From assembly GCA_008080815.1 (NCBI GenBank), contig VMDM01000042.1, positions 1-52,341 on the forward strand: a stretch of DNA of 52,341 bases, read 5' to 3'. The DNA is from Candidatus Nitrosopumilus sp. (lineage in GTDB: Archaea > Thermoproteota > Nitrososphaeria > Nitrososphaerales > Nitrosopumilaceae). The notes under the pieces are model-generated. The model did not search any database. It had not been told where the DNA came from and worked only from the letters and a program-made list of their open reading frames with translations. Shown here piece by piece: positions 1 to 52,341 of this stretch. How positions within the stretch are numbered: position 1 is the first letter of the stretch; the number at the start of each line of letters is the position of its first letter. Made by a program: the position numbers and the translations under genes.

Positions 1-1262
1 CAGCAAGTGTGCTGGTTGAAGGATTGCACATTGTAATCCCGTTGCAGATTTTAGCTTTGGGTGGTTCGGTTTTAGATGTAGGAATTGCAATTGCATTTCA
101 ATATGCAGGAACTGCAGCTGGCTCTATTTTCTGGGGTAAGATAATTGATTTGTATCACCAAAAAAGGCTCATATTGCTTACTTGCTTTGGCTCAGTTTCT
201 CTTTTGTGTGTAGGAATGTTTTGGACAAGTGATCTCTTTATCATTTCTATTTTCTCTGGTCTGATTGGATTTTTCATAATTGGAAAAAACCCAATTACCC
301 AAATCATGGTACTTGAAACCAATACAAACAACAGATGGAGCAGTGCTTTTGCACTAACTTCGTTAATTAATACTGCTGGCAGTTTGATTGCATTTTCAGT
401 TGGTAGTGTATGGACGATATTTTTTGACTTGAGACCATACTTTTTGTTTTGTATCGTATTTTCTGTGGCAGCGTTTGTCTCAAGTTTGGTCATTGGAAAA
501 AATACCTTTATGGAAAGACAAACTATTGCCGAATCAATTCATGGCATCTCTTTTGTTCTAAGACACATGAGAATGCATCATCATGTCTCGTTTCCAAAAC
601 TACCTCACAAGTCAGACATCTCACACATCTTTGGCTCATTTTCCAAAAATTCAAAAAATCCTCTTGGATTTCTTTTGTTAACTGGTTTCTTTTTTTATTT
701 TGGAAGCAACATGTTTTTTACAATTTTCATACCTTACCTCAAATCTTTTTCCATGTCTGACTCTGATGTGTTTGTGGTTTTTCTAATTCAATCAGTCGCT
801 ATGCTAGGATTTTTCTATTTGGTGCCAAAGTTATCCTCAAAACTCGGTGATGAAAAGCTGATGAACATCTCTTTTATTCCAAGAATTATTGGAATTTCAA
901 TTTCGCTTGTGATTCTGCCTATGGTTTTTGGAATTGAGGCACTATTCATTGCAATTCTTTCATCAATTATTATGGTCCTGTCATTTTCTATGTTCAGCAA
1001 TACAAATTCAGTAATTTTGGCAAAATCTCTGCCCAAGGGGTTTGAAGGTAGGATTTTGGGATTAAATTCATTCATGATTGGAATTGGAATATTTTTTGCA
1101 TCATTGACTTCAGGCTATGTTTCAACTGATTTTGGATACGCGTTAAATTTTGTTCTTGCAATTTTGATGATTGGAGTCTCGTTCATATTTTTTAACTTGT
1201 TTCGTGCATCTGGCAAAAACCACTCCGTCACTCAACCCCATTCCTTGTCTGCGAATCTATAA
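1..1262 (+). CDS. MFS transporter, 5'-truncated by window edge
   Basis: Major facilitator superfamily permease of the cytoplasmic membrane; substrate unknown. The reading frame is open to the first base, so the true start probably lies outside the window; the first in-frame start-like codon is a GTG at 9. About 417 residues are visible, mostly hydrophobic, with roughly 11-12 membrane segments. After the second segment the sequence GKIIDLYHQKR matches MFS motif A (G-x-x-x-D-x-x-x-x-R/K), the cytoplasmic loop 2-3 signature. A longer polar loop near residues 165-215 fits the central loop between the two six-helix halves. The family call is firm from architecture. No neighbour suggests a substrate. 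Confidence 0.85.
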   Translation, partial: ASVLVEGLHIVIPLQILALGGSVLDVGIAIAFQYAGTAAGSIFWGKIIDLYHQKRLILLTCFGSVSLLCVGMFWTSDLFIISIFSGLIGFFIIGKNPITQIMVLETNTNNRWSSAFALTSLINTAGSLIAFSVGSVWTIFFDLRPYFLFCIVFSVAAFVSSLVIGKNTFMERQTIAESIHGISFVLRHMRMHHHVSFPKLPHKSDISHIFGSFSKNSKNPLGFLLLTGFFFYFGSNMFFTIFIPYLKSFSMSDSDVFVVFLIQSVAMLGFFYLVPKLSSKLGDEKLMNISFIPRIIGISISLVILPMVFGIEALFIAILSSIIMVLSFSMFSNTNSVILAKSLPKGFEGRILGLNSFMIGIGIFFASLTSGYVSTDFGYALNFVLAILMIGVSFIFFNLFRASGKNHSVTQPHSLSANL

Positions 1263-1333
1263 TGTAATCAAGAGTGCACCATCCAGTTAAGAGCAGGTTT
1301 TTTAACTAGTATTCTATCCCTCGTCTAGCGATA

Positions 1334-2590
1334 ATGGCACTTAATGCTACCATACTTTCGGCACTCCGAATTCTAAAACCTGATTCACTAAAAAATATGA
1401 ACTTGGTGTTTTTTGAATTTCTAAAATACGACAATGATGATCTTAGAAGTGAAAACATAATTCTCAAAAAGGACCTTGCACAAAGATTCTTTGACTCTAA
1501 AAGAAATAACAAAAAAATCCCAATCACAAAAATCAAAAAAGAGTTTGACTCTTTTTGCACATTACTAACAAAACTAAATCTCATTGAAGACGGTGATGAT
1601 TTTGTCGAATCAATAAAGTGGGAAAAAATATCTGAAATCTGCTCTATTTTGAGAAAAATTGAATCAAGTGATGAAAAAAAACTCAGATGGGCAGTTTTAC
1701 ATCTGATTTCAGATAATACACCAATTACAATTGATGAGATTCATTCACTTTTAGATGATTTTGATTCAAACAAAATTTCTCGAGTAGTCCAAAAGATACT
1801 CAAAATTGAATCCAAATCCGGACTAGATGCAACATTTGAGGACGGTGAATTGAAATTCAATACTGATGAGAACATGGCAATGCATTACTTTGGTGATGCA
1901 ATTGAGGAAAAATCTAGGCGTTCACCAGGTGAAATTGAGCAAGAAATTCTTGAATTACTTGATGAGGGCTCTTACTCTAACCAGGAAATCTCTCTAATTC
2001 TTGAACTTGATGAGGCAATTGTATCAAGAGTCATGACCAAATTACGTAATCAAAACAAACTGGTTCTTTCAAGTTTTGGTGACAAGGGATTTAGATACTA
2101 TTCTACAAATTGCCAAAACTGTCCATTTGGGAAAACATATTCTTCATGCAGAAAAGATGCAATCTCTTACATTGTAAATTCATTTAATGAATCATATGGA
2201 ATTGACTTGACGTCTCAGGATTTTGAATCCATTGAATCAAACCAATCACTATTGGCAATCAAAAGAATCATGAAAATGTCTAAAAAAATCACATTGACAA
2301 AATTAGAATCAAACATGTATGAGAATTTTGAAGAACTGCTTCAACGAACTGTCAAGGGGTTAATCTCCACAACGGGCAAGTCTAAAAAGTCAAAAGAGAT
2401 GATTGTTTCCCCCAACATATCCAAACTTCCAAAAATGTTTCAACTGGGATTGAAGGTAGGAATCGACTATGAGATTCAACTAATCAACGAAATCATTCAC
2501 AAAAATTCTCGTCTGGACCCAACAAGCGTTTTTCCACTAATTCTCAAAGACAGTAACAAACTGCTCAAGATGATTAGTGATTCAAAATAA
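1334..2590 (+). CDS. Winged-helix protein with CxxC-x8-C cluster, unknown function
   Basis: A 418-residue soluble protein that I do not recognise as a named family. Residues about 195-255 (PGEIEQEILELLDEGSYSNQEISLILELD and following) look like a winged-helix/HTH unit, and a similar helical unit sits near residues 115-155. Just after the HTH is a cysteine cluster, C260-x2-C263-x8-C272, that could bind zinc or an Fe-S cluster with an unseen fourth ligand. The C-terminal 140 residues are helical and lysine-rich. A T-rich element about 30 bases upstream (TTTTTAACTA) supports the ATG start and a leaderless transcript. DNA binding is inference; no target is apparent. Confidence 0.8.
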   Translation: MALNATILSALRILKPDSLKNMNLVFFEFLKYDNDDLRSENIILKKDLAQRFFDSKRNNKKIPITKIKKEFDSFCTLLTKLNLIEDGDDFVESIKWEKISEICSILRKIESSDEKKLRWAVLHLISDNTPITIDEIHSLLDDFDSNKISRVVQKILKIESKSGLDATFEDGELKFNTDENMAMHYFGDAIEEKSRRSPGEIEQEILELLDEGSYSNQEISLILELDEAIVSRVMTKLRNQNKLVLSSFGDKGFRYYSTNCQNCPFGKTYSSCRKDAISYIVNSFNESYGIDLTSQDFESIESNQSLLAIKRIMKMSKKITLTKLESNMYENFEELLQRTVKGLISTTGKSKKSKEMIVSPNISKLPKMFQLGLKVGIDYEIQLINEIIHKNSRLDPTSVFPLILKDSNKLLKMISDSK

Positions 2591-2842
2591 TTTAGATTTT
2601 TATAAAAATAGAAAATTGGAGGGGGGAATTAGTTTCTAGTTTTAATTTTATTTCTTTTTCTTGTCCAATGTTATCCCTCATGGGCAGATTATAGTTTGAA
2701 AATAAAACCATGATTCATTTTGCATTCATTTGGAGTAAACAGATACAATTGTTTTAATTCGGGATAAAGTCAATCAATTATTCAATTTTGGATCTAGATC
2801 AATTTTCATTTTTTTTAATATGCTGCAAAACGCCTCAAATTC

Positions 2843-2938
2843 ATGCCTAAAGTAAAGAAGGTAAAGTCTGAAAATCATGATTTTTTTGATGACAATGATG
2901 ATTATGACGACTATGATGATTATGACGACTATGACTAG
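2843..2938 (+). CDS. 31-residue microprotein with basic head and Asp/Tyr tail
   Basis: A short frame with ATG at 2843 and TAG at 2936. The product starts MPKVKKVKSENHDFF and ends in three Asp-Asp-Tyr repeats, so it has a basic head and a strongly acidic tail. At DNA level the tail is two exact 18-base units (2897-2914 and 2915-2932). A TATA-like TTTTTTAATA at about 2812-2821 lies 22-31 bases before the ATG, the spacing expected for a leaderless archaeal gene. Function is unknown; acidic tails of this kind can bind cations or basic proteins. It could also be non-coding low-complexity DNA, so confidence is moderate. Confidence 0.45.
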   Translation: MPKVKKVKSENHDFFDDNDDYDDYDDYDDYD

Positions 2939-3009
2939 TCACATACTCATCAGTTGAATCTTTAAAATCAAAAAGATGACTCCATTTTGTGGAATCATCA
3001 GTGGGTGCT

Positions 3010-3102
3010 CTATACTAGGAACACGAGTGCCCCTATAACTCCAATGATTCCAATGAATATGTAGGAGTTCACGTCTCTTCTTCTGGACAGTTGAAGGCTC
3101 AT
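3010..3102 (-). CDS. 30-residue single-span membrane microprotein
   Basis: On the minus strand an ATG at 3102 opens a 30-residue frame ending TAG at 3010. The product begins MSLQLSRRRDVNSY and continues into an uninterrupted hydrophobic stretch of about 16 residues rich in Ile, Gly and Val, ending at the C terminus. The positive cluster RRR before the span predicts a cytoplasmic N terminus. A CTTTTATT element about 29 bases upstream of the ATG fits an archaeal TATA box and a leaderless transcript. I do not recognise a family. A longer frame in another register over the same bases has unremarkable composition and is probably a shadow. Confidence 0.5.
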   Translation of the reverse strand: MSLQLSRRRDVNSYIFIGIIGVIGALVFLV

Positions 3103-3263
3103 GTATCAGATACGTTTTCGTAGAATAAAAGCACCATTGCAACTAAAAATCAATTACCACTAGATTCTGATTTAGTTGATTTCACATTGAATCTAAATCA
3201 ACTGATTTACAAAAAATCAATTTCTCACAATTTTCTCTCAGTTAAAATGTCAAATTCATTTTC

Positions 3264-4253
3264 ATGCAAATTGAAAATGGCAAATCTAAAAATCTCAAAC
3301 ATTGGAAAAGTGATCTCTTCAATAAAGAGTCGCTCAAAAAAACTATTGGTGAACAAATAATGGAAACTCTATCTTGGTGTAACTGTAATTCGTATCGTGA
3401 AGCCGAATTTGTTGTAATTGGTCTTAGTGATGAATCTCATTCCCATTCATTGCGAAAAGGAACATCTAAAGCCCCAAATGAAATCAGACGCGTTTCAAGA
3501 ACTCGTGACATCTTTATTGAAAATGGTATTGAATCCCCCGCATACACAAATGCTGGAAAACCTACGTCCAAAATCTTTGATCTGGGAAATGTTTCAAGAG
3601 AAAATATTGAATTCGTATATACCAAAATCTTCAATGATGGAAAAATCCCAATTACTTTGGGTGGTGACCACTCTCTTACCACTCCTGTAATCAAGGCTTT
3701 GGGTAAAAAATACGGTCCAATATCTCTTGTGTATTTTGATGCACATCCTGACTTTTTGTCATCCACTAGGGACTTTTATGGCTCAGTCATTTTTGATTGT
3801 CTTCCATACATCGATCCTAAATCAAGTGTAATGGTTGGAATTAGAAGTCCTGAACAAGAAGAGATTGAAAATATCAAAAAGTATGGAATTACAGTATTTT
3901 CACCATCTGACATTCAAATGCACGGAATACGTGAAACTCTAGATGCTATTGTGGCCAAATTAGGAAGGAACATCTACGTTTCATTTGATATGGATGGAAT
4001 TGACCCTGCATTTGCACCAGGTGTCTCTGTTCCAGTCCCAATGGGTCTAAATCCCGTCACTGCATCAATCATTCTCAAACATGTTGTTAAAAATGGCATA
4101 ATTGGTATGGATATGATGGAGGTATGTCCTGAACTTGATATTCAAGATATGACATGTCACTTGGCATCTAGATTGATTGGCGAGACAATTGCATCAGTAA
4201 AATTGCAAAAAAAGACTCTTCCATTTGGACTATCTGCAATTCAAAATGTTTAA
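3264..4253 (+). CDS. speB: Ureohydrolase, agmatinase/arginase family
   Basis: Binuclear-manganese ureohydrolase, most like agmatinase (agmatine to putrescine plus urea). All metal-ligand motifs are present: GGDHS with H136, DAHPD with D159, H161 and D163, and DMDGID with D242 and D244. The later GMDMMEVCPELD matches the conserved substrate-loop region. Length from this ATG is 329 residues, longer than the usual 290-310; an internal ATG at codon 33 (3360) would give 297 residues, closer to the family, and either could be the real start. Substrate specificity within the family (agmatine, arginine, guanidinobutyrate or others) cannot be settled by eye. No polyamine genes adjoin it. Confidence 0.88.
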   Translation: MQIENGKSKNLKHWKSDLFNKESLKKTIGEQIMETLSWCNCNSYREAEFVVIGLSDESHSHSLRKGTSKAPNEIRRVSRTRDIFIENGIESPAYTNAGKPTSKIFDLGNVSRENIEFVYTKIFNDGKIPITLGGDHSLTTPVIKALGKKYGPISLVYFDAHPDFLSSTRDFYGSVIFDCLPYIDPKSSVMVGIRSPEQEEIENIKKYGITVFSPSDIQMHGIRETLDAIVAKLGRNIYVSFDMDGIDPAFAPGVSVPVPMGLNPVTASIILKHVVKNGIIGMDMMEVCPELDIQDMTCHLASRLIGETIASVKLQKKTLPFGLSAIQNV

Positions 4254-4277
4254 ACAAAGTTTGACATTTTTTACTGC

Positions 4278-4469
4278 ATGACAAAACAGATTGAAGAGAA
4301 AATTAACAATTCAGAAATTCAACTTGCTGATTTAATTTCTCATTTTAGAGAAAAATGTAAAACATGTGGTCATCACAGAATCATGCATAATGAACTTGCA
4401 AAGTGTGAAGGTGTTATGAACAAACCCTGCATGTCTGGTTGCGACAAATTTGAGTCTGAAGACGACTAG
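4278..4469 (+). CDS. Small Cys/His-rich protein, probable zinc binder
   Basis: A 63-residue acidic protein lying 24 bases after the ureohydrolase on the same strand. The C-terminal half carries CKTCGHHRIMH, then three more cysteines (C...C...GC), enough for one or two zinc sites. No transmembrane segment. I do not recognise the family; it looks like the tiny zinc-binding proteins that are abundant in this lineage. Co-transcription with the upstream gene is possible given the short gap. Confidence 0.75.
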   Translation: MTKQIEEKINNSEIQLADLISHFREKCKTCGHHRIMHNELAKCEGVMNKPCMSGCDKFESEDD

Positions 4470-4505
4470 ACAATTCTTAATTACTAAAACGACTCTCTAA
4501 GATTG

Positions 4506-5159
4506 ATGCGTGTAGACTTTGAACCAGATGATAATGTAGTTTTTCCCAAAGAATACACACCTGAAGAATCACCAGATGATTTTGATCCTGGACTCCCAAA
4601 TCAATTATTGGATTTTGTTTTGCGTTCAGAAGCATCCAAAGTAGTTGATACTGATATTTTTTCTGTAATGTCTAAAAGACGTTCAACAAGAAAATTCCAA
4701 CAAAAACCAGTAGAGACCAAGAAAATAGACAAGATAATTGCAGCAGCAGATACTGCACCAACTGCAGGAAATTTTCAAGGATTTGAAATTTTCTACATAA
4801 AAAGTCCTGAAAAAAAGAAATTGCTAGTTCCAGCCTGCAACAAGCAACCATACGTTGATGCCCCGGTAGTCTTGGTTTTTTGTAAAAACCCTTCAAGAGT
4901 GAAATTTGATTTTCCTGAAGATATTCTCAAAAAATTTGCAATTCAAGATGCCACATTGGCTGCTGGCTATTCTCAATTGGCAGCTCAGGCTTTGGGTTTG
5001 AGTTCAATTTGGATTGGCATGTTTGATGAGCAAAAGGTAATGGAAATAATTGGAACAGATCTTGTACCCTCTTCAATTCTATGCATTGGGTATCCTCTAC
5101 AAACCAAATTCCCTAAACCCAGAAGAAATCTTCAGGAATTGGTTCATGTTTCCTGGTAA
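4506..5159 (+). CDS. Nitroreductase-family flavoprotein
   Basis: FMN-dependent NAD(P)H oxidoreductase of the nitroreductase superfamily. The signature SKRRSTRKF-Q-x-KPV at about residues 55-68 and APTAGNFQGFEIF further on match the family's FMN-phosphate and ribityl-binding segments, and the C-terminal IGYP...KPRR is typical. About 217 residues from this ATG; a TTG at 4503 lies directly before it and would add one residue. The N-terminal ~40 residues are acidic and outside the usual core. The physiological substrate is unknown: members reduce nitro groups, quinones or flavins, or cleave flavin as BluB does. Confidence 0.88.
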   Translation: MRVDFEPDDNVVFPKEYTPEESPDDFDPGLPNQLLDFVLRSEASKVVDTDIFSVMSKRRSTRKFQQKPVETKKIDKIIAAADTAPTAGNFQGFEIFYIKSPEKKKLLVPACNKQPYVDAPVVLVFCKNPSRVKFDFPEDILKKFAIQDATLAAGYSQLAAQALGLSSIWIGMFDEQKVMEIIGTDLVPSSILCIGYPLQTKFPKPRRNLQELVHVSW

Positions 5160-5211
5160 GCTTTACCTAAAATTCTCCAGATTTAAATAATCAATCCATC
5201 TTGTTGAATCT

Positions 5212-5445
5212 ATGACTGATGCATATGTCATGTTAAACTGCGAACTAGGTGCAGAACAAGAAATTATTGAACAACTAAAGGAACTAGAACAAGTAAAAGA
5301 TGTATTTGAGACAATCGGTACTCATGATATGCTTGTAAAACTACAAGCAGAAAATTTTGAAAAAATTAGAGAAATCGTTTCATGGAATATTCAAAAACTA
5401 AAAAATGTCCGCTCTACATCCACATTAATCAAAAAAGACTCTTAA
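5212..5445 (+). CDS. Stand-alone Lrp/AsnC ligand-binding (RAM) domain
   Basis: A 77-residue protein equal to the C-terminal effector-binding domain of Lrp/AsnC regulators without any DNA-binding helix-turn-helix. The pattern AYVMLNCELGAEQEIIEQL...VKDVFETIGTHDMLVKLQA shows the beta-alpha-beta-beta-alpha-beta fold with the family's G-x-xD ligand loop. Known stand-alone RAM proteins form decamers, bind amino acids and may modulate full-length Lrp proteins. No partner regulator is next to it. Confidence 0.88.
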   Translation: MTDAYVMLNCELGAEQEIIEQLKELEQVKDVFETIGTHDMLVKLQAENFEKIREIVSWNIQKLKNVRSTSTLIKKDS

Positions 5446-5476
5446 AACATATCTAGTATACCGTTTATCCAAAATC

Positions 5477-5653
5477 ATGAAAGATGAAAAAAATGAGATT
5501 GATAAACTAATTGATAATATGATTCAAAACGGTGATGATTTTTTGCAAAATCTGACCCCCCATCTTCCACACTCTATTGCCGAATCAATTACGATGTTCA
5601 ATGACTCTCACAAACAAAATCTAAAAAAAATTAAAGCATTTTTGAATAAATAA
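5477..5653 (+). CDS. 58-residue hypothetical protein
   Basis: ATG at 5477, stop TAA at 5651, giving a 58-residue, predominantly helical, charged protein beginning MKDEKNEIDKLIDNMIQNG. It starts 31 bases after the RAM-domain gene on the same strand. Codon use is like the neighbours: AT-rich third positions with a natural amino-acid mix. There is no membrane segment and no cysteine. Function unknown. Confidence 0.6.
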   Translation: MKDEKNEIDKLIDNMIQNGDDFLQNLTPHLPHSIAESITMFNDSHKQNLKKIKAFLNK

Positions 5654-5705
5654 CAACTTACTAATCCTTCCAAATTCTTTTAAACTATCTCTGACTCTAG
5701 CAATC

Positions 5706-6083
5706 GTGATACATTCTAGAATCATCACTGTTTCAGTAAAGAGAAATACAGGTGATGTCTTTGATGCCATTTTGCAAATCCCGCCAAAAATGCTTCCTGA
5801 AGCAAAATCTACCCCCGATGGAATTTGGGAGTTTCAGGGAGAAAATGGACCTTCCACTCTAAAATTCAATGAAAATCGTGAATTAGGAATTTTGGATCCC
5901 ACATATTCTGATTCAAAATCAAAATGGGATATTCCAATGAGAGTTGTTGAAAATGGAGACTTGTCTGAAATTTCAATCACATTAAACAAACCTGAAGATG
6001 TCAAAATGGATGAATTTGAAGAACAGGTAAAGATTGTAGAGCAGCGAATGAATGAATTAAAGCAAATTTTGGAAAGCGAGTAA
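5706..6083 (+). CDS. SRPBCC (START-like) domain protein
   Basis: A 125-residue protein from a GTG start. The opening strand IITVSVKRNTGDVFDAIL and the WEFQGENGPSTLKF / WDIPMRVVENGDLSEISITL strands, with a long C-terminal helix (EEQVKIVEQRMNELKQILES), match the helix-grip layout of the SRPBCC superfamily, which binds hydrophobic ligands in a deep cavity. The assignment is by fold pattern, not by a specific motif. Two further SRPBCC-like genes occur in this window (6606-7061 and 42198-42623). Confidence 0.65.
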   Translation: MIHSRIITVSVKRNTGDVFDAILQIPPKMLPEAKSTPDGIWEFQGENGPSTLKFNENRELGILDPTYSDSKSKWDIPMRVVENGDLSEISITLNKPEDVKMDEFEEQVKIVEQRMNELKQILESE

Positions 6084-6127
6084 AATTAAAGGTTAAAAAC
6101 AAATTTTGAAATAGAATTTAGATAAAA

Positions 6128-6214
6128 ATGCCATACGAAGAAGTTTATTTTCAGAGATTGGAAGAAGAATCTCCTGAAGAATATGAAAAATTAATGAATG
6201 AAAACAAAGACTAG
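6128..6214 (+). CDS. 28-residue acidic microprotein
   Basis: ATG at 6128 and TAG at 6212, encoding a 28-residue acidic peptide with 10 Glu/Asp. Its stop lies inside the palindrome CTAG, which also supplies the stop of the convergent gene on the other strand, so the two genes overlap by four bases. The composition (MPYEEVYFQRLEEESPEEYEK) predicts one amphipathic helix. No promoter match is better than the general A/T richness. Likely real because of its compact, coding-like sequence; function unknown. Confidence 0.5.
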   Translation: MPYEEVYFQRLEEESPEEYEKLMNENKD

Positions 6215-6561
6215 TCTTTTTTGTCTTCTGAATCTTCATTTTGAGTATAACCTGGACCTACCATGTCTTCAGGTTTAACTTGATTATCCCAATTACCTCT
6301 TACTCCTTTGACAAGGGCAATCACTCCCGCAGCTAATAGTCCTATAACTAGGGCAAAGAAAATCACCTGATCAAAAATTTGAAAAGAACAGTTGATCTCT
6401 TTTGGAGGCGCATCCTCAAAGTACTCGTAGCATGTGCCAAACTCATTAGCTTGGAATGTGGCTGCTTGATAATCTTCACCAAAGATACCCAATACAATAA
6501 AACCTGCAAAAGTCAATCCAATACCTATCAAAATAAATCGCATATCGCTCATGAGACTCAT
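6211..6561 (-). CDS. Two-span membrane protein, hypothetical
   Basis: A 116-residue protein with two hydrophobic segments (about residues 8-28 and 65-87). Between them is an acidic loop of about 35 residues containing two cysteines (GTCYEYF and NCSFQ) that could form a disulfide outside the membrane. The C-terminal tail is hydrophilic and acidic. A TTTATTTTAATA stretch about 30 bases upstream favours the first ATG over an internal one at codon 4. The family is not recognised by name; it resembles small conserved membrane proteins of ammonia-oxidising archaea. Confidence 0.75.
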   Translation of the reverse strand: MSLMSDMRFILIGIGLTFAGFIVLGIFGEDYQAATFQANEFGTCYEYFEDAPPKEINCSFQIFDQVIFFALVIGLLAAGVIALVKGVRGNWDNQVKPEDMVGPGYTQNEDSEDKKD

Positions 6562-6605
6562 TATAAAAAATGATATTAAAATAAAAAAATCTTACCACTC
6601 TAGTG

Positions 6606-7061
6606 CTAATCTTCAATATTTCTTTTCATCTGTTTTAGTGATGCCAAATAAAATTCTCCCATGTGTTTTTGAAAATCTTGGAATTGTTTTTTACTCATCT
6701 TTTCACTATTCAGATAAGATTGCCACGTAACACCGATTTTTTTTGGTGTAATTTTTTTAATTGAAATTGTTGCAACATATGCTCGTAATGGAAGACCTGA
6801 GGTTGCAACATATGTGAAACTCTGTTTTTCATTCCAGAAAACTACATGTTCTTCAATCTCTGTGCCATCATCAAATGTAATCAACCTGATTGCCCCTACA
6901 CCCTTTTTCTTTTTTGTAAGAAATATCGTCTTTTTTACATCTATAAGCCATTTTGGGAGTCCTCCAATATCACTGAAATTCTTCCATGCTTGATCCAAAG
7001 TACAATTTATCTGAATATTCTTTTTGACCATTCCTGAATGAAAACCTGAATTTGTTACCAT
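6606..7061 (-). CDS. SRPBCC-family protein
   Basis: Polyketide-cyclase/START-like protein of about 151 residues. VKKNIQINCTLDQAWKNFSDIGGLPKWLIDVKK is the classic opening of the family (strand, short helix with the D-x-W-x-x-x-x-D-x-x-x-x-P-W layout), followed by alternating strands (EEHVVFW, QSFTYVATSGLP) and a C-terminal helix. The ATG at 7061 is chosen because an ATTTTATA element lies about 24 bases upstream; a TTG at 7067 and an ATG at 7031 are alternatives. It is divergently transcribed from the coiled-coil gene at 7128 across a short shared promoter region. Ligand unknown. Confidence 0.8.
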   Translation of the reverse strand: MVTNSGFHSGMVKKNIQINCTLDQAWKNFSDIGGLPKWLIDVKKTIFLTKKKKGVGAIRLITFDDGTEIEEHVVFWNEKQSFTYVATSGLPLRAYVATISIKKITPKKIGVTWQSYLNSEKMSKKQFQDFQKHMGEFYLASLKQMKRNIED

Positions 7062-7127
7062 GACCAAAATTATTTTCTATAAAATATTATTAAATCATTA
7101 TTAATGGTGTGACTAGTAACTATACAC

Positions 7128-8417
7128 ATGGTATTTGGTTGGGGAAAAAAGAAACCAGAGACAAAGCCTGAACCGCAAATAGAAACAGTTCCTCAATCAA
7201 GAGATGTTTCAATTTCTGATGTTCCAAAAATTGTTGATGATTTACAATATGTGCGAGAAAAACAGGCAATATTGGAGATAAAAAATCTGAGAAATTCGAC
7301 TAGTCCTTTAATTGATGAACTAAAATCTATCTGCACGCATCTTGAAGATGATTCACTTAAAGTCGATGATATAGACAAACATTTGGCAATAATTGTTGTT
7401 CGAGGAAAACAACAAGTCATTGATATCATGAAAAAAGAGATTAACACACTAGTTGAAATTTCATCAATTGATGATGCCAAAAAACTAGACCACTATCTTG
7501 ATCACATTTTGAAAAAAGTAGGTGATGTTTTGGGAAGACAAACTAGAGTAATTCACATATTTGCAAAAAAATATGCAAATCAACTTAAAAACAATCTGGA
7601 GATTATTCAAAATAATCAAAAAGAAATTCATTCTTTGCTTGAAAATTATGATGAAAATAACAACCTTGCAAACCGCATTAAGGAAGATGTAAAAGAAATT
7701 TCAAATCTTGAAAATCATAAATCAGAACTTGAATCAAAAATAAATCACATTAATAATGAAATTCAAACACAAGACGAAAAACTATCTAGTACTACTACCT
7801 CTATTGAAAAAATAAAATCAAGTTCTGAATATCAAAAATTTCAAGAATCAGAAAAACAGTATGTAGATTTTGTCACAAAAAAATCCGATATTGTGGATTC
7901 AATTTCTATGCAATTTACAAAAATATCTAGACCGTTATCTAGATATGAATATGCATCATCACTAGATAAGGAACAGAAATCTATTCTTACACAGTTAAAT
8001 GAAAATCCTTTTGATGTGATGAGTCCCAAGAACAAAGACGGCATCATCATAATTTTGGAAAACATAAAAAAATCAATATCTTCTGGCTCTATCTCAGTAA
8101 AGGACCAAGACAAAACTCTTGAATATATCACTGAGACTGAAGAGATGCTTGAAGGATTTATCAAATCTGTCTCTGAATTCCATAATACCTGCCAAGAAAT
8201 AAAATCTCAAACCAAAAACTTGGAACCAAAATCTCTCTCTGATCTCACTGAGCAACAATCCAAAATTTCTGATTCAATTGCGGATGATAAACAAAAACTC
8301 GAAATGTTCCAAACTGAGATAAAAAGTATTGATGACTTATTTCCCAAAATTAAATCCCAAATTGAAAAAAACCTTCGATTACAATCAAAGTCTGAATACC
8401 ACATTATTGATTCCTAA
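7128..8417 (+). CDS. Coiled-coil protein, hypothetical
   Basis: A 429-residue soluble protein. The N terminus MVFGWGKKKPETKPEPQ is a basic/proline linker, followed by a helical region (about 35-170) and long heptad-rich coiled coil (about 170-250 and 330-425) with many Glu, Lys, Ser and Ile. No ATPase motif is present, so it is not an SMC/Rad50 by itself, although it could be mistaken for one. It may bridge or scaffold other proteins. It probably shares a promoter region with the divergent SRPBCC gene, and is followed 30 bases later by the JAB-domain gene. Confidence 0.8.
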   Translation: MVFGWGKKKPETKPEPQIETVPQSRDVSISDVPKIVDDLQYVREKQAILEIKNLRNSTSPLIDELKSICTHLEDDSLKVDDIDKHLAIIVVRGKQQVIDIMKKEINTLVEISSIDDAKKLDHYLDHILKKVGDVLGRQTRVIHIFAKKYANQLKNNLEIIQNNQKEIHSLLENYDENNNLANRIKEDVKEISNLENHKSELESKINHINNEIQTQDEKLSSTTTSIEKIKSSSEYQKFQESEKQYVDFVTKKSDIVDSISMQFTKISRPLSRYEYASSLDKEQKSILTQLNENPFDVMSPKNKDGIIIILENIKKSISSGSISVKDQDKTLEYITETEEMLEGFIKSVSEFHNTCQEIKSQTKNLEPKSLSDLTEQQSKISDSIADDKQKLEMFQTEIKSIDDLFPKIKSQIEKNLRLQSKSEYHIIDS

Positions 8418-8447
8418 AAATAAATAGTTGAAAATTTCAAATTATTT

Positions 8448-8846
8448 GTGATCTTTAAGAGTAAAAAATTTGAAAGACAGGTAACTCTCAACAAGGAGAT
8501 ACTTGATAGCATCTTTTCATATTGTCAAATGAAGCATCCCGAAGAATGTTTTTTGATTCTAAAGGGTAAATCAAAAAATGGGCAAATCAAAGTAGATGGG
8601 TTGGTGATTCCACCTTTTGGACATAGTGAACCTACATTTGGAGGAATTCCTCAATCCTTTTTGCCATTTGACATGAGTTATGTAGGAAGCCTTCGTTCTC
8701 ATCCAGTTGGAAGTGTAGAGCCAACAATTGATGATTTGAATAATTTTTTTGGTCTGGTTACAATTATCGTCAAATCTCCATATGATGAGGAATCAATTTC
8801 TGCATGGGATAGTGCTGGGGAATCAATTACACTAAAACTTGAATGA
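8448..8846 (+). CDS. JAB/MPN-domain protein with altered metal site
   Basis: A 132-residue protein from a GTG start resembling the JAB1/MPN/Mov34 metalloprotease fold. The early helix plus PEECFLILKG contains the position of the catalytic Glu (E32/E33). The zinc motif should read H-x-H-P-x6-S-x2-D; here it is R83-S84-H85-P86, six residues, T93-I94-D95-D96. The second His and the Asp are kept, but the first His is Arg and the Ser is Thr. Active members remove ubiquitin-like or SAMP tags; this one may be inactive or non-canonical. It sits between a coiled-coil gene and a zinc-ribbon membrane gene on the same strand. Confidence 0.72.
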   Translation: MIFKSKKFERQVTLNKEILDSIFSYCQMKHPEECFLILKGKSKNGQIKVDGLVIPPFGHSEPTFGGIPQSFLPFDMSYVGSLRSHPVGSVEPTIDDLNNFFGLVTIIVKSPYDEESISAWDSAGESITLKLE

Positions 8847-8880
8847 TTTTTGTAGAACCATGAAAAAATTCTGACAAAAC

Positions 8881-8888
8881 TTTATAAC
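8881..8888 (+). promoter_or_regulatory. TATA box deciding a leaderless TTG start
   Basis: TTTATAAC lies 32 bases before the TTG at 8913. This spacing would place transcription start within a few bases of the TTG and supports it as the real start of the downstream membrane zinc-ribbon gene. Confidence 0.5.
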
Positions 8889-8912
8889 CTTTTTGAACCT
8901 ATTTTCAGTAAA

Positions 8913-9233
8913 TTGTTTAATTATAAATCGTATCTAATTTTCCTATTTGGTTCCCTTGCAATTAGCATTGGACTGCAAATGATTCTACCATTCCCATATG
9001 GGCTAATTGCAGCTTTAGGAATCTTTATTGCATTTCCCTTATTGTTAAGAAGACGATATATGAACAGAATGGGAGGTGCTGGAGGAAGTTCCGGTACTGG
9101 TACTGGCGGTTTCTTTGGAATGGGAAATCCTGGTTCAAGTGCAGTCAAGTACGTATGTCTTGTCTGTAACAATAAACACAAGGGTGGCACATGTCCACGT
9201 TGTGGTTCCAAAATGCAAAGAGCTGACTTCTAA
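8913..9233 (+). CDS. Membrane protein with C-terminal zinc ribbon
   Basis: A 106-residue protein. The N-terminal 47 residues form two membrane spans (SYLIFLFGSLAISIGLQMI and YGLIAALGIFIAFPLLL), followed by RRR and a flexible Gly/Ser/Thr-rich linker. The end carries a compact zinc ribbon, CLVC...CPRC, on the predicted cytoplasmic side by the positive-inside rule. The TTG start at 8913 is supported by a TATA box 32 bases upstream. The next gene begins 5 bases after the stop, suggesting an operon. Function is unknown; tethering of a nucleic-acid- or protein-binding ribbon to the membrane is inference. Confidence 0.78.
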   Translation: MFNYKSYLIFLFGSLAISIGLQMILPFPYGLIAALGIFIAFPLLLRRRYMNRMGGAGGSSGTGTGGFFGMGNPGSSAVKYVCLVCNNKHKGGTCPRCGSKMQRADF

Positions 9234-9238
9234 ACAAA

Positions 9239-9550
9239 ATGTCTCTTGATGAAATAAGGAAGAAGGTAATTTTTCACAATTCAGTTGATGTGTGGATTGC
9301 TGCATGCCATGAAAAAAGTAAATCATGGACAAATCCAGAAGATTACAAAAAATTCATCTCTCACCTATTGGCAAATAATTTGAATCTCAAAGCATTCAAT
9401 CTATGTGCACATGAAGCAGGTGCAACTGAAGATGATAAAGTAAAGTTTACAGAGACACTTTATGAGACAAAAGATGATCCAAACTCTCAGACATATACAA
9501 TAAAACTTAGTGATAGCGCATTAGGTATTATTCGCTCATTTAATTTCTAG
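9239..9550 (+). CDS. Hypothetical helical protein
   Basis: A 103-residue soluble protein starting with ATG five bases after the preceding zinc-ribbon gene, so probably co-transcribed. It is largely helical and carries two cysteines (AACHEK and NLCAHEAG) with adjacent His residues. I do not recognise a family. Its stop abuts that of the convergent permease gene, with no gap between the coding regions. Confidence 0.72.
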   Translation: MSLDEIRKKVIFHNSVDVWIAACHEKSKSWTNPEDYKKFISHLLANNLNLKAFNLCAHEAGATEDDKVKFTETLYETKDDPNSQTYTIKLSDSALGIIRSFNF

Positions 9551-10915
9551 TCATCGCTTCAATTTTGGATTTGCAATTGCATCCAAAGCATTTCCAATAA
9601 AGACAAATGCTAATCCTGTGACTGCAATCATTATTCCTGGTGGTAAAATCCACCACCATAATCCTCTTGCAGCCGCCCCAAATGTGCTTGCGTCATGTAG
9701 TATTTGCCCCCATGTTGGAAAACTTGGATCCCCTAATCCAAGAAAACTCAATCCTGCTTCTGTCGTGATTGCAGCAGGAACTGAAATTGCAATGCTTGCA
9801 AAAGCATATGGGAGTAACTGTGGAAGCATGTGCTTGAAAATAATCTTTGAATTTGTCTGTCCCATTGTTTTGGCAGCTTCTACATATCCTCTTGTTTTAA
9901 TCTGAAGAGACATGCTTCTTGAAACTTTGGCAATTCCAACCCAACCAAAAATCATTAAAAATCCAATCAGAACAAAAATACTATTGCTAATTGTAACTGA
10001 TAAAATTATCAGAAATGGTAGCGCAGGTAATGCGTAAATCACATCATTGAATCTCATCATAACTTCATCTGTTTTTTTGCCTCTAAAGCCTGCATATACA
10101 CCATAAAGCAAACCCATTACTACTGATGCAACAGAAACAACAATTCCGATAAATAATGCCAAAGGAGTCCCCCATACTAATCCTATAGCCAAATCTCTTC
10201 TTAACTCATCTGTACCCATAACTCCATATGATTTACCACCAATAACGAGTTTGGAATCTACTATCTCTAATTCATCCACAGAGTAGACATTGAGAAAAAA
10301 GACGTAATTCCCTTTAAGAGGCATATCTGATTGAGTTTGAGAAAAAATTATCTCTTCAGATGATTTGTTTTTTATGTTATATTGGAAAAAATCTGATTGT
10401 AGGATAAGATTTTTTTTAATTTGATAATCTGTCGAAAATATTTTTTGCTCTGAGGTAGAGTCATTTTCTCTAAATGGAAGTGAAGTTCTTTGTAAATCAA
10501 GTTGAATTCCATCTGGTCTTAATACTGATAGTTCAACTAGTGGTGCATTTTGATATTTTGTTGAAAAGATGTAAATGAAATCATTTGGAAATGTATCATA
10601 ATTGAAATTCAAAGCAAATTGATGTGAATTCAAAAAGAGTTCATTGTTGGAATCCTTTGAGATACTTGGATTATCTAAAATTTTATGCTCTGAAATTTTT
10701 TCCGTTGAAAAATAATTCACCCATGAAGGAACTGCACTTTTTGGATATAGTATCCAACTACCTGGATTATTCCACTCTTGAAATGTTTCAGGAGGGACGG
10801 AAACAATTGAATAAATTGAGATGGATACCAGTACCGCAAGAATTCCGATTCCAGTCATTCCCATCTTATTTGAGATAAATTGATTCCTGATTTCAGAAAA
10901 ATTTTCACTGCTCAT
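9551..10915 (-). CDS. dppC: DppC-type ABC transporter permease with large insert
   Basis: Inner-membrane subunit of a peptide/nickel-type (DppC/OppC) ABC importer. The family signature GTDELRRDLAIGLVWG (about residues 231-246) precedes five membrane helices, and the EAA loop, EAAKTMGQTNSKIIFKHMLPQLLP, is well preserved for contact with an ATPase. The 454-residue length is unusual: about 150 extra residues lie between the first membrane helix (about 18-40) and the signature, predicted to be outside the membrane, strand-rich and Asn/Ser/Tyr-rich. It overlaps the upstream permease by four bases. No ATPase or binding protein is nearby. The gene symbol denotes the family; the substrate is not known. 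Confidence 0.88.
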   Translation of the reverse strand: MSSENFSEIRNQFISNKMGMTGIGILAVLVSISIYSIVSVPPETFQEWNNPGSWILYPKSAVPSWVNYFSTEKISEHKILDNPSISKDSNNELFLNSHQFALNFNYDTFPNDFIYIFSTKYQNAPLVELSVLRPDGIQLDLQRTSLPFRENDSTSEQKIFSTDYQIKKNLILQSDFFQYNIKNKSSEEIIFSQTQSDMPLKGNYVFFLNVYSVDELEIVDSKLVIGGKSYGVMGTDELRRDLAIGLVWGTPLALFIGIVVSVASVVMGLLYGVYAGFRGKKTDEVMMRFNDVIYALPALPFLIILSVTISNSIFVLIGFLMIFGWVGIAKVSRSMSLQIKTRGYVEAAKTMGQTNSKIIFKHMLPQLLPYAFASIAISVPAAITTEAGLSFLGLGDPSFPTWGQILHDASTFGAAARGLWWWILPPGIMIAVTGLAFVFIGNALDAIANPKLKR

Positions 10916-11967
10916 GTTCCAGTCCTCACTCTTGGATCAAAATACCCATAAAGCAAATCTGCAACTAAAATGCTGATTAGGAAAAACAGTGTGAGTATGT
11001 AAGTTGCTGCAATAATTACTGGAAGATCCATGACTGAAATTGCCTCAAAATACAGTCTTCCCATTCCAGGCCAATCAAAAACTGCCTCAGTAATTATGGC
11101 GCCTCCAAGAGAACCTGATAAACTTAGTGCTAGAACTGTAATTATTGGTGGTGCAGCATTTTTTATTGCATGTGAAAAAATTATCTTTTTTTGGCTAATA
11201 CCTATGCTCTTTTTGGCAGCAATGAAATCTTCCTGAGTAATGCCTACCATGAAATTTCTCACAAGATATGCCCATGAACCAAAACCAATCAGTACTATTG
11301 TAATTAGTGGTAATGCCATGTGATACAACAGTGCTCCAATATATCCTGGCTCTGACGAAGAAATCTCTGGAGTTGCTCTTGCAGGAAATATTTGATACGT
11401 AAAAGCAAAAACAAAAATCATTAACATTCCAATCCACCAAACAGGAAAACTAGAACTAATTATTGCAAAAGTTGATGTAACTTTGTCTATAGCTCTTCCT
11501 ACCTTGTTTGCAGAAACTGCGCCAAGAAGTATTCCAATTAATGAGATAATTATTGTTGCAGATGTAAATAACAAAATTGTTTTTGGAAGTTTTTCTAAAA
11601 TAATATCTTTAACATCCGATGAACCAGAATCGCTTATCAAAAATGTAGCATTTCCAAAATCTAAAATCAAAATTTTATACATTGTAATTCCGATTCTTTG
11701 AGGAGAATACCATGGTTCATTTAGTCCCAAATTCGAAATTTTCTGTTCTATTTGATCCTGAACATATTTTTCAAATTCGTCAACTGATGCAAAACTCTCA
11801 GCAATTCCTGGGTTCTCTGAAATTTCGCTTCTTACTTGAAAAGTCACACCTTGCTTTAAAATTAAATCCATATTCGAACCAACAAGTGAAATTGTTATCA
11901 AAAGAGTAATCATCAAAACTGCAAACATTGTGATTGCTCTGGTTGCAATGTATCTCTTGATTCCCAA
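10912..11967 (-). CDS. dppB: DppB-type ABC transporter permease
   Basis: Partner permease of the DppB/OppB family, 351 residues, from a TTG start. N-terminal helix KRYIATRAITMFAVLMITLLI, an external segment of about 85 residues, then five membrane helices. The EAA-loop equivalent reads DFIAAKKSIGISQKKIIFSHAIKNAAPP, and the C terminus has the typical GYFDPRVR ending. It overlaps the DppC-type gene by four bases (ATGA arrangement), so the two are translated from one message. The ATPases (DppD/F) and the binding protein must be encoded elsewhere. Substrate unknown: peptides, nickel or other small compounds. Confidence 0.88.
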   Translation of the reverse strand: MGIKRYIATRAITMFAVLMITLLITISLVGSNMDLILKQGVTFQVRSEISENPGIAESFASVDEFEKYVQDQIEQKISNLGLNEPWYSPQRIGITMYKILILDFGNATFLISDSGSSDVKDIILEKLPKTILLFTSATIIISLIGILLGAVSANKVGRAIDKVTSTFAIISSSFPVWWIGMLMIFVFAFTYQIFPARATPEISSSEPGYIGALLYHMALPLITIVLIGFGSWAYLVRNFMVGITQEDFIAAKKSIGISQKKIIFSHAIKNAAPPIITVLALSLSGSLGGAIITEAVFDWPGMGRLYFEAISVMDLPVIIAATYILTLFFLISILVADLLYGYFDPRVRTGT

Positions 11968-12074
11968 TATTCCTTATTCTCAAACTGACTTTATTATCAC
12001 TTCTATGTGAAATGAAAAAATTTGTTAATTTTAGGCTCAAAAATTGTTAAATCTTAAAGACTCTATATCCAATC

Positions 12075-12365
12075 ATGTCTTCAAAAGAAAATTTTGATCC
12101 AGATAAACTGGAACTGTCAAAAACACAAATTCTTGAATTCTGTGATAAAGTTCTTGCTAAGTGGAATAAAAAACCAAATGATAATGCAAAAAATATTTTG
12201 GCAATGAATGCTGTAAAGACAAGTGTTTTTTGGACTGATGATGATTCTCTTAAAGCAATTTGGTCTGAAATAATTTCATGGGTTTACGAACTTCTATATG
12301 AAAATGCTAAAGCTCAAGACAAAGAGTGGGCAAAAATCATGAAAAAACTAAAAAACAAAGAATGA
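12075..12365 (+). CDS. Hypothetical helical protein
   Basis: A 96-residue protein with high Lys, Trp and Asp content (LAKWNKKPNDNAKNILAMNAVKT; WSEIISWVYELLYENAKAQDKEW). It appears all-helical and soluble, with no cysteine. Starts with ATG; an A/T element about 25 bases upstream (CTTAAAGA) could be the promoter. It precedes the SWIM-type gene by 12 bases on the same strand, so the two may share a transcript. Family not recognised. Confidence 0.72.
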   Translation: MSSKENFDPDKLELSKTQILEFCDKVLAKWNKKPNDNAKNILAMNAVKTSVFWTDDDSLKAIWSEIISWVYELLYENAKAQDKEWAKIMKKLKNKE

Positions 12366-12377
12366 ATGAGTTGAATA

Positions 12378-12617
12378 TTGAGTGCAAGCACCATTAGAAA
12401 AGCAAAGAAGCTTGTAGAAAGTGGAGGTGTCGAAAAAGTAGGTGATGATTTGTACCAAATAAAATCTTCATCTGATCCTGAGAAATCATACTTTGTCACA
12501 TCTGATTCTTGCGAATGTCCTGGGTTCAAAAATTTCTATAAATTCCATCATGGAAAGGGTCTAAAAGCAAACTGTTCACACTTAGAGGCAATTAGAATTT
12601 TTAAAGAACAAAACTAA
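12378..12617 (+). CDS. SWIM-type zinc-finger protein
   Basis: A 79-residue protein from a TTG start (an in-frame stop lies just upstream, so no longer start exists). The C-terminal half shows C-E-C-P-G-F...C-S-H-L-E-A-I, the C-x-C-xn-C-x-H pattern of SWIM zinc fingers, found in SWI2/SNF2 proteins, MuDR transposases and Sws1-type recombination factors. The N-terminal part, SASTIRKAKKLVESGGVEKVGDDLYQI, matches the helix-strand lead-in seen before such fingers. It probably binds DNA or protein. A SNF2-type ATPase gene lies 1 kb away, but there is no direct evidence of partnership. Confidence 0.82.
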   Translation: MSASTIRKAKKLVESGGVEKVGDDLYQIKSSSDPEKSYFVTSDSCECPGFKNFYKFHHGKGLKANCSHLEAIRIFKEQN

Positions 12618-12675
12618 TAATTTTACCAGAGTCACTCTTGAAAAAATTCAAATTCAACCAAAATCATACAAAATC

Positions 12676-12810
12676 ATGATATGTGCAGCATGTGAAACTA
12701 GAAAACATTTTGAATGCATAGATTGTATGAATAATCATCAAACCTTACTTTGTTCATGTGATTGCCATGATGAGAATACTCAACCACATGCAGTTGACAA
12801 ACCTCATTAA
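12676..12810 (+). CDS. 44-residue Cys-rich microprotein
   Basis: ATG at 12676, TAA at 12808. Seven cysteines and several histidines in 44 residues: C3-x2-C6, C14-x2-C17 and C26-S-C28-D-C30-H31. This density is enough for two zinc sites or a metal-handling role. Codon use and composition look coding rather than random. It ends 3 bases before the convergent PAC2-family gene. No family recognised. Confidence 0.65.
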   Translation: MICAACETRKHFECIDCMNNHQTLLCSCDCHDENTQPHAVDKPH

Positions 12811-12813
12811 AAA

Positions 12814-13494
12814 TTAATTTCTAAATTTTCTTTCAACTTCTTGAGCCATCATTTCTAATCTTGAAGTGTCTCCCAACTTTCGATAGGTCAATTTTTCAAG
12901 AGTTTTGATGATACTGATTGCTGCTCTGTATTGGGGAATTTCTGGTTCATTTAACTCCCCATACATGCCTATTCCATGAATTCCATTCTTTTTTGCAAAT
13001 CCTAGAACTAAGCCATTAAAACCCGTAATGATTGATTTTTCCGGGGTAATGTCTACTTCTAATGCTTCCATCTGTTTGGTCAGTTCTGGTGATGTAGTTG
13101 TAATGAATGATTTTGGGCTATTTCCAAAAATTCTATTTGTATGAAATCCTCCTAACGTGTAGATAAATTTGACTGAATATTTTTTTGCTACATCAATTAC
13201 GTCTTGACACAATTCATTTAACTCATTATTGCTTTGAGGCTGTCCTTTTCCACCTCCAAAAATAATTAGATCCTCTGTAAATCGATATTCCCATTTCTCA
13301 TCTGGCAAGTCAATGTATCCGCCCCTGTCAATAATGTATGTGGGGAATGGCGTTTTACAAACTCGAAACGGTTTTGTTGACAATGATTCATTTAAAAAAT
13401 TAATCACAATACTGCCTACATTGCCCATATCTTGCATTGCTGCAATCATTATTGGTTTTTCGACAATTGGCTCATCTTTTTGTATAAACTCCAC
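12814..13494 (-). CDS. PAC2-family proteasome assembly chaperone
   Basis: A 226-residue protein of the PAC2 (proteasome assembly chaperone 2 / DUF75) family, from a GTG start. Typical features are the early MQDMGNVGSIVINFL, the central LIIFGGGKGQPQ, the KFIYTLGGFHT and the SIITGFNGLVLGFAKKNGI segment. In archaea PbaA/PbaB-type relatives bind proteasome subunits, although some PAC2 proteins have other partners. No proteasome gene is in the window. It is transcribed towards the Cys-rich microprotein and away from the SNF2 gene. Confidence 0.85.
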   Translation of the reverse strand: MEFIQKDEPIVEKPIMIAAMQDMGNVGSIVINFLNESLSTKPFRVCKTPFPTYIIDRGGYIDLPDEKWEYRFTEDLIIFGGGKGQPQSNNELNELCQDVIDVAKKYSVKFIYTLGGFHTNRIFGNSPKSFITTTSPELTKQMEALEVDITPEKSIITGFNGLVLGFAKKNGIHGIGMYGELNEPEIPQYRAAISIIKTLEKLTYRKLGDTSRLEMMAQEVERKFRN

Positions 13495-13681
13495 AATGAA
13501 ATCTATTTGTAATGAACTTTAAACATTGAGTATGATGGATTTTGAAAATCTAAAAAATCTGATTTTTCCCAGTAGAAAAAACATAATCCTATTTTAACCA
13601 TTTGAGAAATTCTGATTATTTTATAGAGATCGACAAAAACATGAAGATTCATAAGTAAAAAAAACATTCAAACCACAAATT

Positions 13682-15409
13682 ATGGAAACATCAATGGAAA
13701 ACATCGGGTCTTTGGAATATGTTCAAGACAAATACTCTAAAACATACTGCTGGAAAATTACTGGTGAACGAGCAGTAAGTATGATTTCCAGGCTTGTCCC
13801 AGAAGCTTGGTATGGTGAGAATGTCAATGAGGTCATTGTCCCAGACAGCACCGAGAGTGTGAAGCAAATTAAATTAATTTTGGATAGATATTCTTTAGAT
13901 ATTTTATCAAAAACCGTATGGCAAAGAAAAATCATTAAAACTCAACCGCCAAAACCAACAATTCCTCAAATTAAATTAAAACTCAATAAAGCAAAACCTG
14001 GACCCCAATTCAGAGGAAAATTACTAAACTTTCAAAAAGAGGGTTTGGATTTTCTAAAGAAATCCTCAGGACGAGCATTACTTGCTGATGAAATGGGTTT
14101 AGGTAAAACCGTTCAAACACTATCTTTTATCGCTAGTGAAGAAAAAACATCTCCAGTTTTGGTCATTGCACCTCTTGTCACATTGAATAATTGGGAAAGA
14201 GAAATTTCAAAATTCTTAAAAAAGAAAAGTCGAAATGGTAGAATTATTGATGATGAATCTCCATCAGTTACTCTTATTCGAACCGGAAAATCAGAAGAAT
14301 TACCAAAAACTGACATCTATGTGATTAATTATGAATTGCTCTTCAAACGTCAAAAGGATCTTGAAAAAGTTGGAATTAAAACAATTGTATGCGACGAGGT
14401 TCATAATTTAAGATCCAAAACAACTCAAAAATACAAATCTGTAAAAAAACTATCCTTACTGTCATCTATTAAATTCATAATTGGTCTATCTGGAACTCCA
14501 ATCTACAATCGTGGTTCTGAAATTTGGCCTATCATTGATATCTTGAAACCTGGTTCTCTTGGAACCTTCAGCGAATTTTGTAAATATTTTTGCTACGTAA
14601 ATGAAAAAGGCAAGGCAATTGTTTTAGAAAATCAAAGAGCATCACTTAGAAATCAACTACAAAAAGATGTAATGCTGAGACGAAAAAAAACAGATGTACT
14701 CAAGGAACTCAAAGACAAAGTAAGGTACAAGGAAGTCATTGCAGCTGACACTGATTACTATGTTGAAGAATTAGATAAAATCTGGAAACGTCTTGAAGAA
14801 GAGCAAAAAGAGGCAGACAGCGAGTTTTCAAAATCTGCATCATACCATAGAGCAATTCAAAGTGAGAGGCAAATTGCAGGACTAGCAAAACTTCCTCATG
14901 TAATCAATTTTGTAAAAAATATCATGGAGATTGAAGAAAGTGTTGTTGTATTTTGCCATCATAAAGTAATTCATCAATTATTGAATGAAAGTCTTGAAGA
15001 ATTTTCTCCTGTCTCTATCATTGGTGGTCAATCTGATACTCAGAGACAAGACCAAATTGACAAATTCCAAAAGGGAGAGTCAAAATTAATGATTGCAGGT
15101 ATCAGAGCCGGAAATGTAGGAATTAATCTTACACGTGCCAAGTATGTAATTTTTGCAGAACTTGATTGGAGTCCTGCTATCCACAGACAAGCAGAAGATA
15201 GATTGCATAGGATTGGTCAGAAAAATACAGTATTTGCATATTATTTGATTGGAAGTGGTACTTTAGATGATCATGTGGCAAATATTCTAGTTGACAAAAG
15301 TTATGAGATTGATCAAATCATGGACGAATCCGTAGACAACTTTGAGAATAAATCAAAGGCAGAATTAATTTTGGCTCAAATCCAAGATCGAATCAAAGCA
15401 AATAACTAA
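13682..15409 (+). CDS. SNF2-family ATPase (compact archaeal type)
   Basis: A 575-residue SWI2/SNF2 DNA translocase. Motif I is DEMGLGKT (D136-T143), motif II is DEVH (D238-H241), motif III is GLSGTPIYN and motif VI is DRLHRIGQ (D506-Q513, with R510 the arginine finger). The N-terminal 100 residues are non-helicase and may contact DNA. Bacterial and archaeal SNF2 enzymes of this size move along double-stranded DNA and remodel protein-DNA complexes or transcription complexes (RapA-like). No SWIM domain is fused here, but a stand-alone SWIM gene is at 12378. The 3' end overlaps the convergent winged-helix gene at the stop codons. Confidence 0.93.
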   Translation: METSMENIGSLEYVQDKYSKTYCWKITGERAVSMISRLVPEAWYGENVNEVIVPDSTESVKQIKLILDRYSLDILSKTVWQRKIIKTQPPKPTIPQIKLKLNKAKPGPQFRGKLLNFQKEGLDFLKKSSGRALLADEMGLGKTVQTLSFIASEEKTSPVLVIAPLVTLNNWEREISKFLKKKSRNGRIIDDESPSVTLIRTGKSEELPKTDIYVINYELLFKRQKDLEKVGIKTIVCDEVHNLRSKTTQKYKSVKKLSLLSSIKFIIGLSGTPIYNRGSEIWPIIDILKPGSLGTFSEFCKYFCYVNEKGKAIVLENQRASLRNQLQKDVMLRRKKTDVLKELKDKVRYKEVIAADTDYYVEELDKIWKRLEEEQKEADSEFSKSASYHRAIQSERQIAGLAKLPHVINFVKNIMEIEESVVVFCHHKVIHQLLNESLEEFSPVSIIGGQSDTQRQDQIDKFQKGESKLMIAGIRAGNVGINLTRAKYVIFAELDWSPAIHRQAEDRLHRIGQKNTVFAYYLIGSGTLDDHVANILVDKSYEIDQIMDESVDNFENKSKAELILAQIQDRIKANN

Positions 15410-16020
15410 ATTTCCAATTTATCTTTTAATTGATTAATTTTCTGAATAATTTTTTCTTTTGAATTTGATTCTAATTGTGAATCTTGAATTTCCTTAATAA
15501 TTTCATCTAGACTACTTAGAATTTCAATTTCTGTTTTGGGTTTACCAAAAATACTTTTTTCAAATCCATCCTTGTCTGTTTTGTCAATCTCTTGAATTCC
15601 TTCAGGTAGGATCTCAAAAATTTTAACTACTTTTTCATCAATTCGTTGTGGCGACATCATGACAAACTGATTTTGTCGTAATTTTTCCATCTCGATATCG
15701 ATCACACTTTCAGATTCATTCAAAATTGATTGAATTTGATCCATACTACAAGACTTGATTTGAAGTAATCTCATCATTCTTGCCCATAATGGAATGGTTC
15801 TATTCCAAAGTATGTTTTTTGCAATCTCTGTTATTGAAAAAGAGCCATCAGAATTCAAAATTAGAAATTTTTTATCTTTCAGTGTTCCTAATGTGTCTAA
15901 AATTTTTCCCACACCATGTCTTTTGAGTTCGGAATTTTCAAGATGAATTTCATTAAATGTGCCTCCGCTTTTCATTGCTAAATCCAATACTTCAAGATCA
16001 ATTGTGCCTAACTGCCTCAT
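15406..16020 (-). CDS. Winged-helix-like protein with C-terminal helix
   Basis: A 204-residue protein. Residues 1-70 (IDLEVLDLAMKSGGTFNEI...LKRHGVGKILDTLGTLKDKKFLILNSDGSFSITEIAKNIL) and about 75-130 look like two winged-helix units with wings; the last 40 residues form a charged coiled coil. Its stop overlaps the stop of the SNF2 gene by bases 15406-15409. It begins 12 bases after the preceding same-strand gene, so the two are likely one operon. DNA binding is inference; no named family. Confidence 0.75.
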   Translation of the reverse strand: MRQLGTIDLEVLDLAMKSGGTFNEIHLENSELKRHGVGKILDTLGTLKDKKFLILNSDGSFSITEIAKNILWNRTIPLWARMMRLLQIKSCSMDQIQSILNESESVIDIEMEKLRQNQFVMMSPQRIDEKVVKIFEILPEGIQEIDKTDKDGFEKSIFGKPKTEIEILSSLDEIIKEIQDSQLESNSKEKIIQKINQLKDKLEI

Positions 16021-16032
16021 ATCTACACATAA

Positions 16033-16596
16033 CTACAAAGTTTTATCTTTCTTTCCACTAAATTGATTAAAAATTTCCTTTATTCCTTCATTGATTTTTT
16101 TTAGTTTGTCTAGATTATCTTCAACCCAATTCTCATAATCAGAAATTGTGCCAAATTGAAATTCTGAAAATTTCACATGTTTTGCTAAAAACCAATTTTC
16201 TCTATATGCAAAAATTATCTTTCCAATTAGTAGCCCTTCTGAATTTCTAAAATAAGTCAAAATGGTTTTTTTCTTTGATTCATCAATGGTCAATTCAGAG
16301 AGAAGCTCACTTAACGACTGATATTTTTGAAATACAATATCGCTTCTTTTTCGCATATCTCTTATTTTATAATCATAATTATCAAGAAAGTCATGTGCCC
16401 AATTTTCAAGTGTTTGAATATTTTTTGGCTGAATCTTTCGAACATTTTCAAATTCCAAAATTACCTCGTTGATTAAATTAAGATGCATTAGAAAGAAATC
16501 TTTTTGAGTTTCATTACTAATTATTTTACTAGTTGTAATTACATTTTTCAAATTTTCTAATTTTTCAACTTCTGTGGAAAAATTCGGATGAACCAT
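16033..16596 (-). CDS. Hypothetical helical protein
   Basis: A 187-residue soluble protein, almost wholly helical and charged, with no cysteine. The pattern (EKLENLKNVITTSKIISNETQKD...VRKIQPKNIQTLENWAHDFLDNYDYKIRDMRKR) suggests a helical bundle. It is the first gene of a two-gene minus-strand unit with the winged-helix gene at 15406-16020. It is divergent from superoxide dismutase with a gap of 74 bases. Family not recognised. Confidence 0.72.
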   Translation of the reverse strand: MVHPNFSTEVEKLENLKNVITTSKIISNETQKDFFLMHLNLINEVILEFENVRKIQPKNIQTLENWAHDFLDNYDYKIRDMRKRSDIVFQKYQSLSELLSELTIDESKKKTILTYFRNSEGLLIGKIIFAYRENWFLAKHVKFSEFQFGTISDYENWVEDNLDKLKKINEGIKEIFNQFSGKKDKTL

Positions 16597-16670
16597 ACAA
16601 ATCCAGAATTGATTTTTAATAAAAATTTAATTTTCTTCAAGATTATATTTGGTTTTGATTTCCCTTTCAT

Positions 16671-17294
16671 ATGGTAAAATACCTCCTTCCAAAACTTTCT
16701 TTTGAATATGATTCTCTTGAACCATTTATTGATAAGCAAACAATGATTATTCACCACCAAAAACATCATCAAACATATGTTGACGGATTAAACCGATGTC
16801 TTGAAAAATTTGGAGGTTCTGGACACCCTCAATACATTTCGTCTATCTTATCTGATTTAAAATCCGTTCCAAGCGAATTTCAAAATGAACTCAATTTTTT
16901 TGGTGGAGGTTATGAAAACCACCGTTTGTTTTGGGATACATTGTCTCCTGATTCAAAATCTATTCCAGAAGGCAAACTTTCTGATGCAATCGATGTATAT
17001 TTTCAAAATTTTCAAAATTTCAAGAGTATTTTTACTGTAAACTCACTAGGAATTCAGGGCAGTGGCTGGTGCTGGCTTGTCTTTAATTCCACTTATAACA
17101 GAATTGAGATTATGACTACAGAAAATCAGACCAGTCCTTGGATATTTCAAAAAATTCCTCTCTTGGGATTGGATTTGTGGGAGCATGCTTACTATCTAAA
17201 ATATCAAAACAAAAAGGCTGAATACATTGAGAATTGGTGGAACGTAATTAATTGGGAATATGTTGAAAATCGTTTTTCTGAACTTTCTCAATAA
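16671..17294 (+). CDS. sod: Fe/Mn superoxide dismutase
   Basis: Converts superoxide to oxygen and peroxide in the cytoplasm; expected in an aerobic ammonia oxidiser. 207 residues, normal for the family. Metal ligands are H28 (in HHQKHHQTYV), H84 (NHRLFW), D168 and H172 (DLWEHAYYLKYQ). The GSGWCWLV strand and the C-terminal NWWNVINWEYVENRF are typical. Some second-shell residues differ from enterobacterial enzymes (GGGYENH in place of the AGQHWNH type), so I do not call iron or manganese preference. Single-gene transcript is likely; tRNA-Pro follows 37 bases later. Confidence 0.95.
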   Translation: MVKYLLPKLSFEYDSLEPFIDKQTMIIHHQKHHQTYVDGLNRCLEKFGGSGHPQYISSILSDLKSVPSEFQNELNFFGGGYENHRLFWDTLSPDSKSIPEGKLSDAIDVYFQNFQNFKSIFTVNSLGIQGSGWCWLVFNSTYNRIEIMTTENQTSPWIFQKIPLLGLDLWEHAYYLKYQNKKAEYIENWWNVINWEYVENRFSELSQ

Positions 17295-17331
17295 AATTGA
17301 AATTCATAAAGATCTAATGCAATTAATTTTT

Positions 17332-17405
17332 GGGGACGTAGGTCAGCTTGGTAGACCGCAAGTTTCGGGTACTTGAGATCATGGATTCAAATTCCATCGT
17401 TCCCA
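17332..17405 (+). tRNA. tRNA-Pro(CGG)
   Basis: Complete cloverleaf in 74 bases. Acceptor GGGGACG (17332-17338) pairs with CGTTCCC (17398-17404), with one G-T pair; discriminator A at 17405. D stem GGTC/GACC (17341-17344, 17354-17357); anticodon stem CAAGT/ACTTG with loop TTCGGGT (17364-17370), so anticodon CGG at 17366-17368; T stem ATGGA/TCCAT with loop TTCAAAT. It reads the proline codon CCG. No intron and no encoded CCA, as usual in many archaea. Confidence 0.95.
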
Positions 17406-17467
17406 TACAAAATCCAGTTCCTTGATTTTTCGATAACGTTTTAATCTATTTAGTTGAAAATTTATTT

Positions 17468-17719
17468 ATGGATTTCATGCTAGAAGAAGAACTAATTGAT
17501 TTGATGACTTTCTGTCTGCAAAATCCTGACTCTGGTGAGGTTTCACAAAAACATCAAAGAATTACTGAAATTGGTCATGAACTTTTTGCAGATGGCGGTG
17601 TTGATGCTTTGGAAAATTTCTTCTTTGCATTACAAAATAGAATTACTCAAGAAATAGAAAAAGATCCATCCCCAATGCGTGCACTATGGAATGGCATCAC
17701 TGATGAATGGCAGTACTAG
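17468..17719 (+). CDS. Hypothetical small protein
   Basis: An 83-residue acidic, helical protein (MDFMLEEELIDLMTFCLQNPDSGEVSQKHQRITEIGHELFADGG and onward), with one cysteine and no membrane span. It begins 62 bases after tRNA-Pro on the same strand. Composition and codon usage are coding-like. The pattern resembles small conserved proteins of this lineage, but I cannot name a family. Confidence 0.72.
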   Translation: MDFMLEEELIDLMTFCLQNPDSGEVSQKHQRITEIGHELFADGGVDALENFFFALQNRITQEIEKDPSPMRALWNGITDEWQY

Positions 17720-17736
17720 TGGCTCAATTAAGAACT

Positions 17737-17880
17737 CTATCCACTACCAATTCTGAAAATGGCTGTACTACAAGTTGGGCAGGTGCCTTTGATTGCAGGT
17801 TTTCCATTTTTCATGGTGTATGGTTTTGCGCCACCGATTTCTCTTTTATCGCGGCACTTTACACAATATCCTATAGTCAT
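17737..17880 (-). CDS. DUF5679-type zinc-ribbon protein
   Basis: A 47-residue protein starting ATG at 17880. It opens MTIGYCVKCRDKREI, continues with a TMKNGKPAIKGTCPTC segment and ends FRIGSG. The YCVKC...NG-x-P-A-x-x-G-x-C-P-x-C pattern is the DUF5679 family, a single zinc ribbon with four cysteines (C6, C9, C34, C37). Members are widespread and of unknown role; many look like nucleic-acid or protein-docking ribbons. The overlapping plus-strand frame at this place is a shadow. Confidence 0.88.
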   Translation of the reverse strand: MTIGYCVKCRDKREIGGAKPYTMKNGKPAIKGTCPTCSTAIFRIGSG

Positions 17881-17955
17881 GGCTTTACTAGGCTCAAACT
17901 CGTATTAGCAAGATCTTGTTGATTTTTTTTTACTATTAGGCAAACCCTTGATCCT

Positions 17956-17986
17956 ATTTTCGTTGTTTTTGAACGAAAATTTTCGT
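17956..17986 (-). terminator. Overlapping hairpins after the HD/GNAT-like gene
   Basis: Two mutually exclusive self-complementary elements: 17956-17964 (ATTTTCGTT) pairs perfectly with 17972-17980 across seven bases, and 17973-17986 is a 14-base perfect palindrome (ACGAAAATTTTCGT). It lies 26-56 bases past the stop of the minus-strand gene ending at 18012, so a role in ending that transcript is possible; an operator is the alternative. Confidence 0.35.
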
Positions 17987-18011
17987 ATCGGTTAATGGGA
18001 AATTTTTAAAA

Positions 18012-19325
18012 TTATACTTGAATTCTATAGTAATCCCATCTTTCAGGATCAAATTGCTGAACAAATTCTGCTTTCTCTTTTTCAATTCTGGCATTAATTA
18101 CTTGTCTTAATGCGAAACTAGTAAGAAATCTAAATCTCTTTGATTGGCATTGCATGATGAACATGTGTCTCATCTCACTTCCACCTTTGAGTCCCCAAAA
18201 TCCCATTTTAACTGCAATTGGCTCTAAAAACACTGTATTAGATAAACCATAATTTTCATCTCTAATTTCATCTCTTAGTTTGTAATTTTCCAGTGATCCT
18301 CCTTTTGCATATCCAACAATTTCCCCATCTTTGGAATTAATTCTCAATGTGGTGATGATTACTTCAGGGTCTCTGACAGAATTTTCAAAATTTTCACTAA
18401 ATTGCAATGGTCTTGGTAATTCAAGCATAATTTCTTTTAATGTTTGAATAAATTCTGGATCATTTCGTGTAGTCATTGATTCAATTGTTGGAATTAACTT
18501 TACATTTTGATATGCACAATCTGCCTGAATTGTAATTTCTTGCTGTCTAATTTTCATAAATGAAAGTACTGTATCAAAAAAGTTTTTTCTCATGTGATTT
18601 GGCAATATCTTGAGAATCGGCTTAATCATCTCTGTTTCATTATTCAATAAATCCTCAAAGTAACCGACCGCATTTCTTACAATTAATGATGGTCTCCATG
18701 CTAGAGCATGAGCATTCATTTTTGCCATTTCCATTGCTTTGCTAAAATCCCCTAATGCATAACCACTAATTCTATCAATAACTGTAAGATACCAACCTAA
18801 ATCCATGATATGTTTTTGATACTGGATATCATTTCTTGTTTTATCTGAATTTCTAAAACAGTCTTTAATTTTTTCTTCAGCATTCTCCTTGAGTTCTCCT
18901 ACCCACGGATATGTTGTTCTTAAAATTAACACTTTGATTATTTCGATATCTAATCCTGCATCTTTAATTAATTGACTTAATTTTTTATCTGATTCAATAA
19001 ATTTTAAAACATTTTCTTCATGTGGTTTGTCTACACTTTTTTCAGGATCAAAATCATGAAACAATGCTGCAGCATAGAGATGTTTTATGTCTTCATTTTT
19101 TATTTCCACTTTATTTTGAGATGTTCCTAAAAGTGTACAATATGTAACCTCTAACTCATGATTGATATTGTGATATCCGTAATACTCACGACCCAAACCT
19201 TTACTTTCAAACAAATCAATGGTATAATCTAACATCTCAACAAATTCATCATTACTAATTTCATGCTGTATCATCAAATCTATAATATCGTCTCTAATTT
19301 TCTGGGTATTTGCAAATAATTGCAT
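18012..19325 (-). CDS. HD/PDE-like hydrolase with C-terminal GNAT-like domain
   Basis: A 437-residue protein. The N-terminal half is an HD-superfamily metal-dependent phosphohydrolase: YHNINH (H52, H56) resembles the Y-H-N-x-x-H signature of cyclic-nucleotide phosphodiesterases, AALFHDFDP supplies the H90-D91 pair, and VIDRIS has the later Asp near 184. Residues about 300-437 (VIITTLRINSKDGEIVGYAKGG, LEPIAVKMGFWGLKGG) look like a GNAT-type acyltransferase core, although the acyl-CoA loop is not a perfect match. A phosphodiesterase or nucleotidase activity is inference from the motif. The two halves together suggest a sensor or signalling role. Confidence 0.75.
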   Translation of the reverse strand: MQLFANTQKIRDDIIDLMIQHEISNDEFVEMLDYTIDLFESKGLGREYYGYHNINHELEVTYCTLLGTSQNKVEIKNEDIKHLYAAALFHDFDPEKSVDKPHEENVLKFIESDKKLSQLIKDAGLDIEIIKVLILRTTYPWVGELKENAEEKIKDCFRNSDKTRNDIQYQKHIMDLGWYLTVIDRISGYALGDFSKAMEMAKMNAHALAWRPSLIVRNAVGYFEDLLNNETEMIKPILKILPNHMRKNFFDTVLSFMKIRQQEITIQADCAYQNVKLIPTIESMTTRNDPEFIQTLKEIMLELPRPLQFSENFENSVRDPEVIITTLRINSKDGEIVGYAKGGSLENYKLRDEIRDENYGLSNTVFLEPIAVKMGFWGLKGGSEMRHMFIMQCQSKRFRFLTSFALRQVINARIEKEKAEFVQQFDPERWDYYRIQV

Positions 19326-19416
19326 GTACTCTGAATCTTAATGTCATTTTTAAATCTGATCTAAATTCGGACCCATTTAACAAAACATTCAATAGAATAT
19401 TTTCAAATTTCAAATC

Positions 19417-19818
19417 ATGTCGGTTGATAACGTCCTATTGGAACATCTCTTAAAACTTGATTCTTATTCTTATGAATTTTCAATTCATCTAAATGAAAAT
19501 AATTATCAACTATTGGATGTAAAATTTACAAATTCCCCAATTCCAGTAAATGAACCAACTACCCGAGGTGGTGTTTATTTTTCAGACAAGTTTGCATACA
19601 AAATGCAATGTTCAGTTAAAGACCTCAAAATTATTCCATATCTGACAAGCAAAATGCTTGGACCTAGTACTGATTTTGGAAATATTGAGATTTATGGAAA
19701 AATTTCAAACGCTGAAAATTCATTTAGTTTAGAACTAAATACCAATCTTACAAACAGCGTACAAACTCCTGACTCAATCGAACTACATATGATAGTTGTG
19801 GGATTAAAATCAGTTTAG
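19417..19818 (+). CDS. Hypothetical beta-rich protein
   Basis: A 133-residue protein with alternating strands (YSYEFSIHLNENNYQLLDVKFTN, IEIYGKISNAENSFSLELNTNLTN) and no membrane span. There is no catalytic motif that I can recognise. It is divergent from the HD/GNAT-like gene with about 90 bases between them, and its 3' end overlaps the convergent J-protein gene by nine bases. Confidence 0.72.
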   Translation: MSVDNVLLEHLLKLDSYSYEFSIHLNENNYQLLDVKFTNSPIPVNEPTTRGGVYFSDKFAYKMQCSVKDLKIIPYLTSKMLGPSTDFGNIEIYGKISNAENSFSLELNTNLTNSVQTPDSIELHMIVVGLKSV

Positions 19819-20364
19819 AAAATATTTGTCGTATCTTTCTCTACTTTCTTTATCTGATAAAATTTCATAGGCTTTATTCAATTCTATCATCTTTTCATCA
19901 TTTTCTTTTTTGGTTTTGTCAGGATGATTCTTTTTTGCCAATTCTCTGAACTTCTTTTTGATTTCATCCATTGTTGCATCTGCTGAAACATCAAGAATTT
20001 CATAATAATTTGGTAAATTTTCATTTTTTAGCATATCTCTAAATTCTTTGTCTTTGATTGTGTTTCCTCTTCTTCCAACATCTTCATAGTCATCTCCCCA
20101 ACCTGAATTGTATTTTTCTTGGGTTCTATCTGATTTAGATTGAAAATCTTTTTTATCATAATCTGTCTTTCTTCTTAAAATTAGATCTCTTGCTAAAAAC
20201 AAGAATAATGCAATTACCGCAATGGCAAATCCTGAAAATAAAATGATCTTGTCCTGATCACTTACCTCTAAATCCATATCTAGTTCCGATTGTGAATATG
20301 CTGGCTCTAACATTGTTAATGTCGATATAATTACGAGAAAAACCACTCCGGATATTCTATTCAT
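19810..20364 (-). CDS. Membrane-anchored J-domain protein
   Basis: A 184-residue DnaJ-type co-chaperone. N-terminal signal-like segment (SGVVFLVIISTLTMLEPAYSQ), a short outside stretch, then a membrane helix at about 40-60 (IILFSGFAIAVIALFLFLA) followed by RDLILRRK. The C-terminal 66 residues are a J domain: YYEILDVSADATMDEIKKKF, the HPD motif (NHPDKTKKE) and AYEILSDKESRERYDKY. The J domain should be cytoplasmic and could recruit DnaK to the membrane. It lacks the Gly/Phe and zinc-finger regions of classical DnaJ, so it is a type III J-protein. Its 3' end overlaps the neighbour by nine bases. Confidence 0.88.
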   Translation of the reverse strand: MNRISGVVFLVIISTLTMLEPAYSQSELDMDLEVSDQDKIILFSGFAIAVIALFLFLARDLILRRKTDYDKKDFQSKSDRTQEKYNSGWGDDYEDVGRRGNTIKDKEFRDMLKNENLPNYYEILDVSADATMDEIKKKFRELAKKNHPDKTKKENDEKMIELNKAYEILSDKESRERYDKYFLN

Positions 20365-20434
20365 ACAATTTTTAAAAAATATTTTAGATATTTTTATTTT
20401 GATAATTCGAAATTGATTACTTTTGATTTTTATT

Positions 20435-20442
20435 TTTATATT
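20435..20442 (+). promoter_or_regulatory. TATA box for GTG-start TPR gene
   Basis: TTTATATT lies 27 bases before the GTG at 20462. The spacing supports a leaderless transcript beginning at or next to that GTG. Confidence 0.5.
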
Positions 20443-20461
20443 GGTTTTTTAGATATTTTTT

Positions 20462-20686
20462 GTGAATGTAGATTCTCTAAAAGATGAAGCACAAAAATTT
20501 TTGAATTCAGGCTCCTTTGAGGAGGCACTTTCATGCGTAGACCAAGCATTATTCCTAGAAAAATCAAATCCTGACATCTTGAATCTAAAGGGAGTCATTC
20601 TTCGTGCATTAGGGCGATACAGTGAGGCACTTGAATGTTTTAATGAGTCACTTGAAATTGATCCCAGAGATAGAAATTCCTCTTAA
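20462..20686 (+). CDS. Small TPR-repeat protein
   Basis: A 74-residue protein from a GTG start, supported by a TATA box 27 bases upstream. It consists of about two tetratricopeptide repeats (EAQKFLNSGSFEEALSCVDQALFLEKSNPDIL and KGVILRALGRYSEALECFNESLEIDPR), with the canonical G-x-Y/F...A-L...A-L-x-x-x-P spacing. TPRs mediate protein-protein contacts. It is followed 54 bases later by a second TPR gene that has its own TATA box. Confidence 0.82.
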   Translation: MNVDSLKDEAQKFLNSGSFEEALSCVDQALFLEKSNPDILNLKGVILRALGRYSEALECFNESLEIDPRDRNSS

Positions 20687-20710
20687 TTAATAATTGACAA
20701 TCTGTCAATC

Positions 20711-20717
20711 TATATTA
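20711..20717 (+). promoter_or_regulatory. TATA box for TTG-start TPR gene
   Basis: TATATTA lies 30 bases before the TTG at 20741, which would put transcription start on or next to that codon. It favours the TTG over the internal ATG at 20759. Confidence 0.5.
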
Positions 20718-20740
20718 TCAAGAAAATATTATTTTGATTA

Positions 20741-21232
20741 TTGTTTAATTCAAAAAAGATGTTAGAATTAGCTTATCAATTTATCGAGGAAGAAAATTAT
20801 GATGATGCGTTATCAATATATGATAAAATTCTACAAAATGAGCCAAATAATATTTCTGCACTAATTGACAAGGGTGTAACACTTCAAAATTTAGGAAAAT
20901 TCAAAAAAGCTATTATCCTGTTTGATAAAGTAATAGAACTATCTCCAAAAAATATTGATGCAATTCTTAACAAAGGTACATGTTTTCACTCTCAGAAAAA
21001 ATACATGGAAGCAATTGATTGTTATGACCAAGTTTTAAAATTAGATAAAAAATGTGCATTTGCATTTGCATACAAGGGTCTTTCTTTGGGTGAATCTGGA
21101 AATTTAGAGAATGCTATCCAATACTTCAAAAAAGCTCTTTCCATTGATAAACAATTTGATTTAGCAATAGTTTCAAAACAAACTGCTGAGGAATTACTAA
21201 AATCAAAAAATAAAATATCTAAAAGACTGTAA
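20741..21232 (+). CDS. TPR-repeat protein
   Basis: A 163-residue tetratricopeptide-repeat protein with about four repeats (AYQFIEEENYDDALSIYDKILQNEPNN; GVTLQNLGKFKKAIILFDKVIELSPKN; GTCFHSQKKYMEAIDCYDQVLKLDKK; GLSLGESGNLENAIQYFKKALSIDKQ). The TTG start at 20741 is preferred on promoter spacing; ATG at 20759 is the alternative. A scaffold role is likely. The 3' end overlaps the convergent C2H2 gene by 14 bases. Confidence 0.87.
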   Translation: MFNSKKMLELAYQFIEEENYDDALSIYDKILQNEPNNISALIDKGVTLQNLGKFKKAIILFDKVIELSPKNIDAILNKGTCFHSQKKYMEAIDCYDQVLKLDKKCAFAFAYKGLSLGESGNLENAIQYFKKALSIDKQFDLAIVSKQTAEELLKSKNKISKRL

Positions 21233-21392
21233 CGTCTCCTGGTGCTGGTTCCCTTTTGGTATTGACATTTTCTTGTTGTATGGAATCTGCATGTTTTTGT
21301 GCTTGATGCTCTCTTAATTTTTCAATATCTTTGAATCCTTCATGACACATGTAGCATTTTGGATTTGATTCATCAACTAAAGGTAACACCAT
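21219..21392 (-). CDS. C2H2 zinc-finger protein
   Basis: A 57-residue protein from the ATG at 21392 (a longer frame to 21470 adds a hydrophobic stretch that is probably untranslated promoter). It carries a single C2H2 finger, C13-x2-C16-x12-H29-x4-H34 (KCYMCHEGFKDIEKLREH). Single-finger proteins of this kind are common in archaea and may bind DNA or proteins. It is divergent from mqnE with 76 bases between the starts, so the two may share regulatory DNA. Confidence 0.78.
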   Translation of the reverse strand: MVLPLVDESNPKCYMCHEGFKDIEKLREHQAQKHADSIQQENVNTKREPAPGDVTVF

Positions 21393-21468
21393 AATTTCCA
21401 CCAGTATTATGACTAAATATTTCTTAACTTTAACTAAGGAATATATCTTGAAAAATTGTTCATAAAAC

Positions 21469-22566
21469 ATGTTAGAAAATCTAATCTCTGATTCTCAGGC
21501 ATTAGAACACGCAATCAATGGCGACGATTTATCTCTAAAAGATGGTCTCGAATTGATGAATTATGATAATCTACATTTACTAGGTGCTGTTGCTGATTCT
21601 CGAAGAAAACAACTTGTTGGTGATAAAGTGACCTTTGCTGCCTCATATTACATGAATTACACAAATGTATGTGCTGCAAGCTGTCAGATGTGTGCATTTT
21701 ATAGAAAAGACGGTGCAGATGATGCTTATACTCTAACTCCTCAAGAAATCGAACAACGCGTTGGAATTGCAAAACAAATGGGTGCCACAGAAGTACACAT
21801 AGTTGGAGGATTTCATCCCAAACTTCCTTTGGAATATTATGAAGACATGATGAAAATTATTAAAAAAAATCACCCCCAATTAAACATCAAAGCACTCACA
21901 GCAGCTGAAATTTTCTATCTCTCCAAGTTAACAAAAAACTCTACCAAAGAAATTTTATCTAGATTAAAAACTGCTGGACTCGATTCAATGCCTGGAGGAG
22001 GAGCAGAATTATTCCACCCTGACATAAGACAAGAAATTGTTAGAGGAAAGTGTACTGGTCAACAGTGGTTAGATGTAATTGAAGAGGCACATAACATGGG
22101 AATTCAGAGTAATGTAACAATGCTTTATGGTCACATCGAAAAACCTGAACATGTTGTTGATCATCTTATCAAAATTAGAGAATTACAAAAAAAGACAAAT
22201 GGATTTCTTACTTTGATTCCGCTTAAATTCAGTTTAGATAATACTGAACTAGAACAAAAAGACCTTGTTCAAAATGAATGCTCTTCAGTATATGACTTGA
22301 GAATCATCGCATTATCTAGATTGATGTTGGCAAACTATCTCAACAACATTTCTGTTTATTGGGTTGCTTATGGAAAGAAACTAGCACAAGTAGCATTATC
22401 AAATGGTGGTAATGATTTGGTTGGAACTGCATTCTCTGAAGAAATTTATCGCGCTGCTGGTAAACCTACCACTTCGTCAGTAGATGAATTAGCAACAATG
22501 GTTAAAGAAATTGGACGAGAACCTGCACAGAGAAATACTCATTTTAAAATTCTTAAAAATCTTTAA
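21469..22566 (+). CDS. mqnE: Aminofutalosine synthase MqnE (radical SAM)
   Basis: Radical SAM enzyme of the futalosine menaquinone pathway; joins 3-[(1-carboxyvinyl)oxy]benzoate to adenosine. The cluster motif is C68-x3-C72-x2-C75 (TNVCAASCQMCAFYRK). Family-specific segments follow: GATEVHIVGGFHPKLPLEYY, the GLDSMPGGGAE loop, SNVTMLYGHIEKPEHVVDHL, IPLKFSLDNTEL and YWVAYGKKLAQVALSNGGNDLVGT. EVHIVGG and NVTMLYGHIE fit MqnE better than the MqnC or CofH relatives, which share the scaffold. mqnD lies 1 kb downstream on the other strand. Length of 365 residues is normal. A TATA-like element at 21430 precedes the ATG. Confidence 0.87.
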   Translation: MLENLISDSQALEHAINGDDLSLKDGLELMNYDNLHLLGAVADSRRKQLVGDKVTFAASYYMNYTNVCAASCQMCAFYRKDGADDAYTLTPQEIEQRVGIAKQMGATEVHIVGGFHPKLPLEYYEDMMKIIKKNHPQLNIKALTAAEIFYLSKLTKNSTKEILSRLKTAGLDSMPGGGAELFHPDIRQEIVRGKCTGQQWLDVIEEAHNMGIQSNVTMLYGHIEKPEHVVDHLIKIRELQKKTNGFLTLIPLKFSLDNTELEQKDLVQNECSSVYDLRIIALSRLMLANYLNNISVYWVAYGKKLAQVALSNGGNDLVGTAFSEEIYRAAGKPTTSSVDELATMVKEIGREPAQRNTHFKILKNL

Positions 22567-22868
22567 TTAAGAAATTTTTTAACTGATTCGATTTTTTCTG
22601 ACATTTTCTGATTTTTGTCTCGTCGAGAATCAATCTTGACTACTACTTCGACTCTATCTATTCCTAAATTGTGTACTGCCTCAGTCATTTGCTGGATTAC
22701 TTTGTTAATTATCTCGAGGCTATCTGATTCAAAAGATGTTCCCATTGAATTGATTTCATATTTTATTCCCTCTACATTTTGAATAGTTTCAATTGCTTTT
22801 GCAATATAGAAACTGACACTAGGAGTTTTTGTCGCTAGTGGATAGATACTAACCTCGGCATGAATCAT
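22563..22868 (-). CDS. MTH1187/YkoF-type thiamine-binding protein
   Basis: A 101-residue protein of the MTH1187 (DUF77) family: AEVSIYPLATKTPSVSFYIAKAIETIQNVEG, YEINSMGTSFES and VEVVVKIDSRRDK are typical. The family forms a ferredoxin-like tetramer; related YkoF proteins bind thiamine or its precursor HMP. The 3' end overlaps that of mqnE by four bases. No thiamine biosynthesis gene adjoins it. Confidence 0.85.
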   Translation of the reverse strand: MIHAEVSIYPLATKTPSVSFYIAKAIETIQNVEGIKYEINSMGTSFESDSLEIINKVIQQMTEAVHNLGIDRVEVVVKIDSRRDKNQKMSEKIESVKKFLN

Positions 22869-22904
22869 GAAAATAACAGAATTTCTAATTAATTAAAATC
22901 TTGA

Positions 22905-23183
22905 TTATTCTGCAGGTTTTTTCTCTTCTCTTTTGACACTGCCCTTTCGTCTTCTTGCTCCAAAACTAATCAAAATTAACAAAAATCCTAGACCAAATAA
23001 TATGCCTGACAATGTTTTGTAATCATCATTTTCTTGTTCAGCCATCATTAGATCAATTATTTCTTCTTCAGTCATTCCAGCTTGACCTGCAGGGACAGTT
23101 GAATCAACTATCATGTATAATGCTAATCCTACTATCACCATAGCAATTCCGCCTATCATCAATCTTTTATCAATTAAGACCAA
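22905..23183 (-). CDS. Two-span small membrane protein
   Basis: A 92-residue protein from a TTG start. First span about residues 9-29 (MIGGIAMVIVGLALYMIV), an acidic external loop (EEEIIDLMMAEQEND), second span about 57-75 (LSGILFGLGFLLILISFGA), then a basic tail RRRKGSVKREEKK. No family recognised. It follows the divergent gene pair around 23.2 kb and ends 36 bases before the thiamine-binding gene on the same strand. Confidence 0.72.
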   Translation of the reverse strand: MVLIDKRLMIGGIAMVIVGLALYMIVDSTVPAGQAGMTEEEIIDLMMAEQENDDYKTLSGILFGLGFLLILISFGARRRKGSVKREEKKPAE

Positions 23184-23233
23184 ACAGAATTACTTTACAT
23201 TTATCATATTTATGGAATTGGATTTGAAAAATT

Positions 23234-23524
23234 TTAGAAACCTTCAGGTGGACGTTGAACAAAAACATTGCATACTAGGACATCTGTCTTTGAATCTCTA
23301 TATTGAACATTACATGATACAAATTTTCCTTTCAATGCTCTTTCAAGATCTTCTTGTGATGTCTCTCCATATTCTGGGTTTTCAGGATTATCGATTTTTG
23401 AAATCATTACACGTTCAACTTTTCCATATTCATCTTGATTGTCTTTTCTTACATGACTGATCAACAACTCAAATGTATTGTGATTTAATATGTTCATGAC
23501 TGGACCACCAATTCCGTCTCCCAT
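23234..23524 (-). CDS. Hypothetical protein
   Basis: A 96-residue soluble protein with mixed alpha/beta composition (NHNTFELLISHVRKDNQDEYGKVERVMISKID; KGKFVSCNVQYRD). Two cysteines are spaced too far apart for a classic zinc site. It begins 26 bases after the mqnD stop on the same strand, so the two may be co-transcribed. Family unknown. Confidence 0.7.
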   Translation of the reverse strand: MGDGIGGPVMNILNHNTFELLISHVRKDNQDEYGKVERVMISKIDNPENPEYGETSQEDLERALKGKFVSCNVQYRDSKTDVLVCNVFVQRPPEGF

Positions 23525-23550
23525 GAATTAACTAAAATTTATTGATATAA

Positions 23551-24378
23551 TTACTTGGTGGCAATACTAAGCTCAAAATCTGGAACTAGATTTTTTTCTT
23601 TAGCCATTTCAAATAATTTTCTAATTGATTTTTCACCTTCATCTCCCATATTGACTGTCACTTTATTGACGTACATTTTTACAAATTTTTCAATTAACTC
23701 TCTTGGTTTTCCTCTTGAATACTGCATTGCATATTCTAAGGCGTCATCAAGATGTTCTAATCCAAATTCAATTGATGCTTGAAGATATTTGTCAAATTTT
23801 ACAATAGTTTCCATTCCTAGACTTGTCTTCATAACGTTGATTCCTAATGGAACGGGCAACCCGTTGGTTGTTTTGTCCCACCACTCTCCAACATCTAAAA
23901 TCTTGACATTACCTTCTTGAGCATATGATAACTGTGTCTCATGAATTACTAATCCTGCATCAACTTTTCCTGATTTTACTGCCTCTGGAATATCACTAAA
24001 ATTCATTTCAACATAATCAAATTTTCCAATCATTAATTGCAATAGTAAAAATGCTGAAGTCATTTCTCCTGGAATTGCAATCTTGGAATTTTTCAATTCA
24101 TCAATAGACAATTGTTTTTTTGAAGTGACAATTGGTCCATACCCAATTCCAAAACTTCCACCGCTTCTTAGAATGGTGTATCCTGGAATGTACGCACATG
24201 CATGCACTGATACTGCAGTGACGTCTAAAAATGGATCCTTGGCTTTTTTGTTTAAATTTTCAATATCTTCAATCACGTGATTTACTTTGAAATCTGGAGA
24301 TGGAACATTGCCTGTAAACATTCCATAGAACATAAATGCATCATCAGAATCTGGAGTATGGCCAACAGATATTTCCAT
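23551..24378 (-). CDS. mqnD: 1,4-dihydroxy-6-naphthoate synthase MqnD
   Basis: Last of the four early futalosine enzymes; converts cyclic dehypoxanthine futalosine to 1,4-dihydroxy-6-naphthoate. The N-terminal GHTPDSDDAFMFYGM, the ILRSGGSFGIGYGPI stretch, the IAIPGEMTSA loop and LVIHETQLSY with its conserved His are family features. The fold is a periplasmic-binding-protein-like two-lobed enzyme. From this ATG the protein has 275 residues, normal length; a longer frame to 24498 only adds promoter DNA and would overlap the divergent gene. A TTTTATTA element lies about 30 bases upstream. MqnA and MqnC are not in the window. Confidence 0.9.
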   Translation of the reverse strand: MEISVGHTPDSDDAFMFYGMFTGNVPSPDFKVNHVIEDIENLNKKAKDPFLDVTAVSVHACAYIPGYTILRSGGSFGIGYGPIVTSKKQLSIDELKNSKIAIPGEMTSAFLLLQLMIGKFDYVEMNFSDIPEAVKSGKVDAGLVIHETQLSYAQEGNVKILDVGEWWDKTTNGLPVPLGINVMKTSLGMETIVKFDKYLQASIEFGLEHLDDALEYAMQYSRGKPRELIEKFVKMYVNKVTVNMGDEGEKSIRKLFEMAKEKNLVPDFELSIATK

Positions 24379-24427
24379 AGATTGCAACTTTTTCGTCGTA
24401 ATAAAAATCAAAACTTGAATAGATTTT

Positions 24428-24436
24428 CTAATATAT
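24428..24436 (+). promoter_or_regulatory. TATA box of the SIS-domain gene
   Basis: CTAATATAT lies about 25 bases before the ATG at 24457, in the divergent region shared with mqnD. Consistent with a leaderless transcript. Confidence 0.45.
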
Positions 24437-24456
24437 CTCAAAAAAATTAAAAAAAT

Positions 24457-25362
24457 ATGAATAGTATTGATGCATTTGAAAATGAAATCCATCTTCAAAA
24501 AAAACTATTGAAGTCATTTGTACCTCATAAACAACTGACAGCAAATATACAAAAAAATTCTATCTTTACAGGGAGCGGTGATTCACTTGTCTCATCAATG
24601 CTTGCCGAATCATTTTCTAATTCAATGGTACGTGCTTTTGATCCTCTTGATTTGCTTCAAAATTCGAGTCTTTTTTTCAAAAAAAGAATCTTCCTAGTAT
24701 CAATTTCAGGCAAAACTATTACCAATATTCGATTAGCGAAATTATCAAAAAAATCCATTGCTATTACTTCCAATCCTCAGAGTACACTTGCCAAAGTCTC
24801 AAAGAAAGTCATTCATTTAGAATTTGAAAATAGTGGAATTTTTACTGGTGGTACAATCTCATTTTTAGCAAGTGCTCTTTCATGTATTTCACTTGTAAAA
24901 AAATTCAATACTTTACAGTTTTCTAAATTATTTGAACTGGCAAAAAATGACTCTAAAAAGATAAAATTATCAAAACGTATTTTCATTTTGGGAAATTTCC
25001 ATACCTATCCAATTTCAATATATTTTGCAGCAAAATTCTATGAGTTACTTGGAACCCCTGTAAATTATTCAAGAATAGAGCAGTTCTCTCACATGGAATT
25101 GTTTTCAATCTCTAAAGGTGACACCGTTATTATCTTGGATAATCGAAATTCACACAATAATGCTTTGGTAAAAAAACTCAAAAAAAATGGAATTTGCGTC
25201 TTTCAAACAAATCTGCCTAGATCAAAATTAGGGCAGGTAATCTATTCTATTTTTCTTTCACAATTTGTGGTTTTAAATGAGGCAAAAAGAAAAAATAAAA
25301 AAGAATGTCATTTCATCACTTCAAAAAAAATTCGTCAAGTAAGTAATGATATGATCTATTGA
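24457..25362 (+). CDS. SIS-domain sugar-phosphate isomerase-like protein
   Basis: A 301-residue protein with two SIS (sugar isomerase) modules. NSIFTGSGDSLVSSMLAE and RIFLVSISGKTITNIRLA match the first module's phosphosugar-binding Gly/Ser loops; KRIFILGNFHTYPISIYFAAKFYELLGTP and GDTVIILDNRNSH resemble the second. The group includes the isomerase half of GlmS and bifunctional PGI/PMI. The catalytic Glu pattern of PGI/PMI is not clear, so the exact reaction is not assigned. The ATG is 25 bases after a TATA box. EF-2 follows after 46 bases. Confidence 0.75.
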   Translation: MNSIDAFENEIHLQKKLLKSFVPHKQLTANIQKNSIFTGSGDSLVSSMLAESFSNSMVRAFDPLDLLQNSSLFFKKRIFLVSISGKTITNIRLAKLSKKSIAITSNPQSTLAKVSKKVIHLEFENSGIFTGGTISFLASALSCISLVKKFNTLQFSKLFELAKNDSKKIKLSKRIFILGNFHTYPISIYFAAKFYELLGTPVNYSRIEQFSHMELFSISKGDTVIILDNRNSHNNALVKKLKKNGICVFQTNLPRSKLGQVIYSIFLSQFVVLNEAKRKNKKECHFITSKKIRQVSNDMIY

Positions 25363-25408
25363 CAATCAAAGGCTAAGATTTAATACCTGAATCCAAAGGT
25401 TTTCGAAT

Positions 25409-27601
25409 ATGGCAAAATTCAAGTCCACAACTGAGGTATTGAAGATTATCAAGAACAAAGATAACATTAGAAATTTTGGTGTTATTGCTCACGTGGATCA
25501 TGGTAAAACAACCATGAGTGACAGCCTTTTGGCTTATTCTGGAATTATTGCTCCATCTGCCGCTGGAAAAGCATTGGCAATGGATTTTGACAAAGAAGAA
25601 CAACAAAGAGGTATTACAATTTACCAAGCAAATGTTACCTTGCTCTTTAATCAGAAAGATCAAGAATATGTAATTAACATGATTGATACTCCTGGACACG
25701 TTGACTTTAGTGGTAGAGTCATTCGTAGTTTAAGGGCAATTGATGGTGCAGTAGTTGTTTGTGATGCTGTTGAAGGTATCATGACTCAAACTGAGACTGT
25801 AACTAGAATGGCACTTGAGGAGAGAGTCAGACCTGTATTATTCATTAACAAGGTTGATAGATTAATCAAAGAACTAAGATTAACTCCTGAGAAAATGCAA
25901 GCTCAATTGGCAGAAGTCGTCTCCAACTTTAATCAACTAGTAGAGACTTATGCTGAACCTGAATACCGAGAAAAATGGAAGGTAAGTATCCAGGACGCAA
26001 GTGTTACTTTTGGTTCTGCAAAAGATAGATGGGCAATTAATGTAGATATTATGAAAGAGAGAGGAATCACATTCAAAGATGTAATTGATGCATATCAAAA
26101 TGAAAAAGTTGCTGATTTAGTTGAAAAAGCACCATTGGCTGATGCAGTTTTGGGAATGGTTGTTAAACATCATCCAGCACCAAAAGATGCAGTCAAGTAT
26201 AGAATTCCACAAATTTGGAAAGGTGATTTAGAATCTGATGTTGGAAAAGCATTGTTAGCATGTAGTGATGATGGTCCAACAATAATGATGGTAGTAAACA
26301 TGGTATTAGATCCTGCAGCAGGTCCTGTTGCAATTGGAAGATTATTTTCTGGAACTATCAAAGATGGACAAACAATTCAAATCATTGATGGAAATAGAGA
26401 AGCAAGAATTCAATCAGTAAACTTTTTCATGGGTAACCAAAGAGAACAAGTTTCTGAATTAGGTGCAGGAAATATTCCAGCATTACTGGGATTAACTGAA
26501 TGCAGAGCAGGAAATACACTATCAACTGTAAAAGGAATTCCAGTCTTTGAAGGTGTAAAATATGTATCAGAACCAGTTGTTCAAATTGCAATTGAACCAA
26601 AACATCCTAAAGATTTACCAAAATTAGTAGAGATTCTAAAACAATTAACTATTGAAGATCCAAACTTGATTGTAAAAATCGATGAGGAAAGTGGAGAAAC
26701 ATTAGTTGCTGGAATGGGTGTACTTCATTTGGATGTTGCAACCCACAGAATTCAAGATGCAAAATGTGAAATTGTCACATCTGAACCATTAATCAACTAT
26801 AGAGAAACTGTAAAGGGCAATTGTGAACCAATCATGTCAAAATCACCAAATAGACATAACAAGATTTTCATGAAGGTAGAACCTTTAGAGCCAAAAATTG
26901 CTCACATGCTTAGAACTGGTGAAATCAGTGACATGAAAGATAAGAAACTTGTTGCAGATTTGCTCAAACAACAAGGTTGGGATACTGATACAATTAAGAG
27001 AGTAATGAAATTTGATTCACGTGGAAATGTAATGATCAATGGAACCAAAGGTGTACAATTTGTACAGGAATCAACTGATTCTATCAACTCTGGTTTTGAT
27101 GAAGTAATGAAAGAAGGTCCTCTATGTAAAGAACAAATGAGAGACTGTAAATTCACATTTACTCACTTTGTTCCTCATGAAGACACTGCTCACAGAGGTT
27201 TGTCTCAATTAGGACCTGCTTCAAGAAGAGCATGTATGGGTGCATTACTAAGTGCAGGAACTACAATTCTTGAACCAATGTTGGCAATTGAAGTTCGTGT
27301 TCCTACTGACTTGGTAGGTAATGTTGCAACAGTTCTTTCAGGAAAACGTGGAAAAGTTTTGGACATGCAACAAAAGGGTGCAAGCAGTATTGTAATTGGT
27401 GAGGTACCTGCATCAGAAACATTTACCTTATCTGAAGAAATGAGAGGACAAACTGCAGGACGTGCAACATGGAACACCTCATTCAAAGCATGGACTGAAA
27501 TTCCAAAATCAATGATTGGTGGACAAATCAATGAAATCCGAAAGAGAAAAGGATTATCTCCAGAACCACCAACTGCCAATGAATTCATTGACAAAGAATA
27601 G
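25409..27601 (+). CDS. fusA: Translation elongation factor EF-2
   Basis: Archaeal EF-2, 730 residues, the GTPase that moves the ribosome along mRNA. G1 is AHVDHGKTT (A27-T35), G3 is DTPGH (D93-H97) and G4 is NKVD (N147-D150). The diphthamide loop reads HEDTAHRGLSQLGPASRR; the His to be modified is H595. Compared with the usual archaeal H-R-G-P-A-Q the flanking residues are changed. Codon usage in the middle of the gene is regular, with many CCA, GGA and GCA codons, as expected for a highly expressed gene. A TATA-like AGATTTAATAC lies about 30 bases upstream. Confidence 0.96.
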   Translation: MAKFKSTTEVLKIIKNKDNIRNFGVIAHVDHGKTTMSDSLLAYSGIIAPSAAGKALAMDFDKEEQQRGITIYQANVTLLFNQKDQEYVINMIDTPGHVDFSGRVIRSLRAIDGAVVVCDAVEGIMTQTETVTRMALEERVRPVLFINKVDRLIKELRLTPEKMQAQLAEVVSNFNQLVETYAEPEYREKWKVSIQDASVTFGSAKDRWAINVDIMKERGITFKDVIDAYQNEKVADLVEKAPLADAVLGMVVKHHPAPKDAVKYRIPQIWKGDLESDVGKALLACSDDGPTIMMVVNMVLDPAAGPVAIGRLFSGTIKDGQTIQIIDGNREARIQSVNFFMGNQREQVSELGAGNIPALLGLTECRAGNTLSTVKGIPVFEGVKYVSEPVVQIAIEPKHPKDLPKLVEILKQLTIEDPNLIVKIDEESGETLVAGMGVLHLDVATHRIQDAKCEIVTSEPLINYRETVKGNCEPIMSKSPNRHNKIFMKVEPLEPKIAHMLRTGEISDMKDKKLVADLLKQQGWDTDTIKRVMKFDSRGNVMINGTKGVQFVQESTDSINSGFDEVMKEGPLCKEQMRDCKFTFTHFVPHEDTAHRGLSQLGPASRRACMGALLSAGTTILEPMLAIEVRVPTDLVGNVATVLSGKRGKVLDMQQKGASSIVIGEVPASETFTLSEEMRGQTAGRATWNTSFKAWTEIPKSMIGGQINEIRKRKGLSPEPPTANEFIDKE

Positions 27602-27607
27602 ATTTTT

Positions 27608-27736
27608 TCAAATTAAATTTTCTTCTGAATTTTGATTAGCCTCTTTTCGTCTTTTTATCCACAATGAAATTCCACCTGCTGCCATAACTGTCAGAATGAT
27701 TATTCCCATGATCTGTAATTCGACTGAATAAAGCAA
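27608..27736 (-). CDS. 42-residue single-span membrane microprotein
   Basis: TTG start at 27736 and TGA at 27608. The product begins MLYSVELQIMG, crosses the membrane once (IIILTVMAAGGISLWI) and ends in a charged tail starting KRRKE. The basic patch after the span places the tail in the cytoplasm. A TTTAAAA element about 25 bases upstream supports a leaderless start; ATG at codon 10 is the alternative. The stop lies six bases from that of the convergent EF-2 gene. The hydrophobic/charged pattern makes coding likely; function unknown. Confidence 0.62.
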   Translation of the reverse strand: MLYSVELQIMGIIILTVMAAGGISLWIKRRKEANQNSEENLI

Positions 27737-27830
27737 TATTCATCTTGGATTCATTTTTTTAAAAAAACCTAACTGAATCGATCAAATAGTTGAAAATTAG
27801 CTATATTAGAACCCATATCCAATAATCATC

Positions 27831-28922
27831 GTGATCTCTGCCTCTGAAATAAAAAAAATTGTTAAAAATTACTCTGATGTTAAGATTGGAGTTTTGGGTA
27901 GTCATTCCGCACTAGAGATTATGGATGGTGCCAAAGATGAAAATTTTCAAACTCATGTATTTTGTCAAAAAGGCAGAGAGGGACCTTATCAGCGATTCAA
28001 TAGAATTTCTGATGAAATCACAGTTTTACCTAAATTCAAGGATATGGCTTCAGCAAAAATCCAAAAACAACTTCGTGATTCAAACACAATAATTGTCCCA
28101 CATCGTTCCCTGACTGTTTATCTTGGATACAAAACTATTGAAAATTCTTTCAAGGTTCCAATTTTTGGAAATAGAAAACTTTTCCAAGCAGAAGAACGAA
28201 GTGCAAAAAAAGGTCAGTACTATCTTTTAGAAAAAGCTCGAATAAAATATCCGAAAATTTTCAAGGATCCTAAAAGTATTAACCGTCCCTGCATTGTCAA
28301 GGTTCAAGAAAAAAATAGACCTCTAGAGCGAGCATTCTTTACAGTTTCTTCATACAAGGATTACGTTGAAAAATCTGAAGCAAAAATCAAGCAGGGTGTG
28401 ATTGCAAGAAAAGATTTAGAAAAAGCAAGTATTGAGGAATTGGCAATTGGAACATACATGAATTTTAATTTCTTTCATACTCCAATCTCTGATCAAGTAG
28501 ATTTCATTGGAATTGAAAGAAGACTACAGACAAACATTCATGATTACAATGCTTTACCTGCAAAACAACAACTAGACATTGATATTGATTTACAAAATAT
28601 TGAAGTTGGACATACTCCTGCAAGTATTCGAGAATCACTTTTGGAAAAAGTTTTGAAAATGGGTGACAAGTTTGTATCTGCTGTCAAAAAAGAATATGCA
28701 CCAGGAATAATTGGTCCATTTTCTCTTCAAAGTGTTATTACAAAAGATCTTGAACTGGTTGTTTATGATGTTTCATTAAGAGTTCCTGGTAATCCAATTG
28801 TTGCAACTACATCTCCGTACACAAAATACCAATATGGACAAACATTTGGTGTTGGACGAAGAATTGCTATGGAAATTAGAAGAGCAATAGATGAAGACCG
28901 ATTAGATGAAATCGTAACATAG
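27831..28922 (+). CDS. purP: FAICAR synthetase PurP
   Basis: ATP-grasp enzyme that formylates AICAR with formate and ATP, the archaeal replacement for the transformylase of PurH. 363 residues from a GTG start, typical length. Features include VKIGVLGSHSALEIMDGAKDE at the N terminus, the FGNRKLFQAEERS region, GTYMNFNFFHTPI and the C-terminal GNPIVATTSPYTKYQYG segment. It lies 16 kb from the other pur genes of this window and appears to be a single-gene transcript. The inosinicase (PurO) is not seen. Confidence 0.93.
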   Translation: MISASEIKKIVKNYSDVKIGVLGSHSALEIMDGAKDENFQTHVFCQKGREGPYQRFNRISDEITVLPKFKDMASAKIQKQLRDSNTIIVPHRSLTVYLGYKTIENSFKVPIFGNRKLFQAEERSAKKGQYYLLEKARIKYPKIFKDPKSINRPCIVKVQEKNRPLERAFFTVSSYKDYVEKSEAKIKQGVIARKDLEKASIEELAIGTYMNFNFFHTPISDQVDFIGIERRLQTNIHDYNALPAKQQLDIDIDLQNIEVGHTPASIRESLLEKVLKMGDKFVSAVKKEYAPGIIGPFSLQSVITKDLELVVYDVSLRVPGNPIVATTSPYTKYQYGQTFGVGRRIAMEIRRAIDEDRLDEIVT

Positions 28923-28940
28923 TTACAAGAAAATTTAAAG

Positions 28941-29060
28941 GCGTAACCCCCGTAATTGCAGAACTTTTGAGAGATTCCCTCTCTTTTTCAAGCATTGCTT
29001 GAAGCCTTTTTACGTTCTGCGAGGTTACGCAAATTATTCGTTAGAAATTGCAACTAACGA
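28941..29060. ncRNA. Candidate structured RNA, unassigned
   Basis: A highly self-complementary stretch with no good ORF. GCGTAACC (28941-28948) pairs perfectly with 29023-29030; GCAGAAC (28958-28964) pairs perfectly with 29014-29020, extended by T-A and T-G pairs so that both helices stack with a seven-base bulge on the 5' side. Inside lie two hairpins: GAGAG/CTCTC (28969-28973, 28979-28983) and TTCAAGC/GCTTGAA (28987-28993, 28997-29003). A further hairpin TCGTTAG/CTAACGA (29038-29044, 29054-29060) follows. Strand is open: a minus-strand TATA-like element at about 29065-29075 and T-rich 3' end favour minus, the G-T pairs favour plus. It matches no tRNA, 5S, SRP or RNase P RNA that I know; a small inverted-repeat element is the alternative. 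Confidence 0.55.
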
Positions 29061-29204
29061 CATTAATTATTATAAGATGATGCTATATTTAAGATTTTAA
29101 TCTAATAATTACAATAAATTAGATAAATTTTGAAATATTTTCATAATGGCATTAGTAAAAAAAATATCCTCTAAATTCTGAAATAATTTGGTAATTGGCT
29201 AGAT

Positions 29205-29239
29205 TGAGAAATATGTTGAATACTCAACATCATGTCTCA
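29205..29239. promoter_or_regulatory. Nested inverted repeat upstream of a Cys-rich gene
   Basis: ATGTTGA (29213-29219), four bases, then TCAACAT (29224-29230), enclosed by TGAGA (29205-29209) and TCTCA (29235-29239). It lies just upstream of the TATA-like ATAATTAAAC of the gene starting at 29268, a position suited to an activator or repressor site. Confidence 0.45.
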
Positions 29240-29267
29240 AATAATTAAACGGTTTGATGTTTGAGAG

Positions 29268-29588
29268 ATGATTGCTGGATGCCAATTTACCAAAACAACT
29301 AATTGCTCAAATGGGACAAAAAGTCACATGACAAAAAGCATCTTCATTAAAGAAATAATCACAATTCATAGACTGCCAAAATTATGCCCTTCATGTCAAA
29401 AAGAAGATAGACTTATTGATCCAAAAATAAGAGAGGAACGCTCATCTGGAAAAACAATTTTGTGTACTAGATGTGAATCACTCATTGTTGAAACTACCTT
29501 TAATCTAAAACAAGTCGAACTAACTTCATTAGTAGATGATAATATTTTACTCAAAGAACCACATTTGATTAGAAAAGTTACTTACTAG
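29268..29588 (+). CDS. Zinc-ribbon-like protein
   Basis: A 106-residue soluble protein. CPSC...CTRC about 30 residues apart forms a probable zinc ribbon in the middle; two more cysteines occur near the N terminus. The ATG at 29268 has an A/T-rich element (ATAATTAAAC) about 25 bases upstream; an internal ATG at codon 22 would remove the first two cysteines and is an alternative. The 3' end overlaps the convergent neighbour by 11 bases. No family recognised. The nested inverted repeat before it suggests regulated expression. Confidence 0.68.
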   Translation: MIAGCQFTKTTNCSNGTKSHMTKSIFIKEIITIHRLPKLCPSCQKEDRLIDPKIREERSSGKTILCTRCESLIVETTFNLKQVELTSLVDDNILLKEPHLIRKVTY

Positions 29589-29826
29589 AGTCTTTTAATA
29601 ATTCCTCAATTACATATGTTCTAACAATTGAGTATTCCCATTCTCTAAGATTTGAATTGATACACTCTTCTTTTATTATTAATCCTGCAATCCCTGTACT
29701 CCAAAAATGTCTCTGAGGATCATATACCTCAATTATCTTACTGCGTTTTTTTACTTTGATTGCCCCATGACATCTTTGAATAACTCTAGTTGCAGTTTGT
29801 CTGTAAATTTTTTCAAGATTTACCAT
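29578..29826 (-). CDS. Hypothetical small basic protein
   Basis: An 82-residue protein with a basic N-terminal helix (LEKIYRQTATRVIQRCHGAIKVKKRSK) and an amphipathic C-terminal half (REWEYSIVRTYVIEELLKD). No membrane span. The family is not recognised. It converges on and overlaps the zinc-ribbon-like gene. The 148 bases beyond its start contain no further supported gene. Confidence 0.65.
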   Translation of the reverse strand: MVNLEKIYRQTATRVIQRCHGAIKVKKRSKIIEVYDPQRHFWSTGIAGLIIKEECINSNLREWEYSIVRTYVIEELLKDSSK

Positions 29827-29974
29827 GAGAAAAGTTAGATTATTTGTATCAAAAATCTTTCTACACCATTCAATAAGAATATAGTATAGAAATTCAAAAA
29901 TATTCTGCTGATGATTAACCCTAAACTAAGCTATGTCTGAAATAGTGATGAGTTTGCCGAATTATGAAGCCAAT

Positions 29975-30382
29975 TTACATTGATTTGTGAACCACATTAA
30001 CAATCATTGATAATGGTGGAGATAACGCCTCTGGATTATCAATGCTTTCCCAAACAAATACCTCTATTTTGTATGTGCCAGGTTCTGATGGTGTCCATGA
30101 TTGTGCCGGAGAAAATGCCTGTTTTGGTGATAATTGCCCTGTCAACCATGACAGTGAAACTACCACTCGATTTTCATCAGTCACTTGAGTAATGTAGGCA
30201 AAATTTTGAATAACTTCTTGACCATTTTTAATATCTGAAACTATCATTATTTGTTCATCCACAAAATGTGTTTTTGTTGATGAATTAATTTCTGCATCAA
30301 TTTCACCAAATGCAGTGCCTACAATTGGAACAATTAAAAGAAATAATAGAATCTTTAACATCACAAATTGTATAAATCTCAT
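29975..30382 (-). CDS. Secreted beta-sandwich-like protein
   Basis: A 135-residue protein with a signal peptide (basic start, then LLFLLIVPIVGTAFG, cleavage likely near residue 25). The mature part is strand-rich (VDEQIMIVSDIKNGQEVIQNFAYITQV, GTYKIEVFVWESID) and ends in a strand, like an Ig/fibronectin-type fold. W-T-P-x-x-P-G-T-Y-K-I-x-V-F-V-W is a pattern seen in cell-surface proteins of this lineage. It is probably exported by Sec and sits on the outside. Function unknown. Confidence 0.75.
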   Translation of the reverse strand: MRFIQFVMLKILLFLLIVPIVGTAFGEIDAEINSSTKTHFVDEQIMIVSDIKNGQEVIQNFAYITQVTDENRVVVSLSWLTGQLSPKQAFSPAQSWTPSEPGTYKIEVFVWESIDNPEALSPPLSMIVNVVHKSM

Positions 30383-30399
30383 TAATATTTAATTTAACA

Positions 30400-30597
30400 T
30401 TGACCACCCTTCCAAAAAATTTTCCCGAATACATACTAATGTATAAAAATTTAAAACATGAAATCAAAATTCTTGAAAATACTTCTGGTGATGATTTTTC
30501 AGAAAATGAACATAAAATTTTACTTTACAAAAAAGAATTATCTAAAATCGTAGAAAAATTCCCAGAAAATTTCTTTGAAAATTACTTGGATGAGTAA
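30400..30597 (+). CDS. Hypothetical small helical protein
   Basis: A 65-residue charged, helical protein from a TTG start, supported by a TGTATAAAT element about 31 bases upstream; an ATG at codon 14 is the alternative. It is divergent from the secreted-protein gene with 17 bases between starts, so their promoters overlap. Its stop abuts the convergent nuclease-domain gene. Family unknown. Confidence 0.6.
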   Translation: MTTLPKNFPEYILMYKNLKHEIKILENTSGDDFSENEHKILLYKKELSKIVEKFPENFFENYLDE

Positions 30598-30600
30598 TCT

Positions 30601-31032
30601 CTAAGCTTCCACACTTTCTTTTAAAAGATTTTTTCTGACCAATATTGGAATTTTATAAAATGCTGCAAGAGCAACTGCATCTGATGCTCTGTAATTTCTT
30701 AAAACCATGTCTTTTTTTCCAGTAAAGTAAAGATTGGCTCTTAGAACTTCCCCACTTTCATAAATTTTTACTTTGACCAAAACTAACTCATTTTCTTCAC
30801 AAATCTCTTCAATCATTTTGTAAATTGATGGGGCTTGATCACTTTCAGGTTCTGTAAAACTAGAGATATGTTTTGCAACTTCTCCTGAAAATGCTCGCAT
30901 GTGAAACTCTTTTCCACTGTCGGATTTCAAAAGAATCATTCCTTCTACTGCATAGGGATCCACAAAACCAACATAATCAATTTTCACAGATTCATAGTCT
31001 TTTTCTTGAGCCTGATCAATATCCATATTCAT
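30601..31032 (-). CDS. Bifunctional-nuclease (BFN/DUF151) domain protein
   Basis: A 143-residue protein with one BFN domain. The pattern KIDYVGFVDPYAVEGMILLKSDSGKEFHMRAFSGEVAKHI, then VLVKVKIYESGEVLRANLYFTGKKD, then the RASDAVALAAFYKIPILVRKNLL ending is diagnostic. Family members include plant nucleases acting on RNA and DNA, and many bacterial and archaeal proteins of unknown role. Metal-binding acidic residues are distributed as in the family. Likely a single-gene unit. Confidence 0.87.
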   Translation of the reverse strand: MNMDIDQAQEKDYESVKIDYVGFVDPYAVEGMILLKSDSGKEFHMRAFSGEVAKHISSFTEPESDQAPSIYKMIEEICEENELVLVKVKIYESGEVLRANLYFTGKKDMVLRNYRASDAVALAAFYKIPILVRKNLLKESVEA

Positions 31033-31174
31033 GGAAAACTTGACATTCAGCGCTTATAAAGATAGCAAATTTTAAAGATCATAAAAAATGATCCAAGTTT
31101 ATGGAGAACTTGCATCTGACAAAAATTCAACTAAAACCCAAATTATTTAAAATGCCGATTTATGGGAAAGCTTA

Positions 31175-32989
31175 ATGTCTACAAATCCTGAAAGATCTGT
31201 TTCATATGTTTTGAACAGATATGTCACTGAATATATGGACAAAGATGTTTTGATTTTAAATCAAAATACTCTGACTCGAGAAGCCGCCAGAATGCTTCAA
31301 CATTATGAAACTGATGACATTATTGTAACAGATGAAAATAAAAATCCGGTAGGAATTGTGACTGATGAAGATATTATCAGCAAAGTAAGTGATGTTGCAG
31401 TTTATGCTGAAGCAACTACTTTGAAAGATATTATGACTACTCCTTTGATTACTATAAACGAAAAAGCAACTCTTCAGGATGCTCTTCATAAGATGCGAGA
31501 TAATCACATTAGAAAATTACCAATTATTTCAAGAAAAAATGAAATTCTTGGAATGATCTTTCAGACAAAAATAGCAAATATTATTCGTGATGCTACTGCC
31601 ACATCTCCTAGACTTCTTAGCCCCCCTGTTAAAGCAGTTTTAGGAAATCTTGGATTTGTTTTACAATTTGCAGGTGTTTTACTTTTGGTTCCGGCAATTG
31701 TTGCAACCATTTTAGAAGATACTACAACTGCAACTGGAATTTATCTTACTACTGTATTGTTGTTGGTAACTGGATTCTTTCTTAATTCATATGGTGAAAA
31801 GGCGTCACTTAATTTACAACAAGCATCCATTTTGGTATTCTCTAGTCTGTTTTTGTTGACGCTATTTGGTACAGTGCCGTATTTCTATGTCTTGCCCTCT
31901 GATGAAACAACTATTGAACAATTTTCAAATGCATTTTTTTCTAGTGCTGCAGGATTCACTACTGGTGGTATTTCCCTATTTGATGAGCCTGAAAATTTAT
32001 CTCAAAGTTTCACTTTCTTTAGAAGTTATACTCAATTAGTAGGTGGAATGAGTTTCATTTATTTGGTAATAACTGCATTCTATCCTGAATCAAAATTACA
32101 ATCAATGCGTGGTTTTATCTCTGGTAGAACATTACACATGAAAGAATTGTTTTTAACAATTACAATTATCTTTGCAGTTTACATTATTATCGTTGCAATA
32201 TTGTTGTATTTCTTTGGTGAACGAAACATCATTGATAATTTTTCATTGGCAATGAGTACACTTGCCACTGGGGGATTTTTACCAACATCTACTATCTTGA
32301 GTGATTTACTATGGCAAGAACATGTGATTTTGATTGGTGCTATGATTCTGGGCGCTTTACCATTTACATTTCATTATGCATTTGTGAGGAAAAAATTCCT
32401 TGCTCCAAAACTTGGAAAAGAGGTATTGGCATATTTTGCAATTCTGGCAGGAGGGACGTTGTTGTTTATCGCATCAAGCGGTTTAGATCCTATGGAGGGC
32501 GTATTTTATTCAGTTTCTGCTAGTACAACTGCTGGATTGCAATCCGAAAGCCTGTCTGAATTAAATGCTGCTGCCCACACAATTTTGATAATTTTGATGT
32601 TTATTGGAGGTTGTGGATTTTCTACTGCTGGTGGTTTGAAGGTGTTTAGATTATTCACTCTAAAAGATTCTCGACAATTCTTTTCAAAAGTAAAACGTGC
32701 TGAATTATCAAAACAAACAAAAAAAGAACTGACATCAACACTTATCATAATAATTCTATTTCCAGCGATTGCTGCCCTTACCGGTCTTCATTTGTCAATT
32801 ATTGAAGATGTTTCATTTGAAAATGCATTTTTTGAAGGAGTTGGAGTAATTACCACTGGAGGTTTATCTGCAGATGTAATTGACATTCACACTGACTCTG
32901 CAACAAAAATCGTCTTGGGCTTTTTGATGATTTTTGGTCGATTGGAAATAATTGCAATTCTGTATATTTTCGTGCCTAAATTAAGTTAG
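31175..32989 (+). CDS. CBS-domain/TrkH potassium transporter fusion
   Basis: A 604-residue potassium-uptake protein. Residues about 15-140 form a CBS pair (ILNQNTLTREAARMLQHYETDDIIVTDENKNPVGIVTDEDII; MTTPLITINEKATLQDALHKMRDNHIRKLPII), which normally binds adenine nucleotides. The rest is a TrkH/KtrB channel unit with the four selectivity-filter loops visible as AAGFTTGG, LATGGF, STTAGL and VITTGG, and a final GRLEI. TrkH usually pairs with separate cytoplasmic TrkA/KtrA rings; here the regulatory module is fused and no trkA gene adjoins. The next gene is a membrane protein 21 bases downstream. Confidence 0.9.
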   Translation: MSTNPERSVSYVLNRYVTEYMDKDVLILNQNTLTREAARMLQHYETDDIIVTDENKNPVGIVTDEDIISKVSDVAVYAEATTLKDIMTTPLITINEKATLQDALHKMRDNHIRKLPIISRKNEILGMIFQTKIANIIRDATATSPRLLSPPVKAVLGNLGFVLQFAGVLLLVPAIVATILEDTTTATGIYLTTVLLLVTGFFLNSYGEKASLNLQQASILVFSSLFLLTLFGTVPYFYVLPSDETTIEQFSNAFFSSAAGFTTGGISLFDEPENLSQSFTFFRSYTQLVGGMSFIYLVITAFYPESKLQSMRGFISGRTLHMKELFLTITIIFAVYIIIVAILLYFFGERNIIDNFSLAMSTLATGGFLPTSTILSDLLWQEHVILIGAMILGALPFTFHYAFVRKKFLAPKLGKEVLAYFAILAGGTLLFIASSGLDPMEGVFYSVSASTTAGLQSESLSELNAAAHTILIILMFIGGCGFSTAGGLKVFRLFTLKDSRQFFSKVKRAELSKQTKKELTSTLIIIILFPAIAALTGLHLSIIEDVSFENAFFEGVGVITTGGLSADVIDIHTDSATKIVLGFLMIFGRLEIIAILYIFVPKLS

Positions 32990-33010
32990 TTAGAATTTAA
33001 ATCACTTAAT

Positions 33011-33841
33011 TTGAGTGGTAGTGTGTCTGAAAATATTGAAAAAACTAGTAAAGGAAAAAAACTAATTTTTCTAGGTTTTGTTACAATTTCAATTCTTTTC
33101 ATAATGTATTCTAGATACCAGGATCCTGAATTATTCACTCCTCAAGCTTTTGACACATTACAAAGAATTGCTTATGGGTTTTACATTACAATGATTGCAT
33201 CATTAGGTGCCATCACTTATGGAATGTATCTATATCATAAAACAAAGGTGGAAAAAAATCAAAAGGGATTATCTACAATTATTGCTCTTGTAACTTGGAA
33301 TAATAAATCAAGAAAAATTTTCTTGTCTGTCTTTATTGGTTATGGTGTGTTTTTTTCTCTTGCTTCAGGAACTCTAGTGTATCAGCCAGAGGTGAACTTC
33401 ATTACTCACTATGGAGCTGAGATTCCTTCAGGATTTGTCGCTCCTTGTTGTGATGCTCCTGGATATATGCCAAAAATCATAATTTACTTGACTGAACATG
33501 TTGGATTACAAATCGTTCCAATCAACTTGATTTTACAAATAATTGTATCATATCTAGTAGGATTGAATGTTTCATTAGCTTTGGTGGCATACTCTGTTAC
33601 AAAACGTGGTGGTGGAATTAGTACTATTGGTGCTGCTACTGGACTCTTTATTGCATGTCCAACCTGTGCTGGAACATTTTTGTCATTATTTATTGGAACT
33701 GCAAGTGGTATAGCATTATCTATTGCGCTTACACAATTTCAAACACTTTTGATTGGTATATCTATTCCCATTTTGGTTGCTACCCCCTTTATGATGGCTA
33801 AAAAACTCCAAAATCCTGATGGAAGTTGTAAGATTAAATGA
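33011..33841 (+). CDS. Polytopic membrane protein with CC and CPTC motifs
   Basis: A 276-residue integral membrane protein from a TTG start (a GTG at codon 5 is the alternative), with about six or seven spans. Two cysteine motifs stand out: VAPCCDAPGYMP in an external or interfacial loop, and ACPTCAG at the start of the next-to-last span. A CxxC inside the membrane is typical of thiol-redox or metal-transfer proteins, but no heme or quinone site is recognised. It follows the potassium transporter by 21 bases and may share its transcript. Family not recognised. Confidence 0.78.
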   Translation: MSGSVSENIEKTSKGKKLIFLGFVTISILFIMYSRYQDPELFTPQAFDTLQRIAYGFYITMIASLGAITYGMYLYHKTKVEKNQKGLSTIIALVTWNNKSRKIFLSVFIGYGVFFSLASGTLVYQPEVNFITHYGAEIPSGFVAPCCDAPGYMPKIIIYLTEHVGLQIVPINLILQIIVSYLVGLNVSLALVAYSVTKRGGGISTIGAATGLFIACPTCAGTFLSLFIGTASGIALSIALTQFQTLLIGISIPILVATPFMMAKKLQNPDGSCKIK

Positions 33842-33897
33842 ATTTTGGTACACTATTGATTCACAAACTAAAAATTCTAACTAGTAGTTGAGAAGAT

Positions 33898-34464
33898 ATG
33901 GATAAAAATTCTGAAATTATACGCACTGAAATTTTACGAATACTAAATGAAAATGGAAAAACACGTTCATCAGAACTGGTAAAAAGAATATCTGAAAATA
34001 CTGGAAATGAAAAATCCATTTATCGAGAAATTAGTGCTCTAGTCGAATCTGGAGAAATTGAGAAAAAAATCCTTGATAGAAATCATATTGAGTTTGAATT
34101 AATTAATTTGTCTGAATCAGTAAATGAACAACTACAGTTTCTATTTGATGAAATTCTTTTAATCCATGATGAAATTATTAATTTTAAAGAATCTACTACT
34201 GTTGAAAATCTTTCATTCCAAGAAAGATTAAGAACAATCATTCATCTAATTCACATTGTTCAATCAAATGATGGAATAATGAAATTACTATCGTATTATC
34301 CCTCATTTAAAAAAGATAAAATGTTTTCACAAATTACCCGTAAAATTTCTGATTGTTGGGTATTGATGATGGATATAATTTCTCATCAAGATGAAAAACA
34401 TTTCTTAAATGAGATTCTTACCAATCTAAGATTGTCTTCAATGGATTCTAACAATGTCAATTAA
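33898..34464 (+). CDS. Winged-helix transcriptional regulator-like protein
   Basis: A 188-residue protein. Residues about 8-75 (IRTEILRILNENGKTRSSELVKRISENTGNEKSIYREISALVESGEIEKKILDRNHIEFELI) form a clear winged-helix domain with its recognition helix near SIYREISALV. The C-terminal 110 residues are helical (NEQLQFLFDEILLIHDEIINF; RLRTIIHLIHIVQSNDG) and probably dimerise or sense a ligand. Targets unknown. Its end overlaps the DUF5615 gene by eight bases. Confidence 0.8.
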   Translation: MDKNSEIIRTEILRILNENGKTRSSELVKRISENTGNEKSIYREISALVESGEIEKKILDRNHIEFELINLSESVNEQLQFLFDEILLIHDEIINFKESTTVENLSFQERLRTIIHLIHIVQSNDGIMKLLSYYPSFKKDKMFSQITRKISDCWVLMMDIISHQDEKHFLNEILTNLRLSSMDSNNVN

Positions 34465-34732
34465 ATTCTTTTAATTTTTCAATTATTATTTTAAGAATTT
34501 CATCATCATCTAGAAGGATTAATGGGAAATCATTTTCTTCACTTGCTTTTCGAAATTCTGTATCTTTGGTTACAATTACCATCTTGTTCTCAATTGCATA
34601 GTTAATTATTGAAAAATCTGAGGCTAATTTTTTACCTTCACGCTGTAATTTACGGACACTATATGCCTCAAATCCATGTTTGCTTAATTTTTCATCCATT
34701 CCATCTAGATTCTCATCAACTAGGATTTTCAT
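34457..34732 (-). CDS. DUF5615 PIN-like nuclease-fold protein
   Basis: A 91-residue protein: MKILVDENLDGMDEKLSKHGFEAYSV, then the SDFSIINYAIENKMVIVTKDTEF segment with its T-K-D-x-x-F pattern, then DFPLILLDDDE. This is the PIN-like DUF5615/Mut7-C fold, with acidic residues (D6, E7, D in TKDTEF) able to bind metal as in toxin nucleases. No antitoxin gene (DUF433 or similar) is beside it, although a winged-helix gene converges on its 3' end. Nuclease activity is inference. Confidence 0.8.
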   Translation of the reverse strand: MKILVDENLDGMDEKLSKHGFEAYSVRKLQREGKKLASDFSIINYAIENKMVIVTKDTEFRKASEENDFPLILLDDDEILKIIIEKLKEFN

Positions 34733-34791
34733 AATTTCAAATCTTTAGGATATAATATTAGTGTAAATGACTTCATCATCAAATACTTATT

Positions 34792-35028
34792 TTGGAAAAA
34801 GTAACAAAAAATATGGATGTCAAAAAAGAGGACACGTCTGAGGAATCCAGACAAAATCATATTGTATACTATCGTTCACTAAAAAAAATAATCATGGATA
34901 TTGAGAAAGAAAAACTTCAAGAATCAGAGTCTGCTATTTTAGAACACCTTCAACAGAGAATTGATGCGATGAGTGAAGATCTAAAAAGAATTGAAAAAAT
35001 GTTTCCTGGAATCGAGGATCAGATATAA
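34792..35028 (+). CDS. Small coiled-coil protein
   Basis: A 78-residue charged protein from a TTG start (ATG at codon 8, 34813, is an alternative), with heptad-like helices (YYRSLKKIIMDIEKEKLQESESAILEHLQQRIDAMSEDLKRIEKMF). Its TAA shares a base with the ATG of the next gene, so the two are translationally coupled. Function unknown; the pair may form a hetero-coiled coil. Confidence 0.68.
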   Translation: MEKVTKNMDVKKEDTSEESRQNHIVYYRSLKKIIMDIEKEKLQESESAILEHLQQRIDAMSEDLKRIEKMFPGIEDQI

Positions 35029-35234
35029 TGTCTAATCATTCACAGAAAAATCATAATAAACATCTAGATATGTTACAGGAATACAAAATCTATCTACGTA
35101 ATATTGTATTATCTTTAGAAAAAATGGATCAAACATCTGAATTTGCAAAACAATGGAATGCTCAGACAATTAAAGAAAGAAAAGAAGAGATTCTAATGAT
35201 AGATAAAATTATTAAAAATCTTATTCGTTTTTAG
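35028..35234 (+). CDS. Small helical protein, coupled to upstream gene
   Basis: A 68-residue basic, helical protein starting with ATG at the last base of the preceding stop codon (TAATG). MLQEYKIYLRNIVLSLEKMDQ and a C-terminal KERKEEILMIDKIIKNLIRF suggest two helices, similar in size and build to its partner. Its 3' end overlaps the convergent gene by 14 bases. Family unknown. Confidence 0.68.
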   Translation: MSNHSQKNHNKHLDMLQEYKIYLRNIVLSLEKMDQTSEFAKQWNAQTIKERKEEILMIDKIIKNLIRF

Positions 35235-35565
35235 ATTCTACTAAATCGTAAAGGCCCTCACAAAAATGTTCAAATCTTTTAGGACTAATTCCGTCAAACC
35301 ACGCAAGTTCTTCTGTAATACTAAACTCAAATGGCATATCTTTTTCTAGGAATTTTTTTTCATTTTTTATCATCTGATTAATTTTTCTTTCATTAACTTT
35401 TGTGATTCTTTTTTCACATGTTGCTAAATCCATTAAAACAAAATAATTTCCATGTTGGGGATTTATTTTTGCTTTAATGAATGGTTTATTTGATTGCTGA
35501 CAATCTCTAAAATATTTGTCATATTCAAACATTTTAGAATCTCCAATGAATTTTGGAGGATTCAT
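35221..35565 (-). CDS. Hypothetical protein
   Basis: A 114-residue soluble protein with mixed composition (MFEYDKYFRDCQQSNKPFIKAKINPQHGNYFVLMDLATCEKRI; FEFSITEELAWFDGISPKRFEHFCEGL). Three cysteines but no zinc pattern. It begins seven bases after the preceding minus-strand gene, so the two probably form one operon. No family recognised. Confidence 0.7.
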   Translation of the reverse strand: MNPPKFIGDSKMFEYDKYFRDCQQSNKPFIKAKINPQHGNYFVLMDLATCEKRITKVNERKINQMIKNEKKFLEKDMPFEFSITEELAWFDGISPKRFEHFCEGLYDLVESKNE

Positions 35566-35572
35566 TTTGATT

Positions 35573-35950
35573 CTAGATTGCTGAGGTAATTTTTTTCACT
35601 TTAGTTATGATTGCTAGTTTTTTTGTAATGGACATCTCAGGCTCCATTGTGAAATATACTATATTTCTTTTAGAATATACTACCATCTGAGATACTTTTT
35701 CACGCTCAACGTGAACATATCTGACTTTTCCTAATGACTTGTCAAACTCCTTTCTCATTGTTCTTCTTTTTGCAACCTGCTTGCAAAAGTGCTCTTCTTC
35801 TCTTTGTGATTTCAGATTTGTTTTTCCCGCTCTCATTATTGCCTCTCTGATGTTCCCTTTAGGATCAATAATTGCTGCAAATCTCATTTTTGAATCTAAA
35901 TTAACGATTTTTTCTACCATTTTTAGTAGATCGACTTGTTTTCCAGCCAT
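35573..35950 (-). CDS. Hypothetical alpha/beta protein, lineage-specific type
   Basis: A 125-residue protein. The segment VNLDSKMRFAAIIDPKGNIREAIMRAGK followed by QREEEHFCKQVAKRRTMRKEFDKSLGKVRYVHVEREKVSQMVVYSKRNIVYFTME has a strand-turn-helix pattern resembling small roadblock/PAS-like sensors. That fold link is my inference. Proteins of this look occur as paralogues in ammonia-oxidising archaea. First gene of a two-gene minus-strand unit; the divergent O-methyltransferase begins 42 bases away. Confidence 0.72.
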   Translation of the reverse strand: MAGKQVDLLKMVEKIVNLDSKMRFAAIIDPKGNIREAIMRAGKTNLKSQREEEHFCKQVAKRRTMRKEFDKSLGKVRYVHVEREKVSQMVVYSKRNIVYFTMEPEMSITKKLAIITKVKKITSAI

Positions 35951-35991
35951 ACATTGAAAATTTTATTCACAAATATAAGCTATTATTGGTT

Positions 35992-36642
35992 ATGAGTAAA
36001 AAATTTGTGTTAATGAATAATTTTAACGAAAATTCGATTCAAAAATTATTAGAAAAATTAGAAATACAATCTAATTTAGAAAAAACACGTCAGATCAATG
36101 TTCCTCAAGATGAACGAATGCTGGCAATTTCAAAAGATACTGGTCAGTTAATTGATTTAATTCTTAGATTACTTAATGCAAAATTTGTATTAGAAATTGG
36201 AATGTCTGTTGGCTATTCCACCTTGTGGAGTGCAAATGTCATACAAAAAAATCTGGGCATGATCACAACTATTGAAAATAATCCAAAGAAAATAGTTATG
36301 GCAAAAAATAATTTTTCAATTGCAGGAATCGAAAAATCCGTGGAAATCATTGAAAATAATGCCCTTGATGCAATTCTATCTATGAAAAATAATGAATCAT
36401 TTTTGTCACATTTTGATTTTATTTTAATTGATGCTGATAAAGAAAATATTATTGAATATGTAGAAAACGTATTACCACTTTTAAGAATTGGTGGAATAAT
36501 TATGGTTGATAATATGCTATATCCTGAAAAATATAGTTCAGATATGAATAAACTAATCTCCTATCTTGATACCCAAAAAAATCTTCACTTTTTTACATTA
36601 GGTGTAGGCAATGGTGAAGAAATTATTTTAAAAATATCTTAA
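35992..36642 (+). CDS. O-methyltransferase, CCoAMT-like
   Basis: A 216-residue SAM-dependent O-methyltransferase of family 3. LEIGMSVGYSTLWSA is motif I (the SAM-binding glycine loop), TIENNPKKIVMAKNNFSIAGI is motif II, FDFILIDADKENI includes the metal-binding Asp, and GGIIMVDNMLYPEKY is the later Asp-Asn motif. The ATG at 35992 is preferred over a TTG six bases upstream; ATATAAG about 20 bases before it is the likely TATA box. Substrate unknown: the class methylates catechols and related compounds with a divalent metal. Confidence 0.87.
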   Translation: MSKKFVLMNNFNENSIQKLLEKLEIQSNLEKTRQINVPQDERMLAISKDTGQLIDLILRLLNAKFVLEIGMSVGYSTLWSANVIQKNLGMITTIENNPKKIVMAKNNFSIAGIEKSVEIIENNALDAILSMKNNESFLSHFDFILIDADKENIIEYVENVLPLLRIGGIIMVDNMLYPEKYSSDMNKLISYLDTQKNLHFFTLGVGNGEEIILKIS

Positions 36643-36650
36643 TTTGAAAT

Positions 36651-38063
36651 CTATTTTTTCTTAGTTTTTGTTTTAATATTTTTGCTAGTTTTTTTAGTTG
36701 ATTTTGCTTTCAATTGTTTTAATTTTTGATTTTTCTCTTTTATTGCCTTTTTTTCTTTATCTTGTTTTTCCTTTAATTTTTGATTTTTTATTTTTATTTG
36801 AGTCTCTATTTTTTCTCTTTGTTTTTTGAGTGATTCATAATCTTTTTCTTCTTTTTTCAGCTGTTTTGTCAGTGCTGTTTGTTTCTTCATTTGTTCCTTT
36901 TCTTCATCATTTTTTCTTTCAATTTCCTGTTTTTCCTTTGAAATTTTTTCTAATAACTCGAGTCTATTTTGCTTTGATTTGAGTAATTCTGCCTCCTGCT
37001 TCTCAATTTGTTTTTTGAGCCTATTTGATTCCTCCATCTTCTCTTTTTCTTGATTTACCATACTAACAATTGATTCGTATTCTTTTCGAGTATTGTCAAT
37101 TTCTGTTTGTTTACTTTTAATTTCATTGGCTATTGTAGCTTGCTCTACTAGTCTCTTTTTTTGCTCTTCAATCATCTCTGAAAGTAATATTCTCTCTCTT
37201 TGCATTTCTTTTTCTAATTCTTCCTGTTCTAATTTAGCCTGTACAAATTGATTTTTTTGTTTTAAGAGTTCTGAATCAATTCTTGTTTTTTCTTGTTTTA
37301 TTGTTTTTATTATTTCAGTTCTTTCTTTTTTTACCTTAACTACTTCTGCTTTTTGATTCTTTATCTCTTCAGATAATTTAGTTTGTTCATCTATCTTTTT
37401 TCGCTCTTCCATAATTTGACTTTCTAAAAATTTTCTTTCTTGATCAATCTTGTTTTCAAATTCTTTTCTATGTGATACTAACTGATTTAATTTTGTTCTA
37501 TTCACTTCAATTTCATTTGTTACTAATTTTTGATTTTCAATTAGTTTTTCTTCTTTCTCTATTTGTTTTTCAATTTTTATTGATTCTGGATTTTTTACTT
37601 CATTATCCCAACCTTTAGGCATAGTTCCTTTTGGTATTTCCTTTTTAATCTCAGTTATTTCATTATTTGTTGATTCATTATTTACTAATTCATTGTTTTC
37701 AAATTCTTCTTGTACAAATTTCTCTCCTATTTTTGATTCCACATATTTAATGTCTGATGAATACAATTTTTTTCCATTGTTTATCATATCCATGATATGT
37801 TGTAATCTTCCAGGATCTCCAATTCCTCTATCAATTAGATCTTTGATTTGTTCTGATGGCTCTATTGGTTTTTCAATTTCTTCATATTTGACGTCTATTT
37901 TTAGTTCCAATTTATTTTCCAAATATTTTTGATCAGATTTGTAGAGTTCTTTTTTATTTTTTATAGTCTCCATAATGTGGTATAATCTTCCTGCGTCACC
38001 ATTTCCTTCATTTATCATTTGTTCGATTTTCTTTATCGTTTCTTCTCTACTAAAGTGATGCAT
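36651..38063 (-). CDS. Long coiled-coil protein with duplicated N-terminal module
   Basis: A 470-residue protein. The first 110 residues contain two copies of a 36-residue module, INEGNGDAGRLYHIMETIKN... and IDRGIGDPGRLQHIMDMINN..., each followed by YKSD/YSSD and a Y-x-E/V-S/N-K-x-x-E element. Residues about 160-450 form an almost unbroken coiled coil rich in Glu, Lys and Gln, with no ATPase motif. The last 30 residues are strongly basic (KSTKKTSKNIKTKTKKK), fit to bind DNA or membranes. A scaffold role is likely. It is followed on the other side by small membrane genes. Confidence 0.82.
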   Translation of the reverse strand: MHHFSREETIKKIEQMINEGNGDAGRLYHIMETIKNKKELYKSDQKYLENKLELKIDVKYEEIEKPIEPSEQIKDLIDRGIGDPGRLQHIMDMINNGKKLYSSDIKYVESKIGEKFVQEEFENNELVNNESTNNEITEIKKEIPKGTMPKGWDNEVKNPESIKIEKQIEKEEKLIENQKLVTNEIEVNRTKLNQLVSHRKEFENKIDQERKFLESQIMEERKKIDEQTKLSEEIKNQKAEVVKVKKERTEIIKTIKQEKTRIDSELLKQKNQFVQAKLEQEELEKEMQRERILLSEMIEEQKKRLVEQATIANEIKSKQTEIDNTRKEYESIVSMVNQEKEKMEESNRLKKQIEKQEAELLKSKQNRLELLEKISKEKQEIERKNDEEKEQMKKQTALTKQLKKEEKDYESLKKQREKIETQIKIKNQKLKEKQDKEKKAIKEKNQKLKQLKAKSTKKTSKNIKTKTKKK

Positions 38064-38167
38064 CCTTCATTTGATTATTCTATGTCTAGTAAAAATAACT
38101 TTATAAAAAAAGTTCACACGAACATAAATTTTTGGTGATTTATTAGGTAGCTTTTCAAAACTATTTC

Positions 38168-38389
38168 ATGCGATTTGCCAATCCTATGACTGTGATAGGC
38201 GCTTCAATGTTTTTCTTAGGTTTGATTATTTTTTATTCAATTAACACTGGTCAATCAGATATTCTGCTTAGAACTTTAAAAAATATTGGTACTTTTGTTG
38301 GATTGCTAGGAATTGGTGTCTTTATTGCTGGTGCATTATTGTTTTTGATTAATAGGAATTCCCCACCACTCAAAGAAACAGAAATCTAA
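38168..38389 (+). CDS. Two-span small membrane protein
   Basis: A 73-residue hydrophobic protein with two predicted spans (MTVIGASMFFLGLIIFYSI and IGTFVGLLGIGVFIAGALLFLI) separated by a short loop, and a polar tail. Starts with ATG in an A/T-rich context. No family recognised. It lies 104 bases beyond the divergent coiled-coil gene and 44 bases before the next gene. Confidence 0.68.
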   Translation: MRFANPMTVIGASMFFLGLIIFYSINTGQSDILLRTLKNIGTFVGLLGIGVFIAGALLFLINRNSPPLKETEI

Positions 38390-38433
38390 TTGATATGAAC
38401 TGATTTTTATTGTGTTTTTTATTTTAATTTGGC

Positions 38434-38859
38434 ATGAGTGAAAAAGTTTGGCTTGGACAAATTTTTCTTAAAGATGAAGGTGGCTATGATATTTTATTAA
38501 AATCACTTACTCATTATAAAAAAAGATTACAGACAATGGGTTCGAGTCCTGAACTAAAGGATTCTGCTGCCATGTTTGGTTCTATTTTGATTGCACAAGC
38601 TAAAAAAAATATTCCTGAAGTAGAAAAGACTGTATCAAAAATTCATGATTGCCTTAATGAGAAATTACCCCTGTCTTCATTACTAGATGATTTACCTACT
38701 ATGGAAAAATCTCTAATGTGCTTTGAATCTGATTATCAAAAGGCAATTCAAACAAAGAATGATTATTTTATTAGTTTATTTGAAAATCTTGATTCTGTAA
38801 AAGTTGAAATCGAAAAAATTCCTAATGCCTTGAATAAACTCAAATCTTTTACTGAATAA
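38434..38859 (+). CDS. Hypothetical helical protein
   Basis: A 141-residue soluble protein. The N terminus is strand-like (EKVWLGQIFLKDEGGYDILLKSL), the rest helical (ELKDSAAMFGSILIAQAKKNIPEVEKTVSKIHDCLNEKLPL...). Two cysteines, no metal pattern. Its stop abuts the stop of the convergent gene. Family unknown. Confidence 0.7.
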   Translation: MSEKVWLGQIFLKDEGGYDILLKSLTHYKKRLQTMGSSPELKDSAAMFGSILIAQAKKNIPEVEKTVSKIHDCLNEKLPLSSLLDDLPTMEKSLMCFESDYQKAIQTKNDYFISLFENLDSVKVEIEKIPNALNKLKSFTE

Positions 38860-39090
38860 TTAATTTCCTTGAATATACCAATCTAGATATGGTTTTAATG
38901 CCTTACACAGATTCTTTTTTTCAACTTCATCTGTGACTTGATTGATTTTTGAAATTTTTCCAGTTAGATATTCACTTGTTAGTTGACTTTGAAGATTTCC
39001 CTTTATTTTTTCTGTTACTTGAATGAATTCCTCTGAGGAAATTTGCTCAAAATTTTCAAGAATTTTTTCTGCTTCTTCTTTTAGCGTCAT
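38860..39090 (-). CDS. Hypothetical small helical protein
   Basis: A 76-residue acidic protein made of three likely helices (KEEAEKILENFEQISSEEFIQVTEKIKGNLQ; EKKNLCKALKPYLDWYIQG), with a single cysteine. It is the last of a run of three minus-strand small genes (39378, 39121, 38860) with gaps of about 30 bases, which suggests one operon headed by the winged-helix gene. Function unknown. Confidence 0.68.
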   Translation of the reverse strand: MTLKEEAEKILENFEQISSEEFIQVTEKIKGNLQSQLTSEYLTGKISKINQVTDEVEKKNLCKALKPYLDWYIQGN

Positions 39091-39120
39091 GGAAATTCTA
39101 ATTTTTCTCCCTATATTATT

Positions 39121-39348
39121 TTATAAAACATCATCATCATTCCAAGTAAGACGAAATCTCCCTGTCACTCTAAACATTTCAATTTTTCCACCTTCCTTGA
39201 ATTTCAATTTGTAAAATTTGTGTGATGAATCCTCTATTTCTAAACTTACATTTTCTTTAATAGTTTGAAAGATTATTGGATTTGTAGAAATTTCTTTCCA
39301 TTCGCTTTCGTCAAAATCAAGATAAAATTTTGTATATAGTAGACCCAT
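39121..39348 (-). CDS. Hypothetical small beta-rich protein
   Basis: A 75-residue protein rich in strands and aromatic residues (LYTKFYLDFDESEWKEI, KFYKLKFKEGGKIEMFRVTGRFRLTW), acidic at the C terminus. No membrane span. It sits 29 bases after the winged-helix gene on the same strand. Family unknown. Confidence 0.66.
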   Translation of the reverse strand: MGLLYTKFYLDFDESEWKEISTNPIIFQTIKENVSLEIEDSSHKFYKLKFKEGGKIEMFRVTGRFRLTWNDDDVL

Positions 39349-39377
39349 ATCTTATCTCATAATTACTGGAATAAAAA

Positions 39378-39923
39378 CTAGTTTTTTACATTGTTGATAC
39401 TTAAACTGGATATTACTGCTGCAATATTCATCTGAGAACTTTTGTCCTTTTTTACAATTTCCAACACCTGGTTGATTAACTCTTGAATGTCCATGTGCTC
39501 ATCTTTGTAGAGTGTTTTCTTTGGATTTTTTATTGAATCTAAAATTGTAAATCCATTATCTATTCTTAGTAATTCGTCAATTACTCTGTAAGCAATATTG
39601 ATCTTTTCACTATTGTCTTTGTGGATATAATCTGTTTCAATTTTTCTAATTCTCATTTTAATATCGTGAAATAATTGATTGGTTCTCTGTTCAATTTTCT
39701 GAAAGGATTTTCCTTCAACATTTTCATTTATACTGTAAATCTTTCTATTTTTGGACATTTTCATTGAAATGATCTGTTTTTCAACCAAATTATCTCGTAC
39801 TTTTTCAAAAGTACTTTTTGCCATATACACTGGAACAATTTTTCTTATCAAGGCATTATGGTGAATACTACCTTCGATTTTGATATGTTCAATGATTACT
39901 CTTTCTCGTTCTAATTGACTCAT
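39378..39923 (-). CDS. Winged-helix regulator-like protein
   Basis: A 181-residue protein. Residues 1-70 are a winged-helix domain (RERVIIEHIKIEGSIHHNALIRKIVPVYMAKSTFEKVRDNLVEKQIISMKMSKNRKIYSI). The rest is helical and likely dimerises. Organisation resembles the regulator at 33898. A dyad whose half-sites flank its TATA-like region (39934-39956) lies just upstream of the ATG, suggesting autoregulation. It heads a minus-strand run of three small genes and is divergent from the secreted-protein gene at 40011. Confidence 0.78.
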   Translation of the reverse strand: MSQLERERVIIEHIKIEGSIHHNALIRKIVPVYMAKSTFEKVRDNLVEKQIISMKMSKNRKIYSINENVEGKSFQKIEQRTNQLFHDIKMRIRKIETDYIHKDNSEKINIAYRVIDELLRIDNGFTILDSIKNPKKTLYKDEHMDIQELINQVLEIVKKDKSSQMNIAAVISSLSINNVKN

Positions 39924-39933
39924 TTTAACTAGG

Positions 39934-39956
39934 TCAACCTATCTAAAACAGGTTGA
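39934..39956. promoter_or_regulatory. Dyad operator candidate between divergent genes
   Basis: TCAACCT (39934-39940) and AGGTTGA (39950-39956), a perfect 7+7 dyad with a nine-base spacer. Read on the minus strand the spacer and its flank contain GTTTTAGAT, about 25-31 bases before the ATG of the winged-helix gene, so a bound protein would cover the TATA element. Autorepression by the adjacent regulator is the simplest reading. Confidence 0.5.
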
Positions 39957-40010
39957 TATTAATCCTTTTTGGTCAGATGTATTATAATACGTGCCTTGAG
40001 TTAAAAAAAT

Positions 40011-41594
40011 ATGAAATTTTCAATAATTGTTTTACTACTTTTTGTCTCTGCAATTCCATTTGCATATGCTCAACATCATGGTGGTCAGCAGGCACCTCCT
40101 ATTTCATTTGGGGATGGCCAACTAACGGTAGCCACATCAATCTTTCCTACAGATTTTACTGCTGGTAAAAACTCTTCATTAGATTTGATAATTCGTTTGT
40201 TTGATACTGCATCAAATCAAAATATTGAAAATGTGACTTATCGGGTACAAATTTTCCATGAATCCGACTTGGTTGCAAATCAAATGTTTTTTGATAAAGA
40301 TGGTGAACTTAATATCAAAATAAAACCAAAATCTAATTGCGAACAAAAAGAATTATGGAAATGTACTACATATTATGGTGAAAATGATCCAATTGTTCCT
40401 AACGCACTAGTTTCATCATTTTCAAGTATTCCTGTTATCACTGGACCAGTATTTGATCAGAGTGGATCTTACACCGTCAAAACTGCAATCATTGGGGCTC
40501 AGAATCCAAAAACACAAACCAGTGAAGATATTGAATTTGAAACAACCATTTTTGTTCCATCTGAAAACATTTTCAAAATTTCATTTAACGGAGCTGAATA
40601 TCAAATTCCAGTTAAAAATTATCAAGATCCTGTAACTAATTTCATTTTTGATTCCCAAACAAAAACAATTTCATTTGATATACCATTTAACTGGGAACAT
40701 GTTGATCATACATACCATTTAAAAAACACATTACAGATTCCAAAGTCATTTTTAGCATTTGAAAATGTCTATGGATTCACTGCATCTGTAAATGATGATA
40801 CTAAACTAAAACCTTCAATACATTTGGATACAGTTTCACAAAAAGATTCAAATGTTTTTCATTTCATGATTGATCAAGATTCATTAAAACAAATCCAGGA
40901 CCGCTCTGATTTCATTTCTGTAAAAATTTCACCAGGAAATGAATCCACTTTTCAAGAAAAAATAATTAATTTTGACAGTGAATATTCTGCAAAAATTATT
41001 TATGATTCTGTATCCTCATCTGAAAAATATTTTGTCATGAGTATTGCATTTTTTAGAAATGGTGAATTATTGCCTGATGTTCGTTATGGCTACTCGATAA
41101 AGGATCCAATGGGAATGGAGAACTTTAACACTGGAGGAAATCCAAATCTATTGGGTATTCATATTCCTGATGGTTTTGAAACACGAGAATTTGGTCAAAG
41201 CCATTCTGGTGAATACCAAATGCAATTAGTTCTGATTGGACAAGGTGCATCTGATTTCCCTCGTTACAAATACTCTGAATTTTCATTAAACATAGATTCT
41301 ACCTTTGTACAAACTCCAAAGACTTCTGGTGTTCCAGATTGGATTAAAAATAATGCAAAATGGTGGGCTGAAGGCTCAATCGATGACTCTTCCTTCACAA
41401 AGGGAATTGAATTTCTAATTAAAGAGAAAATCATCAATGTTGATTCAAAATCCATTAACTCTGACGCCTCCTCAGAAATTCCAGATTGGATTAAAAATAA
41501 TGCAAAATGGTGGGCTGAAGGCTCAATCGATGAGAATTCATTCATCTCTGGAATTGAATTCCTTGTTAAAGAAGGAATAATCAATGTGAATTAA
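40011..41594 (+). CDS. Secreted protein with two C-terminal WIKNNAKWWAEG repeats
   Basis: A 527-residue exported protein. Signal peptide KFSIIVLLLFVSAIPFAYA, then a His/Gln-rich stretch (QHHGGQQAPP). The body (about 30-430) is strand-rich with several Ig-like segments (TAGKNSSLDLIIRLFDTASNQNIENVTYRVQIF). Near the end are two copies of a 36-residue unit, IPDWIKNNAKWWAEGSID..., which recurs in cell-surface and secreted proteins of ammonia-oxidising archaea. The copies share a 55-base identical DNA block. It probably stays at the cell surface; ligand unknown. Confidence 0.85.
   Translation: MKFSIIVLLLFVSAIPFAYAQHHGGQQAPPISFGDGQLTVATSIFPTDFTAGKNSSLDLIIRLFDTASNQNIENVTYRVQIFHESDLVANQMFFDKDGELNIKIKPKSNCEQKELWKCTTYYGENDPIVPNALVSSFSSIPVITGPVFDQSGSYTVKTAIIGAQNPKTQTSEDIEFETTIFVPSENIFKISFNGAEYQIPVKNYQDPVTNFIFDSQTKTISFDIPFNWEHVDHTYHLKNTLQIPKSFLAFENVYGFTASVNDDTKLKPSIHLDTVSQKDSNVFHFMIDQDSLKQIQDRSDFISVKISPGNESTFQEKIINFDSEYSAKIIYDSVSSSEKYFVMSIAFFRNGELLPDVRYGYSIKDPMGMENFNTGGNPNLLGIHIPDGFETREFGQSHSGEYQMQLVLIGQGASDFPRYKYSEFSLNIDSTFVQTPKTSGVPDWIKNNAKWWAEGSIDDSSFTKGIEFLIKEKIINVDSKSINSDASSEIPDWIKNNAKWWAEGSIDENSFISGIEFLVKEGIINVN
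41332..41386 (+). repeat. Exact 55-base direct repeat, first copy
   Basis: Identical to 41479-41533, 147 bases (49 codons) apart, inside the secreted-protein gene. It encodes the core of the WIKNNAKWWAEG repeat. Identity at synonymous positions as well implies recent duplication or gene conversion. Confidence 0.9.
41479..41533 (+). repeat. Exact 55-base direct repeat, second copy
   Basis: Second copy of the block at 41332-41386. The sequences diverge immediately outside the block (DSSFTKGIEFLIKEK against ENSFISGIEFLVKEG in the encoded units). Confidence 0.9.
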
Positions 41595-41632
41595 CTGGAA
41601 TACATAAAATACTGTAATTTGTTTAAAAAATT

Positions 41633-42190
41633 ATGAAACTTGTAATAGGAATAACAGGTAGTACTGGAGCAATTTATGGTGTTAGAATGCTTGAGACTTT
41701 GAAGAAATTAAACGTTGAAACTCATTTGATCATGTCTGAATGGGGCGAAAAATGTATTGCTATGGAGACTGAATTCTCCCCTGATTATGTTAAATCATTG
41801 GCAACAAATTTCTCTGATGAAAAAAACATGGCATCTAGTGTGTCTAGTGGAACTCATAGAATTGATGGAATGATTGTTTCTCCTTGTAGTATGAAAACTT
41901 TGGCTGCAATAGCTAATGGTTATGATGATACACTTGTAGCAAGGGCAGCTGGTGTTACAATCAAAGAGTCACGAAAATTAGTTTTAATGGTTAGAGAAAC
42001 CCCATTATCTGCAATTCATTTGGAGAATATGCTGAAATTAGCAAGACTCGGTGTTGTAATTTTGCCTCCTGTCACAGAGTTTTACACTCAACCAAAATCA
42101 TTAGATGATGTGGTCAATCACGGTGTTGGAAAATGTCTTGATCAATTCAACATAGATCATGATTTGTATCCCCGATGGGGAACCTTCTAA
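41633..42190 (+). CDS. ubiX: Flavin prenyltransferase UbiX
   Basis: Joins a dimethylallyl group to FMN, making prenyl-FMN for UbiD-type decarboxylases. 185 residues. GITGSTGAIYGVRML at the N terminus, SPCSMKTLAAIANGYDDTLVARAAGVTIKE and RKLVLMVRETPLSAIHLENMLKLARLG are the family's FMN- and dimethylallyl-phosphate-binding segments. No ubiD gene is in the window; in this organism the cofactor could serve menaquinone-pathway MqnL/UbiD-like decarboxylation, which is inference. The next gene starts within or just after its end. Confidence 0.93.
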   Translation: MKLVIGITGSTGAIYGVRMLETLKKLNVETHLIMSEWGEKCIAMETEFSPDYVKSLATNFSDEKNMASSVSSGTHRIDGMIVSPCSMKTLAAIANGYDDTLVARAAGVTIKESRKLVLMVRETPLSAIHLENMLKLARLGVVILPPVTEFYTQPKSLDDVVNHGVGKCLDQFNIDHDLYPRWGTF

Positions 42191-42197
42191 AACAAAT

Positions 42198-42623
42198 TTG
42201 TCTATAATCCATATTGAACAAAATGTAACTGCTAGTAGAACAAAAACTTTTGATATTTTTTCAAATTATGAAAATTATTCACAAATACTTCCATCTGTTT
42301 TTACTTCAGTACGTATTCGCTCTGTTCGTAATAACACTGCCGTATCTGAAGAACATATAGAATTTGGAAATTCAGAACTAGTTGTGATGGCTAAGCATGT
42401 TCTAACTCCTCCTGTACTGCATGAGGTATTTTTTATTGGAGGTTCGGCAAAAGGCACTTCTATAAAACAACAATTTTTAGAGTTAGATAATGGGACCAAA
42501 GTAATTATTGATATTGATTATAAACCTGATAAAACAAAATTACTCTCTTCTCTAATAGGAAAATCCAAAAATGATGATAATTTTCAAAAAATTTTTAATG
42601 CTTTTTTTGATTGCTGTAAATAA
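42198..42623 (+). CDS. SRPBCC-family protein
   Basis: An approximately 141-residue START-like protein. IIHIEQNVTASRTKTFDIFSNYENYSQILPS is the family's opening (strand, then helix with the F-x-x-x-x-D/E...P pattern), followed by long antiparallel strands and the final helix FQKIFNAFFDCCK. I chose the TTG at 42198 because the domain begins there; an ATG at 42159 lies inside ubiX and would add 13 residues and a 32-base overlap. Coupled to ubiX. Ligand unknown. Confidence 0.75.
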   Translation: MSIIHIEQNVTASRTKTFDIFSNYENYSQILPSVFTSVRIRSVRNNTAVSEEHIEFGNSELVVMAKHVLTPPVLHEVFFIGGSAKGTSIKQQFLELDNGTKVIIDIDYKPDKTKLLSSLIGKSKNDDNFQKIFNAFFDCCK

Positions 42624-42836
42624 TTATTGAGAATCTTTATCTTTAGACTCGCCTTTGAATTCTTTTAATTCTTTATCTGATTCAATCTTTCCCTTTTCAA
42701 ATTCACCTTTGGCTTTTCCCATTGTTTTTGCCAATTCTGGAATTTTTTTAGCACCAAAAATGAAAATGACTGCAATAATTATTATGAAAATCCACTCTTG
42801 ACCGGCAATGAAATTAACTAAATTCATTCCAATCAT
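42624..42836 (-). CDS. tatA: Twin-arginine translocase subunit TatA
   Basis: A 70-residue pore-forming Tat subunit. One membrane helix (EWIFIIIIAVIFIFG), the invariant FGAKKIPELAK hinge, an amphipathic helix (TMGKAKGEFEKGKIE) and an acidic/basic tail. It follows tatC by 17 bases on the same strand, forming a minimal TatAC system for folded, often cofactor-bearing, proteins. No TatB is seen, as usual in archaea. Confidence 0.93.
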   Translation of the reverse strand: MIGMNLVNFIAGQEWIFIIIIAVIFIFGAKKIPELAKTMGKAKGEFEKGKIESDKELKEFKGESKDKDSQ

Positions 42837-42853
42837 GATTGTTAATAGAAAAA

Positions 42854-43651
42854 TTAAGATTTAAGCGTTGAGTTTTTTCTCGCATCTCTTTCTATGACTG
42901 CCATGCCTGCAAAATACAATGCAATCATTGGACCTGCAATAAACCACATTGTAACTCCACTTCCATCAGGCGTAATCACTGCGCCAAAAATTACAATAAT
43001 CACAATTGCATATCTGATATTATTTCTCCAGAATTTGTAATCGATTGCACCCGTTTTTGAAATAGCATACATGATTAGTGGTAATTGAAATGACACACCA
43101 AACGCTAATAGAAATTGTAAAACAAATGTCACAAAATCCATTACATTGAGAAATGTAACTAATCCTGCAGATTCCCCATATCTATAGAGAAAATCAAGAA
43201 TGTATGGTATGACAAAATTATATGAAAACAAACAGCCTGCAATGAATAATCCTAGTGCTGGAAGTGATATGCTTCTACTGATTTTAATTTCATTTTCTTT
43301 TAATGCTGGTTTGATAAACCCAACAAGTTCTCTAATTATTACTGGCATAGAACAAGCAATTCCAACTAAAGCTGCAATGTAAATTTGTGCAAAGAATGCT
43401 TGACCAGGTGCAGTTTGAATCAACTGTACATCTTGAGGAATTAAATTATTTTTCATATGGTTTGTAATTTGTGCTGCAAGGTTGTTAATCGGTTCTGGTG
43501 TTGGATAAAATAATGTAATTTGACCATAATCAAAACTTTCAAATCTAAATGTAATTATGAAAACTGTTAAAACAGCAATTACAATTGCAATTCTTACAAC
43601 TCTTTTTCTAAGTTCTTGAAAATGCTTATTGAGTCCGTCTAATTCAGACAT
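42854..43651 (-). CDS. tatC: Twin-arginine translocase subunit TatC
   Basis: A 265-residue, six-span receptor subunit of the Tat translocase. The HFQELRKRVVRIAI opening, GQAFFAQIYIAALVGIACSMPVIIRELVGFIKPALKENE with its conserved Glu, FAFGV-type fifth-helix segment (LLAFGVSFQLPLIMYAISKTGA) and the VITPDGSGVTMWF ending are typical. The ATG at 43651 is preferred to a TTG at 43654. It heads the tatC-tatA unit. The first external loop is longer than in E. coli. Confidence 0.92.
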   Translation of the reverse strand: MSELDGLNKHFQELRKRVVRIAIVIAVLTVFIITFRFESFDYGQITLFYPTPEPINNLAAQITNHMKNNLIPQDVQLIQTAPGQAFFAQIYIAALVGIACSMPVIIRELVGFIKPALKENEIKISRSISLPALGLFIAGCLFSYNFVIPYILDFLYRYGESAGLVTFLNVMDFVTFVLQFLLAFGVSFQLPLIMYAISKTGAIDYKFWRNNIRYAIVIIVIFGAVITPDGSGVTMWFIAGPMIALYFAGMAVIERDARKNSTLKS

Positions 43652-43678
43652 CAATTATCAATAATTTTGAAGATATAT

Positions 43679-44143
43679 CTATTTGCCGGGAATTGGAAGC
43701 AATTTTGCCTCAGGCATTCCCTGTTCTTTTAATTCCTCTAGACTCACTCCTTCAAATTCTAATGAAATTATGGCTTTTACATTGAATTTTGCTTCTAAAT
43801 CTTTTGCAAGTTGGCCTAAATCCTTACTTGAATAGATTTCTTTAGAATCTTTGAGAAAAATTCTTTCACCCTTTTCCATCTCTTTTCCATTAAATTTATC
43901 CTGAAGAAATTTTGTAATTGTTGGTAATTCCTTTCGGTCTATATTATTATGAAAATAACAAATTCCCTTAATTGATTCATAATCAAATGGTGTTCCATTT
44001 CTATATTGAAATAATCCGATAAAATGTGCTTCACTATCTGGTTCTCTAATTCCTTTAATCTCCCAATTCAACAATTTACTTTCATCATAATTGAATTCAG
44101 AAATTTCATCAGAGGTAATTTTCCAGTATCTTGATCTAACCAT
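43679..44143 (-). CDS. Hypothetical protein
   Basis: A 154-residue soluble protein. It starts VRSRYWKITSDEISEFNYDESKLLNWEIKGIREPDSEAHFIGLFQYRNG, which looks beta-rich, and continues with helices (KDLGQLAKDLEAKFNVKAIISLEFEGV). One cysteine. It precedes tatC by 27 bases on the same strand and may share its transcript. No family recognised. Confidence 0.7.
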   Translation of the reverse strand: MVRSRYWKITSDEISEFNYDESKLLNWEIKGIREPDSEAHFIGLFQYRNGTPFDYESIKGICYFHNNIDRKELPTITKFLQDKFNGKEMEKGERIFLKDSKEIYSSKDLGQLAKDLEAKFNVKAIISLEFEGVSLEELKEQGMPEAKLLPIPGK

Positions 44144-44243
44144 ATTGAATCTCTTATTTTCTCAGATATAAATTACCATCATGGAATTGACTATGAATTA
44201 AGATTTTTTCGTAAGATAGATTAACCTGAAATTTAATTTGAAA

Positions 44244-44507
44244 ATGATGTCAAATTATGAAGTTCATGTCATAATTGAAAATAAACCGGGAATCAGTGAC
44301 CCTGAAGGTGAAACTATCCTAAATGATTTAGTGCTAAAAGGAAATGAAAAAGATATTGCCAAAATTAAAACTGGGAAAATGCTAAAATTTTCTGTTTCTG
44401 CAAAAGACAAGAATTCTGCAAAGTCAAGAGTAGAAAAAATATGTGATGAACTTAGAATCTATAATCCGATGGTTAGCAAAGTAACTATCAATGTAATTGA
44501 ACTATAA
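44244..44507 (+). CDS. purS: FGAM synthase subunit PurS
   Basis: An approximately 87-residue small subunit of the three-part formylglycinamidine synthase. YEVHVIIENKPGISDPEGETILNDL is the family's signature, and the C-terminal KSRVEKICDELRIYNPMVSKVTINVIEL closes the ferredoxin-like fold. The ATG at 44244 is preferred; TTG at 44238 and ATG at 44247 are alternatives. It precedes purQ by 70 bases on the same strand. PurS bridges PurL and PurQ and helps ammonia channelling. Confidence 0.92.
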   Translation: MMSNYEVHVIIENKPGISDPEGETILNDLVLKGNEKDIAKIKTGKMLKFSVSAKDKNSAKSRVEKICDELRIYNPMVSKVTINVIEL

Positions 44508-44577
44508 TTTTAAAGCGATCTAATTTTTCAATTTTTTCTCCAAATCAAATTAAATATCTCTGAAATAATCTCCTAGT

Positions 44578-45258
44578 GTGAAAGTAGGCGTCATTGTTTT
44601 TCCTGGTAGTAATTGCGATCGGGACATGTTTCATGTATTAAGTGATGTCTTTCATTTTGATGCACAATATTTTTGGCATGAAAAATCTTTACCAAAAAAT
44701 ATTGATGCTGTTGTGCTTCCGGGAGGGTTCTCTTATGGTGATAGACTTCGTGCCGGAGTCATTGCTGCACATAGTCCAATAATTAAAGACGTAAGAAAAT
44801 TGGCTGAAAAAGGAATTCCTATCTTGGGTGTGTGTAATGGATTTCAAATCCTAGTTGAGTCTGGTCTCCTTCCAGGCGTATTATTGAAAAATGAATCATT
44901 GAATTTCATGTGTGAGTGGACAAATCTTTCAGTTGAAAATAACAAAACTCCTTTCACTAAAAAATTCAAACTAAATCAAAAGATTCCAATCCCAATAGCA
45001 AATGGTGAGGGTAGATATTTTGTTGATGATGAAACATTAAAAGAATTAAAGAAAAAAAATCAAATTGTTTTTAGATATACCGATAAAGTAAATGGCTCAC
45101 TAAATCAAATTGCTGGAGTTTGTAATGATGATGGAAATGTCGTAGGTATGATGCCTCATCCAGAAAGAGCAGTTGAAAAAGAAATCAATCCAATTGATCA
45201 CAAACCCTCATCGCTAATTTTTGAATCTCTTATCTCATCCCTTGGAGTAAAGAAATGA
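44578..45258 (+). CDS. purQ: FGAM synthase glutaminase subunit PurQ
   Basis: A 226-residue class I glutamine amidotransferase from a GTG start. Catalytic triad: C86 in GVCNGFQIL, H194 and E196 in MMPHPERA. VGVIVFPGSNCDRD and VVLPGGFSYGDRLRAG are PurQ-specific. It supplies ammonia for PurL. Its stop overlaps the purL start by four bases (ATGA), so the two are translationally coupled. Confidence 0.95.
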   Translation: MKVGVIVFPGSNCDRDMFHVLSDVFHFDAQYFWHEKSLPKNIDAVVLPGGFSYGDRLRAGVIAAHSPIIKDVRKLAEKGIPILGVCNGFQILVESGLLPGVLLKNESLNFMCEWTNLSVENNKTPFTKKFKLNQKIPIPIANGEGRYFVDDETLKELKKKNQIVFRYTDKVNGSLNQIAGVCNDDGNVVGMMPHPERAVEKEINPIDHKPSSLIFESLISSLGVKK

Positions 45259-47417
45259 GTCTAGAACCACAAGAACTTGAGGAACTCAAATCCAAAATTG
45301 GAAGAGACCCCACCTTAACTGAATTACAAATAGTTGCAGCTGAATGGTCAGAACATTGTTCATACAAATCCTCAAAGAAACATTTGAAAATTTTACCAAT
45401 GGATGGTCCTCTGGTAATTAAAGAAAAAGGCTATGATTCTGGAGTACTTGATGTTGGAGGTGGTTACGTCGTAACAGCTCATATTGAAAGTCATAATCAT
45501 CCATCTGCTGTCGAACCTTATGGGGGTGCTGCTACTGGTGTTGGTGGTGTAATTCGTGATATTCTCTCTGCTGGAACAAGACCTATTGCAATTTTAGATG
45601 GATTACGATTTGGAAATATTGAAAAAGATAAACAAGCTAGATGGCTTTTCAAAAATGCTGTTTCTGGAATTGCTGATTATGGAAATTGTTTGGGAATTCC
45701 AACCATTGGCGGTGAAGTAGAGTTTGATGAATGTTATGAAAATTATGCTCTTGTTGATGTTGCATCAGTAGGTTTTGGCAAAAAAGAAAATTTAATCAAA
45801 AATCATGCCAACAAAGGTGATTTAGTAATTTTACTTGGCGGTTCTACTGGGCGTGATGGTATTGGTGGTTCTCAATTTGCTTCTGATTCATTAGAATCTG
45901 AAGACCGTTCAGCAGTACAAATTCCTGACCCATTTATTGAAAAATTAATCATTGAAGCAATTCTTGAGGCAAGAGATGCAAAACTAATTCATGCAATGAA
46001 AGATTTAGGCGGTGGCGGTCTATCTTGTGCCATCTCTGAAACTGCTGATGCTATGGGTATTGGAATTGAAATGGATGTTTCCAAAGTCCACACCCGTGAA
46101 TCTGATATGGTTCCTCATGAAATTATGGTATCTGAATCTCAAGAACGTATGTTGATAATTACTAGTAAAACAAAATTGAAAAAATTAGAACAAATTTGTA
46201 AGAAATTTAGAATTGGTTGCTCTGTAATTGGAATTGTAAAAAATGATAATCAGATGCATATTACACAGGGAAAAAAAACATTTGCAAATCTTCCCACTGA
46301 TGTTGTTGCAAACGCAACTCTTTTAGATTTACCTTCAAAAAAACCAAAATATCTTCAAAACATCGAAAATGATAAAAAATTAAAAATTCCAAATTTGAAA
46401 AAATCTCTTCTTGATTTGTTAGGCTCTCCAAATATTTCAAGTAAGATATGGGTTTATGGACAATATGATCATGAAGTAGGAATTAGAACTGTAGTTAAAC
46501 CTGGAAAAGATTCATCTGTTTTGAGATTAGATAATGGAAAATTTTTATCTGTAAAAATTGATGGAAATCCAAAACATTGCTACATCAATCCTAGAGAGGG
46601 CGCAATAGGTTGTTTTGAAGAAGCGTGTAGGAATGTAGTTTGTACAGGTGCAAAACCAATTGGAATGTTGGATCACCTACAATTTGGAAATCCAAAAGAT
46701 CCTGAAATTTTCTGGACATTTCTTGAAACTCTTAATGGGCTTGCAGATTATGCAAAAGATTTCAAGATTCCTTGTGTTGGTGGGAAAGTAAGTCTTTACA
46801 ATGAAACTCCCAAGGGACCAATCAAACCAACTCCACTAATTGGAGTGATTGGATTAATTGAAAAGAATCCTCTAATTCCAGTTCCTATTACTTCTGGTGA
46901 TGTTTTACTTTTAGTTGGTGAAACAAAAGATGAGATGGGTGGTTCTGAATATTATGAATACATTCATCACCATATTGGTGGCATTTGTCCAAAAGTTGAT
47001 TTTAAAAGTTCAAAAAATAACATGAATTCCGTTTTAGAAATAATCTCTAAAAAGTTAATCAAAAATGCCCATGATTGTTCAAAAGGTGGTTTGGCAATTG
47101 CAGTTTCTGAATTATGTATGACAAATAATATTGGTTGTTCTCTAAAAATTGATAAAATATCTAAAAACAAACTCTCTGATGAGAAGCTACTTTTCTCTGA
47201 AAGTCATTCTCGTTACTTGTTGACAGTTCCTAAAAGCAATCTAACAAAAGTGATTCAAATTCTCAAAAAACACAATGTCTTTCATGAAAAATTAGGTACA
47301 TTTGGAAATGACTCTGTTACATTTTCCAAAAATAATAAACAAATTCTTGATCTAAGAGTTGATAAAGCTCAAAAAATATGGATTAATTCGTTGAGGGATT
47401 TGATTTTAAATGTCTGA
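45255..47417 (+). CDS. purL: FGAM synthase subunit PurL
   Basis: A 720-residue small-type PurL, the ATP-dependent synthetase that makes FGAM. Signatures: AAEWSEHCSYKSSKKHLK, GGYVVTAHIESHNHPSAVEPYGGAATGVGG, the LGGGGLSCAISETADAMG segment and a second-domain GGKVSLYNET. The length and the presence of PurS and PurQ identify the three-subunit form, not the large fused PurL of proteobacteria. Overlaps purQ by four bases and purF by eight. Confidence 0.96.
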   Translation: MSLEPQELEELKSKIGRDPTLTELQIVAAEWSEHCSYKSSKKHLKILPMDGPLVIKEKGYDSGVLDVGGGYVVTAHIESHNHPSAVEPYGGAATGVGGVIRDILSAGTRPIAILDGLRFGNIEKDKQARWLFKNAVSGIADYGNCLGIPTIGGEVEFDECYENYALVDVASVGFGKKENLIKNHANKGDLVILLGGSTGRDGIGGSQFASDSLESEDRSAVQIPDPFIEKLIIEAILEARDAKLIHAMKDLGGGGLSCAISETADAMGIGIEMDVSKVHTRESDMVPHEIMVSESQERMLIITSKTKLKKLEQICKKFRIGCSVIGIVKNDNQMHITQGKKTFANLPTDVVANATLLDLPSKKPKYLQNIENDKKLKIPNLKKSLLDLLGSPNISSKIWVYGQYDHEVGIRTVVKPGKDSSVLRLDNGKFLSVKIDGNPKHCYINPREGAIGCFEEACRNVVCTGAKPIGMLDHLQFGNPKDPEIFWTFLETLNGLADYAKDFKIPCVGGKVSLYNETPKGPIKPTPLIGVIGLIEKNPLIPVPITSGDVLLLVGETKDEMGGSEYYEYIHHHIGGICPKVDFKSSKNNMNSVLEIISKKLIKNAHDCSKGGLAIAVSELCMTNNIGCSLKIDKISKNKLSDEKLLFSESHSRYLLTVPKSNLTKVIQILKKHNVFHEKLGTFGNDSVTFSKNNKQILDLRVDKAQKIWINSLRDLILNV

Positions 47418-48882
47418 AAATTCTGTTTCCCATAAATTAGATGATAGACCCAAAGAAAATTGCGGCGTTGTAGGAATTTACAGTATGAGTGGAACAAATG
47501 TTGTTCCTATGGCAATTGATGCTTTACGTGCTTTACAACACAGAGGTCAGGAAGCATGGGGGTTGGCTGTACCTAACAAACCTCCTTTCAAAAAAGTTGG
47601 TCTAGTTGCACATTCCTCTCATGAGTTTAAGAAAATTGCCGAAGAATACGCATCACCATGTGTAATTGGACACGTTAGATATTCTACAATGGGAACAAGT
47701 ACTCTAGAAAATGCTCAACCACTTAAAGTCAAAGATCTTTGTGTTGCTCATAATGGAACCATTGCAAATGCACAAGAACTATCTAATCTTGTAGGTGGAT
47801 GTTCATTTACTCCTCAAAATGCAAGTGATACTTTAGTTGCCGCAGAAAGACTTGTTTCATTAATTTCAGAAAACGGTGAAATTGGAAAGGCTTTATCTAT
47901 TTTAAAAAATGAGATGGTTGGTTCATATTGTTTCACATTCATATCTGATGATAATTCTGTTTATGCTGCAAGAGATCCTAAGGGATTTAGACCAATGGTT
48001 CTTGGATACAAAGAATCTGATCAAACATACATTGTAACTTCAGAATCATCTGCAGTAACAGCAGTATCTGCAACATTACAAAGAGATATTGTTCCAGGTG
48101 AATTGATCAAACTTAGTAAAAATGGATTGGAATCTGAATCATTCTCAACTGATTCTAAAAGAGCCCACTGTTCATTTGAATTTACTTACTTTGCACATCC
48201 CTCAAGTATGATGGAAGGTCAAAATATCTACTTGGCAAGAAAACGAATTGGAAAATTCATGGCAAAAAAATTCCCAATCAAAGATGCTGATTTAGTAATT
48301 CCAGTTCCCGATTCTGCAAGACCTGCAGCACTTGGTTATGCTCAAGAATTAGGTGTATCATTTGATGAGGGATTACTCAAAGATAGATATAGCAAAAAAG
48401 GTCCACTGAGAAGTTTCATAGAACCTCACCAAAGTGACAGAGTAGAAATCAATAGGTGGATTATTCCAATCAGTGAAATCATTAGAGATAAACATGTAGT
48501 TGTAATTGATGATAGCCTAGTTAGAGGTACTAGTTCAAAAGCAATCATCAAGGCGCTTCGACGTGCAGGAGCCAAAAAAATTAGCATGCTGATTACATAT
48601 CCTCAAATTAACTATCCTTGTTATGCTGGAATTGATTTTCCATCTCGTGAGGAATTAGCAACATTCACTGATGGTAAAGAAATGACTCATGATGAAATAA
48701 CTGAAATGGTTAGAAAAAGTATCGGCGTTGACTTTTTGGGCTATAATGATGCTGAAAATTTGGCAAATGCAGTAGGAATTCCAAAAGATTCCATGTGCTT
48801 TACATGTTCTTCAGGAAATTATGATTCATTGGGAATTAAACCAGATTTCTCAAAACGTGAACAAGTAAAAGCTCAAATCTAA
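47410..48882 (+). CDS. purF: Amidophosphoribosyltransferase PurF
   Basis: First committed enzyme of purine synthesis; makes phosphoribosylamine from PRPP and glutamine. 490 residues. An N-terminal propeptide of 17 residues precedes the catalytic C18 (NCGVVGIYSM), so self-processing is predicted. The PRPP loop is VVVIDDSLVRGTSS (D367, D368). C254, C404, C463 and C466 correspond to the four ligands of the [4Fe-4S] cluster in the Bacillus-type enzyme, so an oxygen-sensitive cluster is likely. Overlaps purL by eight bases. Confidence 0.95.
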   Translation: MSENSVSHKLDDRPKENCGVVGIYSMSGTNVVPMAIDALRALQHRGQEAWGLAVPNKPPFKKVGLVAHSSHEFKKIAEEYASPCVIGHVRYSTMGTSTLENAQPLKVKDLCVAHNGTIANAQELSNLVGGCSFTPQNASDTLVAAERLVSLISENGEIGKALSILKNEMVGSYCFTFISDDNSVYAARDPKGFRPMVLGYKESDQTYIVTSESSAVTAVSATLQRDIVPGELIKLSKNGLESESFSTDSKRAHCSFEFTYFAHPSSMMEGQNIYLARKRIGKFMAKKFPIKDADLVIPVPDSARPAALGYAQELGVSFDEGLLKDRYSKKGPLRSFIEPHQSDRVEINRWIIPISEIIRDKHVVVIDDSLVRGTSSKAIIKALRRAGAKKISMLITYPQINYPCYAGIDFPSREELATFTDGKEMTHDEITEMVRKSIGVDFLGYNDAENLANAVGIPKDSMCFTCSSGNYDSLGIKPDFSKREQVKAQI

Positions 48883-48936
48883 AATTAATTTAATTTTTTT
48901 AGGTTTAATTAAATATGGTAAATACGAAACTGAGTT

Positions 48937-49215
48937 ATGAAAGCAACTTGGAATGATGTAGTTATTGCTGAAAGTGATGATACAGTAGTAGTTGAAGGTA
49001 ATCACTATTTTCCATTTGATTCAATCAAACAAGAATATTTTACAAAAACTGAATTAACAACTTTTTGTGGTTGGAAAGGAATGGCAAATTACTATTCTGT
49101 AACCATAAATGGAAAAACCAACAAAGATTGTGCATGGTATTATGCAGAACCAAATGAAGCAGCTATGAAAATTAAAGGTATGGTTGCATTTTGGAATGGC
49201 GTGAAGGTAAACTAA
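48937..49215 (+). CDS. DUF427-family protein
   Basis: A 92-residue protein matching DUF427 across its length: KATWNDVVIAESDDTVVVEGNHYFP, KTELTTFCGWKGMANYYSV, then CAWYYAEP and the final KGMVAFWNGVKVN. Structures in the family show a small beta barrel with a proposed sugar- or nucleotide-binding pocket, but no confirmed reaction. It follows purF by 54 bases and may be co-transcribed with the purine genes. Confidence 0.9.
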   Translation: MKATWNDVVIAESDDTVVVEGNHYFPFDSIKQEYFTKTELTTFCGWKGMANYYSVTINGKTNKDCAWYYAEPNEAAMKIKGMVAFWNGVKVN

Positions 49216-49249
49216 TCAGTTTTAATTATTACCCTAGTTCAATTATTTT

Positions 49250-49636
49250 GTGAATCAATATACTGCAGTAATAGGAATTGGTATTGGTGCAATTGTTGTA
49301 ATGGGTATAATTTTTGGTGCAGATGTTTTGAAACTTTCTGTTTCTAGCAAATCATATGATATTTTTGTCGATCCATTACTTGATGAACAAGGCATGTTTA
49401 CAATGGGGCGAGTAACCATTCAAAATACTGGTTCTGAAGCACTAACTAATCTAAGAGTAAATTTTGGTGCCGGTGATGTCTTGGAATTTGGTACTCTAAA
49501 AGCAGGACAGAAAATTATTGTATCTCCCCCACCTGAAAATCCCATGGAATTTGTAATGGTTAGCGCAGATAATGATGTTTTTGTAAGTAAAGCCTACCGT
49601 GAAATGCCTAAAATGGTAGGTATGATGGGTTCATAG
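49250..49636 (+). CDS. Membrane-anchored beta-rich protein
   Basis: A 128-residue protein from a GTG start with one N-terminal signal anchor (AVIGIGIGAIVVMGIIFGADVL) and a strand-rich external part (MGRVTIQNTGSEALTNLRVNFGAGDVLEFGTLKAGQKIIVSPPPEN). The second half resembles small CARDB/NEAT-like adhesive folds, but I would not name one. It lies between the DUF427 gene and purC. Confidence 0.72.
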   Translation: MNQYTAVIGIGIGAIVVMGIIFGADVLKLSVSSKSYDIFVDPLLDEQGMFTMGRVTIQNTGSEALTNLRVNFGAGDVLEFGTLKAGQKIIVSPPPENPMEFVMVSADNDVFVSKAYREMPKMVGMMGS

Positions 49637-49679
49637 TACTTCCTAGCAGTTAAATTCCATTATTTTACAACAACAATGA

Positions 49680-50504
49680 TTGAAATTTCTAACCAGTGGA
49701 AAAGTTAAAGATCTTTACGAGTTTGATGATGACCACTTAATTTTCAAATTTTCCGACAGAGTATCTGCATATGATGTAAAATTTAAACAAAATATTCCTA
49801 GAAAGGGTGAAGTCTTGTGTAAATTTGCAGAATTTTGGTTTAATGAATTACCTGTATCAAATCACTTTGTAAAGAGAACTTCGGAAAATGAAATTTTGGT
49901 AAAGAAGATGAAGATGCTTCCAATTGAATGTGTGGTACGAGGATATTTTTATGGTAGTTTAGTGAATCGTTGGAAAAATGGCGAGATAAAACTTCCTGAT
50001 AATACTGATACTCAAATGGCAGCAAAGTTAATCCAACCACTTTTTGATCCTACAACAAAATCAGAACATGATATTCCAATTGATAAAACTAAAGCAATCG
50101 ATATGAATTTGGTAACTGTTGAGCAATACGAATCACTTGAAAAAACTTCTATTGACATTTATAATAAAATGAGTAGTATTGCAGATGAATCGGGATTCAT
50201 TTTAGCCGATTTAAAACTTGAATTTGGATTACTTGATGGGGAAATCACACTTGGTGATTCCATTGGTCCAGATGAATATCGTTTATGGCCAAAGGATTCA
50301 TTTCAAATTGGAAAAATTCAGGAAGCATATGACAAACAAATTCTTCGTGATTGGTTGACTAGTAATGGATATCAAAAACAATTTGATGATTCACGTTCTA
50401 AAGGATTAGAGCCAATCCCTCCAGAAATTCCATCTGAAATAATTTCTAAGATGACAGAAAGATATGTCCATGCTTTTGAGAGAATTTCTGGTAATTCTCT
50501 TTAG
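49680..50504 (+). CDS. purC: SAICAR synthetase PurC
   Basis: A 274-residue enzyme that condenses CAIR with aspartate. SGKVKDLYEFDDDHLIFKFSDRVSAYDV, MLPIECVVRGYFYGSLVNRW and GFILADLKLEFGL are the family's ATP- and substrate-binding motifs; GPDEYRLWPK is the late signature. The start is TTG at 49680, where the N-terminal strand begins; there is no in-frame ATG. It completes the local purine block, although purP is 22 kb away and purM, purD and purB are not seen. Confidence 0.95.
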   Translation: MKFLTSGKVKDLYEFDDDHLIFKFSDRVSAYDVKFKQNIPRKGEVLCKFAEFWFNELPVSNHFVKRTSENEILVKKMKMLPIECVVRGYFYGSLVNRWKNGEIKLPDNTDTQMAAKLIQPLFDPTTKSEHDIPIDKTKAIDMNLVTVEQYESLEKTSIDIYNKMSSIADESGFILADLKLEFGLLDGEITLGDSIGPDEYRLWPKDSFQIGKIQEAYDKQILRDWLTSNGYQKQFDDSRSKGLEPIPPEIPSEIISKMTERYVHAFERISGNSL

Positions 50505-50670
50505 AATTGATTGTTTGTTGACTAATAGTCAAGTTTCAACTCGAATTAGTTTTTTCTGATTTTCCCAATATCTTACTGATTTAGTACATTTTCCTAACAC
50601 TGTCCCAAAATCACTGATTTTTTGATAATTTATTATATTTTTGATAATACTACCATTTGTTTAATATCGT
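50505..50670. other. AT-rich gap with a 15-base palindrome
   Basis: No gene is visible here. At 50518-50532 is TTGACTA-A-TAGTCAA, a perfect 7+1+7 palindrome 13 bases after the purC stop. The rest is AT-rich without repeats. The palindrome could end the purC transcript or bind a regulator; there is no strong T run after it. Confidence 0.4.
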
Positions 50671-50760
50671 TACAATAAACATTGTAACGGATACAATAAA
50701 CATTGTAACGGATACAATAAACATTGTAACGGATACAATAAACATTGTAACGGATACAAT
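50671..50760. repeat. Four tandem 21-base repeats, each a dyad, plus a partial fifth
   Basis: Four exact units start at 50671, 50692, 50713 and 50734, followed by six bases of a fifth (50755-50760). Each unit contains TACAAT, AAAC, ATTGTA, so each is a self-dyad. The first is strongest because upstream bases extend it to CGTTACAAT / ATTGTAACG (9+9). The 21-base period equals two helical turns, so all sites face one side of the DNA. They lie 106-195 bases before an ArsR-like gene. An operator array is the likely role; iterons are an alternative. Confidence 0.92.
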
Positions 50761-50833
50761 TTTTTTAAAACACTACGAAAATTTTTGAAATTAAAAAAAA
50801 TTGATGCGATTAGACAAAAAAATATGATACAAG

Positions 50834-50846
50834 GATCTTTTAGATC
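50834..50846. promoter_or_regulatory. GATCT-TTT-AGATC palindrome over the expected TATA position
   Basis: A 5+3+5 perfect palindrome centred about 26 bases before the ATG at 50866. The TTTTA in its middle is the only TATA-like element at the right distance for a leaderless start, so this may be promoter and operator together. Confidence 0.4.
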
Positions 50847-50865
50847 ACTTTGAAAATGAAATTGT

Positions 50866-51366
50866 ATGTCAACTCTGCTAGAAAAGCAAATCAAAGTAAA
50901 TCGTATTGTTACGACAAATGTTGAACAGGCACGTGCAATTGAAGACCCTGTACGGGCAAAAATTGTAGAACTTCTTTACCGACAAGCAATGTCTGCAGAC
51001 CAAATCGCAACCGCGCTTAAAAAATCCGGACATAAAAAAGCGCTTACAACAATTCGACATCATATCGAGATTCTCAAAGAATCAAATCTAATAGAAATTG
51101 TCAAAATAGAAGAGTCCAGGGGTGCAATCACAAAATTCTACGGAACATCGACGAAATTGCTTGACTTTCAGACGCCCGATGATTTTGAATCAAAATATTC
51201 AAAAATCATTGATAACACCTCTACCAAAATCGAAAAAATCCTCAAAGGATTAACTCCAAAAACTTCAACAACCAAAGGCAAAAAATCTGAAGAATATTCA
51301 CAATATCTCGTAATGGAGATAATGAACAGAGCAATGACAAATGTGTTTGAAAACTCTGGAAAATAA
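50866..51366 (+). CDS. ArsR-like winged-helix regulator
   Basis: A 166-residue DNA-binding protein. VEQARAIEDPVRAKIVELLYRQAMSADQIATALKKSGHKKALTTIRHHIEILKESNLIEIVKIEESRGAITKFYG (about residues 19-93) is an ArsR-type helix-turn-helix: the recognition helix is near LTTIRHHIEIL and the wing is EESRGAITKFYG. No Cys metal-sensor pair is present. The C-terminal half is helical and charged. Four 21-base dyads and a small palindrome lie immediately upstream, which fits autoregulation. The beginning of the gene uses more CG-containing codons than its neighbours. Confidence 0.85.
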   Translation: MSTLLEKQIKVNRIVTTNVEQARAIEDPVRAKIVELLYRQAMSADQIATALKKSGHKKALTTIRHHIEILKESNLIEIVKIEESRGAITKFYGTSTKLLDFQTPDDFESKYSKIIDNTSTKIEKILKGLTPKTSTTKGKKSEEYSQYLVMEIMNRAMTNVFENSGK

Positions 51367-51403
51367 TCGCAAAATCTAAGTATTTCGTGCGTGGAGTATA
51401 TCC

Positions 51404-51718
51404 ATGGTTAGAGTATTCTATTCACAAAAAACAGAAGATCTCATCGAAAAGATGACTCTGACAAATTGGAGGAAAAATGTTCAAGAGGAATTGGGAAAGG
51501 AACATCAAGATTTGTCAGACAATTGGAAAATGTGTGCCATTGGTGAACGAATAAAAATTGAGGGACGGGAACTTGAATCCATAAAAGATCTGTCTCCTGA
51601 GGCAATTCGTTTAGGTTATGAGTTTTCTGTAGCTATGCAAGAACGCAATAATGAGAAGGCTTTAGAGATCATTACTAAGATCGAACAACTCTCCACAATT
51701 TGGAGAAATGAGTCTTAA
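51404..51718 (+). CDS. Hypothetical helical protein
   Basis: A 104-residue soluble, helical protein (YSQKTEDLIEKMTLTNWRKNVQEELGKEHQDLSDNWKMCAIGERI; LGYEFSVAMQERNNEKALEIITKIEQL). One cysteine. It ends directly before the ATG of the PPOX-fold gene, so the two are probably one operon. Family not recognised. Confidence 0.72.
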   Translation: MVRVFYSQKTEDLIEKMTLTNWRKNVQEELGKEHQDLSDNWKMCAIGERIKIEGRELESIKDLSPEAIRLGYEFSVAMQERNNEKALEIITKIEQLSTIWRNES

Positions 51719-52129
51719 ATGAATCCAAAAATCCAAGAATTATTTTCGAAAAAAAATCTTGTTTTTATTGCTACTACTATGAAAGATGGTTCTCCGCAAT
51801 TATCTCCAGTTTGGGGAAATATTGATCAAGAATTCATTTTGATTAATACTGCAGAAGGTAGAATTAAACACAAAAATATTCTTCGTGATCCTAGAGTTGC
51901 AGTTTCAGTGGTGTCGAATTCAAATCCTCTTGATATGGTAACTATTCGCGGAGTGGTTTCTGAAATTATTCCTGATTATGATTATGTTCATGCTGATAAA
52001 CTTACACAACAATACATGGGTCGAAAAAATTATCCATTCAAACGAGAAGGTGAAAAAAGAATCACTTTGAAAATCATTCCTGAAAAAATTTTCGTTTTAC
52101 CTGAATTAAAAATCTCTGATGAAGATTAA
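51719..52129 (+). CDS. PPOX-fold (F420/FMN-dependent) oxidoreductase
   Basis: A 136-residue pyridoxamine-5'-phosphate-oxidase-like split-barrel protein. LVFIATTMKDGSPQLSPVWGNIDQEFILINTAEGRIKHKNILRDPRVAVSVV is the family's flavin-binding half; the pattern fits the F420H2-dependent PPOX class (TIGR03618-type) better than pyridoxal oxidases. F420 is known in ammonia-oxidising archaea. The ATG follows the previous stop with no gap. Substrate unknown. Confidence 0.85.
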   Translation: MNPKIQELFSKKNLVFIATTMKDGSPQLSPVWGNIDQEFILINTAEGRIKHKNILRDPRVAVSVVSNSNPLDMVTIRGVVSEIIPDYDYVHADKLTQQYMGRKNYPFKREGEKRITLKIIPEKIFVLPELKISDED

Positions 52130-52134
52130 CTATA

Positions 52135-52156
52135 TTTCTAAATTCGAATTTAGAAA
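52135..52156. terminator. 22-base perfect palindrome between convergent genes
   Basis: TTTCTAAATTC (52135-52145) is followed at once by its exact reverse complement. It lies six bases after the PPOX stop and 40 bases beyond the 3' end of the minus-strand gene, where a bidirectional terminator would be useful. It could instead be a protein-binding site. Confidence 0.55.
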
Positions 52157-52196
52157 CAAATTAAATCGTTAGTATAGAAAAAAGTGATTATGCAGT

Positions 52197-52341
52197 CTAT
52201 CGTCTTCGTTTAGCTGCAGTTTTTCTCTTTGGAGCTGCTTTGCGTTTAGCTGCAGTTTTTCTCTTTGGAGCGGCTTTGCGTTTTGGTGCTGCCTTTCTCT
52301 TTGGAGCTGCTTTTTTAGCTGCAGTTTTTCTCTTTGGAGCG
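52197..52341 (-). CDS. Lys/Arg/Ala-rich protein, histone H1-like tail (partial)
   Basis: The C-terminal 47 residues of a gene whose start lies beyond the window edge. The peptide repeats A-A-P-K-R-K and T-A-A-K-R-K and ends KRRR, giving over 40% Lys and Arg. Such tails in histone H1, in chlamydial and bordetellal HU-like proteins and in some archaeal chromatin proteins wrap or bridge DNA. At DNA level the units are near-identical (GGAGC-TGC-AGTTTTTCTCT type on the plus strand). The N-terminal domain cannot be seen, so the protein family is open. Confidence 0.78.
   Translation of the reverse strand, partial: APKRKTAAKKAAPKRKAAPKRKAAPKRKTAAKRKAAPKRKTAAKRRR

Follow-up and report, generated by a model that had tools for sequence, protein, structure and literature searches.

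Genes and features at the locus

The window analysed here, a stretch of 52,341 nucleotides, is contig C5 of a 1.07-Mb MAG (52 contigs, 87% complete) whose closest named relatives are mostly Nitrosopumilus. Between purC and the gene of an ArsR-like winged-helix regulator, both on the forward strand, it contains a perfect tandem array of short dyads and a strongly conserved core promoter block:

49680–50504, forward strand: purC (SAICAR synthetase; Pfam E 1.1e-68), the upstream neighbour, outside the operator
50668–50689, no strand assigned: first dyad, 9+9, CGTTACAAT AAAC ATTGTAACG (sequence and inverted-repeat search)
50671–50760, forward strand: TACAATAAACATTGTAACGGA four times plus a partial TACAAT, probably the homogenised form of an ancestral operator array (sequence, Tandem Repeats Finder, register shared with relatives)
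50774–50779, forward strand: TACGAA, a degenerate half-site apparently remaining at the ancestral register −51 (sequence, relatives)
50797–50846, forward strand: core promoter block AAATTGATGCGATTAGACAAAAAAATATGATACAAGGATCTTTTAGATC, strongly conserved when orthologous upstream regions are aligned
about 50822–50828, forward strand: TATA-like AATATGAT in the core block, the putative TATA
50834–50846, no strand assigned: GATCT-TTT-AGATC dyad (GATCTTTTAGATC), flanked by the putative TATA and by the transcription start predicted near 50849–50853 (alignment)
50866–51366, forward strand: ArsR-like winged-helix regulator gene, 166 aa, whose product is the probable array binder and which is probably itself regulated (Pfam, Foldseek, profile matches to PH1932)

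The array is built of four identical 21-bp units followed by a 6-bp partial fifth, and Tandem Repeats Finder (TRF) assigns it a period of 21, 100% matches, a score of 180 and 4.3 copies, a number that may be under-counted because the assembly is a MAG. Two dyads alternate along it, TACAAT-AAAC-ATTGTA inside each unit and ATTGTA-ACGGA-TACAAT over each unit junction, so that half-sites follow one another at spacings of 10 and 11 bp in alternating orientation and therefore all lie on one helical face. At the array the half-site phasing score is 17, against a maximum of 2 in the rest of the window and of 4 in a 320-kb sample of two relatives, which places the array far beyond chance. The original prediction, made from the letters of this DNA, had described four identical 21-base units with the first dyad extended to 9+9, about 195 bases before an ArsR-like gene, and all of this is accurate: the array starts 195 bp 5′ of the ATG at 50866. 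The junction dyad was not part of that description. Only one array in the window has a higher TRF score, at 52207–52340, and it is protein-coding. The end of the window (52197–52340, minus strand, continuing past the window end) encodes a lysine/arginine/alanine-rich tandem repeat protein (APKRKTAAKK...) that resembles a histone H1-like tail.

The 166-aa protein exceeds the Pfam cut-offs for HTH_20 (E 2.7e-9, 37.3 bits, cut-off 27) and HTH_5 (ArsR; E 5.9e-6, 26.5 bits, cut-off 22) and has Foldseek matches to CzrA, SmtB, HlyU and PH1932, which together place it in the ArsR-like winged-helix superfamily. Its nearest structures by Foldseek are Kfla_6221, PH1932 and Phr, and a profile search with the protein agrees in matching PH1932 (E 5.6e-9). 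The AlphaFold2 model has a mean pLDDT of 73.6, with values of about 87–93 in the winged helix and 45–75 in the C-terminal part, and only the winged-helix part is a reliable structural match since the full-length rms deviations are large. Four residues of the predicted recognition helix, T62, R64, H65 and H66, are invariant across 33 homologues, and the translation contains no cysteine.

Conservation and register of the array

The comparison covered the sequences 5′ of 28 orthologues in related genomes and of 80 named loci from Nitrosopumilus, Nitrosarchaeum and relatives. Most of the 80 orthologous loci carry a degenerate array next to the regulator gene, in which TACNAT and ATNGTA half-sites alternate, one per DNA turn, at 20–21 bp per dyad. 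Among 23 relatives, counted without the window and without the second strongly expanded array, half-sites of the same orientation are spaced by 20/21, 40/41 or 60 bp and convergent ones by 10, 30/31 or 50/51 bp, with z up to 21. The phasing on one helical face that had been proposed for the window alone is thereby borne out in its relatives, and the dyad does accompany orthologues in related genomes. Taken individually, array phasing is significant in 76 of the 80 sequences at p<0.05 and in 68 at p<0.01 (against first-order shuffles), and a score of at least 6 is reached by 52 of the 80 arsR upstream regions versus none of 3,440 control regions (320 kb, two relatives; control maximum 4), all of these locus counts being inflated by relatedness, as the relatives are not independent. 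Two members of a different family within the order, whose proteins are only about 42% identical, score 4. An EM search for the half-site motif was too permissive (about 458 sites), and the spacing tests were used instead.

The arrays also share a fixed register. When positions are counted from the T of the core-block TGATA (position 0), TAC half-sites pile up at −173, −153, −133, −113, −92 and −51 in 71 aligned promoters and GTA half-sites at −120, −79 and −58, giving an ancestral pitch of about 20.4 bp per dyad. TAC half-sites of the window, at −154, −133, −112, −91, −70 and −51, match this register, the last of them being the degenerate TACGAA, at a position where 42 of the 71 relatives have a TAC half-site. 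This agreement suggests that the perfect array replaced older sites while the register stayed unmoved. Sites such as GGTACAAGGGGGATGGTAGC persist in a GC-rich relative (L032, L123), so that selection on TAC/GTA is indicated and not an effect of base composition. A distant orthologue from a GC-rich region (L033 of genome G030, 49% identity) has no core promoter block; its phasing score closer to the gene is 0, and an AT-rich island with TAC/GTA-like half-sites can be seen by eye about 250–330 bp 5′ of the start codon.

Perfect repeats at this position are not confined to the window. In several other species there are perfect or near-perfect local duplications with a unit of 20, 21 or 41 bp: TRF on the upstream regions returns 6.0 perfect 41-bp copies at L087 (same genome as G022), 2.6 perfect 21-bp copies at L101, 2.4 perfect 20-bp copies at L060, 2.2 copies at L097, a local duplication of 2.1 copies at L079 and about 5 imperfect copies at L117. 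As the units differ among species, most of these duplications probably arose separately at the locus. The original prediction had read the repeats as a recent expansion with possible copy-number variation; this holds between species, where repeat number and unit differ, and fails for the array itself, which the comparison indicates to be ancestral and conserved in most of the Nitrosopumilaceae relatives examined, with only its perfection appearing to be recent.

Association with the arsR promoter

Both the array and the core block belong to the arsR gene. Gene order is conserved, purC being upstream of arsR in all 75 loci with enough flank, and in six loci where about 300 extra bases displace purC from arsR the array stays with arsR, which together with the fixed register supports the original proposal that the sites are tied to the promoter of the regulator. 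The core block lies just 5′ of the start codon, with the half-site row upstream of it, and occurs as a single copy, always at arsR, in each of ten genomes tested. At three mismatches it was not found in ten other genomes that have no orthologue or a highly diverged one, several of these being incomplete MAGs and the pattern being too strict for a GC-rich one, where a diverged block is in fact present (L032). Within the block, the GATCTTTTAGATC dyad is near-unique in its own genome; in the relatives L055–L134 the palindrome is found just 5′ of the start codon with a conservation equal to that of coding sequence, and in distant relatives its symmetry weakens and it decays to a CTTTTAGCT-like core. 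It may serve as a further operator or as a start element.

Outside the locus the dyad is rare. The relaxed pattern TACNATN4ATNGTA is not enriched elsewhere in seven genomes (27 matches versus 35 for a reversed-pattern control), whereas several matches cluster at the arsR locus in the window genome, G007 and G036; the repeat is thus not scattered over unrelated positions, an outcome that would have spoken against a role at this promoter. A longer tandem pattern at orthologous intergenic positions is restricted to the arsR locus, bar one DnaJ-like site in two species. The lack of enrichment elsewhere points to a dedicated local factor, and a genome-wide regulon of the dyad is unsupported. Exact TACAATN4ATTGTA has one further occurrence in the genome of the window, in the interval that separates an Hsp20-like gene from a divergent gene of 222 aa (L001 1501–1516; G000:C4:48947–48962); it lies just 5′ of the start of the 222-aa gene, a possible second target. 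The DnaJ-like site is a conserved TACGGTAATAATTGTA dyad directly 5′ of the gene (L042 and L049, around 1501–1526).

Operator model and alternative explanations

What could such an array do? That it is an operator is well supported, and on the sequence evidence we consider it fairly probable that it is a multi-dimer operator to which the ArsR-like protein would bind cooperatively on one face of the DNA, regulating its own gene. In the mechanism we propose, some six or seven dyads in a row, each TACNAT followed by ATNGTA, would present one half-site per turn on a common face of the DNA, their distance to the core promoter being constant, and dimers of the encoded winged-helix protein would most likely bind neighbouring dyads cooperatively. 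The resulting nucleoprotein row or wrap of about 100–140 bp would then set transcription of the protein's own gene, an autoregulation with a steep response to concentration. We infer that repression is more likely than activation. With the array 5′ of the probable TATA, simple steric repression is not obvious, but upstream wrapping could repress by analogy with the switch from positive to negative autoregulation of Ss-LrpB (PMC2995911), and possibly a wrapped complex extending from many upstream sites reaches the promoter at high protein level. In the window, four identical copies of a single site would have taken the place of the degenerate ancestral ones through local duplication or conversion, with the register kept.

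Against this model stands the small number of well-conserved positions per site, and a regulator other than the ArsR-like protein could recognise the dyad. The arsR operator might, for instance, be bound by an Lrp/AsnC-type protein, with arsR as its downstream target, an arrangement that fits the imperfect palindromes, clustered at distances of two or three turns, and the DNA wrapping that are typical of archaeal Lrp-type proteins (PMC2995911). We nonetheless regard it as unlikely, as the array is tightly linked to arsR and the missing enrichment in seven genomes would be odd for a regulator that is encoded elsewhere and has other targets. Considerably less probable is an architectural or replication element that happens to lie beside arsR, for instance a terminus, segregation or chromatin-positioning site. 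The pitch near 10.2 bp per half-site and the iteron-like repeats would suit such an element, and purC, array and arsR are found at 43–48% of the chromosome from cdc6, in the terminus half, in five closed genomes (G006, G007, G013, G022 and G036). This map position is explained by conserved gene order, however; the sampled GC and AT skews have no consistent break at the array, and both the fixed register to a gene promoter and the tight linkage to arsR speak against an element of this kind. The sign of the AT skew changes within tens of kb of the locus in G007 and about 100–150 kb off in G006.

There is very little to suggest a function at the RNA level, in which the repeats would form successive hairpins in a transcript. 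Each unit of the window could fold into a hairpin with AAAC as its loop, but over 206 distinct dyads the complementarity between halves is close to what base composition predicts, without covariation, an Rfam search gave no match, the array is located 5′ of the probable TATA and its spacing follows the DNA helix. Each half-site thus seems to be recognised independently, and the absence of covariation, the helical pitch and the position upstream of the probable TATA favour a DNA operator. It is scarcely credible, finally, that the array is a functionless tandem repeat, arisen by chance or by assembly or as a coding repeat of seven residues: 21 bp is a multiple of three and open frames cross the array, yet dozens of species have degenerate arrays in register, and the mixed 20/21-bp pitch of the relatives breaks any reading frame. 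We retain autoregulation by the ArsR-like protein through a phased operator as the favoured reading.

Ammonia-oxidising archaea are abundant and globally important; our literature search found no mapped operator for any of their regulators, and nothing relevant describing the array in Nitrosopumilus. The arsR locus offers a concrete promoter with dozens of natural variants for tests of cooperativity, helical phasing and copy number, including the two extremes of four perfect 21-bp and six perfect 41-bp copies. A regulatory array that is homogenised while holding its helical register is also a natural experiment in how arrays of binding sites are maintained.

Comparison with known systems

With the ArsR/SmtB metalloregulators the protein shares the winged-helix fold and an HTH_5 match above the Pfam cut-off. 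Autorepression is common in that family, and its usual operator is of the 12-2-12 type, to which the present array does not belong. A metal-sensing ArsR/SmtB identity was rejected, given the cysteine-free translation and a score of 24.8 bits for NF033788 versus an NCBIfam cut-off of 55. With the Phr/PH1932 family it has in common an archaeal ArsR-like winged helix with a C-terminal helical extension; members of this family are among the best structural matches (2p4w and 1uly), with identities over the match of 24–26% to PH1932 and 14–15% to Phr. Phr is an autorepressor whose operator overlaps the start site, in contrast to the upstream array described here.

MsvR, an ArsR-like redox autoregulator of methanogens, binds TTCGTAN4TACGAA boxes in its own promoter (PMC3729527). 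It has the ArsR-like winged helix in common with our protein, and in most relatives the junction dyad is ATTGTA-N4-TACAAT, the GTA-N4-TAC geometry of the MsvR box (gap of 4 in 135 of 241 junctions), with differing flanking bases. MsvR promoters have two or three boxes, however, unlike the long phased array at arsR. An identity with MsvR was likewise rejected: the profile match of 30.1 bits (cut-off 220) covers only the winged-helix part, Pfam gives no V4R hit and cysteines are lacking. The profile is moreover unspecific: it also has matches in E. coli and B. subtilis, and unrelated ArsR proteins, including others in this genome, match it more strongly. The parallel in geometry is suggestive only, as the protein is not MsvR.

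In layout, the nearest counterparts are archaeal Lrp-type regulators, which bind clustered imperfect palindromes in their own control regions with centres two or three helical turns apart and dimers on one face of the DNA; in Ss-LrpB, three dimers wrap about 100 bp, and autoregulation switches from positive to negative (PMC2995911). To call an array of sites unusual for a single archaeal regulator, as the original prediction did, is therefore too strong, since Lrp-type regulators also use clustered sites (PMC2995911). The arsR array resembles theirs in having several imperfect palindromes 5′ of the regulator's own gene with centres separated by whole turns (20/21-bp pitch, fixed register). In contrast, the linked protein here is ArsR-like, with no AsnC/Lrp match among its Pfam hits, and the array has more sites (six or seven), is continuous, keeps its register family-wide and has been homogenised repeatedly. 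More tentatively, it may represent an undescribed, family-wide class of archaeal operator, in which an unbroken row of at least a dozen half-sites, one every ~10.2 bp in fixed register, would carry an ArsR-like filament or wrap and would be rewritten time and again into perfect 20-, 21- or 41-bp satellites with the register kept.
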